Assembly (NCBI GenBank): GCA_029212615.1
Contig: JARGPJ010000010.1
Location: forward strand, 1-64,000
Length of the DNA stretch: 64,000 bases
Direction: 5' to 3'
From: Verrucomicrobiales bacterium
GTDB taxonomy: Bacteria; Verrucomicrobiota; Verrucomicrobiia; Verrucomicrobiales; DEV007
The notes under the pieces were generated by a model that did no database searches, was not told the origin of the DNA, and was given only the letters and a program-made list of their open reading frames with translations. Below, piece after piece: positions 1 through 64,000 of this stretch. Made by a program: the position numbers and the translations under genes. How positions within the stretch are numbered: the stretch's first letter is position 1; the number at the start of each line of letters is the position of its first letter.

Positions 1-83
1 GAAATTACGCGGACGACTGCTTGTTTCCAGCCGAAAAGGCGTCTAAATTCCGCCCCTTCTTATAACCGGGAAGCCCTAAAGCG

Positions 84-1445
84 ATGCCGAAAGTCTTTTT
101 CAAAACCTTTGGATGCCAGATGAACGAGCGCGACTCAGAGCAAGTCGCCCAAATGTTCGTCGAACGCGGTTTCACGGTCACACCACAGGCAGACGACGCT
201 GACGTCGTCCTCATGAACACCTGCTCGGTGCGCGACCAGGCAGAGCAAAAGGCTCTTGGCAGCATGCGCCACCTTGGCAAACACCGGAAGAAGAACCCCA
301 ACATCGTCTACGGCATGATGGGTTGCATGGCGCAGAGCCGCGGCGACCAGCTCCTGGAAGAGGTTCCTCATCTCGACCTCGTCGCCGGCACCCAGAAATA
401 TCACCGGGTCGTCGATCACTGCGTCGATCTCATGAAGGCGAAGGAAGAAGCGCAAATGGATGACCTCCGCCGTCCCATTATCGACGTCGACGAAGAGGAA
501 GATTCACAGAATACGATTCGCGACCACGTCGCCAAAGAACACGGCGTAACGGAATTCGTGAGCATCATGCAGGGCTGTAACATGAAATGCACCTTTTGCA
601 TCGTGCCCTACACCCGTGGTCCAGAGCGGGCCCGCCCCATCGCTGAGATCGTCGACGAATGTAAGCGCCTCGGCGACCAGGGGGTCCGCGAAGTCACCCT
701 CCTCGGTCAAATCGTCAATCTTTACGGTCGTCATGAGTTCCCGAAGGTCGATGGCAAAAGCCCCTTTGTTCAACTCCTCGAGGCGGTTCATGAACTGGAC
801 GACATCAAGCGAATCCGTTTCACCTCTCCGCACCCGATCGGCTACAAAGAAGACGTTATTGAAGCCTTCACCTACCTCCCAAAACTCGTCGACCACGTCC
901 ATTTCCCGATGCAGTCGGGATCTGACCGCATCCTCAAAGCGATGCACCGCCCCTACAAGGCGCAACGTTTCATCGACATTTGCGACAGAATGAAAGAAGC
1001 CCGCCCCGGCATCGCTATTTCGACAGATATCATTGTTGGATTCCCCGGCGAAACCGAAGAGGACTACCTCGAAACACGCAAAGCGGTGGAGCACGTTCAA
1101 TTTGATCAGGCCTTCATTTTCCGTTACTCGAAGCGCAAAGACACGCCGGCCGCCGAAATGGAGGGCCAGCTCTCCGAACGCGTGAAAGAAGAACGAAATC
1201 AGGACCTTCTCCAACTTGTCAACGATATCGTTCAACGGAAAAACAGCGAACTCATCGGAACGACGCAGGAAGTTCTCTGCGAAGGCCCTAGCCGCTACAA
1301 CAAGGAAACGCTCACGGGCCGGACGAGCACCAACCGGATCGTGATCTTCGACGGCGATGCCGAACGCATGGCGGGCCAGCTCTTTAAGGTCAAGATCACG
1401 GAAAGCACCGGCTACACCCTCTATGGGGATCCGGTCTTGCAATAA
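84..1445 (+). CDS. miaB: tRNA-2-methylthio-N6-dimethylallyladenosine synthase
   Basis: This radical SAM enzyme adds the 2-methylthio group to i6A37 in tRNAs that read UNN codons. At 453 aa it has the usual MiaB length. The N-terminal MTTase domain carries the three auxiliary-cluster cysteines C11 (FGCQMN), C47 (MNTCSVR) and C81 (GMMGCMAQ). The radical SAM motif GCNMKCTFC gives C165, C169 and C172, followed by IVPYTRG. The C-terminal TRAM domain covers roughly the last 65 residues. One oddity is the LGQIVNLYG stretch near residue 210, where most MiaB proteins have LGQNVN. The ATG start gives the expected N-terminus, a few residues before the first cysteine. MiaB is far more likely than its relatives MtaB or RimO, given the FGCQMN start and the length. 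Confidence 0.96.
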   Translation: MPKVFFKTFGCQMNERDSEQVAQMFVERGFTVTPQADDADVVLMNTCSVRDQAEQKALGSMRHLGKHRKKNPNIVYGMMGCMAQSRGDQLLEEVPHLDLVAGTQKYHRVVDHCVDLMKAKEEAQMDDLRRPIIDVDEEEDSQNTIRDHVAKEHGVTEFVSIMQGCNMKCTFCIVPYTRGPERARPIAEIVDECKRLGDQGVREVTLLGQIVNLYGRHEFPKVDGKSPFVQLLEAVHELDDIKRIRFTSPHPIGYKEDVIEAFTYLPKLVDHVHFPMQSGSDRILKAMHRPYKAQRFIDICDRMKEARPGIAISTDIIVGFPGETEEDYLETRKAVEHVQFDQAFIFRYSKRKDTPAAEMEGQLSERVKEERNQDLLQLVNDIVQRKNSELIGTTQEVLCEGPSRYNKETLTGRTSTNRIVIFDGDAERMAGQLFKVKITESTGYTLYGDPVLQ

Positions 1446-1478
1446 ACACTTTTTCTCCGAGTCTTTCCGACCCCGTTT

Positions 1479-2054
1479 ATGCAGCCCATCTACGATTTTC
1501 TCTACGATCCCGGCATCCCCCTCAAGGTGATGGGGATCATCATCGGGCTTTCGCTCATCCTTTCTCACGGATTTGCCCTGTTCAAGCCGGACCTCGTTAA
1601 ATCACAGCTCAAGGCTTTTCCAAGGAACGAAAAAATCGGCATTCCCATGGTGATTGTCGCTTTCGCCTGGGGCCTTATTATCTGGAGCTGCATGGATCTG
1701 GGGGAGTTTTTTAAGATCGAAAAACCTGTTCAGCTCATCATTGTTGGCGTGTGTGTAGGCGTCATTATTTTCGTAAAAGAGTTTATCTCGGTGAGGGCAC
1801 TTGGCTTTTTAATGATCCTCGCGGCCGCGCCGATTCTCGACTCAGCCTTTCTGAAAGAACCTCAAACCCGGCTCCTCATTGTTGCCCTGGCCTATGCCAT
1901 CGCGATCAAAGGGATGTTCTGGGTGGGTATGCCCTACCTCATGCGCGACCAGATTAATTGGGTTCTCGCCAGGCACAAACGCTACCTCGTGGGGGCGACC
2001 GCCGGAACCCTCTACGGATTGCTTGTGCTGATTTGCGCAATCTGCTTCTGGTAG
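1479..2054 (+). CDS. multi-pass inner-membrane protein, unknown function
   Basis: I do not recognise this 191-aa protein. It consists mainly of hydrophobic segments, about five or six likely membrane spans (near residues 15-33, 52-72, 82-98, 105-120, 128-150 and 168-190), with short charged loops. No catalytic motif or transport signature is visible. It starts 34 nt after the miaB stop on the same strand and may share its transcript. The next gene, uxaC, starts 62 nt later. Base use looks like that of its neighbours, so there is no sign of recent transfer. Confidence 0.75.
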   Translation: MQPIYDFLYDPGIPLKVMGIIIGLSLILSHGFALFKPDLVKSQLKAFPRNEKIGIPMVIVAFAWGLIIWSCMDLGEFFKIEKPVQLIIVGVCVGVIIFVKEFISVRALGFLMILAAAPILDSAFLKEPQTRLLIVALAYAIAIKGMFWVGMPYLMRDQINWVLARHKRYLVGATAGTLYGLLVLICAICFW

Positions 2055-2115
2055 AAGCAGGTGAGATCCAGTCCCTTCTTGATCTCACCGTATTCTTCGC
2101 GACAATTCGGGCGAT

Positions 2116-3540
2116 ATGTCTCAGCCCTTTATTCACGATGACTTCATGCTGCAATCGCAGGCAGCAAAGGAGCTCTACCATCATTTTGCGAAGGATGAAC
2201 CGATCCTCGATTTTCACAATCATCTCCCGCCGGATGAAATAGCTGCTGACCAGAGCTTCGAAAACCTGAACGACATCTGGCTCGCCGGCGATCACTACAA
2301 ATGGCGCGGGATGCGGGCCAATGGCATCGCCGAAAACCGCATCACGGGCGATGCGTCGCCCCGGGACAAGTTTGACGCCTGGGCGGAAACCGTGCCTCAT
2401 ACCCTTCGCAACGCGCTCTACCACTGGACCCATCTCGAGCTGTCCCGCTATTTCGGATTCGACGGGTTGTTCTCTCCTGAGACTGCCGATGAAGTTTGGG
2501 AAACGGGAAATGCGAAGCTTGCTCAGCCTGACTACTCCTGCCGCGGGCTCCTTAAAATGAGTAATGTGCGCGCGCTCTGCACTACCGATGATCCCACTCA
2601 TACGCTTGAGCATCATGTCGCGATCGCCGAAGACCCCACGATTGGCACCCGGGTCTATCCGACCTTTCGCCCCGACCCCGCGCTCTGGGTCGATGACGCC
2701 GCCCACTTCAATACCTACGTCGACAAGCTCTCGGAAATCAGTGGCGGCGACTGCCACACCTTCTCCGGATTCCTCGATGCCCTCCGCTCTCGCCATGACT
2801 TCTTTCACTCCGTCGGAGGCCGCCTCTCCGATCACGGACTGCATCATCTTTTTGACGCGGACTGCACGGAGAATGATGCCACGGCGATCTTCAATCAGGT
2901 TCGCCAGGGCAAAGCTGCCGATGCCGGCCAAACGGAACGATTCGGTGCTTTTCTCATGCTTTTCTTCGGAGAACTCAATGCCGAAAAGAACTGGACGATG
3001 CAACTCCACATCGGCGCAGAACGAAACAACAGTGAGCGGCTTTTCGAAACCCTGGGACGCGATGTCGGTTGCGATTCGATGGCCGACGTAAGTCATGCCG
3101 GGGCCGTGCGCCGCTACCTGAACACGCTCGATCAGCGAGATCACCTTCCAAAGGTCATGCTCTACAATCTGAATCCGAAGGATAACTACGCACTGTCCGC
3201 AATGCTGGGAAATTTCCTCGAAGCAAAGCCCGGCGACCCTCCCTGCCGACTCCAGCTCGGGACAGCCTGGTGGTTTATGGACACGAAAGAAGGCATGGAG
3301 TGGCAGATCAACGCCTTCTCAAACACGAGCCTGCTCTCACGATTCAATGGGATGCTCACTGATTCGAGGAGCTTTCTCTCGTTTACCCGTCACGAATACT
3401 TCCGTCGCATCCTCTGTAATGTCATCGGAACCGATGTCGAAAACGGGGAGATTCCCCGCGACATGGAAATGGTGGGAGACATGGTCCGCCGCATCTGTTT
3501 TCAGAATTCGGCCGAATTCTTTGGTCTGGAGATGCCGTGA
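2116..3540 (+). CDS. uxaC: glucuronate isomerase (uronate isomerase)
   Basis: UxaC interconverts D-glucuronate with D-fructuronate and D-galacturonate with D-tagaturonate, the first cytosolic step of hexuronate breakdown. The 474-aa length matches the family (about 470). The sequence shows the conserved N-terminal FHNHLPP metal-site motif near residue 34. Further on it has NDIWLAGDHYKWRGMRANG, CTTDDPTHTLEHH, RPDPALW and a C-terminal TDSRSFLSFTRHEYFRRILC, all typical of UxaC. Its stop overlaps the GTG start of the next gene by 4 nt, so the FAD oxidoreductase and the aldo/keto reductase behind it are probably translationally coupled. No uxaB, uxuA or kdgK homologue lies in the window, so the rest of the pathway must be elsewhere. 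Confidence 0.95.
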   Translation: MSQPFIHDDFMLQSQAAKELYHHFAKDEPILDFHNHLPPDEIAADQSFENLNDIWLAGDHYKWRGMRANGIAENRITGDASPRDKFDAWAETVPHTLRNALYHWTHLELSRYFGFDGLFSPETADEVWETGNAKLAQPDYSCRGLLKMSNVRALCTTDDPTHTLEHHVAIAEDPTIGTRVYPTFRPDPALWVDDAAHFNTYVDKLSEISGGDCHTFSGFLDALRSRHDFFHSVGGRLSDHGLHHLFDADCTENDATAIFNQVRQGKAADAGQTERFGAFLMLFFGELNAEKNWTMQLHIGAERNNSERLFETLGRDVGCDSMADVSHAGAVRRYLNTLDQRDHLPKVMLYNLNPKDNYALSAMLGNFLEAKPGDPPCRLQLGTAWWFMDTKEGMEWQINAFSNTSLLSRFNGMLTDSRSFLSFTRHEYFRRILCNVIGTDVENGEIPRDMEMVGDMVRRICFQNSAEFFGLEMP

Positions 3541-4727
3541 GTGAAACTCGAACCATCACGGCTGACACGGTCATCATAGGCGGTGGCGTTGCCGCTCTCT
3601 GGACCGCGAATGTGCTGAAAGGCGCCGGCCAGTCCGTTGCCGTTTTGACCAACTCCCCTCTCGGAGCGGGTCAATCACTCGCCGCTCAGGGTGTGATTCA
3701 CGGGGGGTTAAAATACGCCGTCGGCGGAAAGCTCACTGACTCATCAGAGGCACTCGCTGATATGCCGGCGCGCTGGCTTGCGGCCCTGCGCGGTGAAGGC
3801 CCCGTCGATCTCAGTGGAGCGAAACTACTCTGCGATCACCAATTGATGTGGAGCCTCCCCAACGTGATCAGCAAGACGGTTGGATTCTTCGGAAGCAAAG
3901 CCGTCCGCGGGCGATCTGGAAGTATCCCCCGTGAGGACTACCCGCCGATCTTTGATACCCCGGAATACAAAGGGAAACTCTTCCGGATCGACGAACCCGT
4001 CGTTGATCCCGTCTCCATCATTCGCGAACTCGCCAAAGGCGTCGCCGATGAAACCCGGCTCATTGATTGGAACGAGAACGCCTCGTTAAAAGTGAGTAAC
4101 GGAGATATTGATGCCATCGAACTGACTGAATTGACCGGCTCAAAAGTACAATTAAAAGCAGAACAGTTCCTCCTCGCCGCCGGTGCCGGCAATGGCGAAC
4201 TCCTTTCACAAACAGGCATCACTGAGCCATCGATGCAGCGGCGCCCCCTCCATCAGCTCATTGTCAGGAAAAGAGGCCTCCCTGAATTTTACTCCGTCTG
4301 TGTCGGGACAGGTCCGAAACCCCCCATGGTTTCGACCACTCACGTCGACAGTGAGGGGCGGACCGTTTGGTATATCGGTGGAGACATTGCCGAACAGGCC
4401 GGTGTCGAGCGAAGCGAAGCAGAACAAATTAAAGCCGGACAGGCCATGTTTGCAAAACTGCTTCCATGGATTGATCTCACCGGCGCTGAATGGTTTACGT
4501 GGCGGGGAGATCGTGCCGAACCGCTCACCGGAACCGGGGATCGCCCTCCGGGAGCCTATCTCAAGCGTGCTGGGAATGTCCTGATCTCCTGGCCCACAAA
4601 ACTCGCCCTCACCCCGAATCTGGCGGATCAGGTCCTCGCTCAATGCCAGGGACCCGGGACCTGTCCTACCTTTGAACTCGACCTCCCCCGCCCCGCCCCC
4701 GGAAAAGCCCCCTGGGATTTACCATGA
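3537..4727 (+). CDS. FAD-dependent oxidoreductase (DAO/GlpD fold)
   Basis: This 396-aa flavoenzyme has an N-terminal Rossmann dinucleotide motif, TVIIGGGVAALWTANVL, around residues 10-26. It is followed by GAGQSLAAQGVIHGGLKY, the arrangement seen in the D-amino-acid oxidase / glycerol-3-phosphate dehydrogenase superfamily. A later LLAAGAGNGELL matches the second FAD-contact strand. The substrate cannot be read from the sequence. Its GTG start overlaps the uxaC stop (GTGA) and its stop overlaps the next ATG (ATGA), so it sits inside a tightly coupled three-gene set. By context it may act on a sugar acid or its reduced product; that is inference only. Confidence 0.8.
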   Translation: MSETRTITADTVIIGGGVAALWTANVLKGAGQSVAVLTNSPLGAGQSLAAQGVIHGGLKYAVGGKLTDSSEALADMPARWLAALRGEGPVDLSGAKLLCDHQLMWSLPNVISKTVGFFGSKAVRGRSGSIPREDYPPIFDTPEYKGKLFRIDEPVVDPVSIIRELAKGVADETRLIDWNENASLKVSNGDIDAIELTELTGSKVQLKAEQFLLAAGAGNGELLSQTGITEPSMQRRPLHQLIVRKRGLPEFYSVCVGTGPKPPMVSTTHVDSEGRTVWYIGGDIAEQAGVERSEAEQIKAGQAMFAKLLPWIDLTGAEWFTWRGDRAEPLTGTGDRPPGAYLKRAGNVLISWPTKLALTPNLADQVLAQCQGPGTCPTFELDLPRPAPGKAPWDLP

Positions 4728-5521
4728 AAACCCGCCTCATTCATTCCACTGACATTGCGGTTTCCTCACTGGGTCTCGGCACCGTTAAATTCGGTCGTAA
4801 CCAACAGGTAAAATATCCGACAGGATTCGAGCTTCCCTCCGATGAAGAAATCCTCGCTCTTCTCGACCTCGCGCAGGAGAAAGGCATTAATTTCATCGAC
4901 ACAGCCCCGGCCTACGGTGTCAGCGAAGAACGTCTCGGAAAGCTTCTCGGCTCCCGCCGCGATGAATGGGTCATCATGTCCAAAGCGGGCGAAGATTTCA
5001 TTCATGGAGCTTCTCATTTTGACTTCTCTCCCTGTGCGATCAACGAGAGCGTCGAACGAACCCTCTCGCGCCTTCGAACCGACAGGGTTGAATCCCTTTT
5101 GCTTCACTCAGACGGAAATGACATCGACATACTCGACCATTCCGGGGCGGTTGAAGCGCTACAAAAATTGAAGGAAAAGGGTCTACTTCGTTCCTGCGGC
5201 ATCTCGACGAAGACGGTTGCCGGAGGCCTTCGTGCGATCGAACTCGGTCTCGATATTGTCATGGCTACTTACAATCCCTGGCATACGGAAGAGGAATCGA
5301 TCCTCGACGCTGCGTTGGAGAACGGGACCTCTGTCTTTCTCAAAAAAGCGCTCGGGAGCGGTTGGTTCGGCGCTGAAGAGTCCCCGGATGACCCGGTCAA
5401 AGAGGCCTTCAGCTTCGTCTTTTCACATCCGGCAACCACGTCAGCCATCGTTGGAACCATCAACCCAAAGCACCTCTCTGAAAATTGCGAAGCATTGGCT
5501 TCCATCGAAAAGATTGAGTGA
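4724..5521 (+). CDS. aldo/keto reductase
   Basis: This 265-aa NAD(P)H-dependent oxidoreductase belongs to the AKR TIM-barrel superfamily. Visible motifs are the N-terminal SSLGLGTVKFGRN and the catalytic-Asp/Tyr strand FIDTAPAYGVSEERLGKLLG. VIMSKAGE (catalytic Lys), SLLLHSDGND (catalytic His) and the C-terminal cofactor region ATTSAIVGTINPKHL follow. It is somewhat shorter than a typical AKR (about 300-330 aa) but the tetrad appears complete. The ATG overlaps the previous stop by 4 nt. With uxaC and the flavoenzyme it suggests a small sugar or sugar-acid oxidoreduction module. The substrate is unknown. Confidence 0.85.
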   Translation: MKTRLIHSTDIAVSSLGLGTVKFGRNQQVKYPTGFELPSDEEILALLDLAQEKGINFIDTAPAYGVSEERLGKLLGSRRDEWVIMSKAGEDFIHGASHFDFSPCAINESVERTLSRLRTDRVESLLLHSDGNDIDILDHSGAVEALQKLKEKGLLRSCGISTKTVAGGLRAIELGLDIVMATYNPWHTEEESILDAALENGTSVFLKKALGSGWFGAEESPDDPVKEAFSFVFSHPATTSAIVGTINPKHLSENCEALASIEKIE

Positions 5522-5569
5522 AAAAGCGGTTGGCCTGTCTCAGGAGTAAGGCACCTTAACTCACTTTCT

Positions 5570-6412
5570 ATGCTCGATTCCAAACCGATTTTCTTCGACA
5601 GCCACATGCACACCCCTCTCTGCAAGCATGCAGAGGGACATCCTGTCGAATACATGGAGCGTGGCGTTGAAAAGGGGCTGGCGGGAATCATCATGACCTG
5701 CCACAGCCCGATGCCTGACCGCTTCTCTCACCGCGTCAGAATGTCACCGGAACAGTTCAACGAGTACCTCGCAATCGTTCAGGAAGCCGCCGATGCAGCA
5801 CCGGAAGGATTCGAAGTTCGCCTCGGGATGGAAAGCGACTTCTTTCCGGGCATGGAAAAGTGGCTCGCGGAACTTCACTCAAAAGCTGACTTCCACTACA
5901 TTCTGGGATCCGTTCATTGGCACATCCCTGAATATCTCGACGCTTTCTGGCGCGGAGACCCGGTCGCCTTTCGACGTCAGTATTTTGAGCACCTCGCGGA
6001 ATCAGCCGAGTCGGGACTTTTCGATTCTCTTGCTCATCCCGACCTCGTCAAAAATGCGAGTCCCGATGATTGGGAATTTGAATCGATGAGGTCGGTCATC
6101 GGCGCCGCACTCGACCGGATCGCCAAAACCGGTGTCGCAATGGAGCTCAATACCTCCGGCATGAATAAAGCCTACCCCGAAATGAATCCGGGCCCGAAAA
6201 TGCTTCGAATGATCGCTGAACGGGATATCCCCGTGGTGATTGGCTCAGACTCACACACCCCGCTTCGAGTTGCCGATCAGTTCCCGAAAGCGCTTGAGCA
6301 ATTAACCAAGGCAGGATTCGAAACGGTAAGCGTCTTCAAAAAGAGACGTCGCCTCGACTATCCGATCCCGCTTGTTCAGGAAAGCCTCGCGACGCAAGGC
6401 TCGGCATTTTAA
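5570..6412 (+). CDS. PHP-domain phosphatase, histidinol-phosphatase family
   Basis: The 280-aa protein is a complete PHP-domain metallophosphoesterase of the HisK/HisJ type. It begins with DSHMHTPLCKHAEGHP (metal-binding His pair). Other metal-site motifs are MTCHSPMP near residue 44, RLGMESDFFPG near 84, ILGSVHWH near 107, SLAHPDL near 157 and a C-terminal VIGSDSHTP. In known members it hydrolyses L-histidinol phosphate. No other his gene is in the window, so a different phosphate ester is possible. The start lies 48 nt after the aldo/keto reductase. Its stop overlaps by 4 nt the stop of the convergent RRE-like gene. Confidence 0.82.
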   Translation: MLDSKPIFFDSHMHTPLCKHAEGHPVEYMERGVEKGLAGIIMTCHSPMPDRFSHRVRMSPEQFNEYLAIVQEAADAAPEGFEVRLGMESDFFPGMEKWLAELHSKADFHYILGSVHWHIPEYLDAFWRGDPVAFRRQYFEHLAESAESGLFDSLAHPDLVKNASPDDWEFESMRSVIGAALDRIAKTGVAMELNTSGMNKAYPEMNPGPKMLRMIAERDIPVVIGSDSHTPLRVADQFPKALEQLTKAGFETVSVFKKRRRLDYPIPLVQESLATQGSAF

Positions 6413-7311
6413 TCCAGAAGCGCTTCAACTTCGCCTATCTGACGGACAAGGGTGGTCATCTTCTGAACCTCGTACCGATATCCAACTTCATTGTTCTGGA
6501 TGTAAAATTCGTCACGCCGAACACGACATTCCGCAAGCTCACGACGAAGATCATCGAGATCACTCACTGTCGGGCGGTATGGCTCCGGTGCAGGGATTGG
6601 CTCAGTCACCGCAGGAGCAACTTGTTGAGGAACCGGTGGAGTGTCGTCCTGTGACACGGCCCGTGCACCCAGCTCCATTTCTTCGATCGGCGTATCACGT
6701 GGCTGAACCGAGCGTTCCTCAGCGAGTGGCTTCGCATCCTGATAAAAATACCCCTCAATCGAGGAATACAATAAATTCACCGGCGGTTCAAAAATCGGGG
6801 CGGCCACATACGCGATCCGCAAAACCGCGAGAGAGAGGAGGACCATCGCAGAGATCTTGAGAGCCTTTTTCTGCCAGTCTCCATCGAGGCCCAACTTTTC
6901 AATCAATGACTCCTGAAAACCCTTTTCCTCTTTCGGTTGTACCTCGCGCTTTCGCAACGGAATCGTGACGGATACCTGCGGCTCCTCATCGGTAACCAAC
7001 TCGAAAACAGACTCACACTCGCAAAGGATCAGATTCTCATCGTAAAGCCACTGATAGAAATTAGTGAGCCCAACGGGCGAAAATTGACCACGGTATTTCG
7101 CGTGTACATCGCGGGCAACCGATTCAAAAGTTCGCTCTCCATCAAACTGCCGCATCATCTCATATTGCCACGGGCGTAAAGCAAACTTCTGGCCATCGGA
7201 AATTCGTTCAGCCTGCACTTCTCCATCTCGACGGGAAAATCGCATTCCCTGCCTCGGACGAAGCCGAAGCGGAAAGATCTCCGTCAGATGAGTTGGCGAG
7301 ATGCTATTCAC
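6409..7311 (-). CDS. PqqD/RRE-like membrane-anchored protein, unknown function
   Basis: I cannot assign a function to this 300-aa protein. Residues about 12-95 read like a PqqD-type winged-helix / RiPP recognition element: a run of Arg-rich PRQGMRFSRRDG, then ALRPWQYEMMRQFDGERTFESVARDV and a final helix-strand NFYQWLYDENLILCE. That pattern resembles the N-terminal domain of peptide-modification and peptide-export proteins. A single membrane span is near residues 148-168. After it comes a Pro/Glu-rich linker and a C-terminal amphipathic helix (about 245-300) rich in Arg, Glu and Gln, probably coiled coil. The start is GTG; no ATG lies closer. It is 100 nt downstream of the subtilase and has its own promoter candidate. 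The RRE call is pattern recognition, not a search result. Confidence 0.6.
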   Translation of the reverse strand: MNSISPTHLTEIFPLRLRPRQGMRFSRRDGEVQAERISDGQKFALRPWQYEMMRQFDGERTFESVARDVHAKYRGQFSPVGLTNFYQWLYDENLILCECESVFELVTDEEPQVSVTIPLRKREVQPKEEKGFQESLIEKLGLDGDWQKKALKISAMVLLSLAVLRIAYVAAPIFEPPVNLLYSSIEGYFYQDAKPLAEERSVQPRDTPIEEMELGARAVSQDDTPPVPQQVAPAVTEPIPAPEPYRPTVSDLDDLRRELAECRVRRDEFYIQNNEVGYRYEVQKMTTLVRQIGEVEALLD

Positions 7312-7337
7312 GAATGTTGAATGTTAAGTTTACAGAA

Positions 7338-7365
7338 ATTATAAGTTTATTCTGTAATTAGTCTA
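7338..7365 (-). promoter_or_regulatory. candidate sigma-70 promoter of the RRE-like gene
   Basis: Reading the minus strand, a perfect TATAAT (7338-7343) follows TAGACT (7360-7365; four of six matches to the -35 consensus) with a 16-nt spacer. It lies in a 100-nt AT-rich gap upstream of the GTG start at 7311. This would let the membrane gene be transcribed apart from the peptide/GAF/subtilase operon. Confidence 0.35.
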
Positions 7366-7412
7366 TCAAAAATCGGGAAAGAATTTCTGACGGTGAACGC
7401 CCTGTGATTCCA

Positions 7413-8183
7413 CTATCGAGCCGTGGCGAGAATACTCAGGAGTGGCTTAACCAGCGATGGCTCCATTCCCGGAAAAGCGGAGCGCAAACGGGCGATCCGG
7501 CCGGCGACGAGCGGCGCAGCATAGCTACTTCCCGTCTCAGTCTTTGTTTCCCCGTTGAGCCAGGGCACTTCGACCCTTTCCCCCCTCGCAAAAAAGGAAA
7601 TCATCTCACCCGGTTTGTAGAAAAGCTCATCAGCCTGGCAATCAATCCCTTTCACACTGATCACACTTGGAAAATAGGCCGGCCATTCACGTATCGCAGC
7701 ATTCACATTGCTGGAAGCTGCGACCACCTGAACGCCCGCCAGATAAGCCTCGTCGACCCACTCTTTATAATCCATTGCATAGCGGGCAAGTCCACGGCAG
7801 CCGAAGCTGCAGTTGATGACCTGGTAGCCCCGGCTGATTGCCTGATTAACGCATTCAGCAATGACAAAACTTCGGGCGTGGTTCGAACTGTCGAGAGCCC
7901 TGAAACTTCCAATCGTTGCACCCGGTGCCTCTTTTGAAAGAATACTGGCTACCGCAGTGCCATGCCCATAGACATCGACACCTTCGTTGTCCTCAATTCG
8001 CAAATTGACGCCGTCACACGAGATCGCCACATCATCGGCAAGAGTCATTCCGGATAACGCTGGATGTGTCGTATCGACCCCTGAATCGATCACCGCAACC
8101 TTGATTCCCCCCCCGTCACCCGTCCGGAGGGCCTCGGCTGCCGCGGAAAGTTCCGGCCATCTTAAATCCTGTTCAGCCGGCAT
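7413..8183 (-). CDS. compact S8 (subtilisin-family) serine peptidase
   Basis: This 256-aa subtilase has all catalytic elements: VAVIDSGVD (Asp33), GHGTAVAS (His74), the oxyanion-hole Asn in VVAASSNVN and GSSYAAPLVAG (Ser220). There is no signal peptide and no recognisable prodomain, and the length is near the minimum for a catalytic domain, so it should act in the cytosol without autoprocessing. In that respect it resembles RiPP-type subtilases such as PatA/PatG more than secreted degradative enzymes. The ATG at 8183 lies inside the end of the GAF gene (11-nt overlap), which implies translational coupling. GTG 8186 is an alternative start. The likely substrate is a protein made from the same operon; this is inference. 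Confidence 0.85.
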   Translation of the reverse strand: MPAEQDLRWPELSAAAEALRTGDGGGIKVAVIDSGVDTTHPALSGMTLADDVAISCDGVNLRIEDNEGVDVYGHGTAVASILSKEAPGATIGSFRALDSSNHARSFVIAECVNQAISRGYQVINCSFGCRGLARYAMDYKEWVDEAYLAGVQVVAASSNVNAAIREWPAYFPSVISVKGIDCQADELFYKPGEMISFFARGERVEVPWLNGETKTETGSSYAAPLVAGRIARLRSAFPGMEPSLVKPLLSILATAR

Positions 8184-8775
8184 CACTCAATCCCAGTGCT
8201 GAAGAAAGCAGCGTTTCGTTCACAAGGCGTTCGATAAGGTTGGAAACCAGCGCAAGCGTTTCTATATCGGCGGAACTGAAACCTTTCTTGCCATCCCCGT
8301 TTTCGACCTCTTCGAGCTGGACGCAGGAAATAACCCCTCGAAGCCCGAAGGCGAAATAAAGAGGTACCGCAAGAAGCGCCGTTGTATGCTTCGCCATTTT
8401 ACGATCGAGCGTGTCATCGTGTCCGCTGCTCGTTCCGATATCATTCTCGCAGTATGGCTGCTGCTGGGAGAAGACCATTGAAATGATTCCGGAGCCGATC
8501 GGCTGCTCAAAGCCAATGAGCGCTGAAGCATCCTCGCCGGTATTATAGGTGGCAACGAGGTTTCGCTCCTCACTGTCTGCCAACCAGATAGTGCCTTCAC
8601 ATCCGCCGACACGATCAATGGCTGCGCCCAGTAAAGAGAGCGCGCCTTCATCGAAGAGCTCCACCAAATCGGCAGGGCTACCGCTACTGATCCACGATTC
8701 CAGATGCTCAACGAGATCGCCACTTTGACGATCCAGTTCAGCGTTTCTGAGAAGGCGGGTGCGGGCTCCGATCAT
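8173..8775 (-). CDS. GAF-domain protein
   Basis: The 200-aa protein reads as a single GAF-like sensor domain (about residues 35-190). It has VELFDEGALSLLGAAIDRVGGCEGTIWLADSEERNLVATYNTG in the first half, which is cited here only as a region. The second half has TTALLAVPLYFAFGLRGVISC and SADIETLALVSNLIERLV, the usual GAF end. No kinase, cyclase or DNA-binding domain is attached. Its ATG overlaps the stop of the 73-aa protein by one base (TGATG) and its end overlaps the subtilase start, so the three are almost certainly translated together. A ligand-sensing control of the protease is plausible but not shown. The ligand cannot be predicted. Confidence 0.75.
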   Translation of the reverse strand: MIGARTRLLRNAELDRQSGDLVEHLESWISSGSPADLVELFDEGALSLLGAAIDRVGGCEGTIWLADSEERNLVATYNTGEDASALIGFEQPIGSGIISMVFSQQQPYCENDIGTSSGHDDTLDRKMAKHTTALLAVPLYFAFGLRGVISCVQLEEVENGDGKKGFSSADIETLALVSNLIERLVNETLLSSALGLSDAG

Positions 8776-8996
8776 CAGGAGATCGCCTGGAGCTTATTCA
8801 CGAGCTCATGGAGTGCCGTTTCGTTACCAAGAATCTCAGGAAGGAGATTCTCACGGTCTTCATCAGAAAGATTACCTTGAGCAAATTGCTGGATCATTTC
8901 GATCTGAGTTGCCGAAAGCGGATTGGAAGAATGGCCGGATACTTCAGGGCCTAAATTCTCGAGGAATTGAGCGAGGATTGAAAAGTCGTTATTCAT
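8775..8996 (-). CDS. 73-aa leader-like small protein, unknown function
   Basis: This is the first gene of the peptide/GAF/subtilase operon. The 73-aa product is acidic and helical, with no Cys, no signal peptide and no membrane span. The second half (NLSDEDRENLLPEILGNE, then a helix ending NKLQAIS) resembles leader or anti-sigma-like helices. The tight TGATG junction with the GAF gene argues that it is a real gene despite its size. Possible roles are substrate of the neighbouring subtilase, a partner of the GAF protein, or a recognition peptide for the RRE-like protein. None is proven. No strong Shine-Dalgarno is visible before ATG 8996. Confidence 0.65.
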   Translation of the reverse strand: MNNDFSILAQFLENLGPEVSGHSSNPLSATQIEMIQQFAQGNLSDEDRENLLPEILGNETALHELVNKLQAIS

Positions 8997-9156
8997 GTCA
9001 GTTTTCAGGGGAGAGTTGAATGTTGTTCAGGTAATCGACGCTCCGGGGTGAACCCTTATGCAAAAGCATTCATCTTTCATGAAAATAGTCAGATTTTGCC
9101 CACGAATCGATCAAAATCACCTTAAAAATATTTAAAATTATGGTTTTTATATTGAT

Positions 9157-9249
9157 TTACGCATCGGCAATCATTACGCTGGTCGAGGAACAGGTTCCAT
9201 AGGGACACTTGTTTTGTGTTGAGGGGTTACAGGCGGCATTGATCTGCAA
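9157..9249 (-). CDS. candidate 30-aa Cys-containing peptide (speculative)
   Basis: A minus-strand frame ends in ACNPSTQNKCPYGTC, then SSTSVMIADA and a TAA stop. The three cysteines and the small/hydroxylated tail look like the core of a modified peptide, and it lies upstream of an operon with a subtilase and an RRE-like protein. A TTG at 9249 would give 30 aa with a GGAGAAAGG stretch 12 nt upstream. The same frame also continues to an ATG at 9378, giving 73 aa, but that extension runs through the structured GC-rich island and reads like non-coding sequence. Without homologues this may be a chance frame. Confidence 0.22.
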   Translation of the reverse strand: MQINAACNPSTQNKCPYGTCSSTSVMIADA

Positions 9250-9406
9250 AGGTCGATGCCGCCTTTCTCCTGCCCGCCCCGCTAAGCACCTGAACCGTAG
9301 CGCCTTTCCGCCCCCGGAAGAGACCTGAACGGTGACGGTTGCGAAGGAGTCGGCCCGGTACGGAAAACGGCCCGGCACTCAGAATTTCATCTGCTGCACC
9401 GGGCCG
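9231..9406. other. GC-rich island with several inverted repeats (structured RNA or short repeat element)
   Basis: Flanked by AT-rich DNA, this 176-nt block contains a 9-bp perfect stem AGGCGGCAT (9231-9239) / ATGCCGCCT (9256-9264). A short TTCCG/CGGAA hairpin over CCCC sits near 9306-9320. An 8-bp stem CGGCCCGG (9368-9375) / CCGGGCCG (9399-9406) follows. CGGCCCGG is also repeated directly at 9351-9358. ACCTGAACCGT and ACCTGAACGGT form an imperfect direct repeat (about 9289 and 9323). No hairpin is followed by a clear T-run, so a simple terminator is unlikely. The transcribed strand is unknown. Confidence 0.45.
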
Positions 9407-9659
9407 CCCCGTTCCGCACAAAGTTTCAAGGATCTTGATCGAGCTTTTACGTCAGCCTCCACCTCCTTTATCCTAACCTAAATGCCATTTTTCCATCCGC
9501 AAATAAAAAAGTGACTTTTTTCAATATTGTCACGTAGTTTTAAAAACTTCCTCATTCTTGCAAGAGGCGGAGCTCGTTTCTCAATTTAGCCAATTCGCTC
9601 TCGAACAGAATTTTTGCTCGACACTTCCTCAGAACGGCACAAAGTAAGGTGATATTTAT

Positions 9660-9688
9660 CATTTCTGAGAATTAATTTCTTAGAAATG
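9660..9688. promoter_or_regulatory. 29-bp near-perfect palindrome upstream of smc
   Basis: CATTTCTGAGAA (9660-9671), a TTAAT centre, then TTCTTAGAAATG (9677-9688) form twelve paired positions with one G-T mismatch. It ends 31 nt before the smc ATG. The AT-rich sequence, length and position suit an operator for a dimeric regulator. A transcript hairpin in the smc leader is an alternative. Confidence 0.45.
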
Positions 9689-9719
9689 AGATATTTTAAT
9701 CATTTCCCGCCCTGCCGAT

Positions 9720-12700
9720 ATGCGCCTGAAGTCTCTGGAGATCCACGGTTTTAAATCTTTCGCTGATAAAACAAAGCTCGAATTCCATGAGGGAGTTACC
9801 GGGATTGTCGGCCCGAACGGTTGTGGCAAATCGAACATTGTTGACTCGATGCGGTGGGTTCTCGGCGAGACCTCAGCGAAGGCACTTCGTGGAGGTGAGA
9901 TGGCAGACGTTATCTTCAACGGAACAGACAAGCGTTCCCCCCTGGGGATGGCTGAGGTTACCCTGACCCTTTCAGACTGCGCCGGTGCCCTCAAAACAGA
10001 CTATGACGAAGTCGCCCTTGGCCGTCGCGTTTTCCGCGATGGAAAAAGCGAGTATCTCATCAATAAGCAGCCGTGCCGTCTCAAAGACATTCACAATTTG
10101 CTCATGGATACCGGCATCGGTCGATCCAGCTACTCCATCATGGAGCAGGGCAAAATCGATATGCTTCTGAGCTCAAAGCCGGAAGACCGGCGTGCCGTTT
10201 TCGAAGAGGCAGCCGGCATCACGAAATATAAATCGCAGAAGAAAGAAGCGCTACGGAAACTCGACTATACGGAAGCAAACCTGATCCGTATCCGCGACGT
10301 CATCGCTGAGAACGAGCGACAGATTCGCTCACTCTCCCGTCAGGCATCCAAGGCCAAACGATATCAGGGGCTCTTCGACGACGTAAAAACACTGGAGCTT
10401 CACCTCAGCCACAAACAATGGCGTGAATTGCTTGCTGAGAAATCAGAGCTCAATACTTCGATCAACACCCTGCGCCTCCAGCAGGACAACCTCGAAGATG
10501 ACATTGAGAAGCGACAGGCGCAGATGGCGGCCGCGCGTGTTGAGTATCAGGAAATCGAAAACCGGCTCTCCGAACTTCAATCAGAACTTTCCCGCCTCGA
10601 GAATGAAATCGGGACGGCGAACAACCGGATCGAATTCAATGGTGAACGCACCCATGAACTGAGTGTCCTCATCAAGCGAAACGAGGAGAATGTCGCTGAA
10701 GCCTCAGGCAAGAAAGAGCGCCAGGAAGCCGATATCGAAGGAGCTGATAAACAGCTCGGCGAAGTCGAGGCCCGCATCGAAGAGGAAAAGAAAAAGGTCG
10801 ACCAGCTCGAACAGGAAACCCGTGAAGCCCGTTCCACCCGCGAGTCCGTGAACCAGCGCCTCCGTGAACTGGAGGAGGAGCGCAGCCAGCTGAAGAGCCG
10901 GATCGGCAGCCTTGACGCAACAATCCAAACCAATGAAAGCCAGCTTGAGTCGGACCAACAGCGGGCCCGGCAGCTTTCGGATGAAATCACCCGGCTCCGT
11001 GAAGATGAAGGAGTCCGTAAAACTGACGCAGGCGAACTGAAAGAGCGGATTCAGAATCATCAGGAATCCATCGAGGAGTTCGAAGAAAACCTCGCGGAGA
11101 TGGATCAGAAGTATCATCAGGCGAAGCGGACTGCGGGTGCAATGCAGGATGACCTTGCGGCACTGCACCAACTCCACGCTGAAAAACGTTCCCGCCTCGA
11201 GGTCCTTGAGCAACTCCTCGCAGATGGTGAGGGATTCGAAAAAGGAACTCAGGCGGTGCTCAAAGGAGTGGATCAGTCAGGGCGCTTTGAGGGGAAAGTC
11301 CTCGGCCCCCTCTCACGCAGCATCAACGTCGATCTGAAATATGCAGAAGCGATCGAAGCGGCTTTAGGCAGACGCCTGCAAACCGTTCTCATCTCCGATC
11401 TTGAAGCAACGAGCGAAATCGTTTCAGCACTTCAGGCCGAACACCTCGGTCAGGCTTCATTGATCGCACGAAGTGAACTCGATCAGCGCGACGCCAAGGC
11501 CGGCCAGAGGGCTCCCCTCGGGGCGATTGGCTGGGCCATTGATAAAATGGAATGCGAGGCACAATTTCAAGGGCTGCTTTCCCGACTCCTCGAAGGCGTC
11601 CTTCTCGCCGAAGACCTCGACACCGCCTTCCGTCTTCGCGAAAAGCATCCCGACTTTGCGATCGCGACACTCGACGGAACCTTCATCACTAAAGAGGGAA
11701 TTGTTGAGGGCGGTAAAAGCGGAGACGAGTCAATCTCCGTACTGAAGATGCAGAGCGAGATTGGTGAACTCCGAAAAGTTTCCGATTCTCTCCGCGAACA
11801 AGTCACGACCCGCCAGGAGCGACGCGATCAATTGAACGCCCGGGTCGATCAGCTTGAAGACACCCTCCAGATTGCCCGTGAACGACTTCAGCAGAAGCGT
11901 GTCGCCTCTTCGACCCTTGAAGGTAAACTCGCCCTCGTTGAACGTGACCTGAATCAGTTTCACAACAAGATCGAAAGTCTTGAATGGGAGCAGCAGGAAG
12001 TCACCGAGCGGGAAACAAAGGTCTCCGCGAACCGGGAGGCGAACGTTTCCGAGAGAGATGAAGCCGTGGCGAAAGTGGACGCCCTCACCGAAGAGGCTGC
12101 ATCCCTCTCTACCCGGCTCCGCGAAGCGCAAGTCAAAGAAGAGGCCCTCACCGAACAAGTGACCGAAGCGCGTACCTGTCTTGCGGTTGAGCATGGGACT
12201 CGGCAAAACCTCGAAGAGCAACGCGCCCCGATGGTGGCCCGGCTTCGCGAGCTCGAAGAACTCATCAGCCGTGCTACCGCTGAGATCACGAACTACAGCG
12301 AACGAATCGAACGGGCGACGGAAGAGACTGGCAAACTTCAGCAGCAAATCAGTGACTGGACCGCACAAAGTGAAAGCTCGGCGGAAGAGCGCTCAAAAAT
12401 TCAGATCGAGAAAAGCGGTTATTCAGAGAAGATTGAAGAAGGCGAAGCCGAATTGACCCACAAGCGGAAAGCAGTCCAGGAAGTTGCCAGTCAACGCGGA
12501 AAAGAAGAAGTGAAAACCGCTCAGCTGGATCTCGGACTGGAGAACCTCGAACGAACCTGCCGCGACCGATACCGCACCGAGCTCGAGTTCTTTGAACCTG
12601 ACAGCCACGCCCTCCTTCTCGCGATTGAAGAGCGGCGTAAAAACGGGGCTGCCCGCCCCACCCCGATTCCGGAAGCCCCGGAAGAGGAAGGAGATGAAAC

Positions 12701-13439
12701 CGGTGCTGAAAACGAGACAACGCTCGAAGACCCGGCCGAACCGGATTGGGAATTCGTCGTCGAAGTCGTGACCCAGCTGCGAACCAAGCTCGATTCCATG
12801 GGGCCGGTCAATATTGATGCGATCGAAGAATTCGACGAATTGGAAGAACACTATCGCTTTAACGTGAACCAGCTCGAAGACCTTGAAAACTCCAAGGAAG
12901 AACTTCTTCGCATGATCGCTCGCATCAACCGCGACACACGCAAAATGTTCTCGGAAACCTTCGAGAAAATCCGGAGAAATTTCCGGGACATGTTCAAGGA
13001 ACTCTTCGGGGACAAAGCGAAGGCAGACCTCGTGCTCATGGATGATTCCGATCCCCTTGAGTGTGGTATTGATATTATCGCTAAACCTCCCGGAAAGAAG
13101 CTTCAATCCATCAGCCTCATGTCAGGCGGAGAAAGATCGATGACCGCCGTCGCTCTCCTCTTCGGCATTTACATGGTGAAACCCTCCCCCTTCTGCGTTC
13201 TCGATGAGTTGGATGCCCCGCTCGATGAAGCAAACATCAGTCGCTTCATCCGTGTTCTTGATCGCTTCATCGGAGGCAGCCAGTTTGTGATCGTGACGCA
13301 TAGTAAACGGACCATGTCCCGTGCAGATGTCATGTATGGTGTCTCCATGGAAGAGTTCGGCGTATCGAAAACAGTAGGTGTCACCTTCTCTAGAGCCGAC
13401 GAAGCAAAAGGGCTCAAAACGGCGGCCGTAGGTGGGTAG
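9720..13439 (+). CDS. smc: chromosome segregation protein SMC
   Basis: SMC is the ATPase arm of the condensin complex that organises and segregates chromosomes with ScpA/ScpB. The 1239-aa length and the architecture fit. The N-terminal head has Walker A GPNGCGKSN (residues 31-39) and the conserved VIFNGTDKR. Long Glu/Arg/Gln-rich coiled coils (about 170-510 and 680-1000) flank a hinge near 520-670 (LGPLSRSINVDLKYAEAIEAALGR). The C-terminal head has the signature LMSGGERSMTA and Walker B FCVLDELDAPLD. An acidic Pro/Glu insert near 975-1010 precedes the C-terminal head. No scpA or scpB is adjacent. ATG 9720 gives the expected MRLKSLEIHGFKSF N-terminus. Confidence 0.97.
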   Translation: MRLKSLEIHGFKSFADKTKLEFHEGVTGIVGPNGCGKSNIVDSMRWVLGETSAKALRGGEMADVIFNGTDKRSPLGMAEVTLTLSDCAGALKTDYDEVALGRRVFRDGKSEYLINKQPCRLKDIHNLLMDTGIGRSSYSIMEQGKIDMLLSSKPEDRRAVFEEAAGITKYKSQKKEALRKLDYTEANLIRIRDVIAENERQIRSLSRQASKAKRYQGLFDDVKTLELHLSHKQWRELLAEKSELNTSINTLRLQQDNLEDDIEKRQAQMAAARVEYQEIENRLSELQSELSRLENEIGTANNRIEFNGERTHELSVLIKRNEENVAEASGKKERQEADIEGADKQLGEVEARIEEEKKKVDQLEQETREARSTRESVNQRLRELEEERSQLKSRIGSLDATIQTNESQLESDQQRARQLSDEITRLREDEGVRKTDAGELKERIQNHQESIEEFEENLAEMDQKYHQAKRTAGAMQDDLAALHQLHAEKRSRLEVLEQLLADGEGFEKGTQAVLKGVDQSGRFEGKVLGPLSRSINVDLKYAEAIEAALGRRLQTVLISDLEATSEIVSALQAEHLGQASLIARSELDQRDAKAGQRAPLGAIGWAIDKMECEAQFQGLLSRLLEGVLLAEDLDTAFRLREKHPDFAIATLDGTFITKEGIVEGGKSGDESISVLKMQSEIGELRKVSDSLREQVTTRQERRDQLNARVDQLEDTLQIARERLQQKRVASSTLEGKLALVERDLNQFHNKIESLEWEQQEVTERETKVSANREANVSERDEAVAKVDALTEEAASLSTRLREAQVKEEALTEQVTEARTCLAVEHGTRQNLEEQRAPMVARLRELEELISRATAEITNYSERIERATEETGKLQQQISDWTAQSESSAEERSKIQIEKSGYSEKIEEGEAELTHKRKAVQEVASQRGKEEVKTAQLDLGLENLERTCRDRYRTELEFFEPDSHALLLAIEERRKNGAARPTPIPEAPEEEGDETGAENETTLEDPAEPDWEFVVEVVTQLRTKLDSMGPVNIDAIEEFDELEEHYRFNVNQLEDLENSKEELLRMIARINRDTRKMFSETFEKIRRNFRDMFKELFGDKAKADLVLMDDSDPLECGIDIIAKPPGKKLQSISLMSGGERSMTAVALLFGIYMVKPSPFCVLDELDAPLDEANISRFIRVLDRFIGGSQFVIVTHSKRTMSRADVMYGVSMEEFGVSKTVGVTFSRADEAKGLKTAAVGG

Positions 13440-13487
13440 AGCCGTATCGAAAACCAGTTGAGCGATCACCATTCCCCGTGAGATAGT

Positions 13488-14384
13488 ATGGACGTGACTC
13501 GTCTCCTCCATCCCATTCTCCTGATCCCTTTCACCGCCCTCCTCTTTTCGAGCGGGCTCTCCGCAGAATCAGAACCTTTTTCAACGGACGGAATCGACCG
13601 TCTACAGATCCTGACCGATGTGCAGGAAATTGTTCCCGGGGAAACACTCTCGGTCGGACTTCTCGTTTCTCCAGCCCCGGGGCACCACACCTATTGGAAA
13701 GGGCCGGGCATCGTGGGAGTGGCCACCTCGATTGAATGGAATCTTCCCCGGGGATTTCAAGCAGGACCCATCATTTGGCCGACACCGGAGAAAGTTGATA
13801 TGGTCGGCATCGAAGCCAATGGCTATCGGCGCGAAGTGATTCTTTTAACTGAAATCAAAGTGCCTGAAAACATCACCGATACCAGCGTTGAACTGAATCT
13901 CAAATCAGCCTGGATGGCTTGCTCCACCTCCTGCAATCCAGGTGTGGCCGAGCTTTCTCTTTCCCTTCCAGTGAAAGCTGAGGGCGGGACCAGCCTGAGA
14001 AACAAAAGCCTGAGCAAACGCTTTCAAGCCATTCGTGATGCCCTGCCCCCTGCGGCCCCCGAAACCTGGAAGATGAAGGTTTCCCGTTCCGGCAGAGAGG
14101 AGATCACCCTCACCCTCTCTGCTCCCGGCTTAAAAAGGGAACAGGTCGATTCACTCGAGTTTTTCTGTGACGATATGCAGGTGAATTCGGACGAACCTAT
14201 TGAGATCAACGAACTTGCTGCACAAACGGAAACCTTCGAACTGCGATTTGCTCGCCCCACTTTTGCACCGTCGGATCCGGAAGTTTTTTCCGGCCTCCTG
14301 AAAGGAAAGGCGAACTGGCCCAACCTCGACTCGACCTGGGTGGAAATTTCAGTTCCGTGGAAAAGACAATCATCCCATGAGTAA
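13488..14384 (+). CDS. exported DsbD alpha-domain-like protein
   Basis: The 298-aa product has a signal peptide (about residues 1-26, ending GLSAES). A domain like the N-terminal periplasmic domain of the disulfide reductase DsbD follows. Supporting motifs are PGHHTYWKGPGIVG, the Trp-Pro strand IIWPTPEKVDMVGIEANGY and WMACSTSCNPG, which carries the two redox-active cysteines separated by three residues. Unlike full DsbD there is no membrane core and no C-terminal thioredoxin domain; the rest (about 175-298) is an uncharacterised beta-rich region. It probably relays electrons or binds copper/thiols outside the cytoplasmic membrane. It starts 48 nt after smc, and its end overlaps the SET gene by 8 nt. 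Confidence 0.78.
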   Translation: MDVTRLLHPILLIPFTALLFSSGLSAESEPFSTDGIDRLQILTDVQEIVPGETLSVGLLVSPAPGHHTYWKGPGIVGVATSIEWNLPRGFQAGPIIWPTPEKVDMVGIEANGYRREVILLTEIKVPENITDTSVELNLKSAWMACSTSCNPGVAELSLSLPVKAEGGTSLRNKSLSKRFQAIRDALPPAAPETWKMKVSRSGREEITLTLSAPGLKREQVDSLEFFCDDMQVNSDEPIEINELAAQTETFELRFARPTFAPSDPEVFSGLLKGKANWPNLDSTWVEISVPWKRQSSHE

Positions 14385-14928
14385 AAAAAAGAACGCCCTC
14401 CTTCCCGGAGAACGCTGCGAGTCCGCGTGGTGCGAGGTGCGAAACTCCGGCATTCACGGCCGCGGACTCTTCGCCAGTAAGAAGATTCCTCAAGGGACCT
14501 ACATCATCGAATATCTCGGTGAGCGAATCGACAAAGATGAATCGAATGAACGCGGGTGGGCGCAAATGGACGTGGCGCAGGAAACGGGCGATGCTGCGGT
14601 TTACATCTTCACCCTCGACGATGACTGGGACATAGACGGAAACGTTCCCGAAAACGCCGCCCGCCTCATCAATCACAGTTGCGATCCGAATTGCGAGGCA
14701 TTCATCGAAGATGACTCCATCTGGATCGCCGCCCTCCGGGATATTCCGAAAAATGAGGAACTCTTCTTCAACTACGGTTTCGATCTCGAAAATTACAAGG
14801 ATCACCCCTGTTATTGCGGCGCAGAAAACTGCGCCGGCTACATCGCCGGCGAAGAATACTGGCCGGCACTGAAACAGAAATTGGCAGCAGCGAAAAAAGC
14901 CGGAAAGCGGAAGTCGGCAAAAGCCTGA
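14377..14928 (+). CDS. SET-domain protein-lysine methyltransferase
   Basis: This 183-aa protein is a complete small SET-domain enzyme. Visible are the cofactor loop GIHGRGLFA (25-33), IIEYLGERI and the hallmark NHSCDPNC (99-106). The catalytic-Tyr strand ELFFNYGFD (Tyr133) and a post-SET zinc motif, CYCGAENC (C145, C147, C152), with C106 as the fourth ligand, follow. The tail is basic (AAAKKAGKRKSAKA), resembling histone H1 tails, and could bind DNA or be self-methylated. Such proteins methylate lysines using S-adenosylmethionine; in chlamydiae a relative modifies histone-like proteins. The target here is unknown. Start overlaps the DsbD-like gene by 8 nt. Confidence 0.9.
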   Translation: MSKKKNALLPGERCESAWCEVRNSGIHGRGLFASKKIPQGTYIIEYLGERIDKDESNERGWAQMDVAQETGDAAVYIFTLDDDWDIDGNVPENAARLINHSCDPNCEAFIEDDSIWIAALRDIPKNEELFFNYGFDLENYKDHPCYCGAENCAGYIAGEEYWPALKQKLAAAKKAGKRKSAKA

Positions 14929-14931
14929 AGA

Positions 14932-15993
14932 CTATCGGGGCGGAGGTCCACCACCGGGTGGGCGCATCCCACCGGGGCCACCTGGAGGACGCCTCCCCTC
15001 CTCTCCGGGACCATTATCCGTCGCCCCTCTCATTTGTGATGGCGTGCCGCGAAGGGCCCGGGGAACGACGGGCCACTCCGTCGTCAAAAAGTAGGCGTAG
15101 GTTCCATCGGGAAACTCCGGGGTAACACAAAACCTGCCGTTGCACTCGTCCAACGTTCCCAACCCCGGCACATACTCATAATCGGCGAAAAAGGCACCGT
15201 CATATTCTCCCCCCGGGGCATCATCACCACCGGGTCGGCTCCCTTCTTTGAGACGAAAACTTGTCTTCATCTCGACGACTCCCGAGCCGGCATTCTCCGC
15301 ATCTTCATACCCGTAAACAGCATAGATCGGGAATCCGTCTGCTGCCCATCCGATCAAAGGCGAGTGATCTCCTTTCTCGTAGCCAAGGCGCTTCATCAGC
15401 CCGGTGGGCATTCCGTGGTAATGATATTTCCCGCCGGGTTGAACGTGTGCATAATTCGTATCCAATCCCAACGGAACGGCTCCACCCAGAGCCTCATAAT
15501 TCCATTCTCCACTGGGACGCCCCATCCAGAACTCACCGGCTCCGGGTTCGAAAAAGACTCCATCCAGGGTGATCCCGAAAACTTTGAACTCACGTTTGGC
15601 CAGGTTCCCCTGCAACCAGGTCACCTCTTCGGCCACCTCAGGCCTTGACGGAATCTCGATATCGAAATCCTGCTCTGCCACGACATTTGGATTTCCGGGA
15701 TTTGGAAACTCACCGATTAAATGATTCGGCATGCCGTTGGACTCAATCGACCGCTTTCGACCTCTCTTCCGTATCTCAACCTCAGTTCGAGCCGGCGGCT
15801 CCTCTGTCGCCGGCACGAGGTCGAGCGGCGCCGCTTCGGTCGCGGTATGTTGACGACCACTACCGGGAGCACCCCGACCATCGCGAGGTGGCTGCATTCC
15901 ATTCGGCGGTCCACCCGGACCCTGAGCATCAACGGTCGCGCCTCCCAGCATGAGAAGCGAAACCACGGAATAAATAAAAGATCGTTTTTTCAT
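14932..15993 (-). CDS. secreted YHYH-domain protein
   Basis: The 353-aa product starts with a signal peptide (MKKRSFIYSVVSLLMLGGATVDA). A Pro/Gly-rich spacer and a YHYH domain follow, with the signature KYHYHGMPTGLMKRLGY and the nearby LIGWAADGFPIYAVYGYED typical of that family. A conserved CNGRFCVTPEFPDGTYAYFLT segment lies near its end, and the C-terminal 45 residues are almost only Pro, Gly and Arg. The family occurs in marine and PVC bacteria; its biochemical role is not established to my knowledge. I chose ATG 15993, which gives a compact signal peptide; GTG 16008 is an alternative. It converges on the SET gene with 3 nt between stops. Confidence 0.8.
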   Translation of the reverse strand: MKKRSFIYSVVSLLMLGGATVDAQGPGGPPNGMQPPRDGRGAPGSGRQHTATEAAPLDLVPATEEPPARTEVEIRKRGRKRSIESNGMPNHLIGEFPNPGNPNVVAEQDFDIEIPSRPEVAEEVTWLQGNLAKREFKVFGITLDGVFFEPGAGEFWMGRPSGEWNYEALGGAVPLGLDTNYAHVQPGGKYHYHGMPTGLMKRLGYEKGDHSPLIGWAADGFPIYAVYGYEDAENAGSGVVEMKTSFRLKEGSRPGGDDAPGGEYDGAFFADYEYVPGLGTLDECNGRFCVTPEFPDGTYAYFLTTEWPVVPRALRGTPSQMRGATDNGPGEEGRRPPGGPGGMRPPGGGPPPR

Positions 15994-16074
15994 CAGTGAC
16001 ACCGTCACCTCTGAAAGTTACAAAAACCGCCGCACGGCCATGACAGAACTGTCATTTTTGCCGACCCCGATCGC

Positions 16075-16629
16075 TCAGGGAACCCGAAGGGACTGCCCTG
16101 TGCGAATCGAATCACTGGTCAGCCCGTTGACACGCTTCAATTCATTCACCGACGTTCCATAACGCTGCGAGAGAGAATAAAGAGTATCTCCCGAGACCAC
16201 CTTGTGATAGTCAGCCGCGGACGGGGCGGAAGCGACCGGAGCAGCCGCCACGATTTGAGTCGTTTCGCTGCTTGAGACACTCCCGACATCCGCCGGCCCG
16301 TAGTAGCTACCCGAAGTCGAGGCGCTGCTACTGCTTACCGAATCAGTACTCGCGAGTGTTGTTTCCTCGATTTTCGAGGCGCTGCGAACTTTTCCCGTCG
16401 CCTTGTTCTTTACCCAATCTTTACGATAGCTTCCGTTATCATCAAAAGGGTAGTCCTTTTTCTCCATCCCGTGACCGGAAGGAGTTTTCAAGGTCGTAGG
16501 ATCATACTCAACATCTTTATAGCTCCCACCGGTTGTTTTACATTGCGTCAAAAACAAAGGACTCAAAAGTCCGACGCCCAAAAAGACCAGGAACCTGGAG
16601 TGAGTGAAAGAAACCTGCAAAACATTCAT
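16075..16629 (-). CDS. LysM-domain lipoprotein
   Basis: The 184-aa product carries a lipobox-like signal (SPLFLTQC, then KTTGG), so it is probably a lipoprotein. A low-complexity Ser/Thr/Ala-rich linker follows (about 75-130). The C-terminal 45 residues are one LysM motif (YHKVVSGDTLYSLSQRYGTSVNELKRVNGLTSD and then RTGQSLRVP), which binds peptidoglycan glycans. It would tether the outer or inner membrane to the wall. The SYYGPADV stretch before the linker resembles the YYGPS end of the small lipoprotein at 57538. Start chosen at ATG 16629, with a short signal; an ATG further upstream at 16665 is possible. Confidence 0.8.
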   Translation of the reverse strand: MNVLQVSFTHSRFLVFLGVGLLSPLFLTQCKTTGGSYKDVEYDPTTLKTPSGHGMEKKDYPFDDNGSYRKDWVKNKATGKVRSASKIEETTLASTDSVSSSSASTSGSYYGPADVGSVSSSETTQIVAAAPVASAPSAADYHKVVSGDTLYSLSQRYGTSVNELKRVNGLTSDSIRTGQSLRVP

Positions 16630-16897
16630 GAGAATAGCGGATATAGACAAGACGGCTGAGCGCAACGATTCTTGGTATTCATATTTTACTTCACTTTTTT
16701 AAAAAATAAAGAAATCTAAAGGGAGTGGCCCGGCTAAATTTTATTCTTAAGACGAACGAAGAACGAAATTGATTGGCTTAATCGGAGCTGAACGCTATCA
16801 CTCCGATTCTCTTCCCCGCCGGAAGGAACCGTCACCTCATCAGAAATCCGACTGCGCAAGCGCTTCGGTGAGTCAATTGATGAGAGACCCACTAGTC

Positions 16898-17842
16898 TCA
16901 AGGCTCTTGAGATTTGGCCGCCTCGGCTTCAATACGAAGTTTCTCGACACGCAGCTCATCCAATTGACGCTGCGCCTCTTGAGCATAGCCTGAATCACCA
17001 TCGACCTCGACCACTTGAAGCAGGCTTTCAACCCGCCCCCGCAGTAAATCCATACGTTCCTGAACTCTCGACTTGTTCAGCAGGGCTTTCTGCAGCATTC
17101 CCCCGCTGAGTTGCTTTTCCTCGATATAGGCATCCGTAAGCTCAATCATTCTGTCCCACTTTCCTTCTTTGCTGAGGAGTTGCATCGCCTTGCTGTATTT
17201 CACATCATCGATCAACCCGGCAAACTCCCCTTTCCTGCCTAAAACATCATCCGGGTCTGCCTCGATCACTTTTCTCATTTCCTCTCCGTAATAGCGAGCC
17301 GCCATGTTCCCCGGGAGCTCAGGAATCCCTTCAGTCAGTAGTTTCGCCTTCTCGATCCCTTCGAGAGACTCCGCCGCTTCGCGCTTCGCTTTCATTTCCA
17401 TGCCGTTCCCGTGCATTGCGATAATCTGCTCCGCATAGAGCTCTGGAGTCACCGGCTGAAATCCGTTCAGCCCGTATGGTTTTCCGTCGGCTTCAGTCAA
17501 AACAACGGCGGGAAATCCCTGAACTCGATAGGCATCCCGCAAAAGCTGGTACTGAGTGGCGATCTCTTCAGGAAGTCGATTACTCTCCGGAAAATTTAAC
17601 CGAACGAGCACAAATTGCTCAGAAGCCTCCTGCAGAAAAGCATCCTGATTCATGATGGTTTCGTCGAAGACCCGGCACATTGAAATCCAGTCGCCAGTGA
17701 ACAGAAGAAGGATGGACTTGTTCTGCTCCCTCGCCACTTTTACCGCCGCATTATAATCAGTAGTCCAGGCTGCTTTTTCCAGGGCGGACAAGGACATCGT
17801 TGAGAGAACGAGCGAAAACAGGAAGAGATGGAAAGGTTTCAT
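16898..17842 (-). CDS. exported thioredoxin-like protein with degenerate active site
   Basis: This 314-aa protein has a signal peptide (MKPFHLFLFSLVLSTMSLSA). A thioredoxin fold follows, with SILLLFTGDWISMCRVF, VLVRLNFPE and VQGFPAVVLTEADGK, the cis-Pro strand. The usual WCxxC is WISMC, so only the second cysteine remains; disulfide exchange by the normal mechanism looks impossible. The C-terminal half (about 150-314) is helical, Glu/Lys-rich and TPR-like. It may be a chaperone or a structural Trx-fold protein. ATG 17842 places the signal peptide first; the longer frame to 17932 would add residues before it. A 232-nt AT-rich gap with no clear feature separates it from the LysM gene. Confidence 0.78.
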   Translation of the reverse strand: MKPFHLFLFSLVLSTMSLSALEKAAWTTDYNAAVKVAREQNKSILLLFTGDWISMCRVFDETIMNQDAFLQEASEQFVLVRLNFPESNRLPEEIATQYQLLRDAYRVQGFPAVVLTEADGKPYGLNGFQPVTPELYAEQIIAMHGNGMEMKAKREAAESLEGIEKAKLLTEGIPELPGNMAARYYGEEMRKVIEADPDDVLGRKGEFAGLIDDVKYSKAMQLLSKEGKWDRMIELTDAYIEEKQLSGGMLQKALLNKSRVQERMDLLRGRVESLLQVVEVDGDSGYAQEAQRQLDELRVEKLRIEAEAAKSQEP

Positions 17843-18035
17843 CAGGAAGGGGATTAAAGCGAAGAGGTCTACCATAAGCTTTGTCGCCAACATCCGGCAA
17901 GGCGACATAAAATCGAAAAAACGTCGCCGCACTATTCAATCAAACACCCAATTCCAGCGCAAACGAGCCATCGGGCGGGCTGGATATAGTTTTGACGGCA
18001 ACTCCGCCCCCCTCTATCCTCGCCGCCTACCCGAT

Positions 18036-19682
18036 ATGAAGCTTTCCTCCTTCCTGTTCCTTCTCATCGCGATTCTCTCCCCCGCCGCTCTCGCTCAAGA
18101 CGACAAAGTCCTCGAATTGGGAAAATTAACCTTCCAGTCCTGCGTCGCCTGTCACGGTCCCGATGGAAAAGGAGTCAAGGCCGGTGATTTGCAAATGGCA
18201 CCAACGCTCCACGGATCCGCTTTCGTCAACAGTGGCAATTCAAACCTTCTCACAGGAATCATCCTCAAGGGCATCCTCAAAGAAGACAATCAATACGTCC
18301 AGGCCATGCTATCTCTCGAAGCGGCTCTGAATGATGAACAAATCGCTGCTCTCATCGCCTACACCACGAAAGAATTCGGCGAAAAACGGCAGTCACCCAC
18401 CGCCAACGAGGTGGCGAAATGGCGTAAAGAATTCGCAAGCCGAAAGAGCCCGTGGAAACGCTCAGACCTCGAAGAGATGATTGCCGCCAGGAACGAGCCG
18501 CGCCTTCTCAGTGACCTGAGCTATTCGGTTTACGAAGGAAAATGGGAAGAGCTCCCCGACTTTTCCCAACTCACTCCCGTCAAAACAGGAAAGCTCGAAG
18601 ACGGCCTCATTACCCTCGATCCCGCCAAGGGCATGAAGAAGGGCTTCGGCATGGTCTTTGAGGGGACGCTCACGCTCGAAAAAGCCGGCAAATTCATCTT
18701 CTCCATCACTTCGGATGACGGATCCGCGATCGCCCTGAACGGGGAGACCCTTATCGGAAATGACGGAATTCACCCTGTCAAAACTGCCAAAATGCCCTAC
18801 GAGATGGAAGCAGGGACGCACACTTACAAACTCCTCTATTTCGACAGGGCGGGGAAACGCTTCCTCTCCGCAGCGATTCGGAAGGGCAAAGAGAACATTT
18901 GGCTTTCGACGATGCGGAACGAGGGACAACAGAAAGAGAACGAAGGCTACGACCCGATTCCCCTCACCGCGCATCAACCGGGTGAAGCGATCGTTCATCG
19001 TGCCTTTCTGCCTGACGCCAATCCCCGGGCGATTGCGGTGGGCTATCCGGAAGCCGTGAACCTCGTCTGGGATGCGGACACGTTGAATCTCGCCTACGTC
19101 TACCGGGGCGACTTCATGGATGCCGCCTCTCACTGGAACGGCCGCGGATCGGGCAGTACCCCGCTGGGACAGGATAGAGTAATAACCGCACAGGGCCTCC
19201 CCCTCCAGATTCTCGAGAGCCTCGACGAACCCTGGCAACCGACGTCTCAGGCGACGACCAAATACGAACGCGATACTGAAAACCCTGAAGAAACGATCAC
19301 CTTCAACATCAAACATCCGGATTATCAGTTCCGGGGCTACCGCCTCGACGAAAAACGTTACCCGACGTTCAACTATCAATACCGAAACCTTACCATCTCC
19401 GACCGGTTTGACCCTTCCGATGTCAATGGTGTTACCGCCCTCGTGAGAACCCTCACGATCGAAGGCGATGCGGAAGACAACCTCTATCTCCGGCTTGCCG
19501 ACACCGGTTCCCAACAATCAGACAACGACTGGCTCGATATCGGTGAGAATCTCGCGCTGAAAATCGAAGGTTCTGAACCTGTTCATCGTCAAATCGAAGG
19601 AAAAAAGGAAACCCTCGTCGAAGTCACCGGCGATTCCACCGTCACCGTGACATACCGTTGGAACACCCCGCTCAAACCCTGA
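18036..19682 (+). CDS. secreted cytochrome c with PA14-like domain
   Basis: The 548-aa protein has a signal peptide cleaved after ALA (residue 20). A class I cytochrome c domain follows with haem site CVACH (C36, C39, H40) and a Met-containing region before residue 110. Residues about 190-285 form a PA14-like beta domain (FSITSDDGSAIALNGETLIGNDG, then HTYKLLYFDRAGKRFLSAAIRK), a probable carbohydrate-binding module. The rest is an uncharacterised beta-rich region. PVC bacteria use such haem/PA14 proteins with sugar dehydrogenase-like propellers, and one follows 54 nt downstream. This suggests periplasmic carbohydrate oxidation or binding linked to electron transfer. Confidence 0.85.
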   Translation: MKLSSFLFLLIAILSPAALAQDDKVLELGKLTFQSCVACHGPDGKGVKAGDLQMAPTLHGSAFVNSGNSNLLTGIILKGILKEDNQYVQAMLSLEAALNDEQIAALIAYTTKEFGEKRQSPTANEVAKWRKEFASRKSPWKRSDLEEMIAARNEPRLLSDLSYSVYEGKWEELPDFSQLTPVKTGKLEDGLITLDPAKGMKKGFGMVFEGTLTLEKAGKFIFSITSDDGSAIALNGETLIGNDGIHPVKTAKMPYEMEAGTHTYKLLYFDRAGKRFLSAAIRKGKENIWLSTMRNEGQQKENEGYDPIPLTAHQPGEAIVHRAFLPDANPRAIAVGYPEAVNLVWDADTLNLAYVYRGDFMDAASHWNGRGSGSTPLGQDRVITAQGLPLQILESLDEPWQPTSQATTKYERDTENPEETITFNIKHPDYQFRGYRLDEKRYPTFNYQYRNLTISDRFDPSDVNGVTALVRTLTIEGDAEDNLYLRLADTGSQQSDNDWLDIGENLALKIEGSEPVHRQIEGKKETLVEVTGDSTVTVTYRWNTPLKP

Positions 19683-19736
19683 GGAAATCGCGAAGACTCA
19701 ACCCTCTTCACTCACCTACCCCACCCTGTCAGGTCC

Positions 19737-21221
19737 ATGACTCAACCCTCTTCACTCCTCTGCTCAACCCTCTTTACCCTCGTCTTTGTCTGCACTCCGG
19801 TGCTCTCCGCAGAACCGACACAGGCTGACTACTACAAGATCACTTCCATCCCCGCTCCTGACGGAGTCGTGATCGAAGGAGGTTCGATCGAAATTCTCCC
19901 GGAGGGGAAAATCGCGGTCTGCACCCGTCGCGGCCAGATCTGGACGCTGGAGAATGGCGGCAGCTATCCTGACAATGACGCGAAATGGAACCTGTTCGCA
20001 GAATACCTGCACGAACCTCTCGGCCTCGCCTGGAAAGAAGGGTGGCTCTACGCCGTGCAACGTCCCGAAGTCACCCGGATGAAAGACGAAGACGGGGACG
20101 GCCGTGCTGACATCTTCGAAACGGTGAGTGATGCCTGGGGCATCAACGGTAACTACCACGAATACACGTTCGGCTCAAGATTCGACAAAGAGGGCTTTAT
20201 TTGGGCCCCTCTTTGTTTAACCGGCTCTTTCACCGCCAACTCACTCTACCGGGGCTGGGTCCTTCGTATCAACGAAGATGGCAGGATGATCCCGACGGCC
20301 AGTGGTGTCCGCTCACCCGGCGGGATCGGTTTCAATGCCGATGGCGATGTCTTCTACACTGACAATCAGGGAGCCTGGAACGGATCGAGTTCCTTGAAGT
20401 GGGTCAAACCCGGTTCCTTTCAGGGAAATCCGAACGGCAATATCTGGTATGACTTTACCGACGGGGCGATAGGCAAACGCCCGATCGACCCTCCTTACAC
20501 AAAAGAGGGAAGCCGCACTGTGATCGAGCGGGAAAACATTCCTGAGCTCGTTCCACCGGCAGTCATTTTCCCACACCAGAAAGTAGGCAACTCCCCTACT
20601 GGAATCGAAGCGGACATGACAAATGGAAAATTCGGACCCTTCGCTGGTCAGGTTTTTGTGGGAGAACAAACGCACTCGAAGGTGCATCGTATTTTCCTTG
20701 AAAAAGTAAATGGTCTCTACCAGGGAGCAATGTTCCCTTTCCTGGAAGGCTTCCAGTCCGGAAATATCGGGCTGAGACTCTCAGAAGACGGAAAACTGTT
20801 CACCAGTGGATCGAACCGCGGGTGGGGAGCCCGCGGCGGAAAATCCTTTGCCTTCGAGCGCGTCGACTGGACCGGGGAAACCCCCTTCGAAATACACGAA
20901 ATGCGTGCGCTTTCAGACGGGTTCGAACTCACCTTCACGAAACCAATCGATCCGGCTACAGCAGTTGATACTTCCTTCAAGATAAAGGCCTACACTTACA
21001 TCTACCAGAAGGCCTACGGCAGTCCTGAAGTCGATCCTGTCACTCCGACGGTGAGTGTCGCTTCCGTGGCAAAAGATGGCCTGAGCCTGAAACTGAAGGT
21101 CACCCCTCTCACGAAAGGTCATGTCCATGAACTTCACGCTGAAGGCCTGACAGACAGAGAATCCAGGAGCCCTCTTCTTCACCGGGAAGCCTATTACACG
21201 CTGAACGAGATTCCTGAGTGA
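19737..21221 (+). CDS. exported beta-propeller protein (sorbosone/glucose dehydrogenase-like)
   Basis: The 494-aa product has a signal peptide ending VLSAEP. A propeller fold follows: GSIEILPEGKIAVCTRRGQIWTLE, EPLGLAWKEGWLYAVQRPEVTRM and an Asp-rich calcium-like loop KDEDGDGRADIFE. GVRSPGGIGFNADGDVFYTDNQG and a final SGSNRGWGARGG complete the pattern. It is the PVC-type family often annotated as membrane-bound or PQQ-like dehydrogenase, but here without an attached cytochrome domain. The upstream gene supplies a cytochrome c, so the two may form an oxidoreductase pair. The substrate is unknown. Residues about 390-480 form an additional Ig-like end. Confidence 0.78.
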   Translation: MTQPSSLLCSTLFTLVFVCTPVLSAEPTQADYYKITSIPAPDGVVIEGGSIEILPEGKIAVCTRRGQIWTLENGGSYPDNDAKWNLFAEYLHEPLGLAWKEGWLYAVQRPEVTRMKDEDGDGRADIFETVSDAWGINGNYHEYTFGSRFDKEGFIWAPLCLTGSFTANSLYRGWVLRINEDGRMIPTASGVRSPGGIGFNADGDVFYTDNQGAWNGSSSLKWVKPGSFQGNPNGNIWYDFTDGAIGKRPIDPPYTKEGSRTVIERENIPELVPPAVIFPHQKVGNSPTGIEADMTNGKFGPFAGQVFVGEQTHSKVHRIFLEKVNGLYQGAMFPFLEGFQSGNIGLRLSEDGKLFTSGSNRGWGARGGKSFAFERVDWTGETPFEIHEMRALSDGFELTFTKPIDPATAVDTSFKIKAYTYIYQKAYGSPEVDPVTPTVSVASVAKDGLSLKLKVTPLTKGHVHELHAEGLTDRESRSPLLHREAYYTLNEIPE

Positions 21222-21361
21222 TGGCCGATTGATTTTACTTCTGCCTGCGAATTGACGCTTCCCTGTCGGGTCTTGTCGCCTCCTTGCGATGACCACATTC
21301 AGCCAACAAATGAGCACAAGCGAAAGCGAGCGCCGGACCATGACTTGTCGCAGACTCCGGG

Positions 21362-22156
21362 ATGCCAGCGACTGTCACTCCTCTTTCCGCGCCAGAACGA
21401 CTCAACGCACCTGAGCCTCCCCGGGCTGCTACTCCGGGGGATTCGGTTGCGATCGAAGTGGATCAATTCCTTCACTCCCTCCCTCTCTTCGGCTCAGGCA
21501 ATCTGATTCTGCGCGGCGGGGGACTCTCCATTTTTCACCCCTGTCGATTCGGGCGCCCAAGACAGACTCTCGACGGGTATCTGGAAGACCTCGAAAGCGG
21601 CCTTCAGCTTCGCCCCCGTTCTCTCACCGCGATTTGGTTGATTCAACCTCCGGAGAGCCCACCTCGTTTCGAGGTGAAAATGAAAGACTCAGGAGTGTCA
21701 TTTGCATTCTATCCCGACCTCAAAGAAGCCGGCTCCGTCGCTGAAATAGAACGCATTGCCCGCAGAGCCCATCAAATCAAAAGGATTCAATCCCACGAGC
21801 CTCCTCCAACCCATGCTGTCTGGCTGGACCAGCAACTCACCGGCAAACCGGAAGCGTGGAACAATAATATTCTACTTCAGAGAACGAACGATTCCTATGC
21901 GGCCTCAGTCGTTCTGCGCTCGAACGGACTCATCTTCCAATGCAGTTTCGCCGTGACCCTCATCGACGTTGTCGAGAATGTTTTCCGGCTCGCTTCTTCC
22001 GGGGCGAAAACCGTACTTCACTTCTCACCGGCAAACCTTGTTTCAAGAATCATGCCGAAAGAATGCGGCGGCGGGCTACACCTTTCAACCAGTGCCTCAG
22101 GAATCGCAGGGCAGTTACCTCTCCTTCAACAATGGATCGATCAATCGTCTAAGTGA
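21362..22156 (+). CDS. uncharacterised protein of the haem/iron locus
   Basis: I do not recognise this 264-aa protein with certainty. It has no signal peptide or membrane span. The middle (FAFYPDLKEAGSVAEIERIARRAHQIKRI) and the last 100 residues (alternating strands, then FRLASSGAKTVLHFSPANL) suggest an alpha/beta fold. It overlaps the next gene by 4 nt. The pair sits next to a PchR-like regulator and a haem-type TonB receptor, and two short homologous-length proteins would fit a split HmuS/ChuX-type haem-handling protein. This is context-based inference. Start chosen as the first ATG after the intergenic gap. Confidence 0.6.
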   Translation: MPATVTPLSAPERLNAPEPPRAATPGDSVAIEVDQFLHSLPLFGSGNLILRGGGLSIFHPCRFGRPRQTLDGYLEDLESGLQLRPRSLTAIWLIQPPESPPRFEVKMKDSGVSFAFYPDLKEAGSVAEIERIARRAHQIKRIQSHEPPPTHAVWLDQQLTGKPEAWNNNILLQRTNDSYAASVVLRSNGLIFQCSFAVTLIDVVENVFRLASSGAKTVLHFSPANLVSRIMPKECGGGLHLSTSASGIAGQLPLLQQWIDQSSK

Positions 22157-22995
22157 TGCATTCAAACTCATCCCCCACCCGCCCCGTACATACCCTCGAT
22201 GAACTTCATGCTTCATGGCATGACATCATTTCTTCGTTCCCTCACCTTGTCGCGGAGGTGGAAAATCATGCTGCCCGGGCCGTTAAGCTGGTTTCACAAA
22301 TCGAGTGCTCCCCCGGCTCAAACAGCCTCATGGATTTGGATGGCAGCTTCTATGTGGATCTTTCCCCGATGACCTCTGCTTACGCGATCGAACAAAACGA
22401 GTCTGAGCTCCCTGACTCACGTCTTGAATTCGACTATCCGGACTACCCGGCTCTGGTGCGCCTCTGGGATCTCGCCGGAAAAGATGACAAGCGCCTTTCC
22501 TCCCTCATGGCATCTCTCTTTTCTGTCGGAGAAGGTGATCTGGGTTCCTTGAAAGACAAAAGAGAGCGTGAATCACCCTGCCGCGCCCAATGCCCCTGTT
22601 GCCGCGATAGCGGTGAAGAGCGCGCACGCTACGCATCCATGCACCCTCTCTTTGATATTCTCATGCTCGCTGTTCAAAAGAAACTGACGCTTCAAGTACG
22701 CATCCTTTCCCCCTTCGCAGAACTGGCGATCCCTCTCCTGCCCTACCAGGTAGAGGCTGAAAACGGAATGCTCTGCGCCGTCGACAAAGACTCTTCGTCG
22801 GCCTTCTATCTGGATGTTCGCTGGCTTCACGCGATGAGAATTAAGCAGGTCGAGCTGGATGGAACCAACTATGCACTTCTCATCGGGTATGACTCGTTTG
22901 GCAGCGAAATTTTTCACCTCGCCTCACCCGATCCTGCAGATGTTCATGTGTGGACAAATTCCTGCGAATGGTCGCGCCAGTTTTTCAGCAAATAG
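22153..22995 (+). CDS. uncharacterised cytosolic protein with a Cys cluster
   Basis: The 280-aa protein has no export signal. Near residues 140-152 it carries CRAQCPCC, four cysteines in eight residues, which could bind iron-sulfur, zinc or haem. The C-terminal half (QVRILSPFAELAIPLLPYQVEA, then YALLIGYDSFGSEIFHLASPDPAD) resembles in rhythm the strand-rich halves of haem-degrading HmuS/ChuX proteins, but I cannot confirm homology by eye. Its ATG overlaps the upstream stop by 4 nt (ATGA). It converges with the AraC regulator, with stops 12 nt apart. A cytosolic step in haem or iron use is the working guess. Confidence 0.6.
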   Translation: MMHSNSSPTRPVHTLDELHASWHDIISSFPHLVAEVENHAARAVKLVSQIECSPGSNSLMDLDGSFYVDLSPMTSAYAIEQNESELPDSRLEFDYPDYPALVRLWDLAGKDDKRLSSLMASLFSVGEGDLGSLKDKRERESPCRAQCPCCRDSGEERARYASMHPLFDILMLAVQKKLTLQVRILSPFAELAIPLLPYQVEAENGMLCAVDKDSSSAFYLDVRWLHAMRIKQVELDGTNYALLIGYDSFGSEIFHLASPDPADVHVWTNSCEWSRQFFSK

Positions 22996-23007
22996 CAGCA
23001 CGGTTTC

Positions 23008-23805
23008 TCAAGCAGCATCGAATCGCGACGGGAGGCAGCCTTTCTCGGCCTGAAAAGCCTTACTAAAATGGCTCAAGCTCTGATAGCCGACTTCAATTGC
23101 CACTTCACTCACTGAGTAGCGCCCCGTCACCAGCATATCAGCTGCTTTCTCAATACGACATTTTCTGAAGAACTGACTCAAGGTGAATCCGGTAGTCGAT
23201 GAAAAAATCCGACTGAGATAAGAAGGGCTGCACCCAACCGCCTCCGCCGTCGCCGCCAGATCGAGCGGCTCGTCGAGGTGTAGCCTCAGATACTCAATGC
23301 TACGGGAAACACGGTCAGCATTCAGCCTGCGCTGGCGGCTACAGAAGAACTCGCGGCTGTCCTCTCCCGGCAGAAACCCGACGTGAGCAATCAGTTCTTT
23401 CGTTTTCGCCTCCAGAAAGAACGACTGAGCGGCGCCAGCCAGTGGAGGAGAGACAAAATCGTTGTACAGTTTTGAGGAAATGTCATGGGGAAGAGTGGGT
23501 GCAAAAATCGCCCCACAGCCCTCCGTTTCCATCAACTCTCTCAATTGCGTGTCCAGCCCCGGCCGAAAGGATTCAAGTAGACTCGTGAGCAGTTCACGAG
23601 AGAAAACGACAAGGACTCCTTCATGCCCTTTTGGAGATAGAACTTCTCGAACAAAACCACCCGATAAACCCGGCCCTGACCTGGTCAGCAGAATCCCTAC
23701 TTGATCGTTTTTAAGGGAAAGCCCGCATTCTGCGGAAAGGCCCATATGAAAGGCGACCAATTGCCCCCCGACTGGATCACCAAACAGACATTCCGGTGCT
23801 CGCAT
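23008..23805 (-). CDS. AraC-family transcription regulator, PchR-like
   Basis: The 265-aa protein ends in a two-helix-turn-helix AraC DNA-binding domain (about 165-265), with LDLAATAEAVGCSPSYLSRIF and VSEVAIEVGYQSLSHFSKAF as the two recognition units. The region just before it (SFFLEAKTKELIAHV, then a Leu-rich stretch) matches the layout of PchR-type regulators, which respond to ferric siderophore or haem and control iron uptake. The sensor half is N-terminal. Its neighbours (DUF6607, a TonB-dependent receptor, two possible haem proteins) make the receptor operon its likely target. It lies downstream of DUF6607 but behind a strong terminator, so it probably has its own promoter. Confidence 0.88.
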   Translation of the reverse strand: MRAPECLFGDPVGGQLVAFHMGLSAECGLSLKNDQVGILLTRSGPGLSGGFVREVLSPKGHEGVLVVFSRELLTSLLESFRPGLDTQLRELMETEGCGAIFAPTLPHDISSKLYNDFVSPPLAGAAQSFFLEAKTKELIAHVGFLPGEDSREFFCSRQRRLNADRVSRSIEYLRLHLDEPLDLAATAEAVGCSPSYLSRIFSSTTGFTLSQFFRKCRIEKAADMLVTGRYSVSEVAIEVGYQSLSHFSKAFQAEKGCLPSRFDAA

Positions 23806-23841
23806 GAAAGTTTCAGTTGATCGCCAGAAGCTGACTTAAAC

Positions 23842-23873
23842 GAAAAAGTCCCGCCTCATTTGTGAGGCAGGAC
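23842..23873 (-). terminator. Rho-independent terminator after the DUF6607 gene
   Basis: On the minus strand, GTCCTGCCTCA, a CAAA loop and TGAGGCGGGAC form an 11-position stem with one mismatch. A TTTTT run (23843-23847) follows directly. It lies 34 nt after the DUF6607 stop and separates it from the AraC gene. Confidence 0.85.
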
Positions 23874-23906
23874 GTCATCCGGGAGTCATGAAACTGCTCC
23901 AATCTC

Positions 23907-24869
23907 TCAGTTGAGAAATTTTTCAATCACCGAGCTGACATCCCCTTCGCTCGGCGCACTTTCATCGTCCTCGACAAGCGTCTTGGCGATCGCGAACATC
24001 TCACTCATGAGAGATTCCCCTTCGACCTCCTTCGCGATCGAAAATCCACTTTCCTTCGCCTCGATCTCTTCCCAGAAACGGGAAACCGTTCCCCAAAATT
24101 CGTTGGTCTTTTCCCAGTATTCGCGGGCTTTGGTGAAGTCTTCAGCTTCCGTCTTATCGTAGTAGTTCACTCCGTGCTCAACCGCGATGTAAGCGACAGG
24201 TTCGCCCGCTTCATCAATGACCTGCTTCACATTATCCTGTTCGTGAACCCAACCGTGCGGAGTAATCGTGTGGCGATTCACTCCCTGTAGAATCTGGTAG
24301 TCATCACGCTTTGTGTGCTCACGACGGGGAAGAGGGCGAGCGGTGACTCCTGATTGCCAGCGTGAGTAACCGCCGTCATGCTGCCATTTACCGTAGCTTT
24401 CATAGCGGGGACTGTCATCGACCTGAGTGACGAGTTGTGTCCAGGCACCTTCTACTTCCGCAGGGTCCAGATCACGTACTTCCCATTTTTCACGGCCCTG
24501 AAATTCGACAAGGCGGGTGTCTTCCCAGGTCCAAACCTGCTTCCAGTGCTTCACAATTCGCTTACCACTTCCCACCGATAGAATGTGTTGAAGAATGATC
24601 TGCTCCGGAGTGTCCTTGAGGACGAGGACCATCTCCGTTGCTGTTTCCTGATAGGCTTCTTTCAATTTGTAGTCCGGCTGAAGAGCAACCTTCTCCTCAA
24701 AATTGAAGATGATTTCGTACTCACCTGCCATGGCAAGAATTGCCTCCCGGTCCTTTTCCGGAGGGGCCGCCGCGTAAGAGTCTGAAAGAATGCCGAAAGA
24801 TCCGATAGCAACAATTGCAGCCGCCAGGGGGAAAACTCGGGTGAGGGAATTTGAGTAGAACGTCTTCAT
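23907..24869 (-). CDS. DUF6607-family exported protein
   Basis: The 320-aa product begins with a signal peptide (about residues 1-30, ending YAAAPP). Characteristic DUF6607 stretches follow: YEIIFNFEEKVAL, VKHWKQVWTWED, WEVRDLDPAEVEGAWTQLV, YGKWQHDGGYSRWQSG and RHTITPHGWVHEQDN. The family is uncharacterised and is often found beside TonB-dependent haem or iron receptors, as here. ATG 24869 is used because it places the signal peptide at the N-terminus. It is divergent from the receptor across about 100 nt with a Fur-type palindrome, so the two are probably iron-repressed together. A role in periplasmic substrate handling is inference. Confidence 0.85.
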   Translation of the reverse strand: MKTFYSNSLTRVFPLAAAIVAIGSFGILSDSYAAAPPEKDREAILAMAGEYEIIFNFEEKVALQPDYKLKEAYQETATEMVLVLKDTPEQIILQHILSVGSGKRIVKHWKQVWTWEDTRLVEFQGREKWEVRDLDPAEVEGAWTQLVTQVDDSPRYESYGKWQHDGGYSRWQSGVTARPLPRREHTKRDDYQILQGVNRHTITPHGWVHEQDNVKQVIDEAGEPVAYIAVEHGVNYYDKTEAEDFTKAREYWEKTNEFWGTVSRFWEEIEAKESGFSIAKEVEGESLMSEMFAIAKTLVEDDESAPSEGDVSSVIEKFLN

Positions 24870-24942
24870 TTCAGGAAGACTATTATTGCGACTGATTCCC
24901 GATAGCAAGAAATATTGCAGCGAAGAGTAATTTTTCTTGACG

Positions 24943-24959
24943 ATGAGACTCAGTCTCAT
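24943..24959. promoter_or_regulatory. Fur-type operator, perfect 17-bp palindrome
   Basis: ATGAGACTCAGTCTCAT is a perfect inverted repeat around C24951. Its core TGAGACT-C-AGTCTCA keeps the 7-1-7 spacing of Fur boxes and matches the TGATAAT half-site at TGA-A-T. It lies between divergent DUF6607 and the TonB-dependent receptor, 15 nt before the receptor ATG, where binding would block transcription. Confidence 0.75.
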
Positions 24960-24973
24960 TAGGGGTGGGTATC

Positions 24974-27340
24974 ATGAAGCGAATCCTCCCCGAAAGTCTA
25001 CCTTTGCGCCTAATCCTGTTTTCTTCCGGCGTCCTCTTTGCCTGCCAGCTTGCTTTCTCGCAGGGCGAAGAAGCCGACACAGCGTTACTCGAAACAACCG
25101 TCGTTCGATCGTCCACCCTCGAGCCTCCGGCTCCGCGAGCGCTTCCCAGGCCGGTGATCGTGAATCAGACCACAGAGAGCGCGACACGCACTGAGAAAAA
25201 GGTTTCTGATGTCCCGGCAACGATCGGCATTATTTCTCGAGACGAAATCGCACGCATCGCCCCCCTTTCCTTCGATGACCTCATCCGCACTGAGCCAAAT
25301 GTAGACACGCTCGGGGGCCCTCGCTATCTCGGCGAGCAACTCATGATTCGCGGACAGGGAGGAAACGCCGTCACCGTTCGCATCGACGATGCCCGCCAGA
25401 ACTTCGCCTCCGGTCATGCCGGACAGCGCTTTTTCTTTGAACCTGATTTCCTTCAGGAAGTGGAAATCCTTAAGGGAGGAGGCAGCTTCCTCTACGGCAG
25501 CGGAGCAGCCGGAGTGGTGAACATTTCGACTCTCGATCCCTCCGATCTCATCAAAGAAGGCAACGCCATGGGGCTTCGCATTCGCAATACCTACCACTCA
25601 AACACCAGTGAGTGGGCAAACAGTGCGATCGGAGCGGTCTCGACCGAATATCTTGACCTCATGATCGGCACCTCGGACCGGAGCGGAAACAACATCACTC
25701 TCCCGGACGACGTCGAGCTCGCAGATTCCGCCATTGAGCGCGAAAGCAACATTGCGAAAATGGTCCTTCGCCCCGGAGTGGATCAACAACTCACCATCTC
25801 GGTGTTCGACTACCACAGCCTCGATCAGGGCGCTGCCAACCCTCAGGGAGACACGGATAGCACAGTCAATCCTCCGGTAGGGCGTGACATCGACTACATG
25901 CAATGGGTCGGCAATTATCAATGGAATCCGGCGGCAAACGATCTCATCGACCTCAACGCCACCCTCTACTACAACACCACGCGGCAGGTTCGTAACTACC
26001 TCGATACCACGGGTTCCAATGTAGGTCGTCAGAACATTCACGAACTCGACGTCTTCGGAATCGATCTTCACAACCGCAGTATCGTCGAGTTTGGCGGACT
26101 CGAACACGAGCTCGTCTACGGCCTGGAGTTTGTCTCCGAAAGCCAGGATGGCGTTGAAACCCGTGACACATTCTTTGCTCCCGGAAGCATTGGCAGTGCA
26201 AGCAACCGCCCTGACGCGGAAGCTGACAATCTCGCCTTTTTCCTCACCGACGAAATCGATCTCACCGATAACCTGACCCTCTTCACCGGTCTTCGCTACG
26301 ACACCTACAGCACGTCACCCCTCGGCGGAAACACGGTCGGTCAGGAAGACGGCGCCCTTTCCCCTCACATCGGATTCGATCTCGATATCGGCGAGCACTT
26401 CTCCCTGGTCGGTCAATACTCACGGGCCTTTACCCGCCCGACTCTGAACGATTTCTATCAGAGCGGCAGCCACTACGGGATTGTTCCGAATGAACCCTTT
26501 ACGACGACAGTCCGCGAACCTCAGGGAGGTTTCTTTCTTCCTGCCCCCTTTGGCTCGGGCGTGCCTGAACCGGGTCTGATGCAGTTCAACTACTTCGAAG
26601 AAGTCTTTATCCCCAATACCGACCTGCTTCCTGAAACAAACAATACCTTCGAACTCGGCGTGCACTATGAAAACGATGACGTCGGCGGCGGACAGCTCAG
26701 CGCACATCTCACAGGTTTCTACCAGCGCGGTGAGAATACCTTCGACAGCGAGATCGTCGGCACGAGCAACAGCGGCGGCTATAGCGGGTTTGCCAACCCG
26801 CCCGGCACTGAAAATGTCCCGGCATCCGTTGGCTCTCCTCTCTTCCCCGGCGGTCCAAGCCCTACCTATTTCACCGGCCTGAACTTCGACGGCAATCTCG
26901 AACAGGTCTACCGCCAGACAGTGAACCGTGCTGAGACTGAAATCTACGGTGGAGAATTCGTCCTCGATTACGATTCCGACCAATGGTTCGGCTCATTCGC
27001 GGCCGGTGCCGTTCGAGGCAAAGATCTCGACACCGGGCTCGCCTTAAACTCAACAACCGGCGATCAACTCTCCCTCACCCTGGGAATTCGCCCCATGGAG
27101 AATGTCGAAATCGGAGCCTACGGAATCTGGAACGCCGGTCGCGAAGATCTCGTCAGTGACCCATACAGCCAAACGGGTGCCTACGACATCTACGGACTGT
27201 TTGCGACCTGGCAGGCGACCGAGAGCTGGCAGCTCCGCGTGGGAGTCGACAACCTGCTCGACCAGGGATACGAGCGCACTTCGATCCTTCAGGAAGAAGC
27301 CGGTCGGAATGTTTTCGTCACTTCAACCCTTCATTGGTAG
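24974..27340 (+). CDS. TonB-dependent outer-membrane receptor, haem/haemoglobin type
   Basis: The 788-aa receptor has a signal peptide (about 1-29, ending AFSQG). A plug domain follows with VSDVPATIGIISRDEI, TLGGPRYLGEQLMIRGQGGN, VRIDDARQNF, FFFEPDFLQEVEILKGGGS and YGSGAAGVVNISTLDP. A 22-strand barrel then ends in the usual aromatic residue (TSTLHW). The GQRFFFEPDFLQEVEILKGG pattern and the barrel end NLLDQGYERTS fit haem/haemoglobin-type receptors rather than siderophore types, though the ligand is inferred. The ATG at 24974 sits after AGGGGTG; GTG 24965 is an upstream alternative. It is controlled by the Fur-type site just upstream and probably the PchR-like regulator. Confidence 0.88.
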   Translation: MKRILPESLPLRLILFSSGVLFACQLAFSQGEEADTALLETTVVRSSTLEPPAPRALPRPVIVNQTTESATRTEKKVSDVPATIGIISRDEIARIAPLSFDDLIRTEPNVDTLGGPRYLGEQLMIRGQGGNAVTVRIDDARQNFASGHAGQRFFFEPDFLQEVEILKGGGSFLYGSGAAGVVNISTLDPSDLIKEGNAMGLRIRNTYHSNTSEWANSAIGAVSTEYLDLMIGTSDRSGNNITLPDDVELADSAIERESNIAKMVLRPGVDQQLTISVFDYHSLDQGAANPQGDTDSTVNPPVGRDIDYMQWVGNYQWNPAANDLIDLNATLYYNTTRQVRNYLDTTGSNVGRQNIHELDVFGIDLHNRSIVEFGGLEHELVYGLEFVSESQDGVETRDTFFAPGSIGSASNRPDAEADNLAFFLTDEIDLTDNLTLFTGLRYDTYSTSPLGGNTVGQEDGALSPHIGFDLDIGEHFSLVGQYSRAFTRPTLNDFYQSGSHYGIVPNEPFTTTVREPQGGFFLPAPFGSGVPEPGLMQFNYFEEVFIPNTDLLPETNNTFELGVHYENDDVGGGQLSAHLTGFYQRGENTFDSEIVGTSNSGGYSGFANPPGTENVPASVGSPLFPGGPSPTYFTGLNFDGNLEQVYRQTVNRAETEIYGGEFVLDYDSDQWFGSFAAGAVRGKDLDTGLALNSTTGDQLSLTLGIRPMENVEIGAYGIWNAGREDLVSDPYSQTGAYDIYGLFATWQATESWQLRVGVDNLLDQGYERTSILQEEAGRNVFVTSTLHW

Positions 27341-27386
27341 CCTCTGACTCGCTTCAGGCGGATACCTTCGTATAACCAAACGCACC

Positions 27387-27416
27387 AGGAGCGTCCTTCT
27401 CACGGAGGGCGCTCCT
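27387..27416 (+). terminator. candidate terminator hairpin after the TonB receptor
   Basis: AGGAGCGTCC (27387-27396) pairs with GGGCGCTCCT (27407-27416), ten positions with one G-T, over a 10-nt loop. It lies 46 nt past the receptor stop. The downstream tract TCGTTTCCCC is only weakly T-rich, so termination may be inefficient. Confidence 0.5.
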
Positions 27417-27488
27417 CTCGTTTCCCCCCTTAACGCACCAACACCGGGGTCTCCAACACTCCTTTCAGCTTATAGAAATTTCTTTATT

Positions 27489-27497
27489 TGATATAAT
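27489..27497 (+). promoter_or_regulatory. extended -10 promoter of the flippase gene
   Basis: TGATATAAT is a perfect extended -10 (TG, one base, TATAAT at 27492-27497) in AT-rich DNA, 38 nt before the TTG start at 27536. The matching -35 region (around CTTATA, 27469) is poor, as is usual for extended -10 promoters. Confidence 0.45.
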
Positions 27498-27535
27498 TTC
27501 AATAAAAACGATATTTAAGATCCACCACCTCCTCT

Positions 27536-28951
27536 TTGAATACCGTTTCCCAACCGTCTGATACGTCCTCTCATCGCGACCGGTCCATTCGACTGGCTGT
27601 GATCACTTCGCTTGTTTCGAAACTGGGGACCATTATTCTACGCCTCGTTTCGATTCCTATCGCGATCCGTCTTCTGGGGATTGAGCAGTTCGGCGTCTAT
27701 ACCGCTATCACAATGGCCGTCGGACTCATCGATATGCTGCAGATCGGGATCGGACCGGCTCTAACCAGGCAACTCTCACAAGCAGTTGCGAGAGGAGACA
27801 GGATCAAGGAGCAGACGATCTTTGTGACCTCGATTCTCTTAAGCTCAGGCATCACTTTGCTCCTTGCTTCTGTCGCTGCATTCTTTCTCTATCAAACACC
27901 GATCCCACAACTCTTCGGTGCCGAATTTGATTCGGTCAGTGAAGTCATGTACCGCGCCGCCTGGCTCGGACTGGCCATTATCCTGATCGAAATGCTCTGC
28001 GTCACGTTTGAGATGGCCCGCGACGGCTATCTCGAAACCCGCTTCTCAAATGCATGGGGTGCTGCCGGCAACCTCTTCGGAGCGGGAGTGCTTCTCATCG
28101 GAATCTGGTTCTACCCGAGCATTGAATTCCTCCTCATTGCGGTGAACGGGTCGATCGCCCTCGCCAAACTGGGTAACACCATTCACCTTCTCATTCAGCG
28201 CCCCTACCTCTTTCCGCGCTTTTCACTTTTCCGAAAGAAATTGCTGCCCTCACTGGCAAAGGACAGCATTCGATTCTCCGTCACTTACATCCTCGCCGCT
28301 GCCGTTGAATACAACATCATGGCCTTTCTCATCGGTCGTCATGCCGGTCCTGAGGCGGTGGGCGTTTATAACGTGATGATCACGATTCATTTCTCCCTCG
28401 CCGGCATTGTCAGCATGATTACCCGCCCCTACTGGCCCGCTTTGATGGACGCCGTCGAGCGGGAAGACCACCCCTGGATTGTTCGTTCCTCCAGAAAATT
28501 ACTTAAAGCAGGACTGGGGTTTGGAGTGTTGTCAGGAATCGGATTGATTGCTCTGGGAACCTCCGTTTTACCCCTCTGGGTCGGCGAAGGCCTTCAGAAT
28601 GTCGCGGCCGGATTTCAGATTGATCACGGCACTCTCGCGGCCTTTGCCGTCTATTTCATTCTACACCTCTGGCGTCACATGAACCAGATCCTCGTGCTGG
28701 GAATGGGAATGATCAATCAGGTCGTCTGCGTGGTTATCGCCGAGTCCCTTGTTCTCGTCTCATTCACCACGATGATTTTGAACGAAACCGCAAATTTGAC
28801 CATGATCTACCTCACGATGGCCACCTCGATCGCTCTCTTTACCGGTTGGATGCTCCCGATGATTTTCGTATCGGGCCTGCGCAGCACAAAAGATCGCCCA
28901 GGGATCGAAGACGCTGAAGGCCTCGACCCCATCTCCAAAATCATCAACTGA
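27536..28951 (+). CDS. oligosaccharide flippase / lipopolysaccharide exporter (Wzx/MATE-like)
   Basis: The 471-aa protein has about 12 membrane spans and the hallmarks of the MOP superfamily. The N-terminal RLLGIEQFGVYTAITMAVGLIDMLQIGIGPALTRQLSQAVARGD corresponds to the polysaccharide-exporter entry domain and is cited as a region. Later spans include YIMAF-type stretches and a C-terminal VSGLR. It would move lipid-linked saccharide units across the inner membrane. No polymerase or cluster of glycosyltransferases is adjacent, so the substrate is open. No ATG is near the N-terminus; TTG 27536 and GTG a few codons later are the candidates, so the start is uncertain. Its stop overlaps the convergent rluD-like gene by 8 nt. 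Confidence 0.85.
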   Translation: MNTVSQPSDTSSHRDRSIRLAVITSLVSKLGTIILRLVSIPIAIRLLGIEQFGVYTAITMAVGLIDMLQIGIGPALTRQLSQAVARGDRIKEQTIFVTSILLSSGITLLLASVAAFFLYQTPIPQLFGAEFDSVSEVMYRAAWLGLAIILIEMLCVTFEMARDGYLETRFSNAWGAAGNLFGAGVLLIGIWFYPSIEFLLIAVNGSIALAKLGNTIHLLIQRPYLFPRFSLFRKKLLPSLAKDSIRFSVTYILAAAVEYNIMAFLIGRHAGPEAVGVYNVMITIHFSLAGIVSMITRPYWPALMDAVEREDHPWIVRSSRKLLKAGLGFGVLSGIGLIALGTSVLPLWVGEGLQNVAAGFQIDHGTLAAFAVYFILHLWRHMNQILVLGMGMINQVVCVVIAESLVLVSFTTMILNETANLTMIYLTMATSIALFTGWMLPMIFVSGLRSTKDRPGIEDAEGLDPISKIIN

Positions 28952-29900
28952 ACCGGGAAAACGTTTCAGGAACCGGCGCTTCGAAGGCCAGTTTTTCACC
29001 ATTTGGGTGACTGAACGACAATTTCCAGGCATGGAGCATCAAGCGGCCGGTCTTCACCGCTTGGCGCTTCGGCTGAGCATAGATCACGTCTCCGAGTATG
29101 GGGCAGTGCAGCCCCTCTTTAAGGTGCACACGAATTTGGTGGGTTCTCCCGGTATGAATCACACAGGAGAGCAATGCCCACTCTGAGCGCTCATCGGCAC
29201 GGAGAATTCGATAGTCGGTGATTGCTTCTTTACCTGCAGGCGCCTCGACCACCGCCATCTTTTGACGATTCCCGGGATGCCTCCCGATCTGAGTGTGAAG
29301 TCTGCCACTCGGCTGAGCAGGAACGCCCTGGGTCACCGCGAGATATTCTTTTCCGGTTTCCCGCCCCGAAAACTGGGAGACGAGAGACTCATAAGCACGG
29401 TCGCTTTTTGCCGCGACAAGGCATCCGGAAGTATCTTTATCGAGTCGATGAACAATCCCGGGACGATCCTTGTCAGCCAGCTTCGAAAGTAGGCCGCCGG
29501 TGTGATGAATTAAGGCATTCACCACCGTACCTCCCGCATTTCCGGAAGCAGGGTGAACCACCATCCCCGGTGCCTTATTCACCACAATAATATCTTCGTC
29601 TTCAAAGAGAATTTCGAGATCGATGTCTTCTCCCTGAATCTCCACGGACTTTTCACCGGGAACAGTGATGACAATCTCGTCTCCCTCACTCAACGCATGA
29701 CGGGGTTTCACCTTCTTCCCATTCACGGTTACGGCGCCATCGCGAATCCAGACCTGCAGCAGCGCTCTTGAAGCCACTACCGGGGAGCCCTCTATCATGC
29801 CCGACAAGGCCCTGTCAAGACGGTCGCCGGACAGCGATGCAGGGACAATAAAGCGGTGTGAACGATCGGGCATTGCTCCGGCTACCCTCGCCTTCCCCAT
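28944..29900 (-). CDS. rluD: RluA-family 23S rRNA pseudouridine synthase (RluD type)
   Basis: The enzyme isomerises uridines to pseudouridine in 23S rRNA helix 69, in RluD-type members at positions 1911/1915/1917. The 318-aa protein has an N-terminal S4 RNA-binding domain (RLDRALSGM, then WIRDGAVTVNGKKVKP). The catalytic block HRLDKDTSGCLV contains the active Asp, followed by GRTHQIRVHLKEGLHCPILGD. Length and domain order favour RluD over RluA or RluC, but by eye the exact target is not certain. ATG 29900 or 29873 are both usable. Confidence 0.88.
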   Translation of the reverse strand: MGKARVAGAMPDRSHRFIVPASLSGDRLDRALSGMIEGSPVVASRALLQVWIRDGAVTVNGKKVKPRHALSEGDEIVITVPGEKSVEIQGEDIDLEILFEDEDIIVVNKAPGMVVHPASGNAGGTVVNALIHHTGGLLSKLADKDRPGIVHRLDKDTSGCLVAAKSDRAYESLVSQFSGRETGKEYLAVTQGVPAQPSGRLHTQIGRHPGNRQKMAVVEAPAGKEAITDYRILRADERSEWALLSCVIHTGRTHQIRVHLKEGLHCPILGDVIYAQPKRQAVKTGRLMLHAWKLSFSHPNGEKLAFEAPVPETFSRFS

Positions 29901-29927
29901 ACGATTGTCAGCCCTTTTTCAAAGACT

Positions 29928-31088
29928 TCAGTCCAATTTCGGAGTGTAAATCGGAAGCTCCTGATTGAAGCGCAAATCATCAACCATCTCCCAGGTTGCC
30001 AATGTCTTATATTTGCTCAAAGGCACGACTCTCATCGCAATACTGGAGCCGATTTCACGCAATGCGGCGCCCGTGTATTTGCGACCGAACACGATTCCAT
30101 GAGCGACCCGAATTCTATCGTGGGGATAGTTCCCCAGCCTGTCTTCAAGGACTTCATACTCGTAGAGCCCCAAAGCATTCGCGTAGGGCAGTTCGTTCAA
30201 ACTCTGAATCTCAGATTTCTCGACCAGCTTCAAAACAACATCCAGTTCCTCAAGCGAAGTGGACGCGACACTATTCGTTTTCAAGGCGCTGAATCCACCT
30301 GCCGGCGAAGCGACCGTCGGCGTTTGAATCGGGAGCGCCCGGACTATTTTCGGCGCCTGCGCAACGGGCGCTACCTCCATAAAACGGTTAAAATGAGTCG
30401 AAACTTTCTCTGCCCAGCCCCTGGCCTCTTCCGGCCCGTAATGAATGCCATCCGTCGCAGGATACGGATCAATGAAACGAGTCACTTTCTGACTCTCAAA
30501 CACCTTACCCTCGTAACGATCCACCACCCCACGCATGATGGATGCAAGATCCTCCTGCAGAGACTTCGGATAACGCTGCTCGTGAGAATGAGGGGGTAAA
30601 ACCCAGTAGGAAATTGCTCCGGATTTGGCAATCGAATAGCACATCTGCTCGATAAGTGAACGCACTTCCGCGACATTCTCCTCTTTCGTCCGGCGTTTCG
30701 AACGGAGGGTCGCATACAGGTTAATTCCCGTCTGGACCACCACCACATTGGGGGTGTGGGAAGCCAGCAGGTCCTCTAATTTCGGAACCGCACGGACGTA
30801 GCCCACTCTTCGCTCACTTGACGGTGACTTTTCCCAGAAACCGATTGTACAGGGAAGCGACTGATAACTTTTCAGCCAGTAGTATGGGCTTGCTCCGCCA
30901 GCAACAACGGTATGAACCTCAAAGCCTGAGGAACGAAGCGAATGATCAAATGTCTGTCCAAATTCACCAATACTTAGAGAATCACCAAGATAGAGAATGC
31001 GGGATGCCCGGGCCGCATGAAGATCCCCGCCCGGAAAGCTTAGCAACCCCGCCGCGACAGCTATCAACAACGTCATCACCCGATTCAT
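29928..31088 (-). CDS. exported SGNH/GDSL-type hydrolase with extra C-terminal domain
   Basis: The 386-aa protein starts with a signal peptide (about residues 1-25, ending LHAA). It has the GDSL block ILYLGDSLSIGE (Ser37), the NVVVVQTGIN strand with block III Asn, and DGIHYGPEEA with catalytic Asp and His, so the triad is complete. It would hydrolyse an ester, perhaps on a polysaccharide or the wall. The C-terminal 120 residues after the hydrolase domain contain no known motif. ATG 31088 gives the signal peptide directly. It lies between the rluD-like gene and the ECF sigma gene on the same strand, about 94 nt from the sigma stop. Confidence 0.82.
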   Translation of the reverse strand: MNRVMTLLIAVAAGLLSFPGGDLHAARASRILYLGDSLSIGEFGQTFDHSLRSSGFEVHTVVAGGASPYYWLKSYQSLPCTIGFWEKSPSSERRVGYVRAVPKLEDLLASHTPNVVVVQTGINLYATLRSKRRTKEENVAEVRSLIEQMCYSIAKSGAISYWVLPPHSHEQRYPKSLQEDLASIMRGVVDRYEGKVFESQKVTRFIDPYPATDGIHYGPEEARGWAEKVSTHFNRFMEVAPVAQAPKIVRALPIQTPTVASPAGGFSALKTNSVASTSLEELDVVLKLVEKSEIQSLNELPYANALGLYEYEVLEDRLGNYPHDRIRVAHGIVFGRKYTGAALREIGSSIAMRVVPLSKYKTLATWEMVDDLRFNQELPIYTPKLD

Positions 31089-31182
31089 GGCCGGATCATA
31101 CACTGAGATCAGGCTTCCTGCCAATCGGAAATTCCGCGGTTTTGATAATTTTCGCAATTTAGAGAGTCAAAATCTCCAAACC

Positions 31183-31887
31183 CTACAAATCAAGCCCGGC
31201 GGCGCAAAGCTTCTGGAAATCTTCCCAGTCAATCTGCAGGTCAGCATCCTGCTGCTGAATGAACTGCATCGTCTCGGAAGCAATCTGTGTTCGGGCTGAA
31301 GTCAGCGACCGGCTCACCCGGGTCTGATCGCACCTCCACATTCTCGCGATCAATGTCTGACTGATCCCGTGAAGATAGGAAAGCTTCAGCATGAGCAACA
31401 CATCCGGATCCAGCGAATCAAACGCATGCTTGATTGCCCTCCCCATCAAATCGCTGAGGTCCTCATCAAGGAGCGGCTCATCATCGTTTCCGGCAACCCG
31501 GTCGAAACGGTCACCCGACCTGTCATCATCGTCTTCGTAAGAGGGAAGCTCGCCCCGGAATTTGTCCCGTCGCTTCAAGTCGAGCCACCGATTCCAGGTG
31601 ATTCGAATCATCCAGGTGGAAAGAGAGGAGCGTCCTTCGAATTTCTCCAGCAAAGGGCGGGTCTGCCCCTTCTTCCCTGCTCCGAAGCACTCAGCGATGA
31701 TATCCGCGACTAGATCCTGAGCCTGAGTCCGTTCAACCCCTCTCGACATCATGACCCGCTCCAGCATCGGCTGATATTCCTCCTGAAAGGCAACGACAGA
31801 ATCGTCATCCCCCGCAATCGCTTTATCTACAAGATCGAGATCTTCGGCATGCTTTAGCGGCTTTATTTCTGACGATGGCTGGCTCAT
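31183..31887 (-). CDS. ECF-type RNA polymerase sigma factor
   Basis: The 234-aa protein has sigma-70 region 2 (about 30-95; FQEEYQPMLERV, DLVADIIAECF, STWMIRITWNRWLDLKRRDK). It also has region 4 (about 155-215; LDPDVLLMLKLSYLHGISQTLIARMWRCDQTRVSRSL), a helix-turn-helix. An acidic insert (YEDDDDRSGDR) joins them. No anti-sigma gene lies next to it, which is unusual for ECF factors; many planctomycete and verrucomicrobial ECF sigmas are likewise orphan or kinase-linked. The regulon is unknown. The preceding gap to the ABC ATPase is 81 nt. Confidence 0.88.
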   Translation of the reverse strand: MSQPSSEIKPLKHAEDLDLVDKAIAGDDDSVVAFQEEYQPMLERVMMSRGVERTQAQDLVADIIAECFGAGKKGQTRPLLEKFEGRSSLSTWMIRITWNRWLDLKRRDKFRGELPSYEDDDDRSGDRFDRVAGNDDEPLLDEDLSDLMGRAIKHAFDSLDPDVLLMLKLSYLHGISQTLIARMWRCDQTRVSRSLTSARTQIASETMQFIQQQDADLQIDWEDFQKLCAAGLDL

Positions 31888-31968
31888 GTGGGGAAAAATC
31901 CAAACAAAGAATTGGATAGATCAGATTCGGGAGTCTCGCAATTTAAGATTCAAAGAGCAAGCACCCAT

Positions 31969-32673
31969 TCATTGCGCCACTGAGTCTGATTCCACTCTTT
32001 CATCTGACAAAATTTTGCCGTCCTGCAGGTGAACACGCCGATCAACGCGGTCAAGAAGACGATCATCATGCGTAGAGAACAAAAAAGCAGCTCCTCTCTC
32101 GTGGTTGATCCGTCTCATCAGATCGATAATAAGATTGGCATTGTAGGTATCCAGATTGGCGGTGGGTTCATCTGCCAGCACCATAAGCGGATCCGTGACA
32201 AGCGCCCGTGCAATCGCGACCCTCTGCTGCTGACCGCCACTCATTTTCTGAGGCCGGTGATCCATCCTGTCTTTCAGCTCAACTTCCTCGAGGAGGGCTG
32301 CCGCCTTTTCTCTCGCCAACTCTTTGCTGACCCCGTTAATTTGAAGGGGAAGCATCACATTCTCAATCGCCGTCAGGACCGGAATGAGATTGAAATTCTG
32401 AAAAACAAATCCAATCGAGGAGTTTCGTAATTCGCTTCGACTGGCATCGGAAAGACCTGTCGCAGCCTGCCCTTTTATCAACACTTCACCACTGGAAGGC
32501 GCATCAAGTAAACCGATCAAATTACATAGCGTCGACTTTCCCGACCCCGATGGTCCCCACACGGCAATGAACTCTTTCTCCTCTATATCCAGCGAAACCT
32601 CCGCCAATGCAGTGACTTCAGTGTCACCAAAATGATAAGTTTTCTTGAGTTTTCGGGTTTCAACAACTTTCAT
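31969..32673 (-). CDS. ABC transporter ATP-binding protein, LolD/MacB type, no adjacent permease
   Basis: This 234-aa ATPase has Walker A GPSGSGKST (39-47), a Q-loop VFQNFNL, signature [15 protein letters not shown], Walker B LMVLADEPTANLD and the H-loop FSTHD. The PTANLD and LIPVLTAIENVMLPLQ stretches place it in the MacB/LolD/FtsE group. Such ATPases energise lipoprotein release or peptide/drug export with FtsX-type permeases. None is next to it: its neighbours are the sigma factor and a divergent glycosyltransferase. A paralogous ATPase with two permeases lies at 36351-39356. It may pair with a permease elsewhere. Confidence 0.9.
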   Translation of the reverse strand: MKVVETRKLKKTYHFGDTEVTALAEVSLDIEEKEFIAVWGPSGSGKSTLCNLIGLLDAPSSGEVLIKGQAATGLSDASRSELRNSSIGFVFQNFNLIPVLTAIENVMLPLQINGVSKELAREKAAALLEEVELKDRMDHRPQKMSGGQQQRVAIARALVTDPLMVLADEPTANLDTYNANLIIDLMRRINHERGAAFLFSTHDDRLLDRVDRRVHLQDGKILSDERVESDSVAQ

Positions 32674-32734
32674 CGTCAGAGATTTGCGGTAATACTTGCA
32701 GTCTAATCACCCAACCACATTTTGCACGGGGTAA

Positions 32735-34816
32735 ATGATCGAACGCTTTTTCTTAATATTCTGGGGTTGCTGGTTGCTCCTCGTTCTTTTCGCCGCCATC
32801 CGTGTCTTCGCCTTTTCATTTGCGCGGCGACGTCAGGATAAGCGTTGGGGAGATGGTACGAAGGACCATAAACCTGCCGTCGTCATCGTTCCTGTAAAAG
32901 GTTTTGACGTCCAATCAAGCCCCCGCTTTTTTGATACCCTCTTCGACCAGGATTACTCGAACTACCGGGTAATCGTAACCTTCGAAGCGTGGCACGATCC
33001 AGTCGCGGTCTGGCTCAAAGAGGAACTTGAGGTCACAGGGGACTCCCCTTTGTGGTGCCACCCCGAAGAGAACAGTTCGCTGAAAAGCATTACCCTGGTC
33101 TGCGCCGGCGTCTCAGAAAACGAAGGACAAAAGGTTCATAATCAACGAGCGGCATTCAAACACCTCACTGATAGTGATGAAATCATTGCCTTTGCCGATG
33201 CCGACATCGTTTTCAAATCGAACTGGCTCGCCAAACTGGTCGCCCCGATCAACCAGACGACCCATCCGCTCTCGACAACTTATCGCTGGCTGGTCCCGAA
33301 ACGCCCCACTCTGCCCAATCAGATCGCCAGTGTCATCAACGCGTCAATCACCACTCAGGGCGGATGGGAGTCCACCAATGTGCTCTGGGGGGGATCGATG
33401 GCCGTCGCCCGCTCCGTCTTCAACTCACTCGATGTCCCTCAGCTCCTGAAGGGATCACTCAACGATGATCTTCGCCTCTCAAAAGCCGCACGCGCAGCCG
33501 GAAATCGAGTCGCTTTTGTCAGATCTTTGATTCTCCCCACGCTCATCGATTTCAGCTGGAGTGATTTCTTCGAGTTTGCTAAGAGACAGTACACGCAGGT
33601 GAAGTTCTTCAGTCCGATTCTCTATCGGGGAACCAACTTCGTCCTCGGATTCTATGCTCTTGGTCTACTTTCTCTACTCGGGGCGCTTATTTACGGCTAT
33701 TTTCTCGCCTGGATCCCCATCGCGGCAGCCTATATTATCGATCAATTCAGGAGCCTCGCCCGACAGCAAATCTATCTGTCACTTTTCAGCGAAAATGGAA
33801 TTCAGCGAAAACTGTTCTCCGCGAGTTGGCTGGAACACATGCTCACGCCCTTCTGGATGTTACTGCACTGGTTGCTCCTCGTCAGCACATGGACACAATC
33901 GAAAATTACCTGGGCGGGAATCAGCTATCGAATCATCGCGAAAGACAAGACTCGTATCCTCAATCGTCCCGTCGTCGCAGAACGCCTTCCCGTGGGTGTC
34001 CCCGGCCTCGCCCTCATCGCCGCGCTCAATGACCGGAACCGCGGCAGCTACACCCAGCCGATTCGCCCCGTTTCAACAGCCCCCATCACCCCGACTCCGC
34101 AAACGCTCGCTCCCCCCATCGGGAAAGCAGCAGCTGTCGAAACATCCGCGAGCGAGGCGATTGTCGCACCGGGCCCTATGTCTGCGCGCGAAGTCCTGGA
34201 GAAAGCGGCTGGAGCGGCAACCACATCTGACCATCCGACTCCCGACAAAGTCGAAGCACCCCCTGCTGCTCCTACACCGGCTCCTGCCCCTTCTCTTTCC
34301 CACCCCGGGGTGTCCCCGTTTGTCACTCCCCTGACCGCATTGGCGCGGCCTCTCAGAAGCTGGAGAAGCCAGACGAAGGAGCAAGCGTCACCGAAGAAAT
34401 ATCTCGCAGGTTCGCTCGCCCCGTCCCGCCCCCGGAAAAAGGAAGACAGGGAACGAACCCCGGCCCATCTCATCCAGGTCCACTTCCACCCCACCAATCC
34501 GAACCTGGCAGAATCAAGACCACCATCAGGGTTGCCATCGACGGAGCCGTCGCTGGTAGAGTCGACTCCCGACGTCACCGGAAACGAAGAACCGCTTCTT
34601 CCGATCACTGCGGTAACTACTCACGAAAGCACACCTCTTTCTTTCCCGGGAGAAAGCAAATCTGCTCACCGGGCCCATTTCCGACGCAGCCGCAGCATGG
34701 GATACGTCGGCCAGAGAAAAGCCAAATCCTCACGCGTCAATGACGTAAGCTACTGCAGTAAAGGACAACGCACGTTTCACCCTGTCAGTAAAAGTCCCGC
34801 AGGAAGGTCTTCCTAA
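32735..34816 (+). CDS. membrane GT2 glycosyltransferase with long disordered C-terminus
   Basis: The 693-aa protein has an N-terminal membrane span (about 1-26). A GT2 catalytic domain follows with AVVIVPVKGFD, the FADADIVF DxD-type motif, WGGSMAVARSVFNS, SLNDDLRLSKAARAAG and the acceptor-site KRQYTQVKFFS. At least three spans come next (about 300-400). These features suit a ceramide-glucosyltransferase/cellulose-synthase-like processive or lipid-linked enzyme. From about residue 430 on, some 260 residues are rich in Pro, Ser, Ala and Thr with basic patches, and look disordered. The tail could anchor or scaffold. The lipid or polysaccharide product is unknown. Start ATG 32735 follows a purine-rich GGGGTAA. 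Confidence 0.8.
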   Translation: MIERFFLIFWGCWLLLVLFAAIRVFAFSFARRRQDKRWGDGTKDHKPAVVIVPVKGFDVQSSPRFFDTLFDQDYSNYRVIVTFEAWHDPVAVWLKEELEVTGDSPLWCHPEENSSLKSITLVCAGVSENEGQKVHNQRAAFKHLTDSDEIIAFADADIVFKSNWLAKLVAPINQTTHPLSTTYRWLVPKRPTLPNQIASVINASITTQGGWESTNVLWGGSMAVARSVFNSLDVPQLLKGSLNDDLRLSKAARAAGNRVAFVRSLILPTLIDFSWSDFFEFAKRQYTQVKFFSPILYRGTNFVLGFYALGLLSLLGALIYGYFLAWIPIAAAYIIDQFRSLARQQIYLSLFSENGIQRKLFSASWLEHMLTPFWMLLHWLLLVSTWTQSKITWAGISYRIIAKDKTRILNRPVVAERLPVGVPGLALIAALNDRNRGSYTQPIRPVSTAPITPTPQTLAPPIGKAAAVETSASEAIVAPGPMSAREVLEKAAGAATTSDHPTPDKVEAPPAAPTPAPAPSLSHPGVSPFVTPLTALARPLRSWRSQTKEQASPKKYLAGSLAPSRPRKKEDRERTPAHLIQVHFHPTNPNLAESRPPSGLPSTEPSLVESTPDVTGNEEPLLPITAVTTHESTPLSFPGESKSAHRAHFRRSRSMGYVGQRKAKSSRVNDVSYCSKGQRTFHPVSKSPAGRSS

Positions 34817-34856
34817 TTACCTTCCCTTCCCCCGCGCTTCTCCATTACGCTGCGGG

Positions 34857-35792
34857 ATGAACTTTCCCGCAAAGCGACTGCTTTCGATCACCCTGCTACT
34901 AGCTCTATTTCATCCCCTTCTCAGCGCCGAATCAAGAACCTGGACTTCCTCTGAAGGCAAATCTTTCGAAGGAAGCCTTCAATCAGCAACGGAATCCAGC
35001 GCCAGTATTCGCCGTTCTGACGGTCGTACCTTTGATGTCCCCCTTGATAAACTCTCTGAAACCGACCGCAGCTATATCTTCCAGGTATTGAGAGATCAAA
35101 CCCGTGAGGAGGGACTGTCGGAGGGGCCCTTTGCCGAACTTATCAGCGATGAGTGGGTAAAAGTCCCGGCCGATCAATTCGGCATTCTCTTTCAGCTCTA
35201 TGGCACGTCGAAACTCAAACGATTGAGTGAGCCCTTCCCCCTCTTTGTCCACCTCCATGGAGCGGCCGCGCGAGCTGCTGATGTCGAAGCCGGCAAAGTC
35301 GAAATTGCTCCCGGTATGCTCGCCAAAGAGGAATACTACGACGACTACCCCTGCCTCATCGTCGTTCCCACCTGTCCTCCGGACACGAGCTGGGGTGACC
35401 AGGCCGAAGCGATTGAAAAACTCATCGACGCCCTTTGTGATTCTCTCCCCATCGATCGGAATCGAGTCTACCTATCCGGTTACAGCATGGGCGCTCGCGG
35501 CATCGGAACACTCATCGAACGACGTCCGGAGCACTACGCGGCCGCCCTTTTCGCTGACGGCGAGGCGAAGATGAGTTGGGTGGAACTCACCGACACCGCA
35601 CTCTGGATGACCTTTTCAGGGGAACGGGATCTCGAAGGAGCCAAAGCCGTTGCCGACGCCTATACCGCCGCCGGCAAAACAGCTCGTTTTGAAGGCTTCC
35701 CCGATCACGTTCACAACCAGATCCATTGGACCCTCGCAAAAACCGAGGGCGTCTATGAATGGTGCTTTTCGCAGATCAGACAGTCGCACTAA
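34857..35792 (+). CDS. secreted SHD1-alpha/beta hydrolase fusion (dienelactone/prolyl-oligopeptidase-like)
   Basis: The 311-aa protein has a signal peptide (about 1-23, ending LSAES). A short SHD1 (SLA1-homology) domain follows: RTWTSSEGKSFEGSLQS, VRRSDGRTFDVPLDKLSETDRSYI-like wording. A hydrolase domain comes next with PLFVHLHGAA (oxyanion), the nucleophile elbow GYSMGARG and DHVHNQIHW, near the catalytic His; Asp is probably in the FSGERDLEGA strand. In bacteria SHD1 domains occur mainly in Planctomycetes and Verrucomicrobia, which supports the lineage call. Substrate unknown; PVC homologues are annotated as peptidases or esterases. Its stop overlaps the convergent lipoprotein gene by 4 nt. 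Confidence 0.85.
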   Translation: MNFPAKRLLSITLLLALFHPLLSAESRTWTSSEGKSFEGSLQSATESSASIRRSDGRTFDVPLDKLSETDRSYIFQVLRDQTREEGLSEGPFAELISDEWVKVPADQFGILFQLYGTSKLKRLSEPFPLFVHLHGAAARAADVEAGKVEIAPGMLAKEEYYDDYPCLIVVPTCPPDTSWGDQAEAIEKLIDALCDSLPIDRNRVYLSGYSMGARGIGTLIERRPEHYAAALFADGEAKMSWVELTDTALWMTFSGERDLEGAKAVADAYTAAGKTARFEGFPDHVHNQIHWTLAKTEGVYEWCFSQIRQSH

Positions 35793-36319
35793 TTCTGGAA
35801 AAGCCCGGTGACGTCGAGGATCAGATTGTCAGCATTCGAGGCTTCATTCACTGTCCCGGTAACAACAAGCGAATCCATTTCCTTGAGGCCTTTTACTCCT
35901 TTTAGAGACTCAGCGACCGGCATTCCGTCTTCACCCACGACTTGAATCGTCATGAGTTGCTCGGTGATATCATCATTATCAACACAGCAGGCATCCCAGG
36001 GAGTGGAGCAACTGTCTCCGGGAATGAGATCACAGGTTTCCAGTTTTTCATCGGAAAGGACAACGGAAGCGAAGCCCTCTGTAAAAGGGTTCATGACGCC
36101 TGCCACTTTCCCTGAAACCGTAAGTGTCTCTCCCGGCGTTGCCTTTGCCCGGGCGGCGACCACAGGAATCGCCCCCTCTGGAGACGCTTCAAGGAATATA
36201 CCGTCAAAAGACTGAGACGCGGAAGCGTCTACACTCTGAGTTTCAGTGGTTGTATCTCCGCCGCACGATGCCAGAAAAAGGGCTGCAAAGCAGGGAATGA
36301 TGAGGATAGATCGTTTCAT
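35789..36319 (-). CDS. Cys-rich lipoprotein at the end of an ABC export operon
   Basis: The 176-aa protein has a lipobox (FLASCGGD), so it is a lipoprotein. The mature part contains VSGKVAGVMNPF and MDSLVVTGTVNEAS, two strand pairs that look like an OB-fold. Between them is a Cys-rich loop, TCDLIPGDSCSTPWDACC, with four cysteines that could bind metal or form disulfides. It starts 31 nt after the permease stop on the same strand, so it is probably the last gene of the HlyD/ABC operon. It may be a periplasmic metal chaperone or a peptide-binding partner of the pump; the function is unproven. Confidence 0.72.
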   Translation of the reverse strand: MKRSILIIPCFAALFLASCGGDTTTETQSVDASASQSFDGIFLEASPEGAIPVVAARAKATPGETLTVSGKVAGVMNPFTEGFASVVLSDEKLETCDLIPGDSCSTPWDACCVDNDDITEQLMTIQVVGEDGMPVAESLKGVKGLKEMDSLVVTGTVNEASNADNLILDVTGLFQN

Positions 36320-36350
36320 AGTAGGTATTGGTTAGTTTGGGTTAAAAAAA

Positions 36351-37502
36351 TTACGAAGATCGAAGCGCGACAGGTAAAGGAGCGTGGAGGCAACGCCAGC
36401 CCGGCGGAAGAGCCCCGATGAGACCTAGAAGCAATCCGGTAATCATCCCCGTAAGAATCACTTTCAGAGGAAGCCCCAACTGAAAAGTTCCCACAGAGAA
36501 CGGGACGTTTATTCCCTCGAGCAGGACCGTCGCTAAAACAGCTGCTACCAGCGTCCCCATCAAGGTCGCGAGAAGACTTTCCTGGATCAACGAAAACAGG
36601 ATCGCCCCTCTTGAATAACCAACGGCCTGAAGAGTCGCCATCTCCCGGATGCGTGAAGAGAAGGAAGCATACAGGAGATTAAGCCCGCCGAATATCGCTC
36701 CCGCGGCAACCAGTGCCGCGGTGAGCCAGGTCATGGCTCTGATTGGTCCGTAAAACTGCGCCAGCTTGCCGTAATAGTCCGACTCGCTGATCGCCACCAG
36801 TTCAAGATCGAGGCGCTGTTTCGTGAAAAGGTCCACCTTGGAAAAGTCATCTGCTGAAGCTTGGCGAACGACGACGCAGCTCAGGCTGTCCCGCTGAATC
36901 AAAGTCATGAGATCACTTCGATCCATCCAGATTTCAGACTCCATCACCGTATTTGGTGCTTCGAAAATACCGGCAACCACAAAAGTCTGCCCTTCAAAAA
37001 CTACTTCCGCCCCCGGTCGCAACGCCTCCTCCTCGACTCCCAGGGTGTGCCATGCGAGGCGCCCTGCCATGACCTCACCGGAAGCAGGGTAACTTCCCTC
37101 AAGCAATCGAACCTCCCGGTGAACTTCCAAAGCCACCGGAGTGACACCTCGAAGCAAGGCCTGGGCCTGCTTGCCATCCCCCGTCGATAGATTGCCCATA
37201 TAGTGCACCTCACCACTCACAGCAGGAACGCCGAGACGGGATTCGAGCCCACGAATACCGCCCGCAGCCTGCTCAACGGTCTGGACCATCACTTCGCTGC
37301 GTTCAACCGACTCCTCCGACCCGGCGCCAAGGAGAATAATGTTACTCTCACTTCCGCTTGCACTGAGCACCTCCTTCATTCCCTCGTTGAATGATGAGGC
37401 GGCGAAAATGAGAAAAACGACGAGGGCCGCTCCTCCTGTTTTCTGGAGAAGCTTCCACGGATCGCGGAAGAGGTTTCGGACGGCGTAGGAAAAAGGTAAC
37501 AT
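36351..37502 (-). CDS. ABC transporter permease (MacB/FtsX family), second copy
   Basis: This 383-aa permease has an N-terminal membrane span (about 17-35), a long periplasmic domain (about 36-255) and three C-terminal spans, the MacB/FtsX layout. The MATLQAVGYSRGAILFSLIQESLLATLMG stretch matches the conserved FtsX cytosolic loop (cited as a region). ATG 37502 is chosen because the preceding gene stops at 37504; it yields MLPFSYAVRN. It forms a transporter with the adjacent permease (37504-38655), the ATPase (38652-39356) and the HlyD adaptor (39356-40816). In related DevBCA or MacB systems such a set exports glycolipids, peptides or drugs. Confidence 0.88.
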   Translation of the reverse strand: MLPFSYAVRNLFRDPWKLLQKTGGAALVVFLIFAASSFNEGMKEVLSASGSESNIILLGAGSEESVERSEVMVQTVEQAAGGIRGLESRLGVPAVSGEVHYMGNLSTGDGKQAQALLRGVTPVALEVHREVRLLEGSYPASGEVMAGRLAWHTLGVEEEALRPGAEVVFEGQTFVVAGIFEAPNTVMESEIWMDRSDLMTLIQRDSLSCVVVRQASADDFSKVDLFTKQRLDLELVAISESDYYGKLAQFYGPIRAMTWLTAALVAAGAIFGGLNLLYASFSSRIREMATLQAVGYSRGAILFSLIQESLLATLMGTLVAAVLATVLLEGINVPFSVGTFQLGLPLKVILTGMITGLLLGLIGALPPGWRCLHAPLPVALRSS

Positions 37503-37503
37503 C

Positions 37504-38655
37504 TCAGTTTGCGCGCAGGGATTCAATGATCGGCTTTCTCGAAGCGACAAAGGCCGGCCACAGCGAAGCTAGTAGCCCTAACACAAGTGCAATCCCCAAC
37601 CCATACAAGGTCACGGCGAGACTCGGTTGAAGCGAAAGGGTGAGTCCTTCATTGCCGAGCGTGAACTTTCTCCAATGGAAAAATACGGCCGCCGCGAGGC
37701 ACCCGGCCGCCCCGCCAAGAGCTCCCAGCATAGCGCCTTCCCACAACATCAGCCCTCCCACCGAGATTCTCGAAAACCCGATCGTCTGCAGGATTGCATT
37801 CTCCTTTTCACCTCCTTTAACGACCAGAAGGAGAGAGTTTGCCACCAAAGCGAGCACAGCAAGCACCGCCCCGAGGCCAAGCCAGCGGGTGAAATGGATC
37901 ATTTCGATCATGTCTTTTGCGGTCTGAGCAAAAAACGCTTTCTCAGGTCGCGTGTCTGTCGGAGCGGCGTCAGAAGCAAACAGTTCATCAATCTCTGCAG
38001 CAACCGATTCGAGTTGATCGGCCGATTCAACCTTCACATTAAACTGTGTCACCGTGCCCAACCCGACTCTCGAGGCCTGCTGAAGAAACGGCAGGTGCAC
38101 ATAGGCGACATTGTTGTCCTGCGCCTCTTCAGATCGAATAATACCCGCCACATAGACACGTACGCCGACCGCTTCGAACTGGTCCCCCGGGCTCAACCCG
38201 CGCCGTTTAGCGAAATGCTCACCAAGAAGGGCAGCATCGCTTCGCTCCTTCCACTCATCAAAAGAACCGGCGAGCACTTCCATATCGGGATTGAAGCGTT
38301 GCAAGCCTTCAGGCGGCACTCCCCTAAAGGCAATCACATCAAGACTCGCACCGCAATTGTTCACCACGATCTGAATCGGAATCGCTTCAACGACACCTGA
38401 AACCCGCTCGATATCCGGCTGATAGTGCTCGGGGATATGCGATGTCGCCGGACAAAACCGGTTCTCACGGTAAACGACGAGAGTTGTGTCACGAGCCTGG
38501 ACTTCCGTCGCGACCCGTAGCGAATCCTGCATCGTCTCCACCGCCGAGTAGAGAAACATTCCCGCACCGACTCCCGCAATCGTAAGAAAGCTCCGAATCC
38601 GATGTCGTGTGATCTGCTTCCAGGCCAGAGCAGCGAGTTGCCAGATAAAGCTCAT
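37504..38655 (-). CDS. ABC transporter permease (MacB/FtsX family), first copy
   Basis: The 383-aa permease shares the MacB/FtsX layout of its neighbour: a membrane span near 20-38, a large periplasmic domain with CPATSHIPEHY and a conserved FRGVPPEGLQRFNPD, and three C-terminal spans after about residue 260. The cytosolic loop GEKENAILQTIGFSRISVGGLML is the family signature. Two distinct permease genes of the same length suggest a heterodimeric channel. Its start overlaps the ATPase gene stop by 4 nt and its stop is one base before the next start, so all are coupled. Confidence 0.88.
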   Translation of the reverse strand: MSFIWQLAALAWKQITRHRIRSFLTIAGVGAGMFLYSAVETMQDSLRVATEVQARDTTLVVYRENRFCPATSHIPEHYQPDIERVSGVVEAIPIQIVVNNCGASLDVIAFRGVPPEGLQRFNPDMEVLAGSFDEWKERSDAALLGEHFAKRRGLSPGDQFEAVGVRVYVAGIIRSEEAQDNNVAYVHLPFLQQASRVGLGTVTQFNVKVESADQLESVAAEIDELFASDAAPTDTRPEKAFFAQTAKDMIEMIHFTRWLGLGAVLAVLALVANSLLLVVKGGEKENAILQTIGFSRISVGGLMLWEGAMLGALGGAAGCLAAAVFFHWRKFTLGNEGLTLSLQPSLAVTLYGLGIALVLGLLASLWPAFVASRKPIIESLRAN

Positions 38656-39356
38656 ACCTTCACCTCCTCAATCGATTCGACGAGCTTCCCTTTCTCCAGA
38701 TGGAGCGTCCGCGAGGCGGCAGCAGCGGCCCTCGCATCGTGAGTGACCATGACGATCGTCTTCCCATGTTCACGGGTTAACTCTCCTAACAGATCCAGAA
38801 TTGCATCAGCACTTTCCCGGTCAAGATCCCCGGTCGGCTCATCCGCCACGAGCAATGCCGGGTCAGTGACAAGAGCTCTTGCGATCGCAACCCGTTGCTC
38901 CTGCCCCCCCGACAATTCGGACGGTCGATGATCGCCCCGATCAGACAAACCCACGAGATCGAGCGCTGATTCGACTTTGAGACGGCGCTCCTTTCGTGAA
39001 AGCTCTTTTCGCAGCAGAAGCGGAAGCTCAACATTCTCAAAAGCGGAGAGAATCGGGACAAGGTGATAGAGCTGAAAAATATAGCCACACTCTCTTGCCC
39101 GCCAGCGAGTGATCTGTCCACGAGTCATTGCACTGATCTCCTGCCCCCCGACATACAGTTCGCCGGAGCTGGGCCGGTCAATCCCGGCAATGAGGTTCAG
39201 CAGAGTTGTCTTGCCTGACCCGGACGGCCCCATCAGGGCGAGAAACTCACCGACCGGCACATCCAGAGTGAGATCCTCAAGCGGAATCACTTCGATCCGG
39301 CCTTTGCGATAAACCTTCGTGAGATGACGACAGCGAATTAAAATATTTTCGTTCAT
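38652..39356 (-). CDS. ABC transporter ATP-binding protein (MacB/LolD family)
   Basis: The 234-aa ATPase carries Walker [10 protein letters not shown], signature [15 protein letters not shown], Walker [13 protein letters not shown] and H-loop VTHDARAA. It is a paralogue of the orphan ATPase at 31969. It overlaps the adaptor gene by one base at its start and the first permease by 4 nt at its stop, so it supplies energy to this operon's pump. Confidence 0.92.
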
Positions 39357-40816
39357 TATTTCTCAACCGTTGAAGTTAGACGGATCCGCTCTCCCTCAGA
39401 GAGGTCAGCAGGTGGATTCAGGACAACGCGATCTCCGGGCCTCATCCCTTCAGCAACGAGAACGAATCCTTCGCGCTCTTCTTTTCCGAGAGTCAGCTGC
39501 CTCTTCTCAGCATGCTTCCCGGATTGATCGAGTGTCCAGACAGAGGCTTCATCCTCATGACGATCAACCAACGCAGTTGACGGCACATACACCACGACTC
39601 GATTCACGTTTCTCTCCGTGCCCCCTCCCTGAACGAGCCCCTCATCCCCGCCCTCGGCAGAGGTCGACAAAAATTCAGCACGACAAAGCATGTCGGGGCG
39701 CAAGCGTTCATCAGGATCATGAAACCTCACTTTCACTTGAAGTGTGTTTCGTTGCAGGTCTGCCTCTCCCACAATGCGGGTCACGCTCCCTTCAAAAATC
39801 TTATCCTGAAGAAAATTAGACCGGAGTCGCACCGCCTGCCCCACACCCAGCTGGGAAGCCTCTTCCAGCGGGACATCAATCCTTGCCTGAAGAAAATCCG
39901 GCTGATAGAGGATCGCAACAGTCGAGGAGTCAGGATCATCCATTGCCAGCATCCGCTTCTGCCCCGGAGACACTAACAACCGTAAAATAATTCCATCGAC
40001 AGGCGCCTTGATTTCTGTTCGCTGAAGCGCCAATTCCTTACGGGAAAGCTCAGTTTCCGCACGCTTAATCTGCCCTTCGAAATCATCCCGGAGAGCTTCG
40101 AGCCTCATTTTCTCACTCACAATTTCTTCCTTTGAGGCCGCAAGCGCCTCGATCTCACTTTGGTGAGTTTGCAGCATGAGCTCTGCACTTACCCGCTCAG
40201 CCTCGGCAACAGATCCACCACTCGCCTTTGTCAGTCGATCCCTTCGATCAATCAACTCGTGGCAGCGCATTTCGCCGGCCTTCACCTTCAGGGTCAAGGT
40301 ATTGAGCTGGGCTTCGGTAGTCGAGATGGCTGCTTCATGCGCGGCAAAACGCCCCCGCAACGCGGCAAGTTCACTTCGGGCCGTTTCCACATCGAGAATA
40401 AAATCTTCCTGAATTAATGTCGCAATGACCTGACCTTTGGTCACCGTTTCGCCCTCGAGAACGTGGACAGATGCAACCACGCCATCGACCAGCGAAGTCG
40501 CCTTCATGGGAAGAGGATCAGGCTCGACCCAACCTGATGCCTGAAAGAGTGTCTCGGCTGACCAGGGGTCGAAGGCAGGCCCTTCCTTTGATTCGGAAGC
40601 AAACTCGATCACGGTTTCGCGCACCGTGACTACATTTTCAACCGTGACCGTTCGTGCAGGGAGAACCTTTTCTCCAAAGAGAATAAAGCTGAGGAGAAAG
40701 AAACCAAGGACAAGAGCCCAAGGCATCATGTCAGGAATAGAGAAGCGCCTTCGCCCCCGTTCAGATTCGGGCGGCTGAGAATTGGAAATAAGAGTTTGGA
40801 GAGATGGGGAGTTCAA
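39356..40816 (-). CDS. HlyD-family periplasmic adaptor (membrane fusion protein)
   Basis: The 486-aa adaptor has a cytosolic N-terminus and a single membrane span (about 31-48). A biotinyl-lipoyl barrel follows (VVASVHVLEGETVTKGQVIATLIQEDF), then a long antiparallel coiled coil (about 140-265) ending at KAPVDGIILRLLVSPGQ. The C-terminal beta domains have IVGEADLQRNTLQVKVRF and RPDMLCRAEFLST. The layout matches adaptors that link MacB-type ABC pumps to an outer-membrane TolC channel. No TolC homologue is in the window. It opens the transporter operon; the Cys-rich small protein at 40907 is 91 nt upstream. Confidence 0.9.
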   Translation of the reverse strand: MNSPSLQTLISNSQPPESERGRRRFSIPDMMPWALVLGFFLLSFILFGEKVLPARTVTVENVVTVRETVIEFASESKEGPAFDPWSAETLFQASGWVEPDPLPMKATSLVDGVVASVHVLEGETVTKGQVIATLIQEDFILDVETARSELAALRGRFAAHEAAISTTEAQLNTLTLKVKAGEMRCHELIDRRDRLTKASGGSVAEAERVSAELMLQTHQSEIEALAASKEEIVSEKMRLEALRDDFEGQIKRAETELSRKELALQRTEIKAPVDGIILRLLVSPGQKRMLAMDDPDSSTVAILYQPDFLQARIDVPLEEASQLGVGQAVRLRSNFLQDKIFEGSVTRIVGEADLQRNTLQVKVRFHDPDERLRPDMLCRAEFLSTSAEGGDEGLVQGGGTERNVNRVVVYVPSTALVDRHEDEASVWTLDQSGKHAEKRQLTLGKEEREGFVLVAEGMRPGDRVVLNPPADLSEGERIRLTSTVEK

Positions 40817-40906
40817 AGGAATAGATCATGAAATTAAAATGCGAGCTCACTCATGAGCCCTACCACGAGAGGTAGACGATTCGATGCGTATCGAATGGCA
40901 CTTTAA

Positions 40907-41299
40907 TCAGATCACTTGAATCTCTGAGCGGGCCAACCGCTCGCGCCCGGAAAGAGGCGGGGGATCAGGAAGGTGCGTCCGGCAGATGGCCGAATCCTCC
41001 TGAGAAATAGAGAGAACAGGAAGATAGTCGAGAGTGCTGAGAATAACCGCATCCAGAACCACTTTCTCAGGCGACACCATTGCGAGGTCGTCAGAGAGAA
41101 TGACGATACAACAAGTTCCGGGATCAGAATCGCAACAGTCAGAGGAACAATCGCTGACAACTTCCCGAGAGCAACAATCTGCCAATGTCTCCAGACAAAG
41201 ACGCTCTCCTGAACCAAAAGAACTCAGACAAATCCCCATGGTCAACGCCACGAGCAAAAGTGTTCTGAGTCCATTCTTCATCCTTAAAGATACATTCAC
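40907..41299 (-). CDS. exported Cys-rich small protein, unknown function
   Basis: This 130-aa product has a hydrophobic signal (about 10-30). The next 40 residues include a block ADCCSREVVSDCSSDCC and then DPGTCC, eight cysteines in about 31 residues. The C-terminal end is HLPDPPPLSGRERL. The clustered cysteines suit metal binding or disulfide knots. It lies between the Ser/Thr kinase (27 nt upstream, same strand) and the HlyD pump operon. This suggests a role in metal or redox stress export, but I know of no characterised relative. The start at ATG 41299 gives a GGAAAG motif upstream. Confidence 0.55.
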   Translation of the reverse strand: MNVSLRMKNGLRTLLLVALTMGICLSSFGSGERLCLETLADCCSREVVSDCSSDCCDSDPGTCCIVILSDDLAMVSPEKVVLDAVILSTLDYLPVLSISQEDSAICRTHLPDPPPLSGRERLARSEIQVI

Positions 41300-41326
41300 T
41301 TTCCGGAACCTGTCAAATACGCCCGA

Positions 41327-43372
41327 CTATGGCTGCTCAAAATAAAAGGCCGAAAGACGAGAGCAAATCTCTGACATCTCTCTGCTCGAAAGAAGCTTAT
41401 CATACAGTAAGACTTCAAAAATCCAGCTTGAATAGGCACCTTCGGGATTTGCCTGCTTCTCATTTTTGCCGATAATTATTCGGCGAAAAGGTGAGCTCTC
41501 GGCAGCGTATTCCCCTTCAGCCCCGCTCACTTCCGTCTGACCGGCAGGCAGAGTCAACAGGCGGTGTTTCCCCTGGACCGGAGAAGTTCCGTAGGCAATG
41601 ACGCCGGCGCGACCTTTTCCCATCGCCGCCTTGACAGCGTACTCCCGCACCCCCGGGCCGACCTTCGTTGCACCCACGATATCACCATTTAAATCCATCT
41701 GTATTTCAGCCACCTGCAGATCCCCGTTACCCGGATCGATCCAAATTTTCCGCCCGGTTCCTGATCCTAAACGAGCAACCACAATAATTGTCAGCCCCCG
41801 ACTCAAATTTAGATCTTCAGCCCGGGACAATAAACAACAACGATTGTTCAGCATCACCGCAGGTGTCGTCGTTTTGAGGCCGTTCATCCCGCCGGGCACC
41901 ACCGTTTTCAGAATCGGAAGGTGTTCCCCATAGATATCGCCTAATGACGGAAACAAAGACCGGTACCTGCTGCGGCTTATCAGGTTCGTCCAGATCGCAA
42001 CCGCCCCCGAATCAACCACCTCCTCAACCTGTTTATTCCTCACGCCCTCGGCGCTGGCGAAGCGTAGCAATAGATTCGTGGAGTCCGGCAAAACAGCTAG
42101 CTCCTCAGGCTCCCCGCCCAGTTCAAAATCACCAGGCAAAACGTACAGCGGCCTCGCCGGCGGTGCGTCCTTCTTCACTTCCGCTTCCCTTGAAGGCGAC
42201 TGAGACTGAACTACCGGAAGTTGCGACAGAGCTACCCCGGCTTCCGGCTCACGTTTAAAAAGAAAGAGGATGAATAAACCCACAACTCCGCATCCCAGAC
42301 AGACAACGAAAAGTGGATGCTTGAACCACTCCTCCTTACTCTTGTGATTCGCCCGCCGTGCTTTCTGAAGCCTCTCGCGACGGGATCTCGGCATCTGCGG
42401 AGAAAGATTCAAGGCAGGGCGTTTTGTCGCGGCCGCATCCGCTCCTTTCCGGGTAAGTTCAGTTTCTGAAGGGTACGTCTCCAGCGTCGGGGAAAGGTGA
42501 GGCGGGGTCATCCCTGACACTGAATCCACAGCCTCACCTGAAGAACTACCCTCATTTACCAACCGGAACGACTTCAACGCCTCCAACGCATCTGCAGGCC
42601 GGTCATCAGGGTACCTTGAAATCATCCGCATCAGCCAATCTGCCGTCGCGACGGGAAGATCCGGGCGTAGATCGTGAATTGGCTCGACGACATGATTCAA
42701 ATGATTCATCGATGTCTTTGCCGGATTATCCCCACTGAAGGGGGCTTTCTGAGCGAGAGCATAGTATAAAACACACCCCACTGAATAGAGGTCTGTCCGC
42801 TGATCAAGCAACTCCAACTCCAATTGCTCAGGAGCAATGTAGTCTATCGACCCCAGAAACGTTCCTGCCTGATCCAGCGTCTGCGTGGATGGCTGCTGAC
42901 TGAATTTGGCGAGACCAAAATCAAGGATCTTCACGAGAAACCGATCCGAAGGGGTTATCGTCAGCATGATATTCCCCGGTTTGATATCCCGGTGCAACAA
43001 TCCCTGCTCCGAAGCACTCACCAGAGGTTCAAGACATTGCAGCGCAATATCATTAAAATCATCGAGGGAAAGTGCTCCTTCTTTCAACACATGATGTAGA
43101 TCAACACCCTCCACCAGTTCCATGACGACATAGGGGCCCTCCTCATCTTCTTCAAAAGCAAAAACGGAAACAATATTCGGGTGCTGAAACCGGGCCAAAG
43201 CCGCCGCCTCGCTTGCAAGAGCATCTCCGGCAGATGCGTTTAGATTGGTATCTTCAAGCGGCAGCAATCGTTTCAGCGCTACCTCCCGACCCATGACGGT
43301 ATCGAATGCCCGGTAGACAGTGCTCATGCCTCCTCTGCCAAGATTTCCTCGAATTTCGTAGCGATCAGACAT
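41327..43372 (-). CDS. membrane Ser/Thr protein kinase with extracytoplasmic LamG-like domain
   Basis: The 681-aa protein begins with a full Hanks-type kinase domain (about 1-275): glycine loop GRGGMSTVYRAFD, catalytic Lys in EVALKRL, HRDIKPGN, DFGLAKF and the activation/APE region DYIAPEQ. A Pro/Ser/Arg-rich juxtamembrane stretch follows. One membrane span (about 353-373; PLFVVCLGCGVVGLFILFLF) leads to a roughly 300-residue extracytoplasmic region. Its beta-rich sequence (VPGGMNGLKTTTPAVMLNNRCC, SSWIFEVLLYDKLLSSREMSEI) reads like a concanavalin/LamG lectin fold, so it may sense a glycan. The target is unknown. The Cys-rich gene follows at 27 nt. Confidence 0.9.
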   Translation of the reverse strand: MSDRYEIRGNLGRGGMSTVYRAFDTVMGREVALKRLLPLEDTNLNASAGDALASEAAALARFQHPNIVSVFAFEEDEEGPYVVMELVEGVDLHHVLKEGALSLDDFNDIALQCLEPLVSASEQGLLHRDIKPGNIMLTITPSDRFLVKILDFGLAKFSQQPSTQTLDQAGTFLGSIDYIAPEQLELELLDQRTDLYSVGCVLYYALAQKAPFSGDNPAKTSMNHLNHVVEPIHDLRPDLPVATADWLMRMISRYPDDRPADALEALKSFRLVNEGSSSGEAVDSVSGMTPPHLSPTLETYPSETELTRKGADAAATKRPALNLSPQMPRSRRERLQKARRANHKSKEEWFKHPLFVVCLGCGVVGLFILFLFKREPEAGVALSQLPVVQSQSPSREAEVKKDAPPARPLYVLPGDFELGGEPEELAVLPDSTNLLLRFASAEGVRNKQVEEVVDSGAVAIWTNLISRSRYRSLFPSLGDIYGEHLPILKTVVPGGMNGLKTTTPAVMLNNRCCLLSRAEDLNLSRGLTIIVVARLGSGTGRKIWIDPGNGDLQVAEIQMDLNGDIVGATKVGPGVREYAVKAAMGKGRAGVIAYGTSPVQGKHRLLTLPAGQTEVSGAEGEYAAESSPFRRIIIGKNEKQANPEGAYSSWIFEVLLYDKLLSSREMSEICSRLSAFYFEQP

Positions 43373-43522
43373 GACTGGATTAATTCATCGAACTCAAGTC
43401 CGGCAGTATCGTGGCTCCACTCATTTCGACAAATGATAGTTCACTTCAATCGAATGCTTCGCTCCGCGAAAACGGACACAATTTACCTTCCTTCTCTCTT
43501 CATTCGGAGATTTAATCTCAGC

Positions 43523-44161
43523 ATGATATTTACCAAACGGCTTCTTTTCTCAGTCATCTGTTTTTCCTGCTACTTCGCCTTCAGCTTCGAACCACCCGCA
43601 AAGAGCAAAATCCTCATCGATGAGGATTTTTCTGAGAACGCGCTTCCGGAAAAGTGGTCGGTTCAGACCGGGGCATGGTCAGCGGCGAACGGGGTTTTCA
43701 ATGGAGCGGAGATCGAAGCGGACCACCATGCTGCCGCGGCCCGGCGCGCCGTTGTCACGGGCGATGCCGTCTATCAATTCAACTTCAAGATTGGAGAGAA
43801 CACGAAAGCTTTCCAATTTGGCTTCGACCCGATCCGTGGAGCTCTCGATAAAAAAGGTCACCTTTTCTCCGTCATCGTTTCTCCTTCTGAATGGAAAATC
43901 ATCAAACACCTGGACAAGAACAAACCGAAAGAGGATCCCAACGAGATTCTCGCCACCGCGAGGCATGACTTCAAGCCGGGGGATTGGTATCACCTCCGCG
44001 TCACGACATCAGGAGCAGAGGTTAAAGCAGAGATCGAAGGCGTTGAACCTCTAACCGCTGAGCATCCGACCTTTACCGTGAAAAAGCCTGCCCTCGTTTT
44101 CCGTGTCAGCGGAAGCGATGTTCAAATCGACGAGCTTCAGGTCTGGGCGAAAAAGGAATGA
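43523..44161 (+). CDS. exported concanavalin-like (DUF1080/LamG) protein
   Basis: The 212-aa protein has a signal peptide (about 1-22). A single jelly-roll domain follows: ILIDEDFSENALPEKWSVQTGAWSAANGVF, GHLFSVIVSPSEWKI and KPGDWYHLRVTTSGAEVKAEIEGV, ending in DVQIDELQVWA. This pattern is found in 3-keto-disaccharide hydrolase-like (DUF1080) and LamG domains of PVC bacteria, which act on or bind sugars. The long upstream frame begins at 43433, but ATG 43523 puts the signal peptide first. It stands alone between the kinase and the Gfo/Idh gene. Confidence 0.75.
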   Translation: MIFTKRLLFSVICFSCYFAFSFEPPAKSKILIDEDFSENALPEKWSVQTGAWSAANGVFNGAEIEADHHAAAARRAVVTGDAVYQFNFKIGENTKAFQFGFDPIRGALDKKGHLFSVIVSPSEWKIIKHLDKNKPKEDPNEILATARHDFKPGDWYHLRVTTSGAEVKAEIEGVEPLTAEHPTFTVKKPALVFRVSGSDVQIDELQVWAKKE

Positions 44162-44180
44162 TCATTTCCGCAGGGGGAAA

Positions 44181-45158
44181 TCATGAGACGCTGCCGATTT
44201 GCTTTCGCACTTCGTGCATCAACTCAGAGAGGCGCATGGTATCTTCATGAGTGTGGCCCGCACATTCGATTGCTCCCCGGTCGAGTGCATCCATCACCGC
44301 GATGATTTCTGCAGTGACCATTCCGCCGGAATCATCGCGACAGGATTCAACGAGCTCTCCTCCCTGATACAGCAGGGCCTCTGTCGCGGCATGAAAGCGT
44401 GGAATTTCAATTTTACCTTCACTCCCGAAAACCGTCGCCGACATTGCTTCCTCCGTTTGAAAGGAACAGAGTGAAACCGCTGAGGCCCCCGAAGCATGAC
44501 GGGTCATCATCGAAGCTGAATCCTCCACCCCCGTCGCGGTGAGACTCCCTTCAGCTGAAATTTCCAAAACCTCCCCGAGAAGCAGGCGGGTGAGGTGGAG
44601 CGGGTAAATACCAACATCAAGAACGGCACCGCCGCCGAGATCAGGATTCATGAGACGATCATGAGGGTCACTTGGACCGGGAAAGCAGAAATCTGCCCTG
44701 GCTAATTTCAATTCGCCAATCCGTCCCGCCTCGATCCAGCGCTTTGCCTGCTGAATGGCCGGAAGAAAGCCGGTCTTCATCGCCTCCATCAAAAAAACAC
44801 CGGAGCTTTTCGAAAGCTCAATAAGCTCCCCCGATACTTCCGGAACCGGGGTGAGAGGCTTCTCACAGAGGACCGCCTTTCCCGCTTCAAGAGCCCGCCT
44901 CGCGAGCCCCGCGTGAAAGACATGAGGCACCACGATGTAAACAATGTCGACTTCGGGATCCTCGAACAGCGCATCGTAGTCCCCATATCCTTTTCCAAAT
45001 CCAAAATCGTTGGCAAATGCCTCGGCTTTTCCGAAGTCCCGCGAGGCTACCGCGACGGGATTGACCCGCTCCACGTGGATCAACTCGTTTGCGAATTCCT
45101 GTGCAAACCGTCCCGGCCCGATCAGGCCCCATCCATAGGTTTTACTTTCGCCATTCAT
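44181..45158 (-). CDS. Gfo/Idh/MocA-family sugar oxidoreductase
   Basis: The 325-aa NAD(P)-dependent dehydrogenase has an N-terminal Rossmann fold (WGLIGPGRFAQEFANELI, then VAVASRDFGKAEAFA). A conserved YIVVPHVFHAGLARRALEAGKAVLCEKPL contains the active-site EKP. A C-terminal alpha/beta domain with GGAVLDVGIYPLHLTR follows, a GDxGxY-like signature. The family oxidises sugars or cyclitols at a secondary hydroxyl. The substrate is unknown. It diverges from the sucrose operon across 121 nt. Confidence 0.9.
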   Translation of the reverse strand: MNGESKTYGWGLIGPGRFAQEFANELIHVERVNPVAVASRDFGKAEAFANDFGFGKGYGDYDALFEDPEVDIVYIVVPHVFHAGLARRALEAGKAVLCEKPLTPVPEVSGELIELSKSSGVFLMEAMKTGFLPAIQQAKRWIEAGRIGELKLARADFCFPGPSDPHDRLMNPDLGGGAVLDVGIYPLHLTRLLLGEVLEISAEGSLTATGVEDSASMMTRHASGASAVSLCSFQTEEAMSATVFGSEGKIEIPRFHAATEALLYQGGELVESCRDDSGGMVTAEIIAVMDALDRGAIECAGHTHEDTMRLSELMHEVRKQIGSVS

Positions 45159-45279
45159 GATTCTTCTATCGCTCCCATTTCAAAATCACTCAAGGATTGT
45201 AAACGCCACCCCTCCCCTTTGACGGTTTCTTCACTGGAATTCCCGCAAGCACCTGATAGGTTGATTCTCAGGTAGGAGC

Positions 45280-46080
45280 ATGGTTACCATCGCCGGCACA
45301 GCACCTACCTTCTCTATGCTTTTATTCTCCACTGACATCGACGGAACGATTTTTGACGGGCCTGCCACGGCCGAAATCTTCGCCTCTTTCTGGAAGAATC
45401 TTCAAGCCCTGCCCGAGCCCCCTCTCCTCGCTTACAACAGCGGGCGCTCCCTTGCCGATATTCAGGACCTCCTCGGGAATACAATTCTGCCCGGGCCCGA
45501 TTTTATCATCGGCGGCGTAGGAACGGAGATATACGATCAACGGAATTCACAACTTCTCACCGATTGGCACGAAGTCCTTTCAGGTGCGTGGAGCTTTGAG
45601 AAAATTGATTCTATCCTGCGAGCTCAGATTCCCGATATCGAGGCACAACCGGACGAGTGCCAAAATGCTTTCAAGTGCAGCTGGTTCTGGCATGATAAAT
45701 CGAATGAAGACATCGAGCGACTCCGCCAACTCATCGCCACCGCGGGCCTCGAAGCACAGATCGTCTACTCTTCCGACCGCGACCTCGACCTGCTCCCCCT
45801 TGCTGCCAATAAGGGAAACGCACTCCGGTGGCTTGCCGAATCTCAGGAACTCCCCCTTGATCGGGTCGCTGTCGCAGGAGATTCAGGAAATGATTCTTCC
45901 ATGTTTCTCGTGGAGAGCGTTTACGGAGTCGTTGTTTCGAATGCGGAAACGTCACTCATTGAGGCGGTCGCCGGACGGAACGTCCACCTCGCTTCACAAG
46001 CGTGTGCGAGAGGGGTCATCGAGGGCCTGACACGCCTTCCTGAATGGCAACACCTCTCGCCTGACACTCACTCTGCCTAA
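45280..46080 (+). CDS. spp: sucrose-phosphate phosphatase (HAD family)
   Basis: SPP removes phosphate from sucrose-6-phosphate, the last step of sucrose synthesis. The 266-aa protein has all HAD motifs: STDIDGTIFDG (nucleophile Asp19 and acid Asp21), the Ser/Gly-Arg in AYNSGRSLADIQ, Lys in AANKGNALRW and the metal-binding AGDSGNDSSM. A cap sits between motifs I and IV as in S6PP members. A strong Shine-Dalgarno GGTAGGAG precedes ATG 45280, so this start is favoured over the internal ATG 45316. SPS starts 2 nt after its stop. Its intact catalytic site matters because the HAD domain on the SPS is degenerate. Confidence 0.88.
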   Translation: MVTIAGTAPTFSMLLFSTDIDGTIFDGPATAEIFASFWKNLQALPEPPLLAYNSGRSLADIQDLLGNTILPGPDFIIGGVGTEIYDQRNSQLLTDWHEVLSGAWSFEKIDSILRAQIPDIEAQPDECQNAFKCSWFWHDKSNEDIERLRQLIATAGLEAQIVYSSDRDLDLLPLAANKGNALRWLAESQELPLDRVAVAGDSGNDSSMFLVESVYGVVVSNAETSLIEAVAGRNVHLASQACARGVIEGLTRLPEWQHLSPDTHSA

Positions 46081-46082
46081 AG

Positions 46083-48320
46083 ATGAATTCCCCGGACAAT
46101 CTCTACATCGTTCATCTCTCCATCCACGGCTTGATCAGAGGAACTGATCTCGAGCTGGGACGCGATGCCGATACCGGGGGGCAGTGCAAGTACGTTGTCG
46201 AACTCGTCAAAGCCCTCTCCGAGCACCCCTCGGTGGGCCAGGTTGATCTCTTTACCCGTCTCATTTCCGATCCGAAGGTCAGCAAAGACTATGCGCGCCC
46301 GGTCGAAGACCTCGGAAACGGAGCCTATATCCGCCGTATCACGGCGGGACCGAAACGCTATCTCAGAAAGGAATCACTCTGGCGTTATCTCGATGCCTTC
46401 CTCGACCACTCCCTCGCTCTGTTTCGAGAGAACAATCGAATACCCGATGTCATCCACGCCCACTATGCAGATGCGGGCTATGTCGGAAGTCGTCTCGCGT
46501 CTCTACTTGGCTGCCCTTTTATTTTTACGGGACACTCTCTCGGCCGAACAAAACTGGAGTCACTCCTCGACAAAGGAACGGACCGCGAAAAAGCAGAACG
46601 GGGTTACAATCTCCCCGCCAGAATTGAGGCAGAAGAGCTCGCTCTCGACAGTGCCGCTCTCGTTTGCACCAGCACGAACCAGGAGGTCGAAAAACAATAT
46701 TCGGTCTACGAACTCTATGCCCCTGACCGCATGAGGGTTATCCCTCCCGGTGTGGATATCTCGCGCTTTGCCCCGCCCGAAGAGCAGCCAATCCCTTCAG
46801 AGGTATCCGCAAATATCGAACGCTTTCTGGATCATCCGGAACGACCGGCAATCCTTGCGATTGCCAGGGCTGACGAGAAGAAAAATCTCAGCGCCCTTGT
46901 CAAAGCCTACGGGGAAAGCAAGTCGCTGCGGGATCGTGCCAACCTCGTTCTCGTCGCCGGGAACCGTGATCGCATTGCGGATTTAAATCCGGGCGCACGC
47001 AAAGTCTGGACAGAACTTCTCCAACTCATCGATGACTATGACCTCTACGGTTGCATCGCAATCCCGAAACATCACAAGCCTGACGACATTCCCGGCTTCT
47101 ACCGGTACGCCGCAGCCCGGAAAGGGGTCTTTGTTAATCCGGCTCTCAATGAACCCTTCGGGCTCACCGTTATCGAAGCCGCCGCCTCCGGCCTTCCTGT
47201 TCTCGCCACCAATGATGGCGGTCCACGGGATATTCTCGGGAACTGCAAAAACGGCGAGTTAATTGATCCTCTCGATGTTCCCGCCCTCACCGCCAAACTC
47301 GAACGCGTCGTCAATGATCCCGGCCAATGGGAATCCTGGTCAAAGAACGGCCTCAGCGGAGTTCGTAAATTCTACACCTGGAAGGGCCATGTCGATCGCT
47401 ACCTTCAGGAAGCCTCGGGCCTTCTCAACGAAATCACGCAACCCCATTTGATCACCGACAAGATCCGGACAATCCTGCCTCTCGCCGACCGCATCGTTTT
47501 TACCGGGTTGGAGGATGAACTTCTTGAGGGTGATAAAGAGGCAATCGCCAGCCTGCGGGAACTGACTAGCGCCAACTCACCGAACCTCGGGTTCGGCATT
47601 GCGACCGGGCGAAGTCTGAAAATGGCGCGTGAGTTGATCGAAAAACACAAGCTTCCGGAGCCTGACATTTACATCACTCAGCTCGGGGCCGAAATCCATT
47701 ATGGAAAACGGCAAGTTCTCGACCTCAGTTGGGAGAAACATCTCAATCACCGCTGGGAACCCGAAGCGATCATGGAGATCCTCGATAGCGTCCCGGGGAT
47801 TTCCATGCAGGAGGAACCGGGCCACCAGCATCACTTCAAACTTTCCTACAATTTCGAAAAGGGAGTCGCGCCCCGCCGGAAAGAGATTCAAAAACTTCTT
47901 CGCGAACACCAGCTCCCCGCCAAGGTAGTTCTCTCACAGGGATGCTTCCTCGATGTCGTGCCCCTCCGCTCCGGCAAAGGCCAGGCGATCCGCTATGTGA
48001 CGATGCGTTGGGGCATTCCCGCAGACAACGTTCTCTTCTACGCGAGACGCGGAAGTGATTATGAAGCCCTGTCTGGCCAATTTCTAGCTGTATTGGGTTC
48101 CGACCATAGTCTGGAATTAAAATCGACCGCTTCCCTTCCTCGCGTTTTCCTCGCCTCGACCCCGAATTTTGCCGGGCTCGTCGAAGGCATTGAGGCTTAC
48201 CGCTTTGGAGGGGGAATCAGGGTTCCCCGCAGCGCTCAGGGATTTGATCCCGCGAGTGCTGAGGACACCGAAACGGTCCTCTCACCTGACATGGAAGTAC
48301 ACTTATCTGATGGAGACTGA
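46083..48320 (+). CDS. sps: sucrose-phosphate synthase with inactive-looking phosphatase domain
   Basis: SPS makes sucrose-6-phosphate from UDP-glucose (or another NDP-glucose) and fructose-6-phosphate. The 745-aa protein has a GT4 domain (about 1-460) with the family's YIVHLSIHGLIRGTDLELGRDADTGGQ start, cited by region, HAHYADAGYVGSRLASLLG, TGHSLGRTK and the NEPFGLTVIEAAASGLP donor motif. Residues about 465-720 are an SPP-like HAD domain. Its first motif reads FTGLEDELL instead of an Asp-containing DxDxT, and the fourth reads ARRGSDYEAL, so it should not be catalytic. The adjacent spp gene supplies the activity. ATG is 2 nt behind the spp stop. Confidence 0.93.
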   Translation: MNSPDNLYIVHLSIHGLIRGTDLELGRDADTGGQCKYVVELVKALSEHPSVGQVDLFTRLISDPKVSKDYARPVEDLGNGAYIRRITAGPKRYLRKESLWRYLDAFLDHSLALFRENNRIPDVIHAHYADAGYVGSRLASLLGCPFIFTGHSLGRTKLESLLDKGTDREKAERGYNLPARIEAEELALDSAALVCTSTNQEVEKQYSVYELYAPDRMRVIPPGVDISRFAPPEEQPIPSEVSANIERFLDHPERPAILAIARADEKKNLSALVKAYGESKSLRDRANLVLVAGNRDRIADLNPGARKVWTELLQLIDDYDLYGCIAIPKHHKPDDIPGFYRYAAARKGVFVNPALNEPFGLTVIEAAASGLPVLATNDGGPRDILGNCKNGELIDPLDVPALTAKLERVVNDPGQWESWSKNGLSGVRKFYTWKGHVDRYLQEASGLLNEITQPHLITDKIRTILPLADRIVFTGLEDELLEGDKEAIASLRELTSANSPNLGFGIATGRSLKMARELIEKHKLPEPDIYITQLGAEIHYGKRQVLDLSWEKHLNHRWEPEAIMEILDSVPGISMQEEPGHQHHFKLSYNFEKGVAPRRKEIQKLLREHQLPAKVVLSQGCFLDVVPLRSGKGQAIRYVTMRWGIPADNVLFYARRGSDYEALSGQFLAVLGSDHSLELKSTASLPRVFLASTPNFAGLVEGIEAYRFGGGIRVPRSAQGFDPASAEDTETVLSPDMEVHLSDGD

Positions 48321-49233
48321 AATCCCTACCGACATTCAACTGGAGAAACCTCTTCTCGCGGGCATCGAAGCCGGCGGCACGAAATACGTTTGTGCTGTCG
48401 CCACCAATCCCGCCGAGCCTCTCCTCGAAACAAGATTTCCAACCGGTGATCCGGAGAAAACAATTGAGCAGGCCGTGTCCTTTTTCAAAGACGCCACCGA
48501 AAGCTATGGTCCGATCCGGGCGATGGGCATCGGCACATTCGGCCCTGCTGATATCCACCCGAAGTCTCCCGGCTATGGCTCAATCCTCACAACTCCAAAG
48601 CCGGGCTGGGGTGGATTCAATGTCGTCAACGCCATCCGCGAAGGCCTTAGCGCCCCCATTCCTATTGCCTTTGATACCGACGTCAACGCCGCCGTCATCG
48701 GCGAAGCCGAATATGGGGCGGCCAGGAATCACCGCTTTGTCGCCTATGTCACCGTCGGTACCGGAATCGGTGCCGCCTTCCTGCACGACGGGCAAATCAT
48801 CCACGGCAAAATGCATGCCGAAGTGGGTCATATGGTGATGCCGGATTTTGACACCGCCGTGGGAAAAAACACCAATGTTTGCCCCTTCCACGCCTCCTGT
48901 CTTGAAGGGCGCGCCGCAGGCCCCGCTCTCGAAGCCCGCTGGGGGATTCCCGGTCACGAACTCCCCGACGACCACGAAGCCTGGGACCTTCATGCCGCCT
49001 ACCTCGCGGCCGGATGCATCAATCTCACCGCCGCATGGTCTCCTGACCTGATCCTTCTCGGCGGCGGTGTTTTTCAGAAAGCCGGACTGATCGATCGCGT
49101 GCGCCGTGAATTTGAGTCACAATCCGGAGGTTACTGGGCCCTGCCTCCACTCGACCTCTACCTTCAAACCCCGGCACTCGATCAACACGCGGGAATCGTG
49201 GGTTCCCTGGCACTGGCACAACGCTTGCTCTAA
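48310..49233 (+). CDS. ROK-family fructokinase
   Basis: The 307-aa kinase phosphorylates fructose with ATP. It has the ROK phosphate motif AGIEAGGTKYVCAV (17-30), the catalytic region FDTDVNAAVIGEAEYGA, VTVGTGIGAAFL and AEVGHMVM. A zinc loop CPFHASCLEG, also typical of ROK fructokinases, is present. ATG 48310 overlaps the sps stop by 11 nt, so it is translationally coupled. A longer frame runs upstream inside sps and is not real coding sequence. In the sucrose cycle this enzyme recycles fructose that amylosucrase releases. Confidence 0.9.
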   Translation: METEIPTDIQLEKPLLAGIEAGGTKYVCAVATNPAEPLLETRFPTGDPEKTIEQAVSFFKDATESYGPIRAMGIGTFGPADIHPKSPGYGSILTTPKPGWGGFNVVNAIREGLSAPIPIAFDTDVNAAVIGEAEYGAARNHRFVAYVTVGTGIGAAFLHDGQIIHGKMHAEVGHMVMPDFDTAVGKNTNVCPFHASCLEGRAAGPALEARWGIPGHELPDDHEAWDLHAAYLAAGCINLTAAWSPDLILLGGGVFQKAGLIDRVRREFESQSGGYWALPPLDLYLQTPALDQHAGIVGSLALAQRLL

Positions 49234-49281
49234 GTCTTTACTTAAGAAGGCTTTCTTCAGATCAGGAAAGCTGAATTCCCC

Positions 49282-51234
49282 ATGAGTATCGTCATTTCAG
49301 AACACCAGTCGAACCGGACCTTTGCCAGGCTCAAAGCGCTCCTCGAAAAGCGCTACCCTCATGCCATCGACTCCCCGGAATGGGAAGGGTTTCAATACCG
49401 TCTCGAGGAAAATTTTCCGACCCTCCTTGCTCATCTCATCGAGCTCTACGGTCACCATTTTGACTTCTATTATCATTTGGAGCGTCTTTTGGAGATCATG
49501 GCCGAAGCCTGGCTCGAACGCCCGCCGGAATGGAAGAGCACCGATGCGATGCGGGAAGCGGATCGTGCCTGGTATCAATCAGGGCACCTCATCGGCGCAA
49601 TGGCCTATGTTGATCTATTCAACGACGACATCAACGGCCTTCAGGAACAGATCCCCTACCTCAAAGAGTTGGGAATCACCTACCTACATCTCATGCCTCT
49701 CTACAAAAGTCCGGACGGGGACGATGATGGAGGATACGCCGTCTCAAGCTACCGGGAGACCGACCCCGCCCTCGGAACGATGGAAGACCTCCGCCTTCTT
49801 GCCGAGGAGTTGAGACGTCAGGGAATCAGTCTCGTTCTCGATTTCGTCTTCAACCACACCTCAGATGAGCACGAATGGGCGGTCGAGGCCCGGCAGGGAC
49901 GCGAAGAGTTTCAGGACTTTTACCTCATGTTCGACTCGCGCGCAGAGACAGAGGAATATCAGCAGCACCTGCGTGCGATTTTTCCGGACGAAAGGCCCGG
50001 AAACTTCACCTATATCAATCGCATCAAGAAGTGGGTCTGGACGACCTTTCACAACTATCAGTGGGACTTGAACTACCGGAATCCGGAAGTCTTCAATGCC
50101 ATGGCCGGAGAGATGCTGTTCCTCGCCAACGTCGGCGTCGAAGTTCTCCGCATGGATGCCGTTCCTTTCGTGTGGAAACAGAAAGGAACCAACTGCGAGA
50201 ATCTGCCCGAAGCACACACGATCATCGAAGCCTTCAGCGCGATTGCTAAGATCGTCGCGCCCAGCATGCTCTTCAAATCCGAGGCCATCGTCGCGCCTGA
50301 CGAGATCAAAAAATATATCGGCATCGATCAATGTCAGATTTCCTACAACCCGCTCCTCATGGCGCTGATGTGGGAAAGCCTCGCGACCCGGAATGCAAAG
50401 CTCTTGAGGCTCTCGATGGAAAAGCGTTTCGACATTCCGTCAAACTGCGCCTGGGTGAACTACGTTCGCTCACACGACGATATCGGCTGGGGCTTCGACA
50501 ACGGGGATGCGGAAATGCTCGGCATGAATCCATATGATCACCGTCGTTTCCTCACGGATTTTTATGTGGGTCGGCACGCCTCCTCTTTTGCTGAAGGCGA
50601 GCCGTTTCAGGAAGACCCTCACACCGGTGATGCCCGCGTCTGCGGAACCTCAGCCTCTCTCTGCGGACTTGGCAAAGCAATCGCTGAGAAGGATGAAGAG
50701 GAGATCGATCTGGCGATCCGCCGTATCCTTCTTCTCCACGGTGTCACCTTCACCATCGGCGGTATTCCACTGATCTACCTGGGCGAAGAACTCGGCATGC
50801 TCAATGATGAATCCTACAAAGAGGACATCGAAAAAGAAGGCGATGAACGATGGCTGCACCGCCCCAAATTTGACTGGGAAAAGGCGGAGCGCCGCACGGA
50901 ATCGGGAACGATCGAGAACACCCTGCACGAAGGCTTTCTGAAGCTCTCCCGCCTCCGCGCGAACAACGCTGCGATCGCCCACGGTGAGACTGAAATCATC
51001 GACTCCGGGAACGACTCAGTCTTCGCCTATTTCCGGACCACAACAGAGCAGAGTATCCTTGTCCTTGCCAATTTCAGCGACGCTCCTCAAACCGTTCCGG
51101 CACCGCGGCTGAGACAACTGGGTTTGAAAAAAGTTCTCACGGATATCATAGCAGGCCAGACGGTCATCGCCGCAAAACAACTCGAAATGGAAGCACACCA
51201 GTTCATGGTTCTACTTCGTCAGGGCGGCGGTTGA
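49282..51234 (+). CDS. ams: amylosucrase (GH13 subfamily 4)
   Basis: Amylosucrase splits sucrose and transfers the glucose to an alpha-1,4-glucan, releasing fructose. The 650-aa protein fits the family length. Motifs: DGGYAVSSYRE, LVLDFVFNHTSDEHEWA, catalytic Asp in VEVLRMDAVPFVWKQKG, catalytic Glu in MLFKSEAIVAP and the transition-state His/Asp in YVRSHDDIGWGF. A long N-terminal helical domain (about 1-90) is characteristic. A related hydrolase (sucrose hydrolase) is a possible alternative. Placed after fructokinase, it links stored sucrose to glucan synthesis and the fructose-6-phosphate pool. Confidence 0.9.
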   Translation: MSIVISEHQSNRTFARLKALLEKRYPHAIDSPEWEGFQYRLEENFPTLLAHLIELYGHHFDFYYHLERLLEIMAEAWLERPPEWKSTDAMREADRAWYQSGHLIGAMAYVDLFNDDINGLQEQIPYLKELGITYLHLMPLYKSPDGDDDGGYAVSSYRETDPALGTMEDLRLLAEELRRQGISLVLDFVFNHTSDEHEWAVEARQGREEFQDFYLMFDSRAETEEYQQHLRAIFPDERPGNFTYINRIKKWVWTTFHNYQWDLNYRNPEVFNAMAGEMLFLANVGVEVLRMDAVPFVWKQKGTNCENLPEAHTIIEAFSAIAKIVAPSMLFKSEAIVAPDEIKKYIGIDQCQISYNPLLMALMWESLATRNAKLLRLSMEKRFDIPSNCAWVNYVRSHDDIGWGFDNGDAEMLGMNPYDHRRFLTDFYVGRHASSFAEGEPFQEDPHTGDARVCGTSASLCGLGKAIAEKDEEEIDLAIRRILLLHGVTFTIGGIPLIYLGEELGMLNDESYKEDIEKEGDERWLHRPKFDWEKAERRTESGTIENTLHEGFLKLSRLRANNAAIAHGETEIIDSGNDSVFAYFRTTTEQSILVLANFSDAPQTVPAPRLRQLGLKKVLTDIIAGQTVIAAKQLEMEAHQFMVLLRQGGG

Positions 51235-51288
51235 GCCCTCTCCCCATAGCGCTAATCGGGCATTGTGTTTGGAGCGTCTAAGGACAAA

Positions 51289-53292
51289 ATGTCCGTCAGC
51301 TCCATGAAATTCTTCCTCTCCCTTTCCTGCCTTCTCTTTTCTCTGATTTCAATCGCTTCGGCTGAACAGCCGAACTTACTGGTCATCATGGTCGATGACC
51401 TCGGCTACTCCGACATCGGCTGCTACGGTGGTGAAATCGAGACGCCGAACCTCGATGCTCTCGCCGCCGGCGGCCTTCGATTTTCCCAGTTCTACAACAC
51501 CGCAAAGTGTCACTCATCGCGGGTCTCTCTCTTAACAGGGCAATATTGCCTTGCTGCCGGTGACGTAAAACTTTCTCATGCCGTTACTTCAGCTGAAGTT
51601 CTCAAAGGGGCAGGATACTTCACCGCCATGACCGGAAAATGGCATCTCAATCAGGAACCCACGGATTTCGGTTTCGAGCGCTACTTCGGGCATCTCAGCG
51701 GGGCCTGTAACTACTTCCTTGGTGACGATACCTTCCGCCTCAACGGGGAAGCCTGGGAAGTTCCATCGAACGGCTTCTACACCACGACAGCGAATGTCGA
51801 CTACGGACTCGACTTCCTCGAAGAGGCGAGAACTGCGGAGAAGCCATTTTATCTCTACGTCGCCTTCAACGCCCCCCATGCCCCCATCCACGCCCTCCCG
51901 GAAGACTACGCCAGATACAAGGGCCGCTACGATGAAGGCTGGGATAAGATCCGCGACGCAAGAATTGCCAAACAAAAAGAGTTGGGACTTCTCCCGAAGG
52001 ACCTGGAGCCCAGCCCCCGCCCTCCCCACATTCGTGCCTGGGACGAGATGGTGACCTGGCAGCAGGACTACGAGATCAACCGCATGGTCACGCTTGCCGC
52101 GATGATTGACCGGGTTGACCGGGAAATCGGTCGACTGGTTGAGGATCTCCGGGCCAACGGAGAACTCGATAACACCATGATCCTCTTCATTTCAGACAAC
52201 GGCGCCTGCCCCTATGACCGGAGCGCGCCCCGCCTCAATGTCGAACCAACGAACGGAACCACCTCTCTTGCCGATTCGACAGGATGGTCCTGGGCGCGAA
52301 ATACACCATTCCGCTACTACAAACAAAACCAGTTTGAAGGCGGCATCAGCACTCCGGGAATCGTCCACTGGCCGAATGGGCTCAAGACCGAAGCAGGATC
52401 GATCGTCGATACTCCCGCTCATCTCATCGATGTCCTCCCCACTCTCGCAGACCTCGCCGGCGCGGGGATCCCGACCACTCATCCTGAAAGAGAACTTCGC
52501 CCTGTTTCCGGAACTTCTCTGAATCCGATCTTCAAAGGGGAAAGCCTTGAAAGAAAAGCCCCCCTTCACTTCCAGTTTACGACGGACTCCGCCCTTCGCG
52601 ATGGCGACTGGAAACTGGTCAGTTATAAAGGCGAAGAGTGGGAACTCTACCAGTTGGCAAATGACCGCACTGAGCTGAACAACCTCGCCGCTTCGGAACC
52701 TGAACGGGTTCAAGCGATGGCCGCAACCTGGAACAAAATAACCCGGGAGGTTCTCTTTAGCGAAAGGTTCGCGGACCAAACCCTCGCCCCAATCTCAAAT
52801 CCTCGAACCCATCGCGAATGGACAATCTACAGTGATTCCGAAGAGCCTCCCGCAGCCCGCCCTTCTAAAAAGCCGCGATCCGGGATTCGAGCTCGAAAGA
52901 ATACGAAGATGACAACGAAACCCGGGATTCTTGAGCTTACCTTCACCGGTGAAGACCCCGGCATCGCGATCGATCTCCGTTCCAGGAAACTGCTCGCATC
53001 AGGCCCCTACACTGTCGCCTTTCTCCTTGAAGGGGCACCTGCAGGGACCGGGGAGATTTTCTATACAACAGACAAGAAGACGTCCCTGCCGAAGGGTGAG
53101 ACGATTTCTTTTGAAGTATTGGGCTCAGACACCGCACAGGAGGTCAACATCCCCATCCCGACAGAGAAACTGCTGCGCCAGCTCCGCATCGACGTCAGCG
53201 AAGGCCCCGGCTCAGCCATCATTCAGAACCTCCGTCTCCTGAACAGTGAAGGCGACCGCCTTCACGACTGGACCCCCGGGAATCGAAAGTAG
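51289..53292 (+). CDS. secreted sulfatase (arylsulfatase family)
   Basis: The 667-aa protein has a signal peptide (about 1-25, ending IASA). The sulfatase core then begins with LLVIMVDDLGYSDIG (metal Asp36/37) and the formylglycine site CHSSRVSLLTG (Cys74), which is the C-x-S/P-x-R motif. MTGKWHL and FISDNGACPYD supply further active-site residues. The last 150 residues form a beta-domain typical of PVC sulfatases. It would remove sulfate from carbohydrates such as sulfated algal polysaccharides. ATG 51289 follows an AAGGA and gives the signal; GTG 51265 is an upstream alternative. Formylglycine conversion needs an FGE or anSME, not seen here. Confidence 0.92.
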   Translation: MSVSSMKFFLSLSCLLFSLISIASAEQPNLLVIMVDDLGYSDIGCYGGEIETPNLDALAAGGLRFSQFYNTAKCHSSRVSLLTGQYCLAAGDVKLSHAVTSAEVLKGAGYFTAMTGKWHLNQEPTDFGFERYFGHLSGACNYFLGDDTFRLNGEAWEVPSNGFYTTTANVDYGLDFLEEARTAEKPFYLYVAFNAPHAPIHALPEDYARYKGRYDEGWDKIRDARIAKQKELGLLPKDLEPSPRPPHIRAWDEMVTWQQDYEINRMVTLAAMIDRVDREIGRLVEDLRANGELDNTMILFISDNGACPYDRSAPRLNVEPTNGTTSLADSTGWSWARNTPFRYYKQNQFEGGISTPGIVHWPNGLKTEAGSIVDTPAHLIDVLPTLADLAGAGIPTTHPERELRPVSGTSLNPIFKGESLERKAPLHFQFTTDSALRDGDWKLVSYKGEEWELYQLANDRTELNNLAASEPERVQAMAATWNKITREVLFSERFADQTLAPISNPRTHREWTIYSDSEEPPAARPSKKPRSGIRARKNTKMTTKPGILELTFTGEDPGIAIDLRSRKLLASGPYTVAFLLEGAPAGTGEIFYTTDKKTSLPKGETISFEVLGSDTAQEVNIPIPTEKLLRQLRIDVSEGPGSAIIQNLRLLNSEGDRLHDWTPGNRK

Positions 53293-53297
53293 TCAGC

Positions 53298-53316
53298 CCG
53301 TCCCCTGCCGGGACGG
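53298..53316. terminator. hairpin between convergent sulfatase and DUF1552 genes
   Basis: CCGTCCC, loop CTGCC, GGGACGG form a perfect 7-bp stem a few bases after the sulfatase stop and just before the DUF1552 stop. The position suits a shared terminator, but neither side has a strong T-run, so this is tentative. Confidence 0.4.
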
Positions 53317-53319
53317 ATT

Positions 53320-54684
53320 TCAGGAAAGGATGCTCAACCGTCCGGTGGAGTCGCCGAAGCGTTCCTCCTTTAATCCAACCCGGTCAAGCATGCTCAGGAA
53401 AAGGTTACTCATCGGAGTATCCTGCCCCAACTGTGTGTGAAGCCCTGTCTTGATTGTCCCCCCGCCTTGACCTGCCACAATAATCGGAAGCTCATTGTGA
53501 CGGTGACGGTCCGGATCCCCGAGACCGCTCCCCCACACGATCTGTGAATTGTGCAGCAAGGTGCTGCCATCCACATCTTTCACCGACTTCATCCGCTCAA
53601 TAAAATAGGCGAGCTGGCGGCTGTAGAAGAGATCAATCTTCGCGAGTTTCTCGAGGGACTCCTTACTTCCACGGTGATGAGAAATGGTATGGTGACCATC
53701 GGGAACACCGATCTCTTTAAAGCTCCGGTTACTGCCATCGTGTGCGAGGAGAAATGACGCGACACGAGTCGAATCTGTTTCGAAGGCGAGCACTAACATA
53801 TCCATCATGAGTCTGATGTGCTCTTCATAACTCGCCGGGACACCCTTGGGGGCATCCATCCCCGGATCATCGGGCAAACCAAATTTCTCAGACTTCTCGA
53901 TCCGCCGTTCAATCTCACGAATGCCAGTCATGTACTCATCGAGTTTCAGCTGATCATTCCGTCCGAGTTGTTTATTTAACCGCCTCGCATCCTCCATCAC
54001 GAAATCGAGAATCGACTTCTGTATTTGGTTTCGGGTTTCAAATCCCTCTTTCCTTTCCGCCGAGGAGCCTGATCCAAAGAGACGTTCAAACACATGACGG
54101 GGATTAAATTCCGGCGTCATCGGTGTCGTGTCAGAACGCCACGACAGATTAAACTGATAGGCACAGGAGTAGCCGGAATCGCAAACGCCGCTTTTACGCA
54201 CCCCGTCGCAGGAAAGCTCGAGAGAGGAAAACCGCGTCTGATCACCGATCGCATTAGCGATAACCTGATCCACCGAAATGCCGAGCTTGATATCTGCCCC
54301 TGCCGTCTTGCGCGGGCGTACCCCGGTCAGGAATGAGGCATTTGCACGGGCGTGATCCCCCCCGCCGTCTCCACCGGCGGTGCCGTTTTCATGCTCCAGC
54401 ATGCTGATGAGATGAAAGTCCTTCCTGAACTTGGCGTACGGCTCGTGGGTCGCATTGAGCTGATAGTCGGCACCCGTTCCCTTTGGCGTCCACCGATCGA
54501 CGTTCACCCCGTTCGGCTTGTAAAGGAAAGCGGTGCGGAGAGGCATCCCCGTCGAGGTTGTTCCCAGCGCCCGAACCCCTTCAGAGGCGAAGGCAGAACC
54601 GGGAAGAAAGGTTTCAAAAGTGGGCAGGGCAATTCCGACACCAAGGCCACGCAGGAAGTTTCGTCGATTAACACGGATGCTCAT
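53320..54684 (-). CDS. Tat-exported DUF1552 protein
   Basis: The 454-aa protein opens with a twin-arginine signal (RVNRRNFLRGLGVG, then a hydrophobic run), so it is exported folded. The rest matches DUF1552: FLYKPNGVNVDRWTPKG, SMLEHENGTAGGDGGGDHARANASFLTG, RDTTPMTPE-like wording, RRLNKQLGRNDQLKLDEYMTGIREIERRI and LAHDGSNRSFKEIGVPDGHHTISHHRG. In PVC bacteria DUF1552 genes usually sit with cytochrome c / DUF1592-1595 proteins, as with the cytochrome at 54796. The family function is unknown, possibly a periplasmic redox or polysaccharide step. ATG 54684 is the start that begins the Tat signal. Confidence 0.9.
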   Translation of the reverse strand: MSIRVNRRNFLRGLGVGIALPTFETFLPGSAFASEGVRALGTTSTGMPLRTAFLYKPNGVNVDRWTPKGTGADYQLNATHEPYAKFRKDFHLISMLEHENGTAGGDGGGDHARANASFLTGVRPRKTAGADIKLGISVDQVIANAIGDQTRFSSLELSCDGVRKSGVCDSGYSCAYQFNLSWRSDTTPMTPEFNPRHVFERLFGSGSSAERKEGFETRNQIQKSILDFVMEDARRLNKQLGRNDQLKLDEYMTGIREIERRIEKSEKFGLPDDPGMDAPKGVPASYEEHIRLMMDMLVLAFETDSTRVASFLLAHDGSNRSFKEIGVPDGHHTISHHRGSKESLEKLAKIDLFYSRQLAYFIERMKSVKDVDGSTLLHNSQIVWGSGLGDPDRHRHNELPIIVAGQGGGTIKTGLHTQLGQDTPMSNLFLSMLDRVGLKEERFGDSTGRLSILS

Positions 54685-54795
54685 GAGATCTGGAAAGAAA
54701 AAGCTTTTAACACAAAAGGTTACGAACACCTCGCCTTCGGGGCAACGCACGCATTCAGGCTGACATCTGATGCCACCGTTTTCAAAAGAAGATCC

Positions 54796-55566
54796 CTATG
54801 ATTCACTGAGCGTTTCGATAAAGCTGACCAAATCCCATATTTCATCCTCCTTCAAAAGCCCGGCATAGCCAATCATGGGGGTCCCGTTCAAGCCTGTCGC
54901 AATGGTTCGGTAAAGGTCGGTCGGGGCATCTCCCGATTTGTGATGCGGTTCCGACAGTTTCGCGGGACGCGAAATCTCTTCCCACACATCAACCAGACCT
55001 TCCGCCCCCGGCCCGTCTCCATCCCCGGAGGGCCCGTGGCAGACCGCGCAGTGAGTGGCAAAGAGCTTCCCCCCCCGTTTACGATGGGAGACCAATTCAT
55101 CACTCTCCTGAAACCAGTCAGGCCGCTCTGGAAGATTCACCGGAACCGGAGCCAACTCCTCCTTGTTCCAGTTCCGCGAAAGACTGCGAATATAAACGAT
55201 CAGTGCCTCGACATTTTCATCCGTGATATCTTTGAAAAACGGCATCGCAGTTCCGGAGATCCCACTCCGAATCGTCCTGCGGAGATCATCATCCGTGGGC
55301 AGGGTTCCGAAAGCGGTACTGCGGAATTTAAATATCCCGCTCCGGAAATTTCGAGGTTTATCAGTCAACCCTTCCGCCCAGGGACCATCTCCACGGCCGG
55401 TGGTTCCGTGACAGGTGGTGCAATGCTTTTGGAAGAGATATCTTCCCTGAAGGTAAAGGTGAAGCTCACGGCGCTGAGCATCTGAACTTTCGTCAGCCCT
55501 CGCGGGAGAGAAGAAAATAAAGAAACTTAACACCCCCCCGATCATGCCAATCCGTGCCTTTTCCAT
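54796..55566 (-). CDS. exported dihaem cytochrome c
   Basis: The roughly 256-aa protein has a signal peptide (MEKARIGMIGGVLSFFIFFSPARA). Two class I cytochrome domains follow with haem sites CTTCHGTTGRGDG and CAVCHGPSGDGDG, each followed by axial-Met regions. An Asp/Gly-rich loop after each site is a PVC trait. It sits upstream (same strand) of DUF1552, 111 nt away, and probably shuttles electrons in the periplasm. An alternative ATG at 55593 would lengthen the N-terminus by nine residues. Confidence 0.85.
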   Translation of the reverse strand: MEKARIGMIGGVLSFFIFFSPARADESSDAQRRELHLYLQGRYLFQKHCTTCHGTTGRGDGPWAEGLTDKPRNFRSGIFKFRSTAFGTLPTDDDLRRTIRSGISGTAMPFFKDITDENVEALIVYIRSLSRNWNKEELAPVPVNLPERPDWFQESDELVSHRKRGGKLFATHCAVCHGPSGDGDGPGAEGLVDVWEEISRPAKLSEPHHKSGDAPTDLYRTIATGLNGTPMIGYAGLLKEDEIWDLVSFIETLSES

Positions 55567-55872
55567 CGCTTGAAACACTATCTTGCCCGGCATCCCCCCG
55601 CCCCGCGTAAGTTGCGAATAGCTGTGCCGAAACTCATCTGCTCTGATCATCCGGTGACATCATTTCGAAAGGTAACCTGAATCAACTGCCGGCCCTTTCC
55701 CAAAGCCAAAACCACTCTTGTCATCCCGGCATCGTAACAAGTCGGATTACATCGAATCAACCGTATTCACCCGTCCTCCCCCCCTTTCAAATACAATTAC
55801 AGCAAATCCAGCGTGCCTTTCAGTTTGCGGAAAAGAAAGACTCAGGTATGTAGGGAAAACCTCTCAAAGATT

Positions 55873-57480
55873 ATGCTCTCGATCCGGAAACTCAAAAAGT
55901 CCTACGGCGGCCAAACGCTCTTCGAAGACGCCGAATTTCAAGTCAATTATGGCGAACGAGTCGCCCTCGTCGGACCAAACGGTGCCGGCAAGTCGACCAT
56001 TTTCCGTATCATCCTCGGCGAAGAGGAAGCCGACAAAGGTGACGTCGAGCGCGACGAATACACGCTCGTCGGATTCCTCCCGCAGGAAAGCGAAGACGTC
56101 GGTGACTTCACGGTCATCGAAATCGCGACCGGCCGGGCCGGGATGATTGCCGAACTCGAAGCCACTCTTAAAAAACTGGAAGACGCCGGTACCGTTGACG
56201 TTCCCGCTTACTATGAAGCTCAGGGAAAATTTGACGCCCTCAATGATCCGAAAGTTGAAGCGAAGGCAAAAGAGATGCTCCGTGGACTTGGATACAGCCA
56301 CGACGATTTTGACCGGCCCGCCAAAGAAATGAGCGGAGGTTGGATCATGCGGGCACACCTCGCCCGACTTCTCGTGATCGAACCGGACCTTCTCATGCTC
56401 GATGAGCCGACGAACCACCTTGACCTGATGTCGCTTCTCTGGTTTCAGAATTACCTGAAGAACTACTCCGGAGCAATTCTCATGATTTCTCACGACCGGG
56501 AATTCATGGACGAACTCGTCGAATCCGTCCACGACATCAACGAAGGAAAGCTTCATCACTACACCGGCAACTACAGCTCCTTCGTCGAGCAGCGTCAGGC
56601 CGCCTACGAGCAGAAGAACAACGCTTACAAGAATCAGCAAAAGCAAATCAAGGCGCTTCAGGAATTCGCGAATAAATTCCGCTCCGTTTCCTCAAAAGCA
56701 TCGCAGGCTCAGTCCAAGCTCAAAGAGATCGAGCGAATGGAGAAAATCGAAAAGCCGATGGCACCGAAGAAGCCGTTCCGCTTTCAAATCCCCGAGCCCC
56801 CCCGCGGCGGGCAGAAGGCAATTGAGCTCAATAACATCCACTTCGCCTACGGAGACCATAAAGTCTACGAAGGCCTCAACTGCACCATCGAACGCGGCGA
56901 ACGCACGGTCCTTGTCGGTCCGAACGGATCAGGAAAGTCCACTCTTCTCAAACTGCTCGCCGAAGAACTTGTACCCCAACAAGGTGAGCGAAAAGCAGGT
57001 CACAACGCGAAAATCGGATATTTCTCCCAGCATCGCGCCGCGACCCTGAGCCCGAACAACACCGTCGTCAGCGAAGTCCTCGAAGCCGCGCCAACGCTCC
57101 GCGAAGACGAGGCACGGGGAATTCTCGGATCCTTCATGTTCCGCAAAGAAGAGGTCTACAAAATGACCAAAGTCCTGAGTGGCGGTGAAAAATCCCGACT
57201 CAACCTCGTAAAATTCCTTGTCGATCCACCGAACATCCTCCTCATGGATGAGCCGACGACCCACCTCGACATCCTCACCGTGGAATCACTGATCATTGCG
57301 CTGGAGAATTACAAAGGAACCCTGGTCTTCATTTCGCACGATGTTCACTTCATCAAGAAACTGGCAACCGACGTCATCCATGTCGCCAACGGCGAGGCAA
57401 AACGCTTCCACGGCGACTGGGATTATTTCATCGAGAAATCCGGTGCCGGTGATGAGAGGGCTGCATTGACCGCGGAGTGA
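55873..57480 (+). CDS. ABC-F family ATPase (YbiT-like translation factor)
   Basis: ABC-F proteins act on ribosomes. This 535-aa protein has two ABC domains with Walker A GPNGAGKST and GPNGSGKST. The signatures are MSGGWIMRAHL and LSGGEKSRLNL, with Walker B LLMLDEPTNHLDL and ILLMDEPTTHLDI. A charged helical linker (about 240-300; QRQAAYEQKNNAYKNQQKQ) is the P-site tRNA-interaction motif of the family. No membrane span. Length and linker resemble YbiT/Uup rather than EttA, but the exact subfamily needs a tree. The frame upstream to 55813 is in a GC-poor leader; ATG 55873 gives the MLSIRKLKKSYGGQ start typical of the family. Confidence 0.9.
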   Translation: MLSIRKLKKSYGGQTLFEDAEFQVNYGERVALVGPNGAGKSTIFRIILGEEEADKGDVERDEYTLVGFLPQESEDVGDFTVIEIATGRAGMIAELEATLKKLEDAGTVDVPAYYEAQGKFDALNDPKVEAKAKEMLRGLGYSHDDFDRPAKEMSGGWIMRAHLARLLVIEPDLLMLDEPTNHLDLMSLLWFQNYLKNYSGAILMISHDREFMDELVESVHDINEGKLHHYTGNYSSFVEQRQAAYEQKNNAYKNQQKQIKALQEFANKFRSVSSKASQAQSKLKEIERMEKIEKPMAPKKPFRFQIPEPPRGGQKAIELNNIHFAYGDHKVYEGLNCTIERGERTVLVGPNGSGKSTLLKLLAEELVPQQGERKAGHNAKIGYFSQHRAATLSPNNTVVSEVLEAAPTLREDEARGILGSFMFRKEEVYKMTKVLSGGEKSRLNLVKFLVDPPNILLMDEPTTHLDILTVESLIIALENYKGTLVFISHDVHFIKKLATDVIHVANGEAKRFHGDWDYFIEKSGAGDERAALTAE

Positions 57481-57537
57481 AAACCAGAGAGACGAATCAG
57501 GATTGAATTGCCCTCCGGCAGATGCCAGTGTGAAGGG

Positions 57538-57723
57538 ATGAAAAAGACAATTTTCCGACTTATCCTACCGGTTGTCGCTGTCTCAGCGCTCTTCGCTCTT
57601 TCCTCATGCACCACGCCTCCTGATTCCGGAGACGGCACGACAACAGGCTACTACGGCCCCAGCACGGCCAACCTCCCCGATTACACGGAGCAGCGCCGCG
57701 CCGAATTTCGGAACAACTGGTAA
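57538..57723 (+). CDS. small lipoprotein, unknown function
   Basis: The 61-aa product has a signal peptide with lipobox (FALSSC, then TTPPDSG), so it is a lipoprotein. The mature part (about 38 residues) contains the motif TTGYYGPSTANLPDY and ends REFRNNW-like. I do not recognise it. It starts 57 nt after the ABC-F stop. The YYGP motif is also seen in the LysM lipoprotein at 16075, perhaps a lineage-specific cell-wall or outer-membrane motif. Confidence 0.6.
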   Translation: MKKTIFRLILPVVAVSALFALSSCTTPPDSGDGTTTGYYGPSTANLPDYTEQRRAEFRNNW

Positions 57724-57766
57724 AGTCGAGAGCCTCAGCAGCTCAGTCAAGACCACCTTCCGACAG

Positions 57767-58795
57767 TCAGGATTCAGGATTCAGGATCATGAATCCTTTC
57801 TCTGAACGCGTATCCTTGGTCGATTTATCACGCGTCACCAGCATTAAACTGCCGGGCTTCATGAGGTCGTAGACGTCTCTCGCAAAGTCCGGATGAATGC
57901 GAATGCGGGAACGTAGGATGTTGATCGGGAACTCTTTCACCGTTTCATCACTGTCGATCGTAAGAACTGACCAGGCGCGCATGGGACGCCCGGGGACAAC
58001 CGGACTCTCTCCGGAAACAATCCCGTCAAGCATGATCGAAAGCCCCCCCGGAATCGGTGGTCCGGGCGCGACTCCCACCGGTGCCTGACCGATAAGAATA
58101 CCATTCCGATAAACATAGAGAGTCTCATCGCCAAGGCTCAGCAGCAAAGAGACCGGACCGGAGGGACTTTTCTTCGGCTTGAGGAAAGGGCGGCGGTTCG
58201 GAATCGGAATGGATTCCTGATCCACATTGGTTGAGAGCAGAATTGAAACCGGCTTGTCCGACTGGGATGGATACCGGCTTCTCTGGGTGATCGCGACGGT
58301 AGCGCCAAGAGCAGTCTCTGCGAAGAGCAACTCGGAGAACTTCAACGGCAGACGGATGCAACCGGCGGAGGCAGGATACCCGGGAAGGTCGCCGGCGTGA
58401 ATCGCGATGCCCGTCCAGGTCAGTCGCTGCATGTTAGGCATCTGCGCGCCCTTATAGATGCTGGATTCGTGCTCCTTCCTTTTTTCCAGGATCGTAAAAA
58501 CCCCCGTCGGAGTCTCCTTACCCGAGCGACCGGTGCTCACCGTGGATCGCCCGATCTCAGTCCCGTTCCGGTAGATATAGGCAACCTGATCATCAATACT
58601 GACCACGATGAGGAGCGGCCCTTTCGGCGCCCTGTTCGGATTCCACTCATACTGACCCGGCTTCAAAGGCTCGCGCGTCGGAGCAACGGTCATCGCCTCC
58701 TTCTTTTTCTTCTTCTTAAAGAGCTGAGCGTTGCTTTCAGCGGAGGAAAGCAACAAAACAAGAGCGAGAAACAAGGGCAAGCGGAGAAATTTCAT
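57767..58795 (-). CDS. L,D-transpeptidase with a degenerate second YkuD-like domain
   Basis: The 342-aa protein has a signal peptide (about 1-23) and a Lys-rich linker. A YkuD catalytic domain follows (about 60-172) with GIAIHAGDLPGYPASAGCIRL (His133, Cys146), which crosslinks peptidoglycan or anchors lipoprotein. From about 212 a second copy begins with the same strand pattern (LLLSLGDETLYVYRNGILIGQAPVG, compare VVSIDDQVAYIYRNGTEIGRSTVS), but the His/Cys motif is missing and RIRIHPDF replaces it. The second copy is probably structural or a substrate-binding partner. Located next to a small lipoprotein, it may act in wall-outer membrane attachment. Confidence 0.88.
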   Translation of the reverse strand: MKFLRLPLFLALVLLLSSAESNAQLFKKKKKKEAMTVAPTREPLKPGQYEWNPNRAPKGPLLIVVSIDDQVAYIYRNGTEIGRSTVSTGRSGKETPTGVFTILEKRKEHESSIYKGAQMPNMQRLTWTGIAIHAGDLPGYPASAGCIRLPLKFSELLFAETALGATVAITQRSRYPSQSDKPVSILLSTNVDQESIPIPNRRPFLKPKKSPSGPVSLLLSLGDETLYVYRNGILIGQAPVGVAPGPPIPGGLSIMLDGIVSGESPVVPGRPMRAWSVLTIDSDETVKEFPINILRSRIRIHPDFARDVYDLMKPGSLMLVTRDKSTKDTRSEKGFMILNPES

Positions 58796-58837
58796 CTTTG
58801 CGAAAATAGCCTCAAATCCCTCTCTCGCAAATAACCT

Positions 58838-58984
58838 TCATGCGTCCCTGCTCAAGTGAAACGCAAGAAGTGCATTTTTGCTCGAAAGCTGAAGCTTCCA
58901 ACTATCCGCCTCGTCATCATTCGACGGCAGATTTGCCGGAAGCGCTGCGGCCACCCCAATCAGAAACAGACACCAGTTATTCAT
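58838..58984 (-). CDS. candidate 48-aa membrane peptide or gene remnant
   Basis: A minus-strand frame gives MNNWCLFLIGVAAALPANLP followed by an Asp/Glu patch and SKNALLAFHLS. One hydrophobic span is present. The frame extends upstream with a WVSTGAWI stretch, and about 120 nt further upstream a related-looking stretch AWIITALLCGAVHLIPAN appears in another frame. This could be the remains of a membrane protein or a chance frame. The region 58985-59256 shows nothing else I can support. Confidence 0.2.
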   Translation of the reverse strand: MNNWCLFLIGVAAALPANLPSNDDEADSWKLQLSSKNALLAFHLSRDA

Positions 58985-59256
58985 GATCCAGGCTCCGGTT
59001 GAAACCCAAAGATGCTTCGTTTTGAAATAGTCAGGAGAAGACGAGCGAGACCAATCAGCAGAAAACACTGAGCAAAGTTCTATTGGCAGGAATCAGATGC
59101 ACCGCTCCGCAAAGTAGCGCGGTGATGATCCAGGCAGCCTTGATGACCTTCTACAGGACCTCTTCAGCTTCGAATAGAAGAAAGACATGAGAGCTCGAGA
59201 ACGGCAGCCACCAAGAGAATGAAAAAGAACCGGCCCTCCACCTTCGATGGAGACCC

Positions 59257-59287
59257 AAAAAAGGCCCGCTGAAAATCAACGGGCCTT
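59257..59287 (-). terminator. Rho-independent terminator after tRNA-Asp
   Basis: On the minus strand AAGGCCCG, a GTTGATTTTCAGC-type loop and CGGGCCTT form a perfect 8-bp stem, followed by TTTTTT. It lies directly downstream of the tRNA gene, 8 nt after its CCA end. Confidence 0.88.
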
Positions 59288-59294
59288 GGCAAAA

Positions 59295-59371
<77 letters not shown>

Positions 59372-59555
59372 ACGGTATGGCAGTCTGTCAGGACAAACTA
59401 CCTTGGTTAGGGGAGCGGGATTCTAGGCGCGGAATAAAATCCGCGCAACAAAAAATATGAAGGAAATTCATTGCTTTTGACCTCTTTCTGATGAAAAGTC
59501 CGGTCCCCTCCCCGGAAGTGCTTGGGAGGACGACTTTTTACCCCATTTTTAGACC

Positions 59556-59909
59556 ATGAACGTGATTGATAAAATCGAGCGCGAGCAGATGAAAGACGAA
59601 GTGCCCGAGTTCGCTCAGGGAGATACCGTAAATGTGCATTCCCGCGTTGTTGAGGGTGGTAAAGAACGTATTCAGATTTTCAAAGGAATCGTTCTCGGTC
59701 GCCGTGGTTCCGGAGTAAACGAAGCATTCACCGTCCGTAAGATCTCAAATGGAGAAGGTGTTGAGCGTGTTTTCCAAATTCACTCGCCGAAGATGGCCAA
59801 GGTTGAAGTCCTCAAAAAAGGCAAAGTCCGCCGCGCCAAGCTGAACTACCTTCGCGACCGTGTCGGCAAGGCTGCCACAAACGTGAAGTCAAAAGTGGTG
59901 CAGAAGTAG
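59556..59909 (+). CDS. rplS: 50S ribosomal protein L19
   Basis: L19 lies at the 30S-50S interface near the intersubunit bridges. The 117-aa protein shows the family's [32 protein letters not shown] core (cited by region). [16 protein letters not shown] and the basic [16 protein letters not shown] end complete the family pattern. It is the usual length. The gene is monocistronic here, without rpsP or trmD, which often precede it in other bacteria. A GC hairpin (59427-59446) lies in its upstream leader. Confidence 0.98.
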
Positions 59910-59940
59910 TCAGCTTCTCCCATTTCCTAGTTTCCAAAGA

Positions 59941-59965
59941 ACGGCGGGATTTCCCGTCGTTTTTT
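59941..59965 (+). terminator. Rho-independent terminator of rplS, overlapping the convergent gene end
   Basis: ACGGCGGG (59941-59948), loop ATTT, CCCGTCGT (59953-59960) form an 8-position stem with one G-T, followed by TTTTT. The last bases overlap the stop codon of the convergent TPR gene (59964-59966). Confidence 0.85.
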
Positions 59966-61235
59966 ATGTACGCTTTTCCTGCCTCAATCCCGGGATATTC
60001 CCCATCCAGGTGCAGGCTACAGTGACCACAAGCGTCGCCAGACCAAGCCCGACCGAAAGAGGGTGAAAGCCCGCCTCTGCGATTCGAAAGGATTCGAGAC
60101 CGGCGACCACCGCAATGCTCAGGTAAACAAAACCTGTCATCGCACCGAAAACACGCCGACCGGCGGATGATTCATTGTCAAAGGCCAGCGAAGCCGGAAC
60201 CGTTGAAAGGAGCAGCCCGAGGCCAACTACCCACGCAGGCGTCCATCCGAATCCCCAAGCGAACGCCATCGCCGCGAGCGCGGCAAGAATCGCTCCTCCG
60301 ACCGCAATTCCCTGCCTCCGCTCTGTTCCTTTAAGCGCGAGTCGCGCCGACCTGTCGAGCAGGATGAGAAAGTTCCCGATCCCGGGCGCCAGCCAGATCC
60401 ACATCACGAATCCCAGCCAGACAAGGGCAAGTGATCCGGCAAGAAGCGGGCTGATCTTTTCCAGAAGACGCCCCGCAATCTGATACGCGACGTAGAGACC
60501 GATGATAATCATCCACTGCTTTCCACCGGTGAATCGCTGCATGAAAAATGAATAGGAAAGATAAAGCCGGTAAAACCTCGAACGCGCTTTGAAAGACTCA
60601 ATCAAGCCCCCTCTCGCCACTTCAGCCGACGGATCGAGTCGAAGCGCTTCCCGGAAATGAGCCTCGGCCGCCTCGTGGTCCTTGCCTTGCAGGGCACTCC
60701 ATCCTGCATTCGTATGCGCATAGCTGTTCTCCGGATCTGCCGCGAGAAGTTGCTCCACCGCCACTTCGTTCTCCGCTGACTTGCCCTGCATTCTCAGGGC
60801 ATGAGTCAGGATATTCGCCGCCATGGTGTGATCGCTGTCTACCACGAGAGAACGGCGACTCCACTCCTCGGCCCCTGCCCACCGACTCATCCCGCAATAA
60901 GCGTTGGCCTTCGTCACCAAAGCAAGAGCGTCCTCCGGATTCAAAGCAATCGCGGTCCCGGCAGCGGCCAGTGCTTCTTTATAATGTCTCAGGTCCGAGA
61001 GGATCAATGACTTCACCGAGTGAAAATACCCATTGTCCGCCTCGATCCGAATCGCTTCGTTGATTGAATGGAGAGCTTTCGTAAGCCTTCCCTCCTGACT
61101 AAGCTGACAGAGGGCCAACCGACTGTAGACAAAGGCATTCTCCGGGTCTCCCGCAAGCACCGAAAGAAAACACGACTCCGCCTCTTCCAGCCTGCCCTGC
61201 TCTTGCAAAAGAAGCCCGTGAGCCAACTCACTCAT
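59964..61235 (-). CDS. TPR-repeat protein with C-terminal membrane domain
   Basis: The 423-aa protein starts with about six tetratricopeptide repeats (1-220), each with the A-L-x-N-P pattern such as AIALNPEDALALVTKANAYCG and YAHTNAGWSALQGKDHEAAEAHFREALRLDPSAE (cited by region). From about residue 245 there are five or six membrane spans (IGLYVAYQIA, LAGSLALVWLGFVMWIW, GGAILAALAAMAFAWGF, VVGLGLLLSTVPASLAF). The repeats would face the cytosol and bind the partner. Its start overlaps the TPR-AAA+ gene stop by 4 nt (ATGA), so the two proteins probably work as a unit. I know of no characterised relative. Confidence 0.8.
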   Translation of the reverse strand: MSELAHGLLLQEQGRLEEAESCFLSVLAGDPENAFVYSRLALCQLSQEGRLTKALHSINEAIRIEADNGYFHSVKSLILSDLRHYKEALAAAGTAIALNPEDALALVTKANAYCGMSRWAGAEEWSRRSLVVDSDHTMAANILTHALRMQGKSAENEVAVEQLLAADPENSYAHTNAGWSALQGKDHEAAEAHFREALRLDPSAEVARGGLIESFKARSRFYRLYLSYSFFMQRFTGGKQWMIIIGLYVAYQIAGRLLEKISPLLAGSLALVWLGFVMWIWLAPGIGNFLILLDRSARLALKGTERRQGIAVGGAILAALAAMAFAWGFGWTPAWVVGLGLLLSTVPASLAFDNESSAGRRVFGAMTGFVYLSIAVVAGLESFRIAEAGFHPLSVGLGLATLVVTVACTWMGNIPGLRQEKRT

Positions 61236-62653
61236 TTCTGAATCCCCAGGTAGTCGAGAATTTCATCGTAGAATCCGCTTTGATTGGCGTAGAGAGCGTA
61301 ATTTTTCGCGCTCTCAAACCACTTGCGGGTGCTGGGCTTCACCTGTTTCACGGTTTTAACCAACTGCTTCTGGGTGATTGGTACAATCTTTCCCGACTTC
61401 ATCGCTTGAGCGAGAGAGCCTTCGATTGCCTGATCAAACACGGCTTTGATATCGGCACCCGAAAAATCCTTCAACTTTCTCGCCAGCCCGGCGGGGTCGA
61501 GTCCGCTGACCGGCTTTCCATCTGCCATGATCTTTACAATCTCAGCGCGTGCCACTTCGTCCGGTGGGGGAACGAAAACGAGACGGTCAAATCGTCCCGG
61601 TCGTAGAAAGGCGGAATCGAGATGCCAGGGAGCATTCGTTGCCCCGAGAACCAAAACACCATCATTCTTTGCCGACTCCCGATCCAGCTCCGCAAGAAAC
61701 TGATTGATCAGGGTTCGCCCTGCTGATGTCCGCATGTCCTTGCGGTCCGCCGCAAGCGCATCGACCTCGTCAAAAAACAGCACCGCAGGTGCCTGCCGAC
61801 GGGCGAGTTCGAATATTTCATGAAGCTTTTCCTCTGACTTCCCGATCCACATATCGAGAATCTGATGAAGACCGACGTTGAAAAATTTCGCTTTGATCTC
61901 CCCCGCTGTCGCCCGGCTAATCAGTGTCTTACCACAGCCGGGAGGACCGTAGAGGAGGACGCCACCACCGGCCTTCTTCCCGTAGGCTTCAAAGAGCTCC
62001 CGATTTTCCATGGGATAGAGGATCTTCATTCGGATATCCTCTTTGACGCTCTCCATTCCACCGACCCCGGCGAAGTCAGTGTCCGGTTTTTGCTCAAACT
62101 CGAGCTCCAGGCTGGACTCATCATCAAAAGGATCTTCGTCAAACTCCTCTTCAAACTCAGAATCAAAAAAGGCTCCTGCCTGCGAATCACCCTGCGGCAT
62201 CGGTGCCGGTCGACCTTGCCCCTCTTTAGAGGGCGGGGAACTATCCGCCCTCCGACCTCCCGCTTCACGAATGCGTTTGAGCAATTCTTCGTCCGCCAGA
62301 GACGGCTCCAGCTCGATTGCCCGGTTGTAACACTCTCGAGCGCCTTTTCCATCGGACTCTCCAAGGAGTAATTTTGCTTTCAGGAACCACGCAGGGGCAT
62401 GGGAAGGGTGCTCCTGAACAAGCTGCTCAAGACGGAGGATCGCTTCGGAAGACTTCCCCTCCAGTTCGAGCAACTGCGCAATCTGAGTCCTCGCCGTTGG
62501 ATTCCCCGGCTCCACCCCCATGGCTCGATCAAAGGTCACTCGCGCCTCATCAAACTGAAAATCGTCCAGATAGGCCTGACCTAAAAGGAGGATAAGCGGA
62601 AGATTATCGGGCGAAACAGCAAGTGCCTGCTTGAGAGATTGAATATCAGCCAT
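61232..62653 (-). CDS. AAA+ ATPase with N-terminal TPR domain
   Basis: The 473-aa protein has an N-terminal TPR region (about 1-130; LGQAYLDDFQFDEARVTFDRAMGVEPGN). An acidic linker and a classical AAA module follow: GGVLLYGPPGCGKTLISRATAGEI (Walker A), PAVLFFDEVDALAADRKD (Walker B), the ATNAPWHLD sensor and FLRPGRFDRL with the Arg finger. The lid is helical. The AAA core resembles the Cdc48/Vps4/FtsH group, without a protease. It would unfold or remodel a protein bound by the TPRs, perhaps at the membrane with its coupled TPR partner. Function not known in this lineage. Confidence 0.88.
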   Translation of the reverse strand: MADIQSLKQALAVSPDNLPLILLLGQAYLDDFQFDEARVTFDRAMGVEPGNPTARTQIAQLLELEGKSSEAILRLEQLVQEHPSHAPAWFLKAKLLLGESDGKGARECYNRAIELEPSLADEELLKRIREAGGRRADSSPPSKEGQGRPAPMPQGDSQAGAFFDSEFEEEFDEDPFDDESSLELEFEQKPDTDFAGVGGMESVKEDIRMKILYPMENRELFEAYGKKAGGGVLLYGPPGCGKTLISRATAGEIKAKFFNVGLHQILDMWIGKSEEKLHEIFELARRQAPAVLFFDEVDALAADRKDMRTSAGRTLINQFLAELDRESAKNDGVLVLGATNAPWHLDSAFLRPGRFDRLVFVPPPDEVARAEIVKIMADGKPVSGLDPAGLARKLKDFSGADIKAVFDQAIEGSLAQAMKSGKIVPITQKQLVKTVKQVKPSTRKWFESAKNYALYANQSGFYDEILDYLGIQK

Positions 62654-62673
62654 CGAATGCAGAGGATCTTAAA

Positions 62674-62787
62674 ATGAAAACGAATCAAACCGAAGTGGCA
62701 AGTGTTGAAGTGAAAAGCTCGGACCGCGGAAACTGCACCGGGCGTATCAAAATTGGGCATTCAGAGGGTCGGAATGTAATGCATTGA
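62674..62787 (+). CDS. candidate small ORF of 37 aa
   Basis: ATG 62674 follows AGAGGA at a 7-nt spacing, a good ribosome site, and opens a 37-aa frame beginning MKTNQTEVASVEVKSS and ending GRNVMH. It is basic and hydrophilic without membrane span or signal. It lies in the gap between the divergent AAA+ gene and the OmpA-like gene. The Shine-Dalgarno is the only support; it may also be a leader peptide or chance. Confidence 0.3.
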   Translation: MKTNQTEVASVEVKSSDRGNCTGRIKIGHSEGRNVMH

Positions 62788-62821
62788 GACCTGCCTTATG
62801 CCATGATGATTTCCAGCTTTC

Positions 62822-63976
62822 ATGAATTTTCCTCTCCTGCTCAGTGGCCTTTGTGCAGCGACAGCCCTTCTGTCCGGGCTTTCCCCTGCGCTCTCTGCTG
62901 CCGGGGAACCGACTCTTCAAGTGAGTTTCACTCGGGAAGGCGTCACTTTTGCCGGAAAAATTCCGAGTGAGGAATACGGGCAGACTCTCGCTGAATCGGT
63001 AAAATCAGTCCGACCTGACCTGAGTATTCTGAACCTCGGACTGAAAGTGGACCCGGAAGTGGAGGGGCCTGATCTCGGCGATCTTAAGAGCCTCCTCGCC
63101 GAACTCGGTATTTCAACTCATGAAGGACACTTCAGTATCGATGAAGAGTCGCTCACCATCGGAGGAATGACCGATAGCCGCATCACCTCAACGGCCCTCA
63201 AAATTCGTCTGGATCCGCTATTAGGGGATCGAAATTTCATCAATCGCATCTGCATCGTCAACAAAGATGATCTGCCTAAACTTTCAGTTCATCTTTCATC
63301 CGGCGAAACGAGTGGACCGCTCCTCAATTTTGATCTCATCCCGACAGCAGCAGAAGCCTACGAGCCACCCGGACTTTCAATCAGCAATCTCTTTCCAATG
63401 ATGCTGACACTCAGCGATCTGTCACGCCTCAAAGAAAAGCCTTCAATCACTGACAAGAACGCCCCGGAGGCACCCATGCAGGCCGTTCCGCTTCTGCAGG
63501 TTAGAAACATCGGAGGCTCCACTTCGAAACCAACGCCAATGCTGCGTGCAATGCCGGCACCCCCTCAGCCTACCTACATCCCGCTCTCTCCTGTCTTGTT
63601 CACCCGCGACTCATTTCTCCTTCAAGTGAATCAGGAATCGAACGTGGATGCCATCGTCGCGCAGCTCAGTGAACCTCCTCTGGCCGGGCATCCGATTCTG
63701 GTTCAACCGGTCAAGTCTGCCTCCCGAAGCGGGGCTTTTGGTGACTATCTCATCGAAAAGCGGGCAGAGGCGACAAAAACCATGCTCCTGGAAAGGGGAA
63801 TTTCCGCTTCGCTGATTTCAGTAGAAACGATCGAAGACAAAACGAGTACAGACCGGGGCGAAGTTCGACTCGTCGTTAAAATTCCTCCGCCCCCTCAGCA
63901 AATCGAATCAAAGGAAGAGGAAACTCCGGAAGAGGCGCTATCAAGCGGGACAGTTAGCGCCGCGCCTGTCGAGTGA
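62822..63976 (+). CDS. exported OmpA-like protein
   Basis: The 384-aa protein has a signal peptide (about 1-26, ending LSAAG). An N-terminal BON-like repeat region follows (LQVSFTREGVTFAGKIP and HFSIDEESLTIGGMTDS). A Pro-rich middle (about 215-255) leads to a C-terminal OmpA-like domain (about 255-360; FTRDSFLLQVNQESNVDAIVAQL, then the basic-helix motif EKRAEATKTMLLERGISASLIS). Such domains bind peptidoglycan. The BON-OmpA arrangement resembles mycobacterial ArfA. It may stabilise the cell envelope. A Glu/Pro-rich tail follows. The stop is 24 bases before the window edge. Confidence 0.75.
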   Translation: MNFPLLLSGLCAATALLSGLSPALSAAGEPTLQVSFTREGVTFAGKIPSEEYGQTLAESVKSVRPDLSILNLGLKVDPEVEGPDLGDLKSLLAELGISTHEGHFSIDEESLTIGGMTDSRITSTALKIRLDPLLGDRNFINRICIVNKDDLPKLSVHLSSGETSGPLLNFDLIPTAAEAYEPPGLSISNLFPMMLTLSDLSRLKEKPSITDKNAPEAPMQAVPLLQVRNIGGSTSKPTPMLRAMPAPPQPTYIPLSPVLFTRDSFLLQVNQESNVDAIVAQLSEPPLAGHPILVQPVKSASRSGAFGDYLIEKRAEATKTMLLERGISASLISVETIEDKTSTDRGEVRLVVKIPPPPQQIESKEEETPEEALSSGTVSAAPVE

Positions 63977-64000
63977 CGTCCCCGGACCTCCCCACTCGAC

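Follow-up and report, generated by a model that had tools for sequence, protein, structure and literature searches.

The window, the whole 64,000-nucleotide stretch of the Verrucomicrobiales contig JARGPJ010000010.1 that was analysed, carries on its minus strand three overlapping genes followed by a fourth. The first encodes PEP73 (8775..8996), a protein of 73 residues called as an ORF and aligned in two sets, 30 sequences from the genus and 43 from a wider range. Through a TGATG junction it is joined to the gene of a 200-residue GAF-domain protein, a putative sensor (8173..8775, minus strand; Pfam GAF_2, 32.5 bits for a cut-off of 28.6), which in turn overlaps that of SUB, a subtilase (S8) of 257 residues (7413..8186, minus strand; Pfam Peptidase_S8, 92.1 bits for a cut-off of 21.8). 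All ORFs were thus found in the order that a preliminary description of this DNA had given. Counted from a GTG start, SUB overlaps the GAF gene by 14 nt and has the triad Asp34/His75/Ser221; the next codon, an ATG, gives 11 nt and Asp33/His74/Ser220, so the earlier figures correspond to the ATG start. The triad is intact as described (D34, H75, N160 and S221 are identical in 27/27 aligned subtilases), and with no visible signal peptide or prodomain SUB agrees with the proposed protease lacking a secretion signal. It is an S8 peptidase like QhpE and mycosin, but lies far under both NCBIfam cut-offs (91.6 versus 165 bits for QhpE, NF049966; 105 versus 278.75 bits for mycosin). A defence switch, one of the functions first envisaged, found no echo in PADLOC: among five proteins only SUB was matched, by a generic subtilase (3.9e-17) and by IetS (2.8e-7), and we rejected the anti-phage reading because the other parts of known systems were not found.

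Next to SUB lies the gene of a 300-residue membrane protein (6409..7311, minus strand), whose N-terminal domain (residues ∼1–105) is predicted from an AlphaFold model and Foldseek to have an RRE fold, as the preliminary description had proposed. A predicted membrane helix within residues 145–174, a Pro-rich linker and a conserved C-terminal helical hairpin (249–299) follow. Five RRE proteins (TbiB1, lasso synthetase B1, ThcOx, PqqD, and PbtF) were among the best 23 Foldseek matches, with a best E-value of 7.7e-3 and none at or below 0.001; the first three rows were GdmN. The PqqD family had two matches above cut-off in the same genome, both at unrelated loci (L058, L059) and none at the window, and a PDB sequence search with the alignment of this protein returned nothing informative. 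Across 29 further loci of the window's genus, picked by their SUB match, PEP and GAF adjoin SUB in 29/29 and the RRE gene does so in 23, and the four-gene arrangement is thus not due to chance. The RRE gene is absent at five of these loci (L019, L024, L034, L036, L047), a sixth (L032) stopping at the contig edge, and in the set of loci to which its profile was applied it turned up only in the window's genus. The conserved coupling that the preliminary description expected is supported.

A further gene, SIG (31183..31887, minus strand; 234 residues), lies 22 kb from the three overlapping genes. Its family membership, judged from sequence profiles, is that of an ECF sigma factor: TIGR02937 (sigma70-ECF) is matched by the window protein with 62.3 bits (cut-off 42.9) and by all 28 aligned members at E ≤ 0.01, and the PDB profiles matched are sigma factors (best 5e-12). 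SIG is within the window, yet outside the portion that the preliminary description covered. It is homologous to the sigma factor found beside PEP-GAF-SUB in other verrucomicrobial lineages. Of 73 named loci, 14, from these lineages, have the four genes arranged as SIG-PEP-GAF-SUB on a single strand, with SIG-PEP gaps of 20–385 nt. The records of these ordered loci are titled Spartobacteria, Chthoniobacterales, Limisphaerales and others. Within the window's genus, SIG shares the strand of the protease gene and lies 9.5–23 kb upstream of it in 15/15 genomes that have both on one contig; a full SIG match is missing in two genomes with PEP-GAF-SUB (G013, G032) and reduced to 51 residues in a third (G015), all of them drafts. 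Among 387 sampled genomes of the phylum, at E ≤ 1e-40, SIG is found in five and SUB in seven, four being shared, including the window's own. Weaker SIG matches (E from 1e-40 to 1e-20), in G066 and G337, were set aside as other sigma factors, their short loci showing no PEP, GAF or SUB.

Rearranged loci still group the parts: SIG-PEP is convergent with GAF-SUB in G044 and in G406 (a genome in no alignment used), and in a second copy in G014 SIG-PEP-GAF is convergent with SUB. One 466-residue ORF in G311 fuses the parts in operon order, SIG (7e-25) and GAF (5e-25) flanking a stretch that weakly resembles PEP (0.11). SIG and PEP occur in G173 (L100) with no GAF-SUB within the 20 kb read, and at L165 SIG lies ∼5 kb from GAF-SUB and PEP has no match. 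Anti-sigma genes commonly adjoin the sigma gene, and it is this place that PEP occupies, adjoining SIG at the loci that have SIG near GAF-SUB (the 14 ordered loci plus L161, L168, G044, G014, G350, and G406). Its position, together with the SIG-PEP pair of G173 lacking SUB, argues against a mechanism in which SUB would degrade SIG and so keep it off, with PEP73 as adaptor or chaperone and GAF regulating the degradation. The linkage data in themselves fit such a mechanism equally well, and it has a printed precedent in ECF54, for which proteolytic control without an anti-sigma factor was proposed in view of neighbouring carboxypeptidase, subtilase, and CHAT genes (PMC8999054). We consider it unlikely, while granting it a serious hearing. 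The ECF54 context resembles ours in joining an ECF sigma factor to a subtilase, but its proposal dispenses with an anti-sigma factor (PMC8999054), whereas SIG here has PEP and GAF as its regular companions. Of the earlier alternatives, the "protease-based regulatory switch" is supported.

An ECF-type promoter motif, TGCATAA-N15-CGTC (9037..9062, minus strand), ends 40 nt ahead of the start codon of PEP73. ECF sigma factors often use CGTC as their −10 element, and autoregulation of partner genes is known for them. TGCATAA-N14-17-CGTC has a single match in the window, for 0.03 expected from shuffles, and [TC]GCATA-N15/16-CGTC occurs at most 150 nt upstream of PEP in 27/30 genus loci (shuffle mean 0.00, maximum 1); by eye, two of the three misses carry TGCATC or TGCATG, with 15 nt from TGCATNA to CGTC. 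No like motif was found upstream of GAF (0/29), SUB (0/29), RRE (0/23) or SIG (0/28), and at L130, L131, and L132 the motif lies between SIG and PEP. Among distant PEP upstream regions, the strict form occurs in just 4/22, and a wider form, chosen after reading these same regions, in 13/22 (shuffle mean 0.23, maximum 2). We infer that SIG owns this promoter, which a different ECF sigma factor could also do.

Elsewhere in the genome, the same motif precedes a 53-residue gene heading an MNIO/radical-SAM RiPP cluster, in 8/8 loci having that gene, as well as genes for small secreted His/Gly-rich proteins. Exact motif sites in 33 genomes number 78 versus 50 with a reversed-pattern control, only a modest excess, implying that many single sites are chance; as the site count alone is weak, the regulon argument rests on the recurring downstream genes. 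One of three recurrent gene sets follows 20 of the 59 non-PEP exact sites of the genus (genes were read at the motif sites). Site C13 of the window's own genome, which falls within an opposite-strand ORF, was discarded as chance.

The RRE gene has its own promoter of housekeeping type, a TATAAT −10-like box (7338..7343, minus strand) at least 85% conserved in an alignment of 24 upstream regions. Restricted to one genus among the loci scanned, missing at five of its loci and lacking the sigma-type promoter, the RRE gene is not a core part, and the membrane protein with the RRE fold counts as an addition to the switch. These traits also count against a RiPP or peptide-signal unit in which the RRE protein would bind a PEP73 precursor that SUB cuts and that is then exported. 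The predicted RRE fold and a paralogous GAF-SUB pair inside a RiPP-type cluster of the same genome speak for such a unit; nevertheless, neither a modifying enzyme nor an exporter is among the flanking genes looked at (PHP, aldo/keto reductase, and a long ORF that by eye looks SMC-like), and we regard it as very improbable. PEP73 was rejected as a RiPP precursor because it shows conservation from end to end in the 30-sequence genus alignment and pairs with a sigma factor. With its lack of Cys and its place beside an ECF sigma factor in other lineages, this also leaves the peptide processing and export unit first suggested unsupported. RiPP chemistry comes in indirectly, through the promoter motif shared with the MNIO/radical-SAM cluster.

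In Pfam and NCBIfam, neither PEP73 nor the 300-residue protein has a family match at E ≤ 1, and their alignments gave scattered weak Pfam matches only (GatB_Yqey in 10/30 PEP members, best E 0.0086). PEP73 is predicted to be all-helical, in a four-helix model (pLDDT 76); the linker that follows its first helix bears a conserved EV-x-G-[HR]. In Foldseek it resembles, at best weakly, the anti-sigma factors DdvA, RslA, and RskA, all with E > 1; the best probabilities among the 50 matches listed were 0.54 for DdvA and 0.47 and 0.38 for RslA, and the PEP profile match to DdvA was not significant (E 0.51). As for the Cys/His motif of zinc anti-sigma factors, PEP73 has no Cys and zf-HC2 is matched by 2/30 members (best E 0.096). 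A PEP match in G053 (L066), sitting inside a 441-residue ORF, was judged false. Being of about propeptide size and encoded two steps upstream of a subtilase without prodomain, in the same overlapping set, PEP73 could be imagined as an inhibitor of SUB or as its separately encoded propeptide, the sigma factor merely regulating the protease operon. Yet subtilase propeptides have an alpha/beta fold, no inhibitor family is among the Pfam matches of the PEP73 alignment, SIG-PEP exists without SUB in G173, and the G311 fusion ties a PEP-like stretch to SIG and GAF, which makes this improbable.

We therefore favour, with moderate confidence, the view that SIG, PEP73, GAF, and SUB work together as a single intracellular sigma-factor switch. 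What the data show is the gene linkage, the SIG-PEP-GAF fusion, the promoter footprint, the sigma family membership, and the intact protease. From this we infer that PEP73 would be inhibitor and substrate at once: a small soluble anti-sigma, or sigma-holding, partner of SIG. The GAF protein would sense a cytoplasmic ligand and control cytosolic SUB, which would cleave PEP73, the EV-x-G-[HR] linker being the best candidate site, and cleavage would release SIG. Freed SIG would then transcribe from [TC]GCATA-N15/16-CGTC promoters, its putative targets being its own regulators PEP-GAF-SUB (feedback), the MNIO/radical-SAM RiPP cluster, and the small secreted His/Gly-rich proteins.

Proteolytic control of ECF sigma factors is known mainly through membrane-bound anti-sigma factors (PMC8999054). 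If correct, a soluble form of such control, occurring here and there in the phylum and using its own subtilase together with a GAF sensor, would be a new architecture, and we found no published account of a SIG-PEP-GAF-SUB system in the open-access literature searched. The closest logic is that of CalpL-CalpT-CalpS, where a soluble ligand-activated protease cleaves an anti-sigma factor and the sigma factor is released (PMC12751052). The proposed switch has the same protease/anti-sigma/sigma logic; Calp, as described there, relies on a Lon-SAVED protease sensing cA4 in a type III CRISPR context, whereas here the protease is an S8 subtilase, the sensor a separate GAF protein, and PEP73 the presumed substrate. 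Bufferin-type Buf1 clusters contain sigma genes and an anti-sigma gene inside an MNIO cluster (PMC12452194). They likewise tie a sigma/anti-sigma pair to an MNIO RiPP cluster, but here the connection is a promoter motif in common, and a GrrM-type radical SAM enzyme belongs to the cluster as well. The switch might offer a route to the signal that turns on this uncharacterised RiPP cluster; with a defined promoter and a short list of candidate targets (the RiPP cluster and the small secreted proteins), it is directly testable by two-plasmid assays in E. coli.

More speculatively, and on balance doubtfully, GAF plus a compact subtilase may form a portable sensor-protease cassette (loci I, II, and III), which on the sigma/anti-sigma pair of locus I would let a cytosolic subtilase free a transcription factor in response to a small molecule, following Calp logic outside CRISPR. 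In one lineage a nucleotide-cyclase gene lies two genes downstream and might supply the ligand; metal or envelope protection might be the output. At locus II, GAF and a compact subtilase stand next to an L,D-transpeptidase whose N-terminal domain is long, and at locus III within an MNIO/GrrM RiPP cluster; the top NCBIfam match of the SUB paralogues at these two loci is QhpE, that of the window SUB being mycosin.

A partner for the operon emerged when a profile of PEP73 (8775-8996, minus strand), the 73-aa product of its first gene, was run against 387 genomes of the phylum. At E<=0.001, four genomes outside the genus were matched, and in three of them the match lies beside an ECF-like sigma factor gene or at most 0.7 kb downstream of one; the fourth match (L066) looks false. 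The window's own genome holds a single homologue of that sigma gene at E<=0.01, and it is located inside the window (SIG, 31183-31887, minus strand). SIG passes the curated ECF cut-off (62.3 versus 42.9 bits), all 28 aligned members match an ECF family, and a profile search with SIG retrieves solved sigma factors.

All four genes of the preliminary description were found: PEP73, a 200-aa GAF protein (8173-8775, minus strand) and a subtilase (SUB, 7413-8186, minus strand), encoded by overlapping genes, and a 300-aa membrane protein (RRE protein, 6409-7311, minus strand). SUB is indeed a compact S8 subtilase (92.1 bits against Pfam) with neither signal nor prodomain visible, and its catalytic residues are intact: D34, H75, N160 and S221 are shared by all 27 sequences aligned. 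No family of Pfam or NCBIfam was matched by PEP73 or the 300-aa protein. When 56 relatives were searched with SUB, 38 showed a match at E<=1e-20, paralogues counted. PEP and GAF adjoin SUB in all 29 further genus loci that were examined, each picked via its SUB match, and the RRE gene does so in 23; it was not found in L019, L024, L034, L036 and L047, where it should be visible, and the sixth locus (L032) stops at a contig edge.

Scanning the named genome collection yielded 73 loci, read with profile HMMs. SIG, PEP, GAF and SUB follow each other in this order on one strand in 14 of them, with 20-385 nt between SIG and PEP, and two more (L161, L168) carry all four genes in other arrangements. 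PEP-GAF-SUB occurs with RRE in 21 loci, with RRE and a SIG near the locus edge in two (L117, L119), and without RRE in eight; 25 loci have GAF-SUB alone, mostly a paralogue discussed below (locus II), and one (L165) has SIG, GAF and SUB without PEP. Outside the 73, rearranged parts are found in G044 and G350, both of the same order, and as a second copy in G014, and G038 shows SIG-PEP-GAF at a contig end. Within the genus, 27 genomes carry both SIG and SUB; in the 15 where a single contig bears the two, they share a strand without exception, and SIG is the upstream gene, at a distance of 9.5-23.0 kb. Among the matches listed at E<=1e-40, from at most 6-7 candidates per genome, SIG occurs in five and SUB in seven of the 387 genomes, GAF adjoining SUB in all seven, and four genomes share both; three of these (the window's own, G044, G350) contributed to the SIG profile, and the fourth, G406, is in no alignment. 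There, GAF-SUB is adjacent to and convergent with SIG-PEP (PEP, E 5.8e-4). The GAF-subtilase pair also appears in records titled Gemmatimonadaceae and Acidobacteria (L165, L173), which may reflect transfer or misbinned contigs.

In G311, of the same order, one 466-aa ORF (L188:1477-2877) spans SIG, a PEP-like stretch and GAF in operon order (SIG, E 7e-25; GAF, 5e-25; the PEP-like stretch, at 0.11, is not significant alone); the contig ends 165 nt past the ORF, placing any SUB beyond view. This fusion, a single sequence, argues that SIG and GAF are physically close.

Of 30 genus loci, 27 carry [TC]GCATA-N15/16-CGTC in the 150 nt preceding PEP, against a mean of 0.00 and a maximum of 1 in dinucleotide shuffles; no like pattern was seen upstream of GAF (0/29) or SUB (0/29), where the scanned stretch is coding sequence, of SIG (0/28), or of the RRE gene (0/23), which is preceded by a TATAAT-type box of its own. 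Loci of other lineages also show the exact motif, between SIG and PEP in L130 and L131 and upstream of PEP in L133, with a one-base variant in L132. The strict motif occurs in 4 of 22 distant PEP upstreams, a wider form, chosen after reading the same upstreams, in 13 (shuffle mean 0.23, max 2), and a second wide form in nine (mean 0.35, max 2). We infer that SIG reads this promoter.

PEP73 is predicted, with moderate confidence, to form a helix (residues 2-14), a linker with a near-invariant EV-x-G-[HR], and three further helices; it contains no Cys. Foldseek gives a weak likeness to the anti-sigma domains of DdvA, RslA and RskA, all at E above 1 and not significant, and a profile search also lists DdvA (E 0.51, not significant). 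We propose that the GAF-controlled SUB would cleave an anti-sigma-like PEP73 and thereby free SIG, a direction modelled by analogy on CalpL-CalpT-CalpS (PMC12751052). The main alternative is the opposite direction, in which SIG would be degraded, in accord with a proposal in print for ECF54 (PMC8999054). The fusion and G406 strengthen the view that this is one system; on the direction of the switch they have no bearing. No description of a SIG-PEP-GAF-SUB system was found in the open-access literature searched; the switch logic is known, and what is new to us is the set of parts and the way they are combined.

For the 300-aa protein, an AlphaFold model compared by Foldseek upholds the RRE fold proposed earlier, with no match at E 0.001 or better. 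Its confident N-terminal domain comprises four strands, three helices and one strand (blocks with mean pLDDT above 90 within residues 11-90); long helices flank a predicted membrane segment (145-174), followed by a Pro-rich stretch of low confidence and, at 249-299, a helical hairpin that holds 10 of the protein's 18 invariant residues. GdmN (E 6.4e-3) heads the matches, followed by the TbiB1 RRE (E 7.7e-3; TMt 0.56-0.66 across chains) and then by Rv2067c, lasso synthetase B1, ThcOx, PqqD and PbtF. Since GdmN and Rv2067c are not listed as RiPP enzymes, the fold alone is no proof of RiPP work. Among the loci scanned, the RRE profile matches 51 of the 171 with any match, all of the window's genus by record. 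Elsewhere in the own genome, a PqqD domain scores above the curated cut-off at two loci (L058 on contig C12, L059 on C3); by eye, a P-loop-like protein of about 360 aa comes after each.

Across 33 genus genomes, exact TGCATAA-N15-CGTC occurs at 78 sites versus 50 for the reversed pattern, and 19 of the 78 are PEP promoters. Downstream genes were read only for the 59 other exact sites, 20 of which precede recurrent gene sets. Five head an MNIO/GrrM RiPP cluster with a GAF-SUB pair (locus III), and in seven the gene that follows encodes a small Gly-zipper-like lipoprotein, mostly with a His/Gly-rich tail (six by tblastn, L281 by eye). Eight sit before genes for a single family of small secreted proteins, recognised by tblastn; L276 also matched this family and was left out, its match not being adjacent to the site. 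Among the remaining 39, similar genes form a few pairs, and many of the sites are probably due to chance. Together, 11 locus III regions (191 kb) contain 15 copies of a relaxed motif, eight of them upstream of a 53-aa first gene, covering all eight regions in which that gene is present; in L052, L229 and L230, this gene and the RiPP enzymes are absent from the stretch covered. The candidate targets comprise secreted proteins rich in His and Gly and a RiPP precursor rich in Cys, His and Trp.

A CobW/COG0523-like gene lies downstream of SUB in 6 of 16 PEP-bearing loci examined (L151, L153, L154, L156, L158, L174; Pfam run on two), its product ending in a His/Cys-rich tail in L151; in four of the six, an ORF of 631-697 aa comes next, with TPR-sensor and nucleotide-cyclase domains in L153, the one scanned. 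In L130 and L131, this position is taken by an ABC/FtsX transporter. These are hints of metal or envelope stress as the physiology, every sign being limited to a lineage.

The own genome carries two paralogous loci. The RiPP-type cluster on contig C18 (L008:9498-14506, locus III) encodes the 53-aa protein, a GrrM-type radical SAM enzyme (435.5 bits against TIGR04261, cut-off 310), a 120-aa precursor-like ORF with a C-terminus rich in Cys, Trp and His, an MNIO enzyme, GAF and subtilase; an ABC exporter gene, divergently oriented, and a FIST-domain gene accompany them. Of 11 such regions examined, 8 have the precursor. Ten have a FIST-domain gene, and in four of these the relaxed motif stands a short way ahead of it (L008:8304-8329; others in L052, L226, L227). 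On contig C7 (L007:9563-12204, locus II), a YkuD L,D-transpeptidase comes after the GAF-subtilase pair; about 190 of its residues lie ahead of a signal-like hydrophobic stretch. Among locus II GAF upstreams, the strict motif was found in 0 of 25 and the wide motif in 2 of 25. An arrangement similar to that of L007 occurs in G036 and, by eye, in G050.
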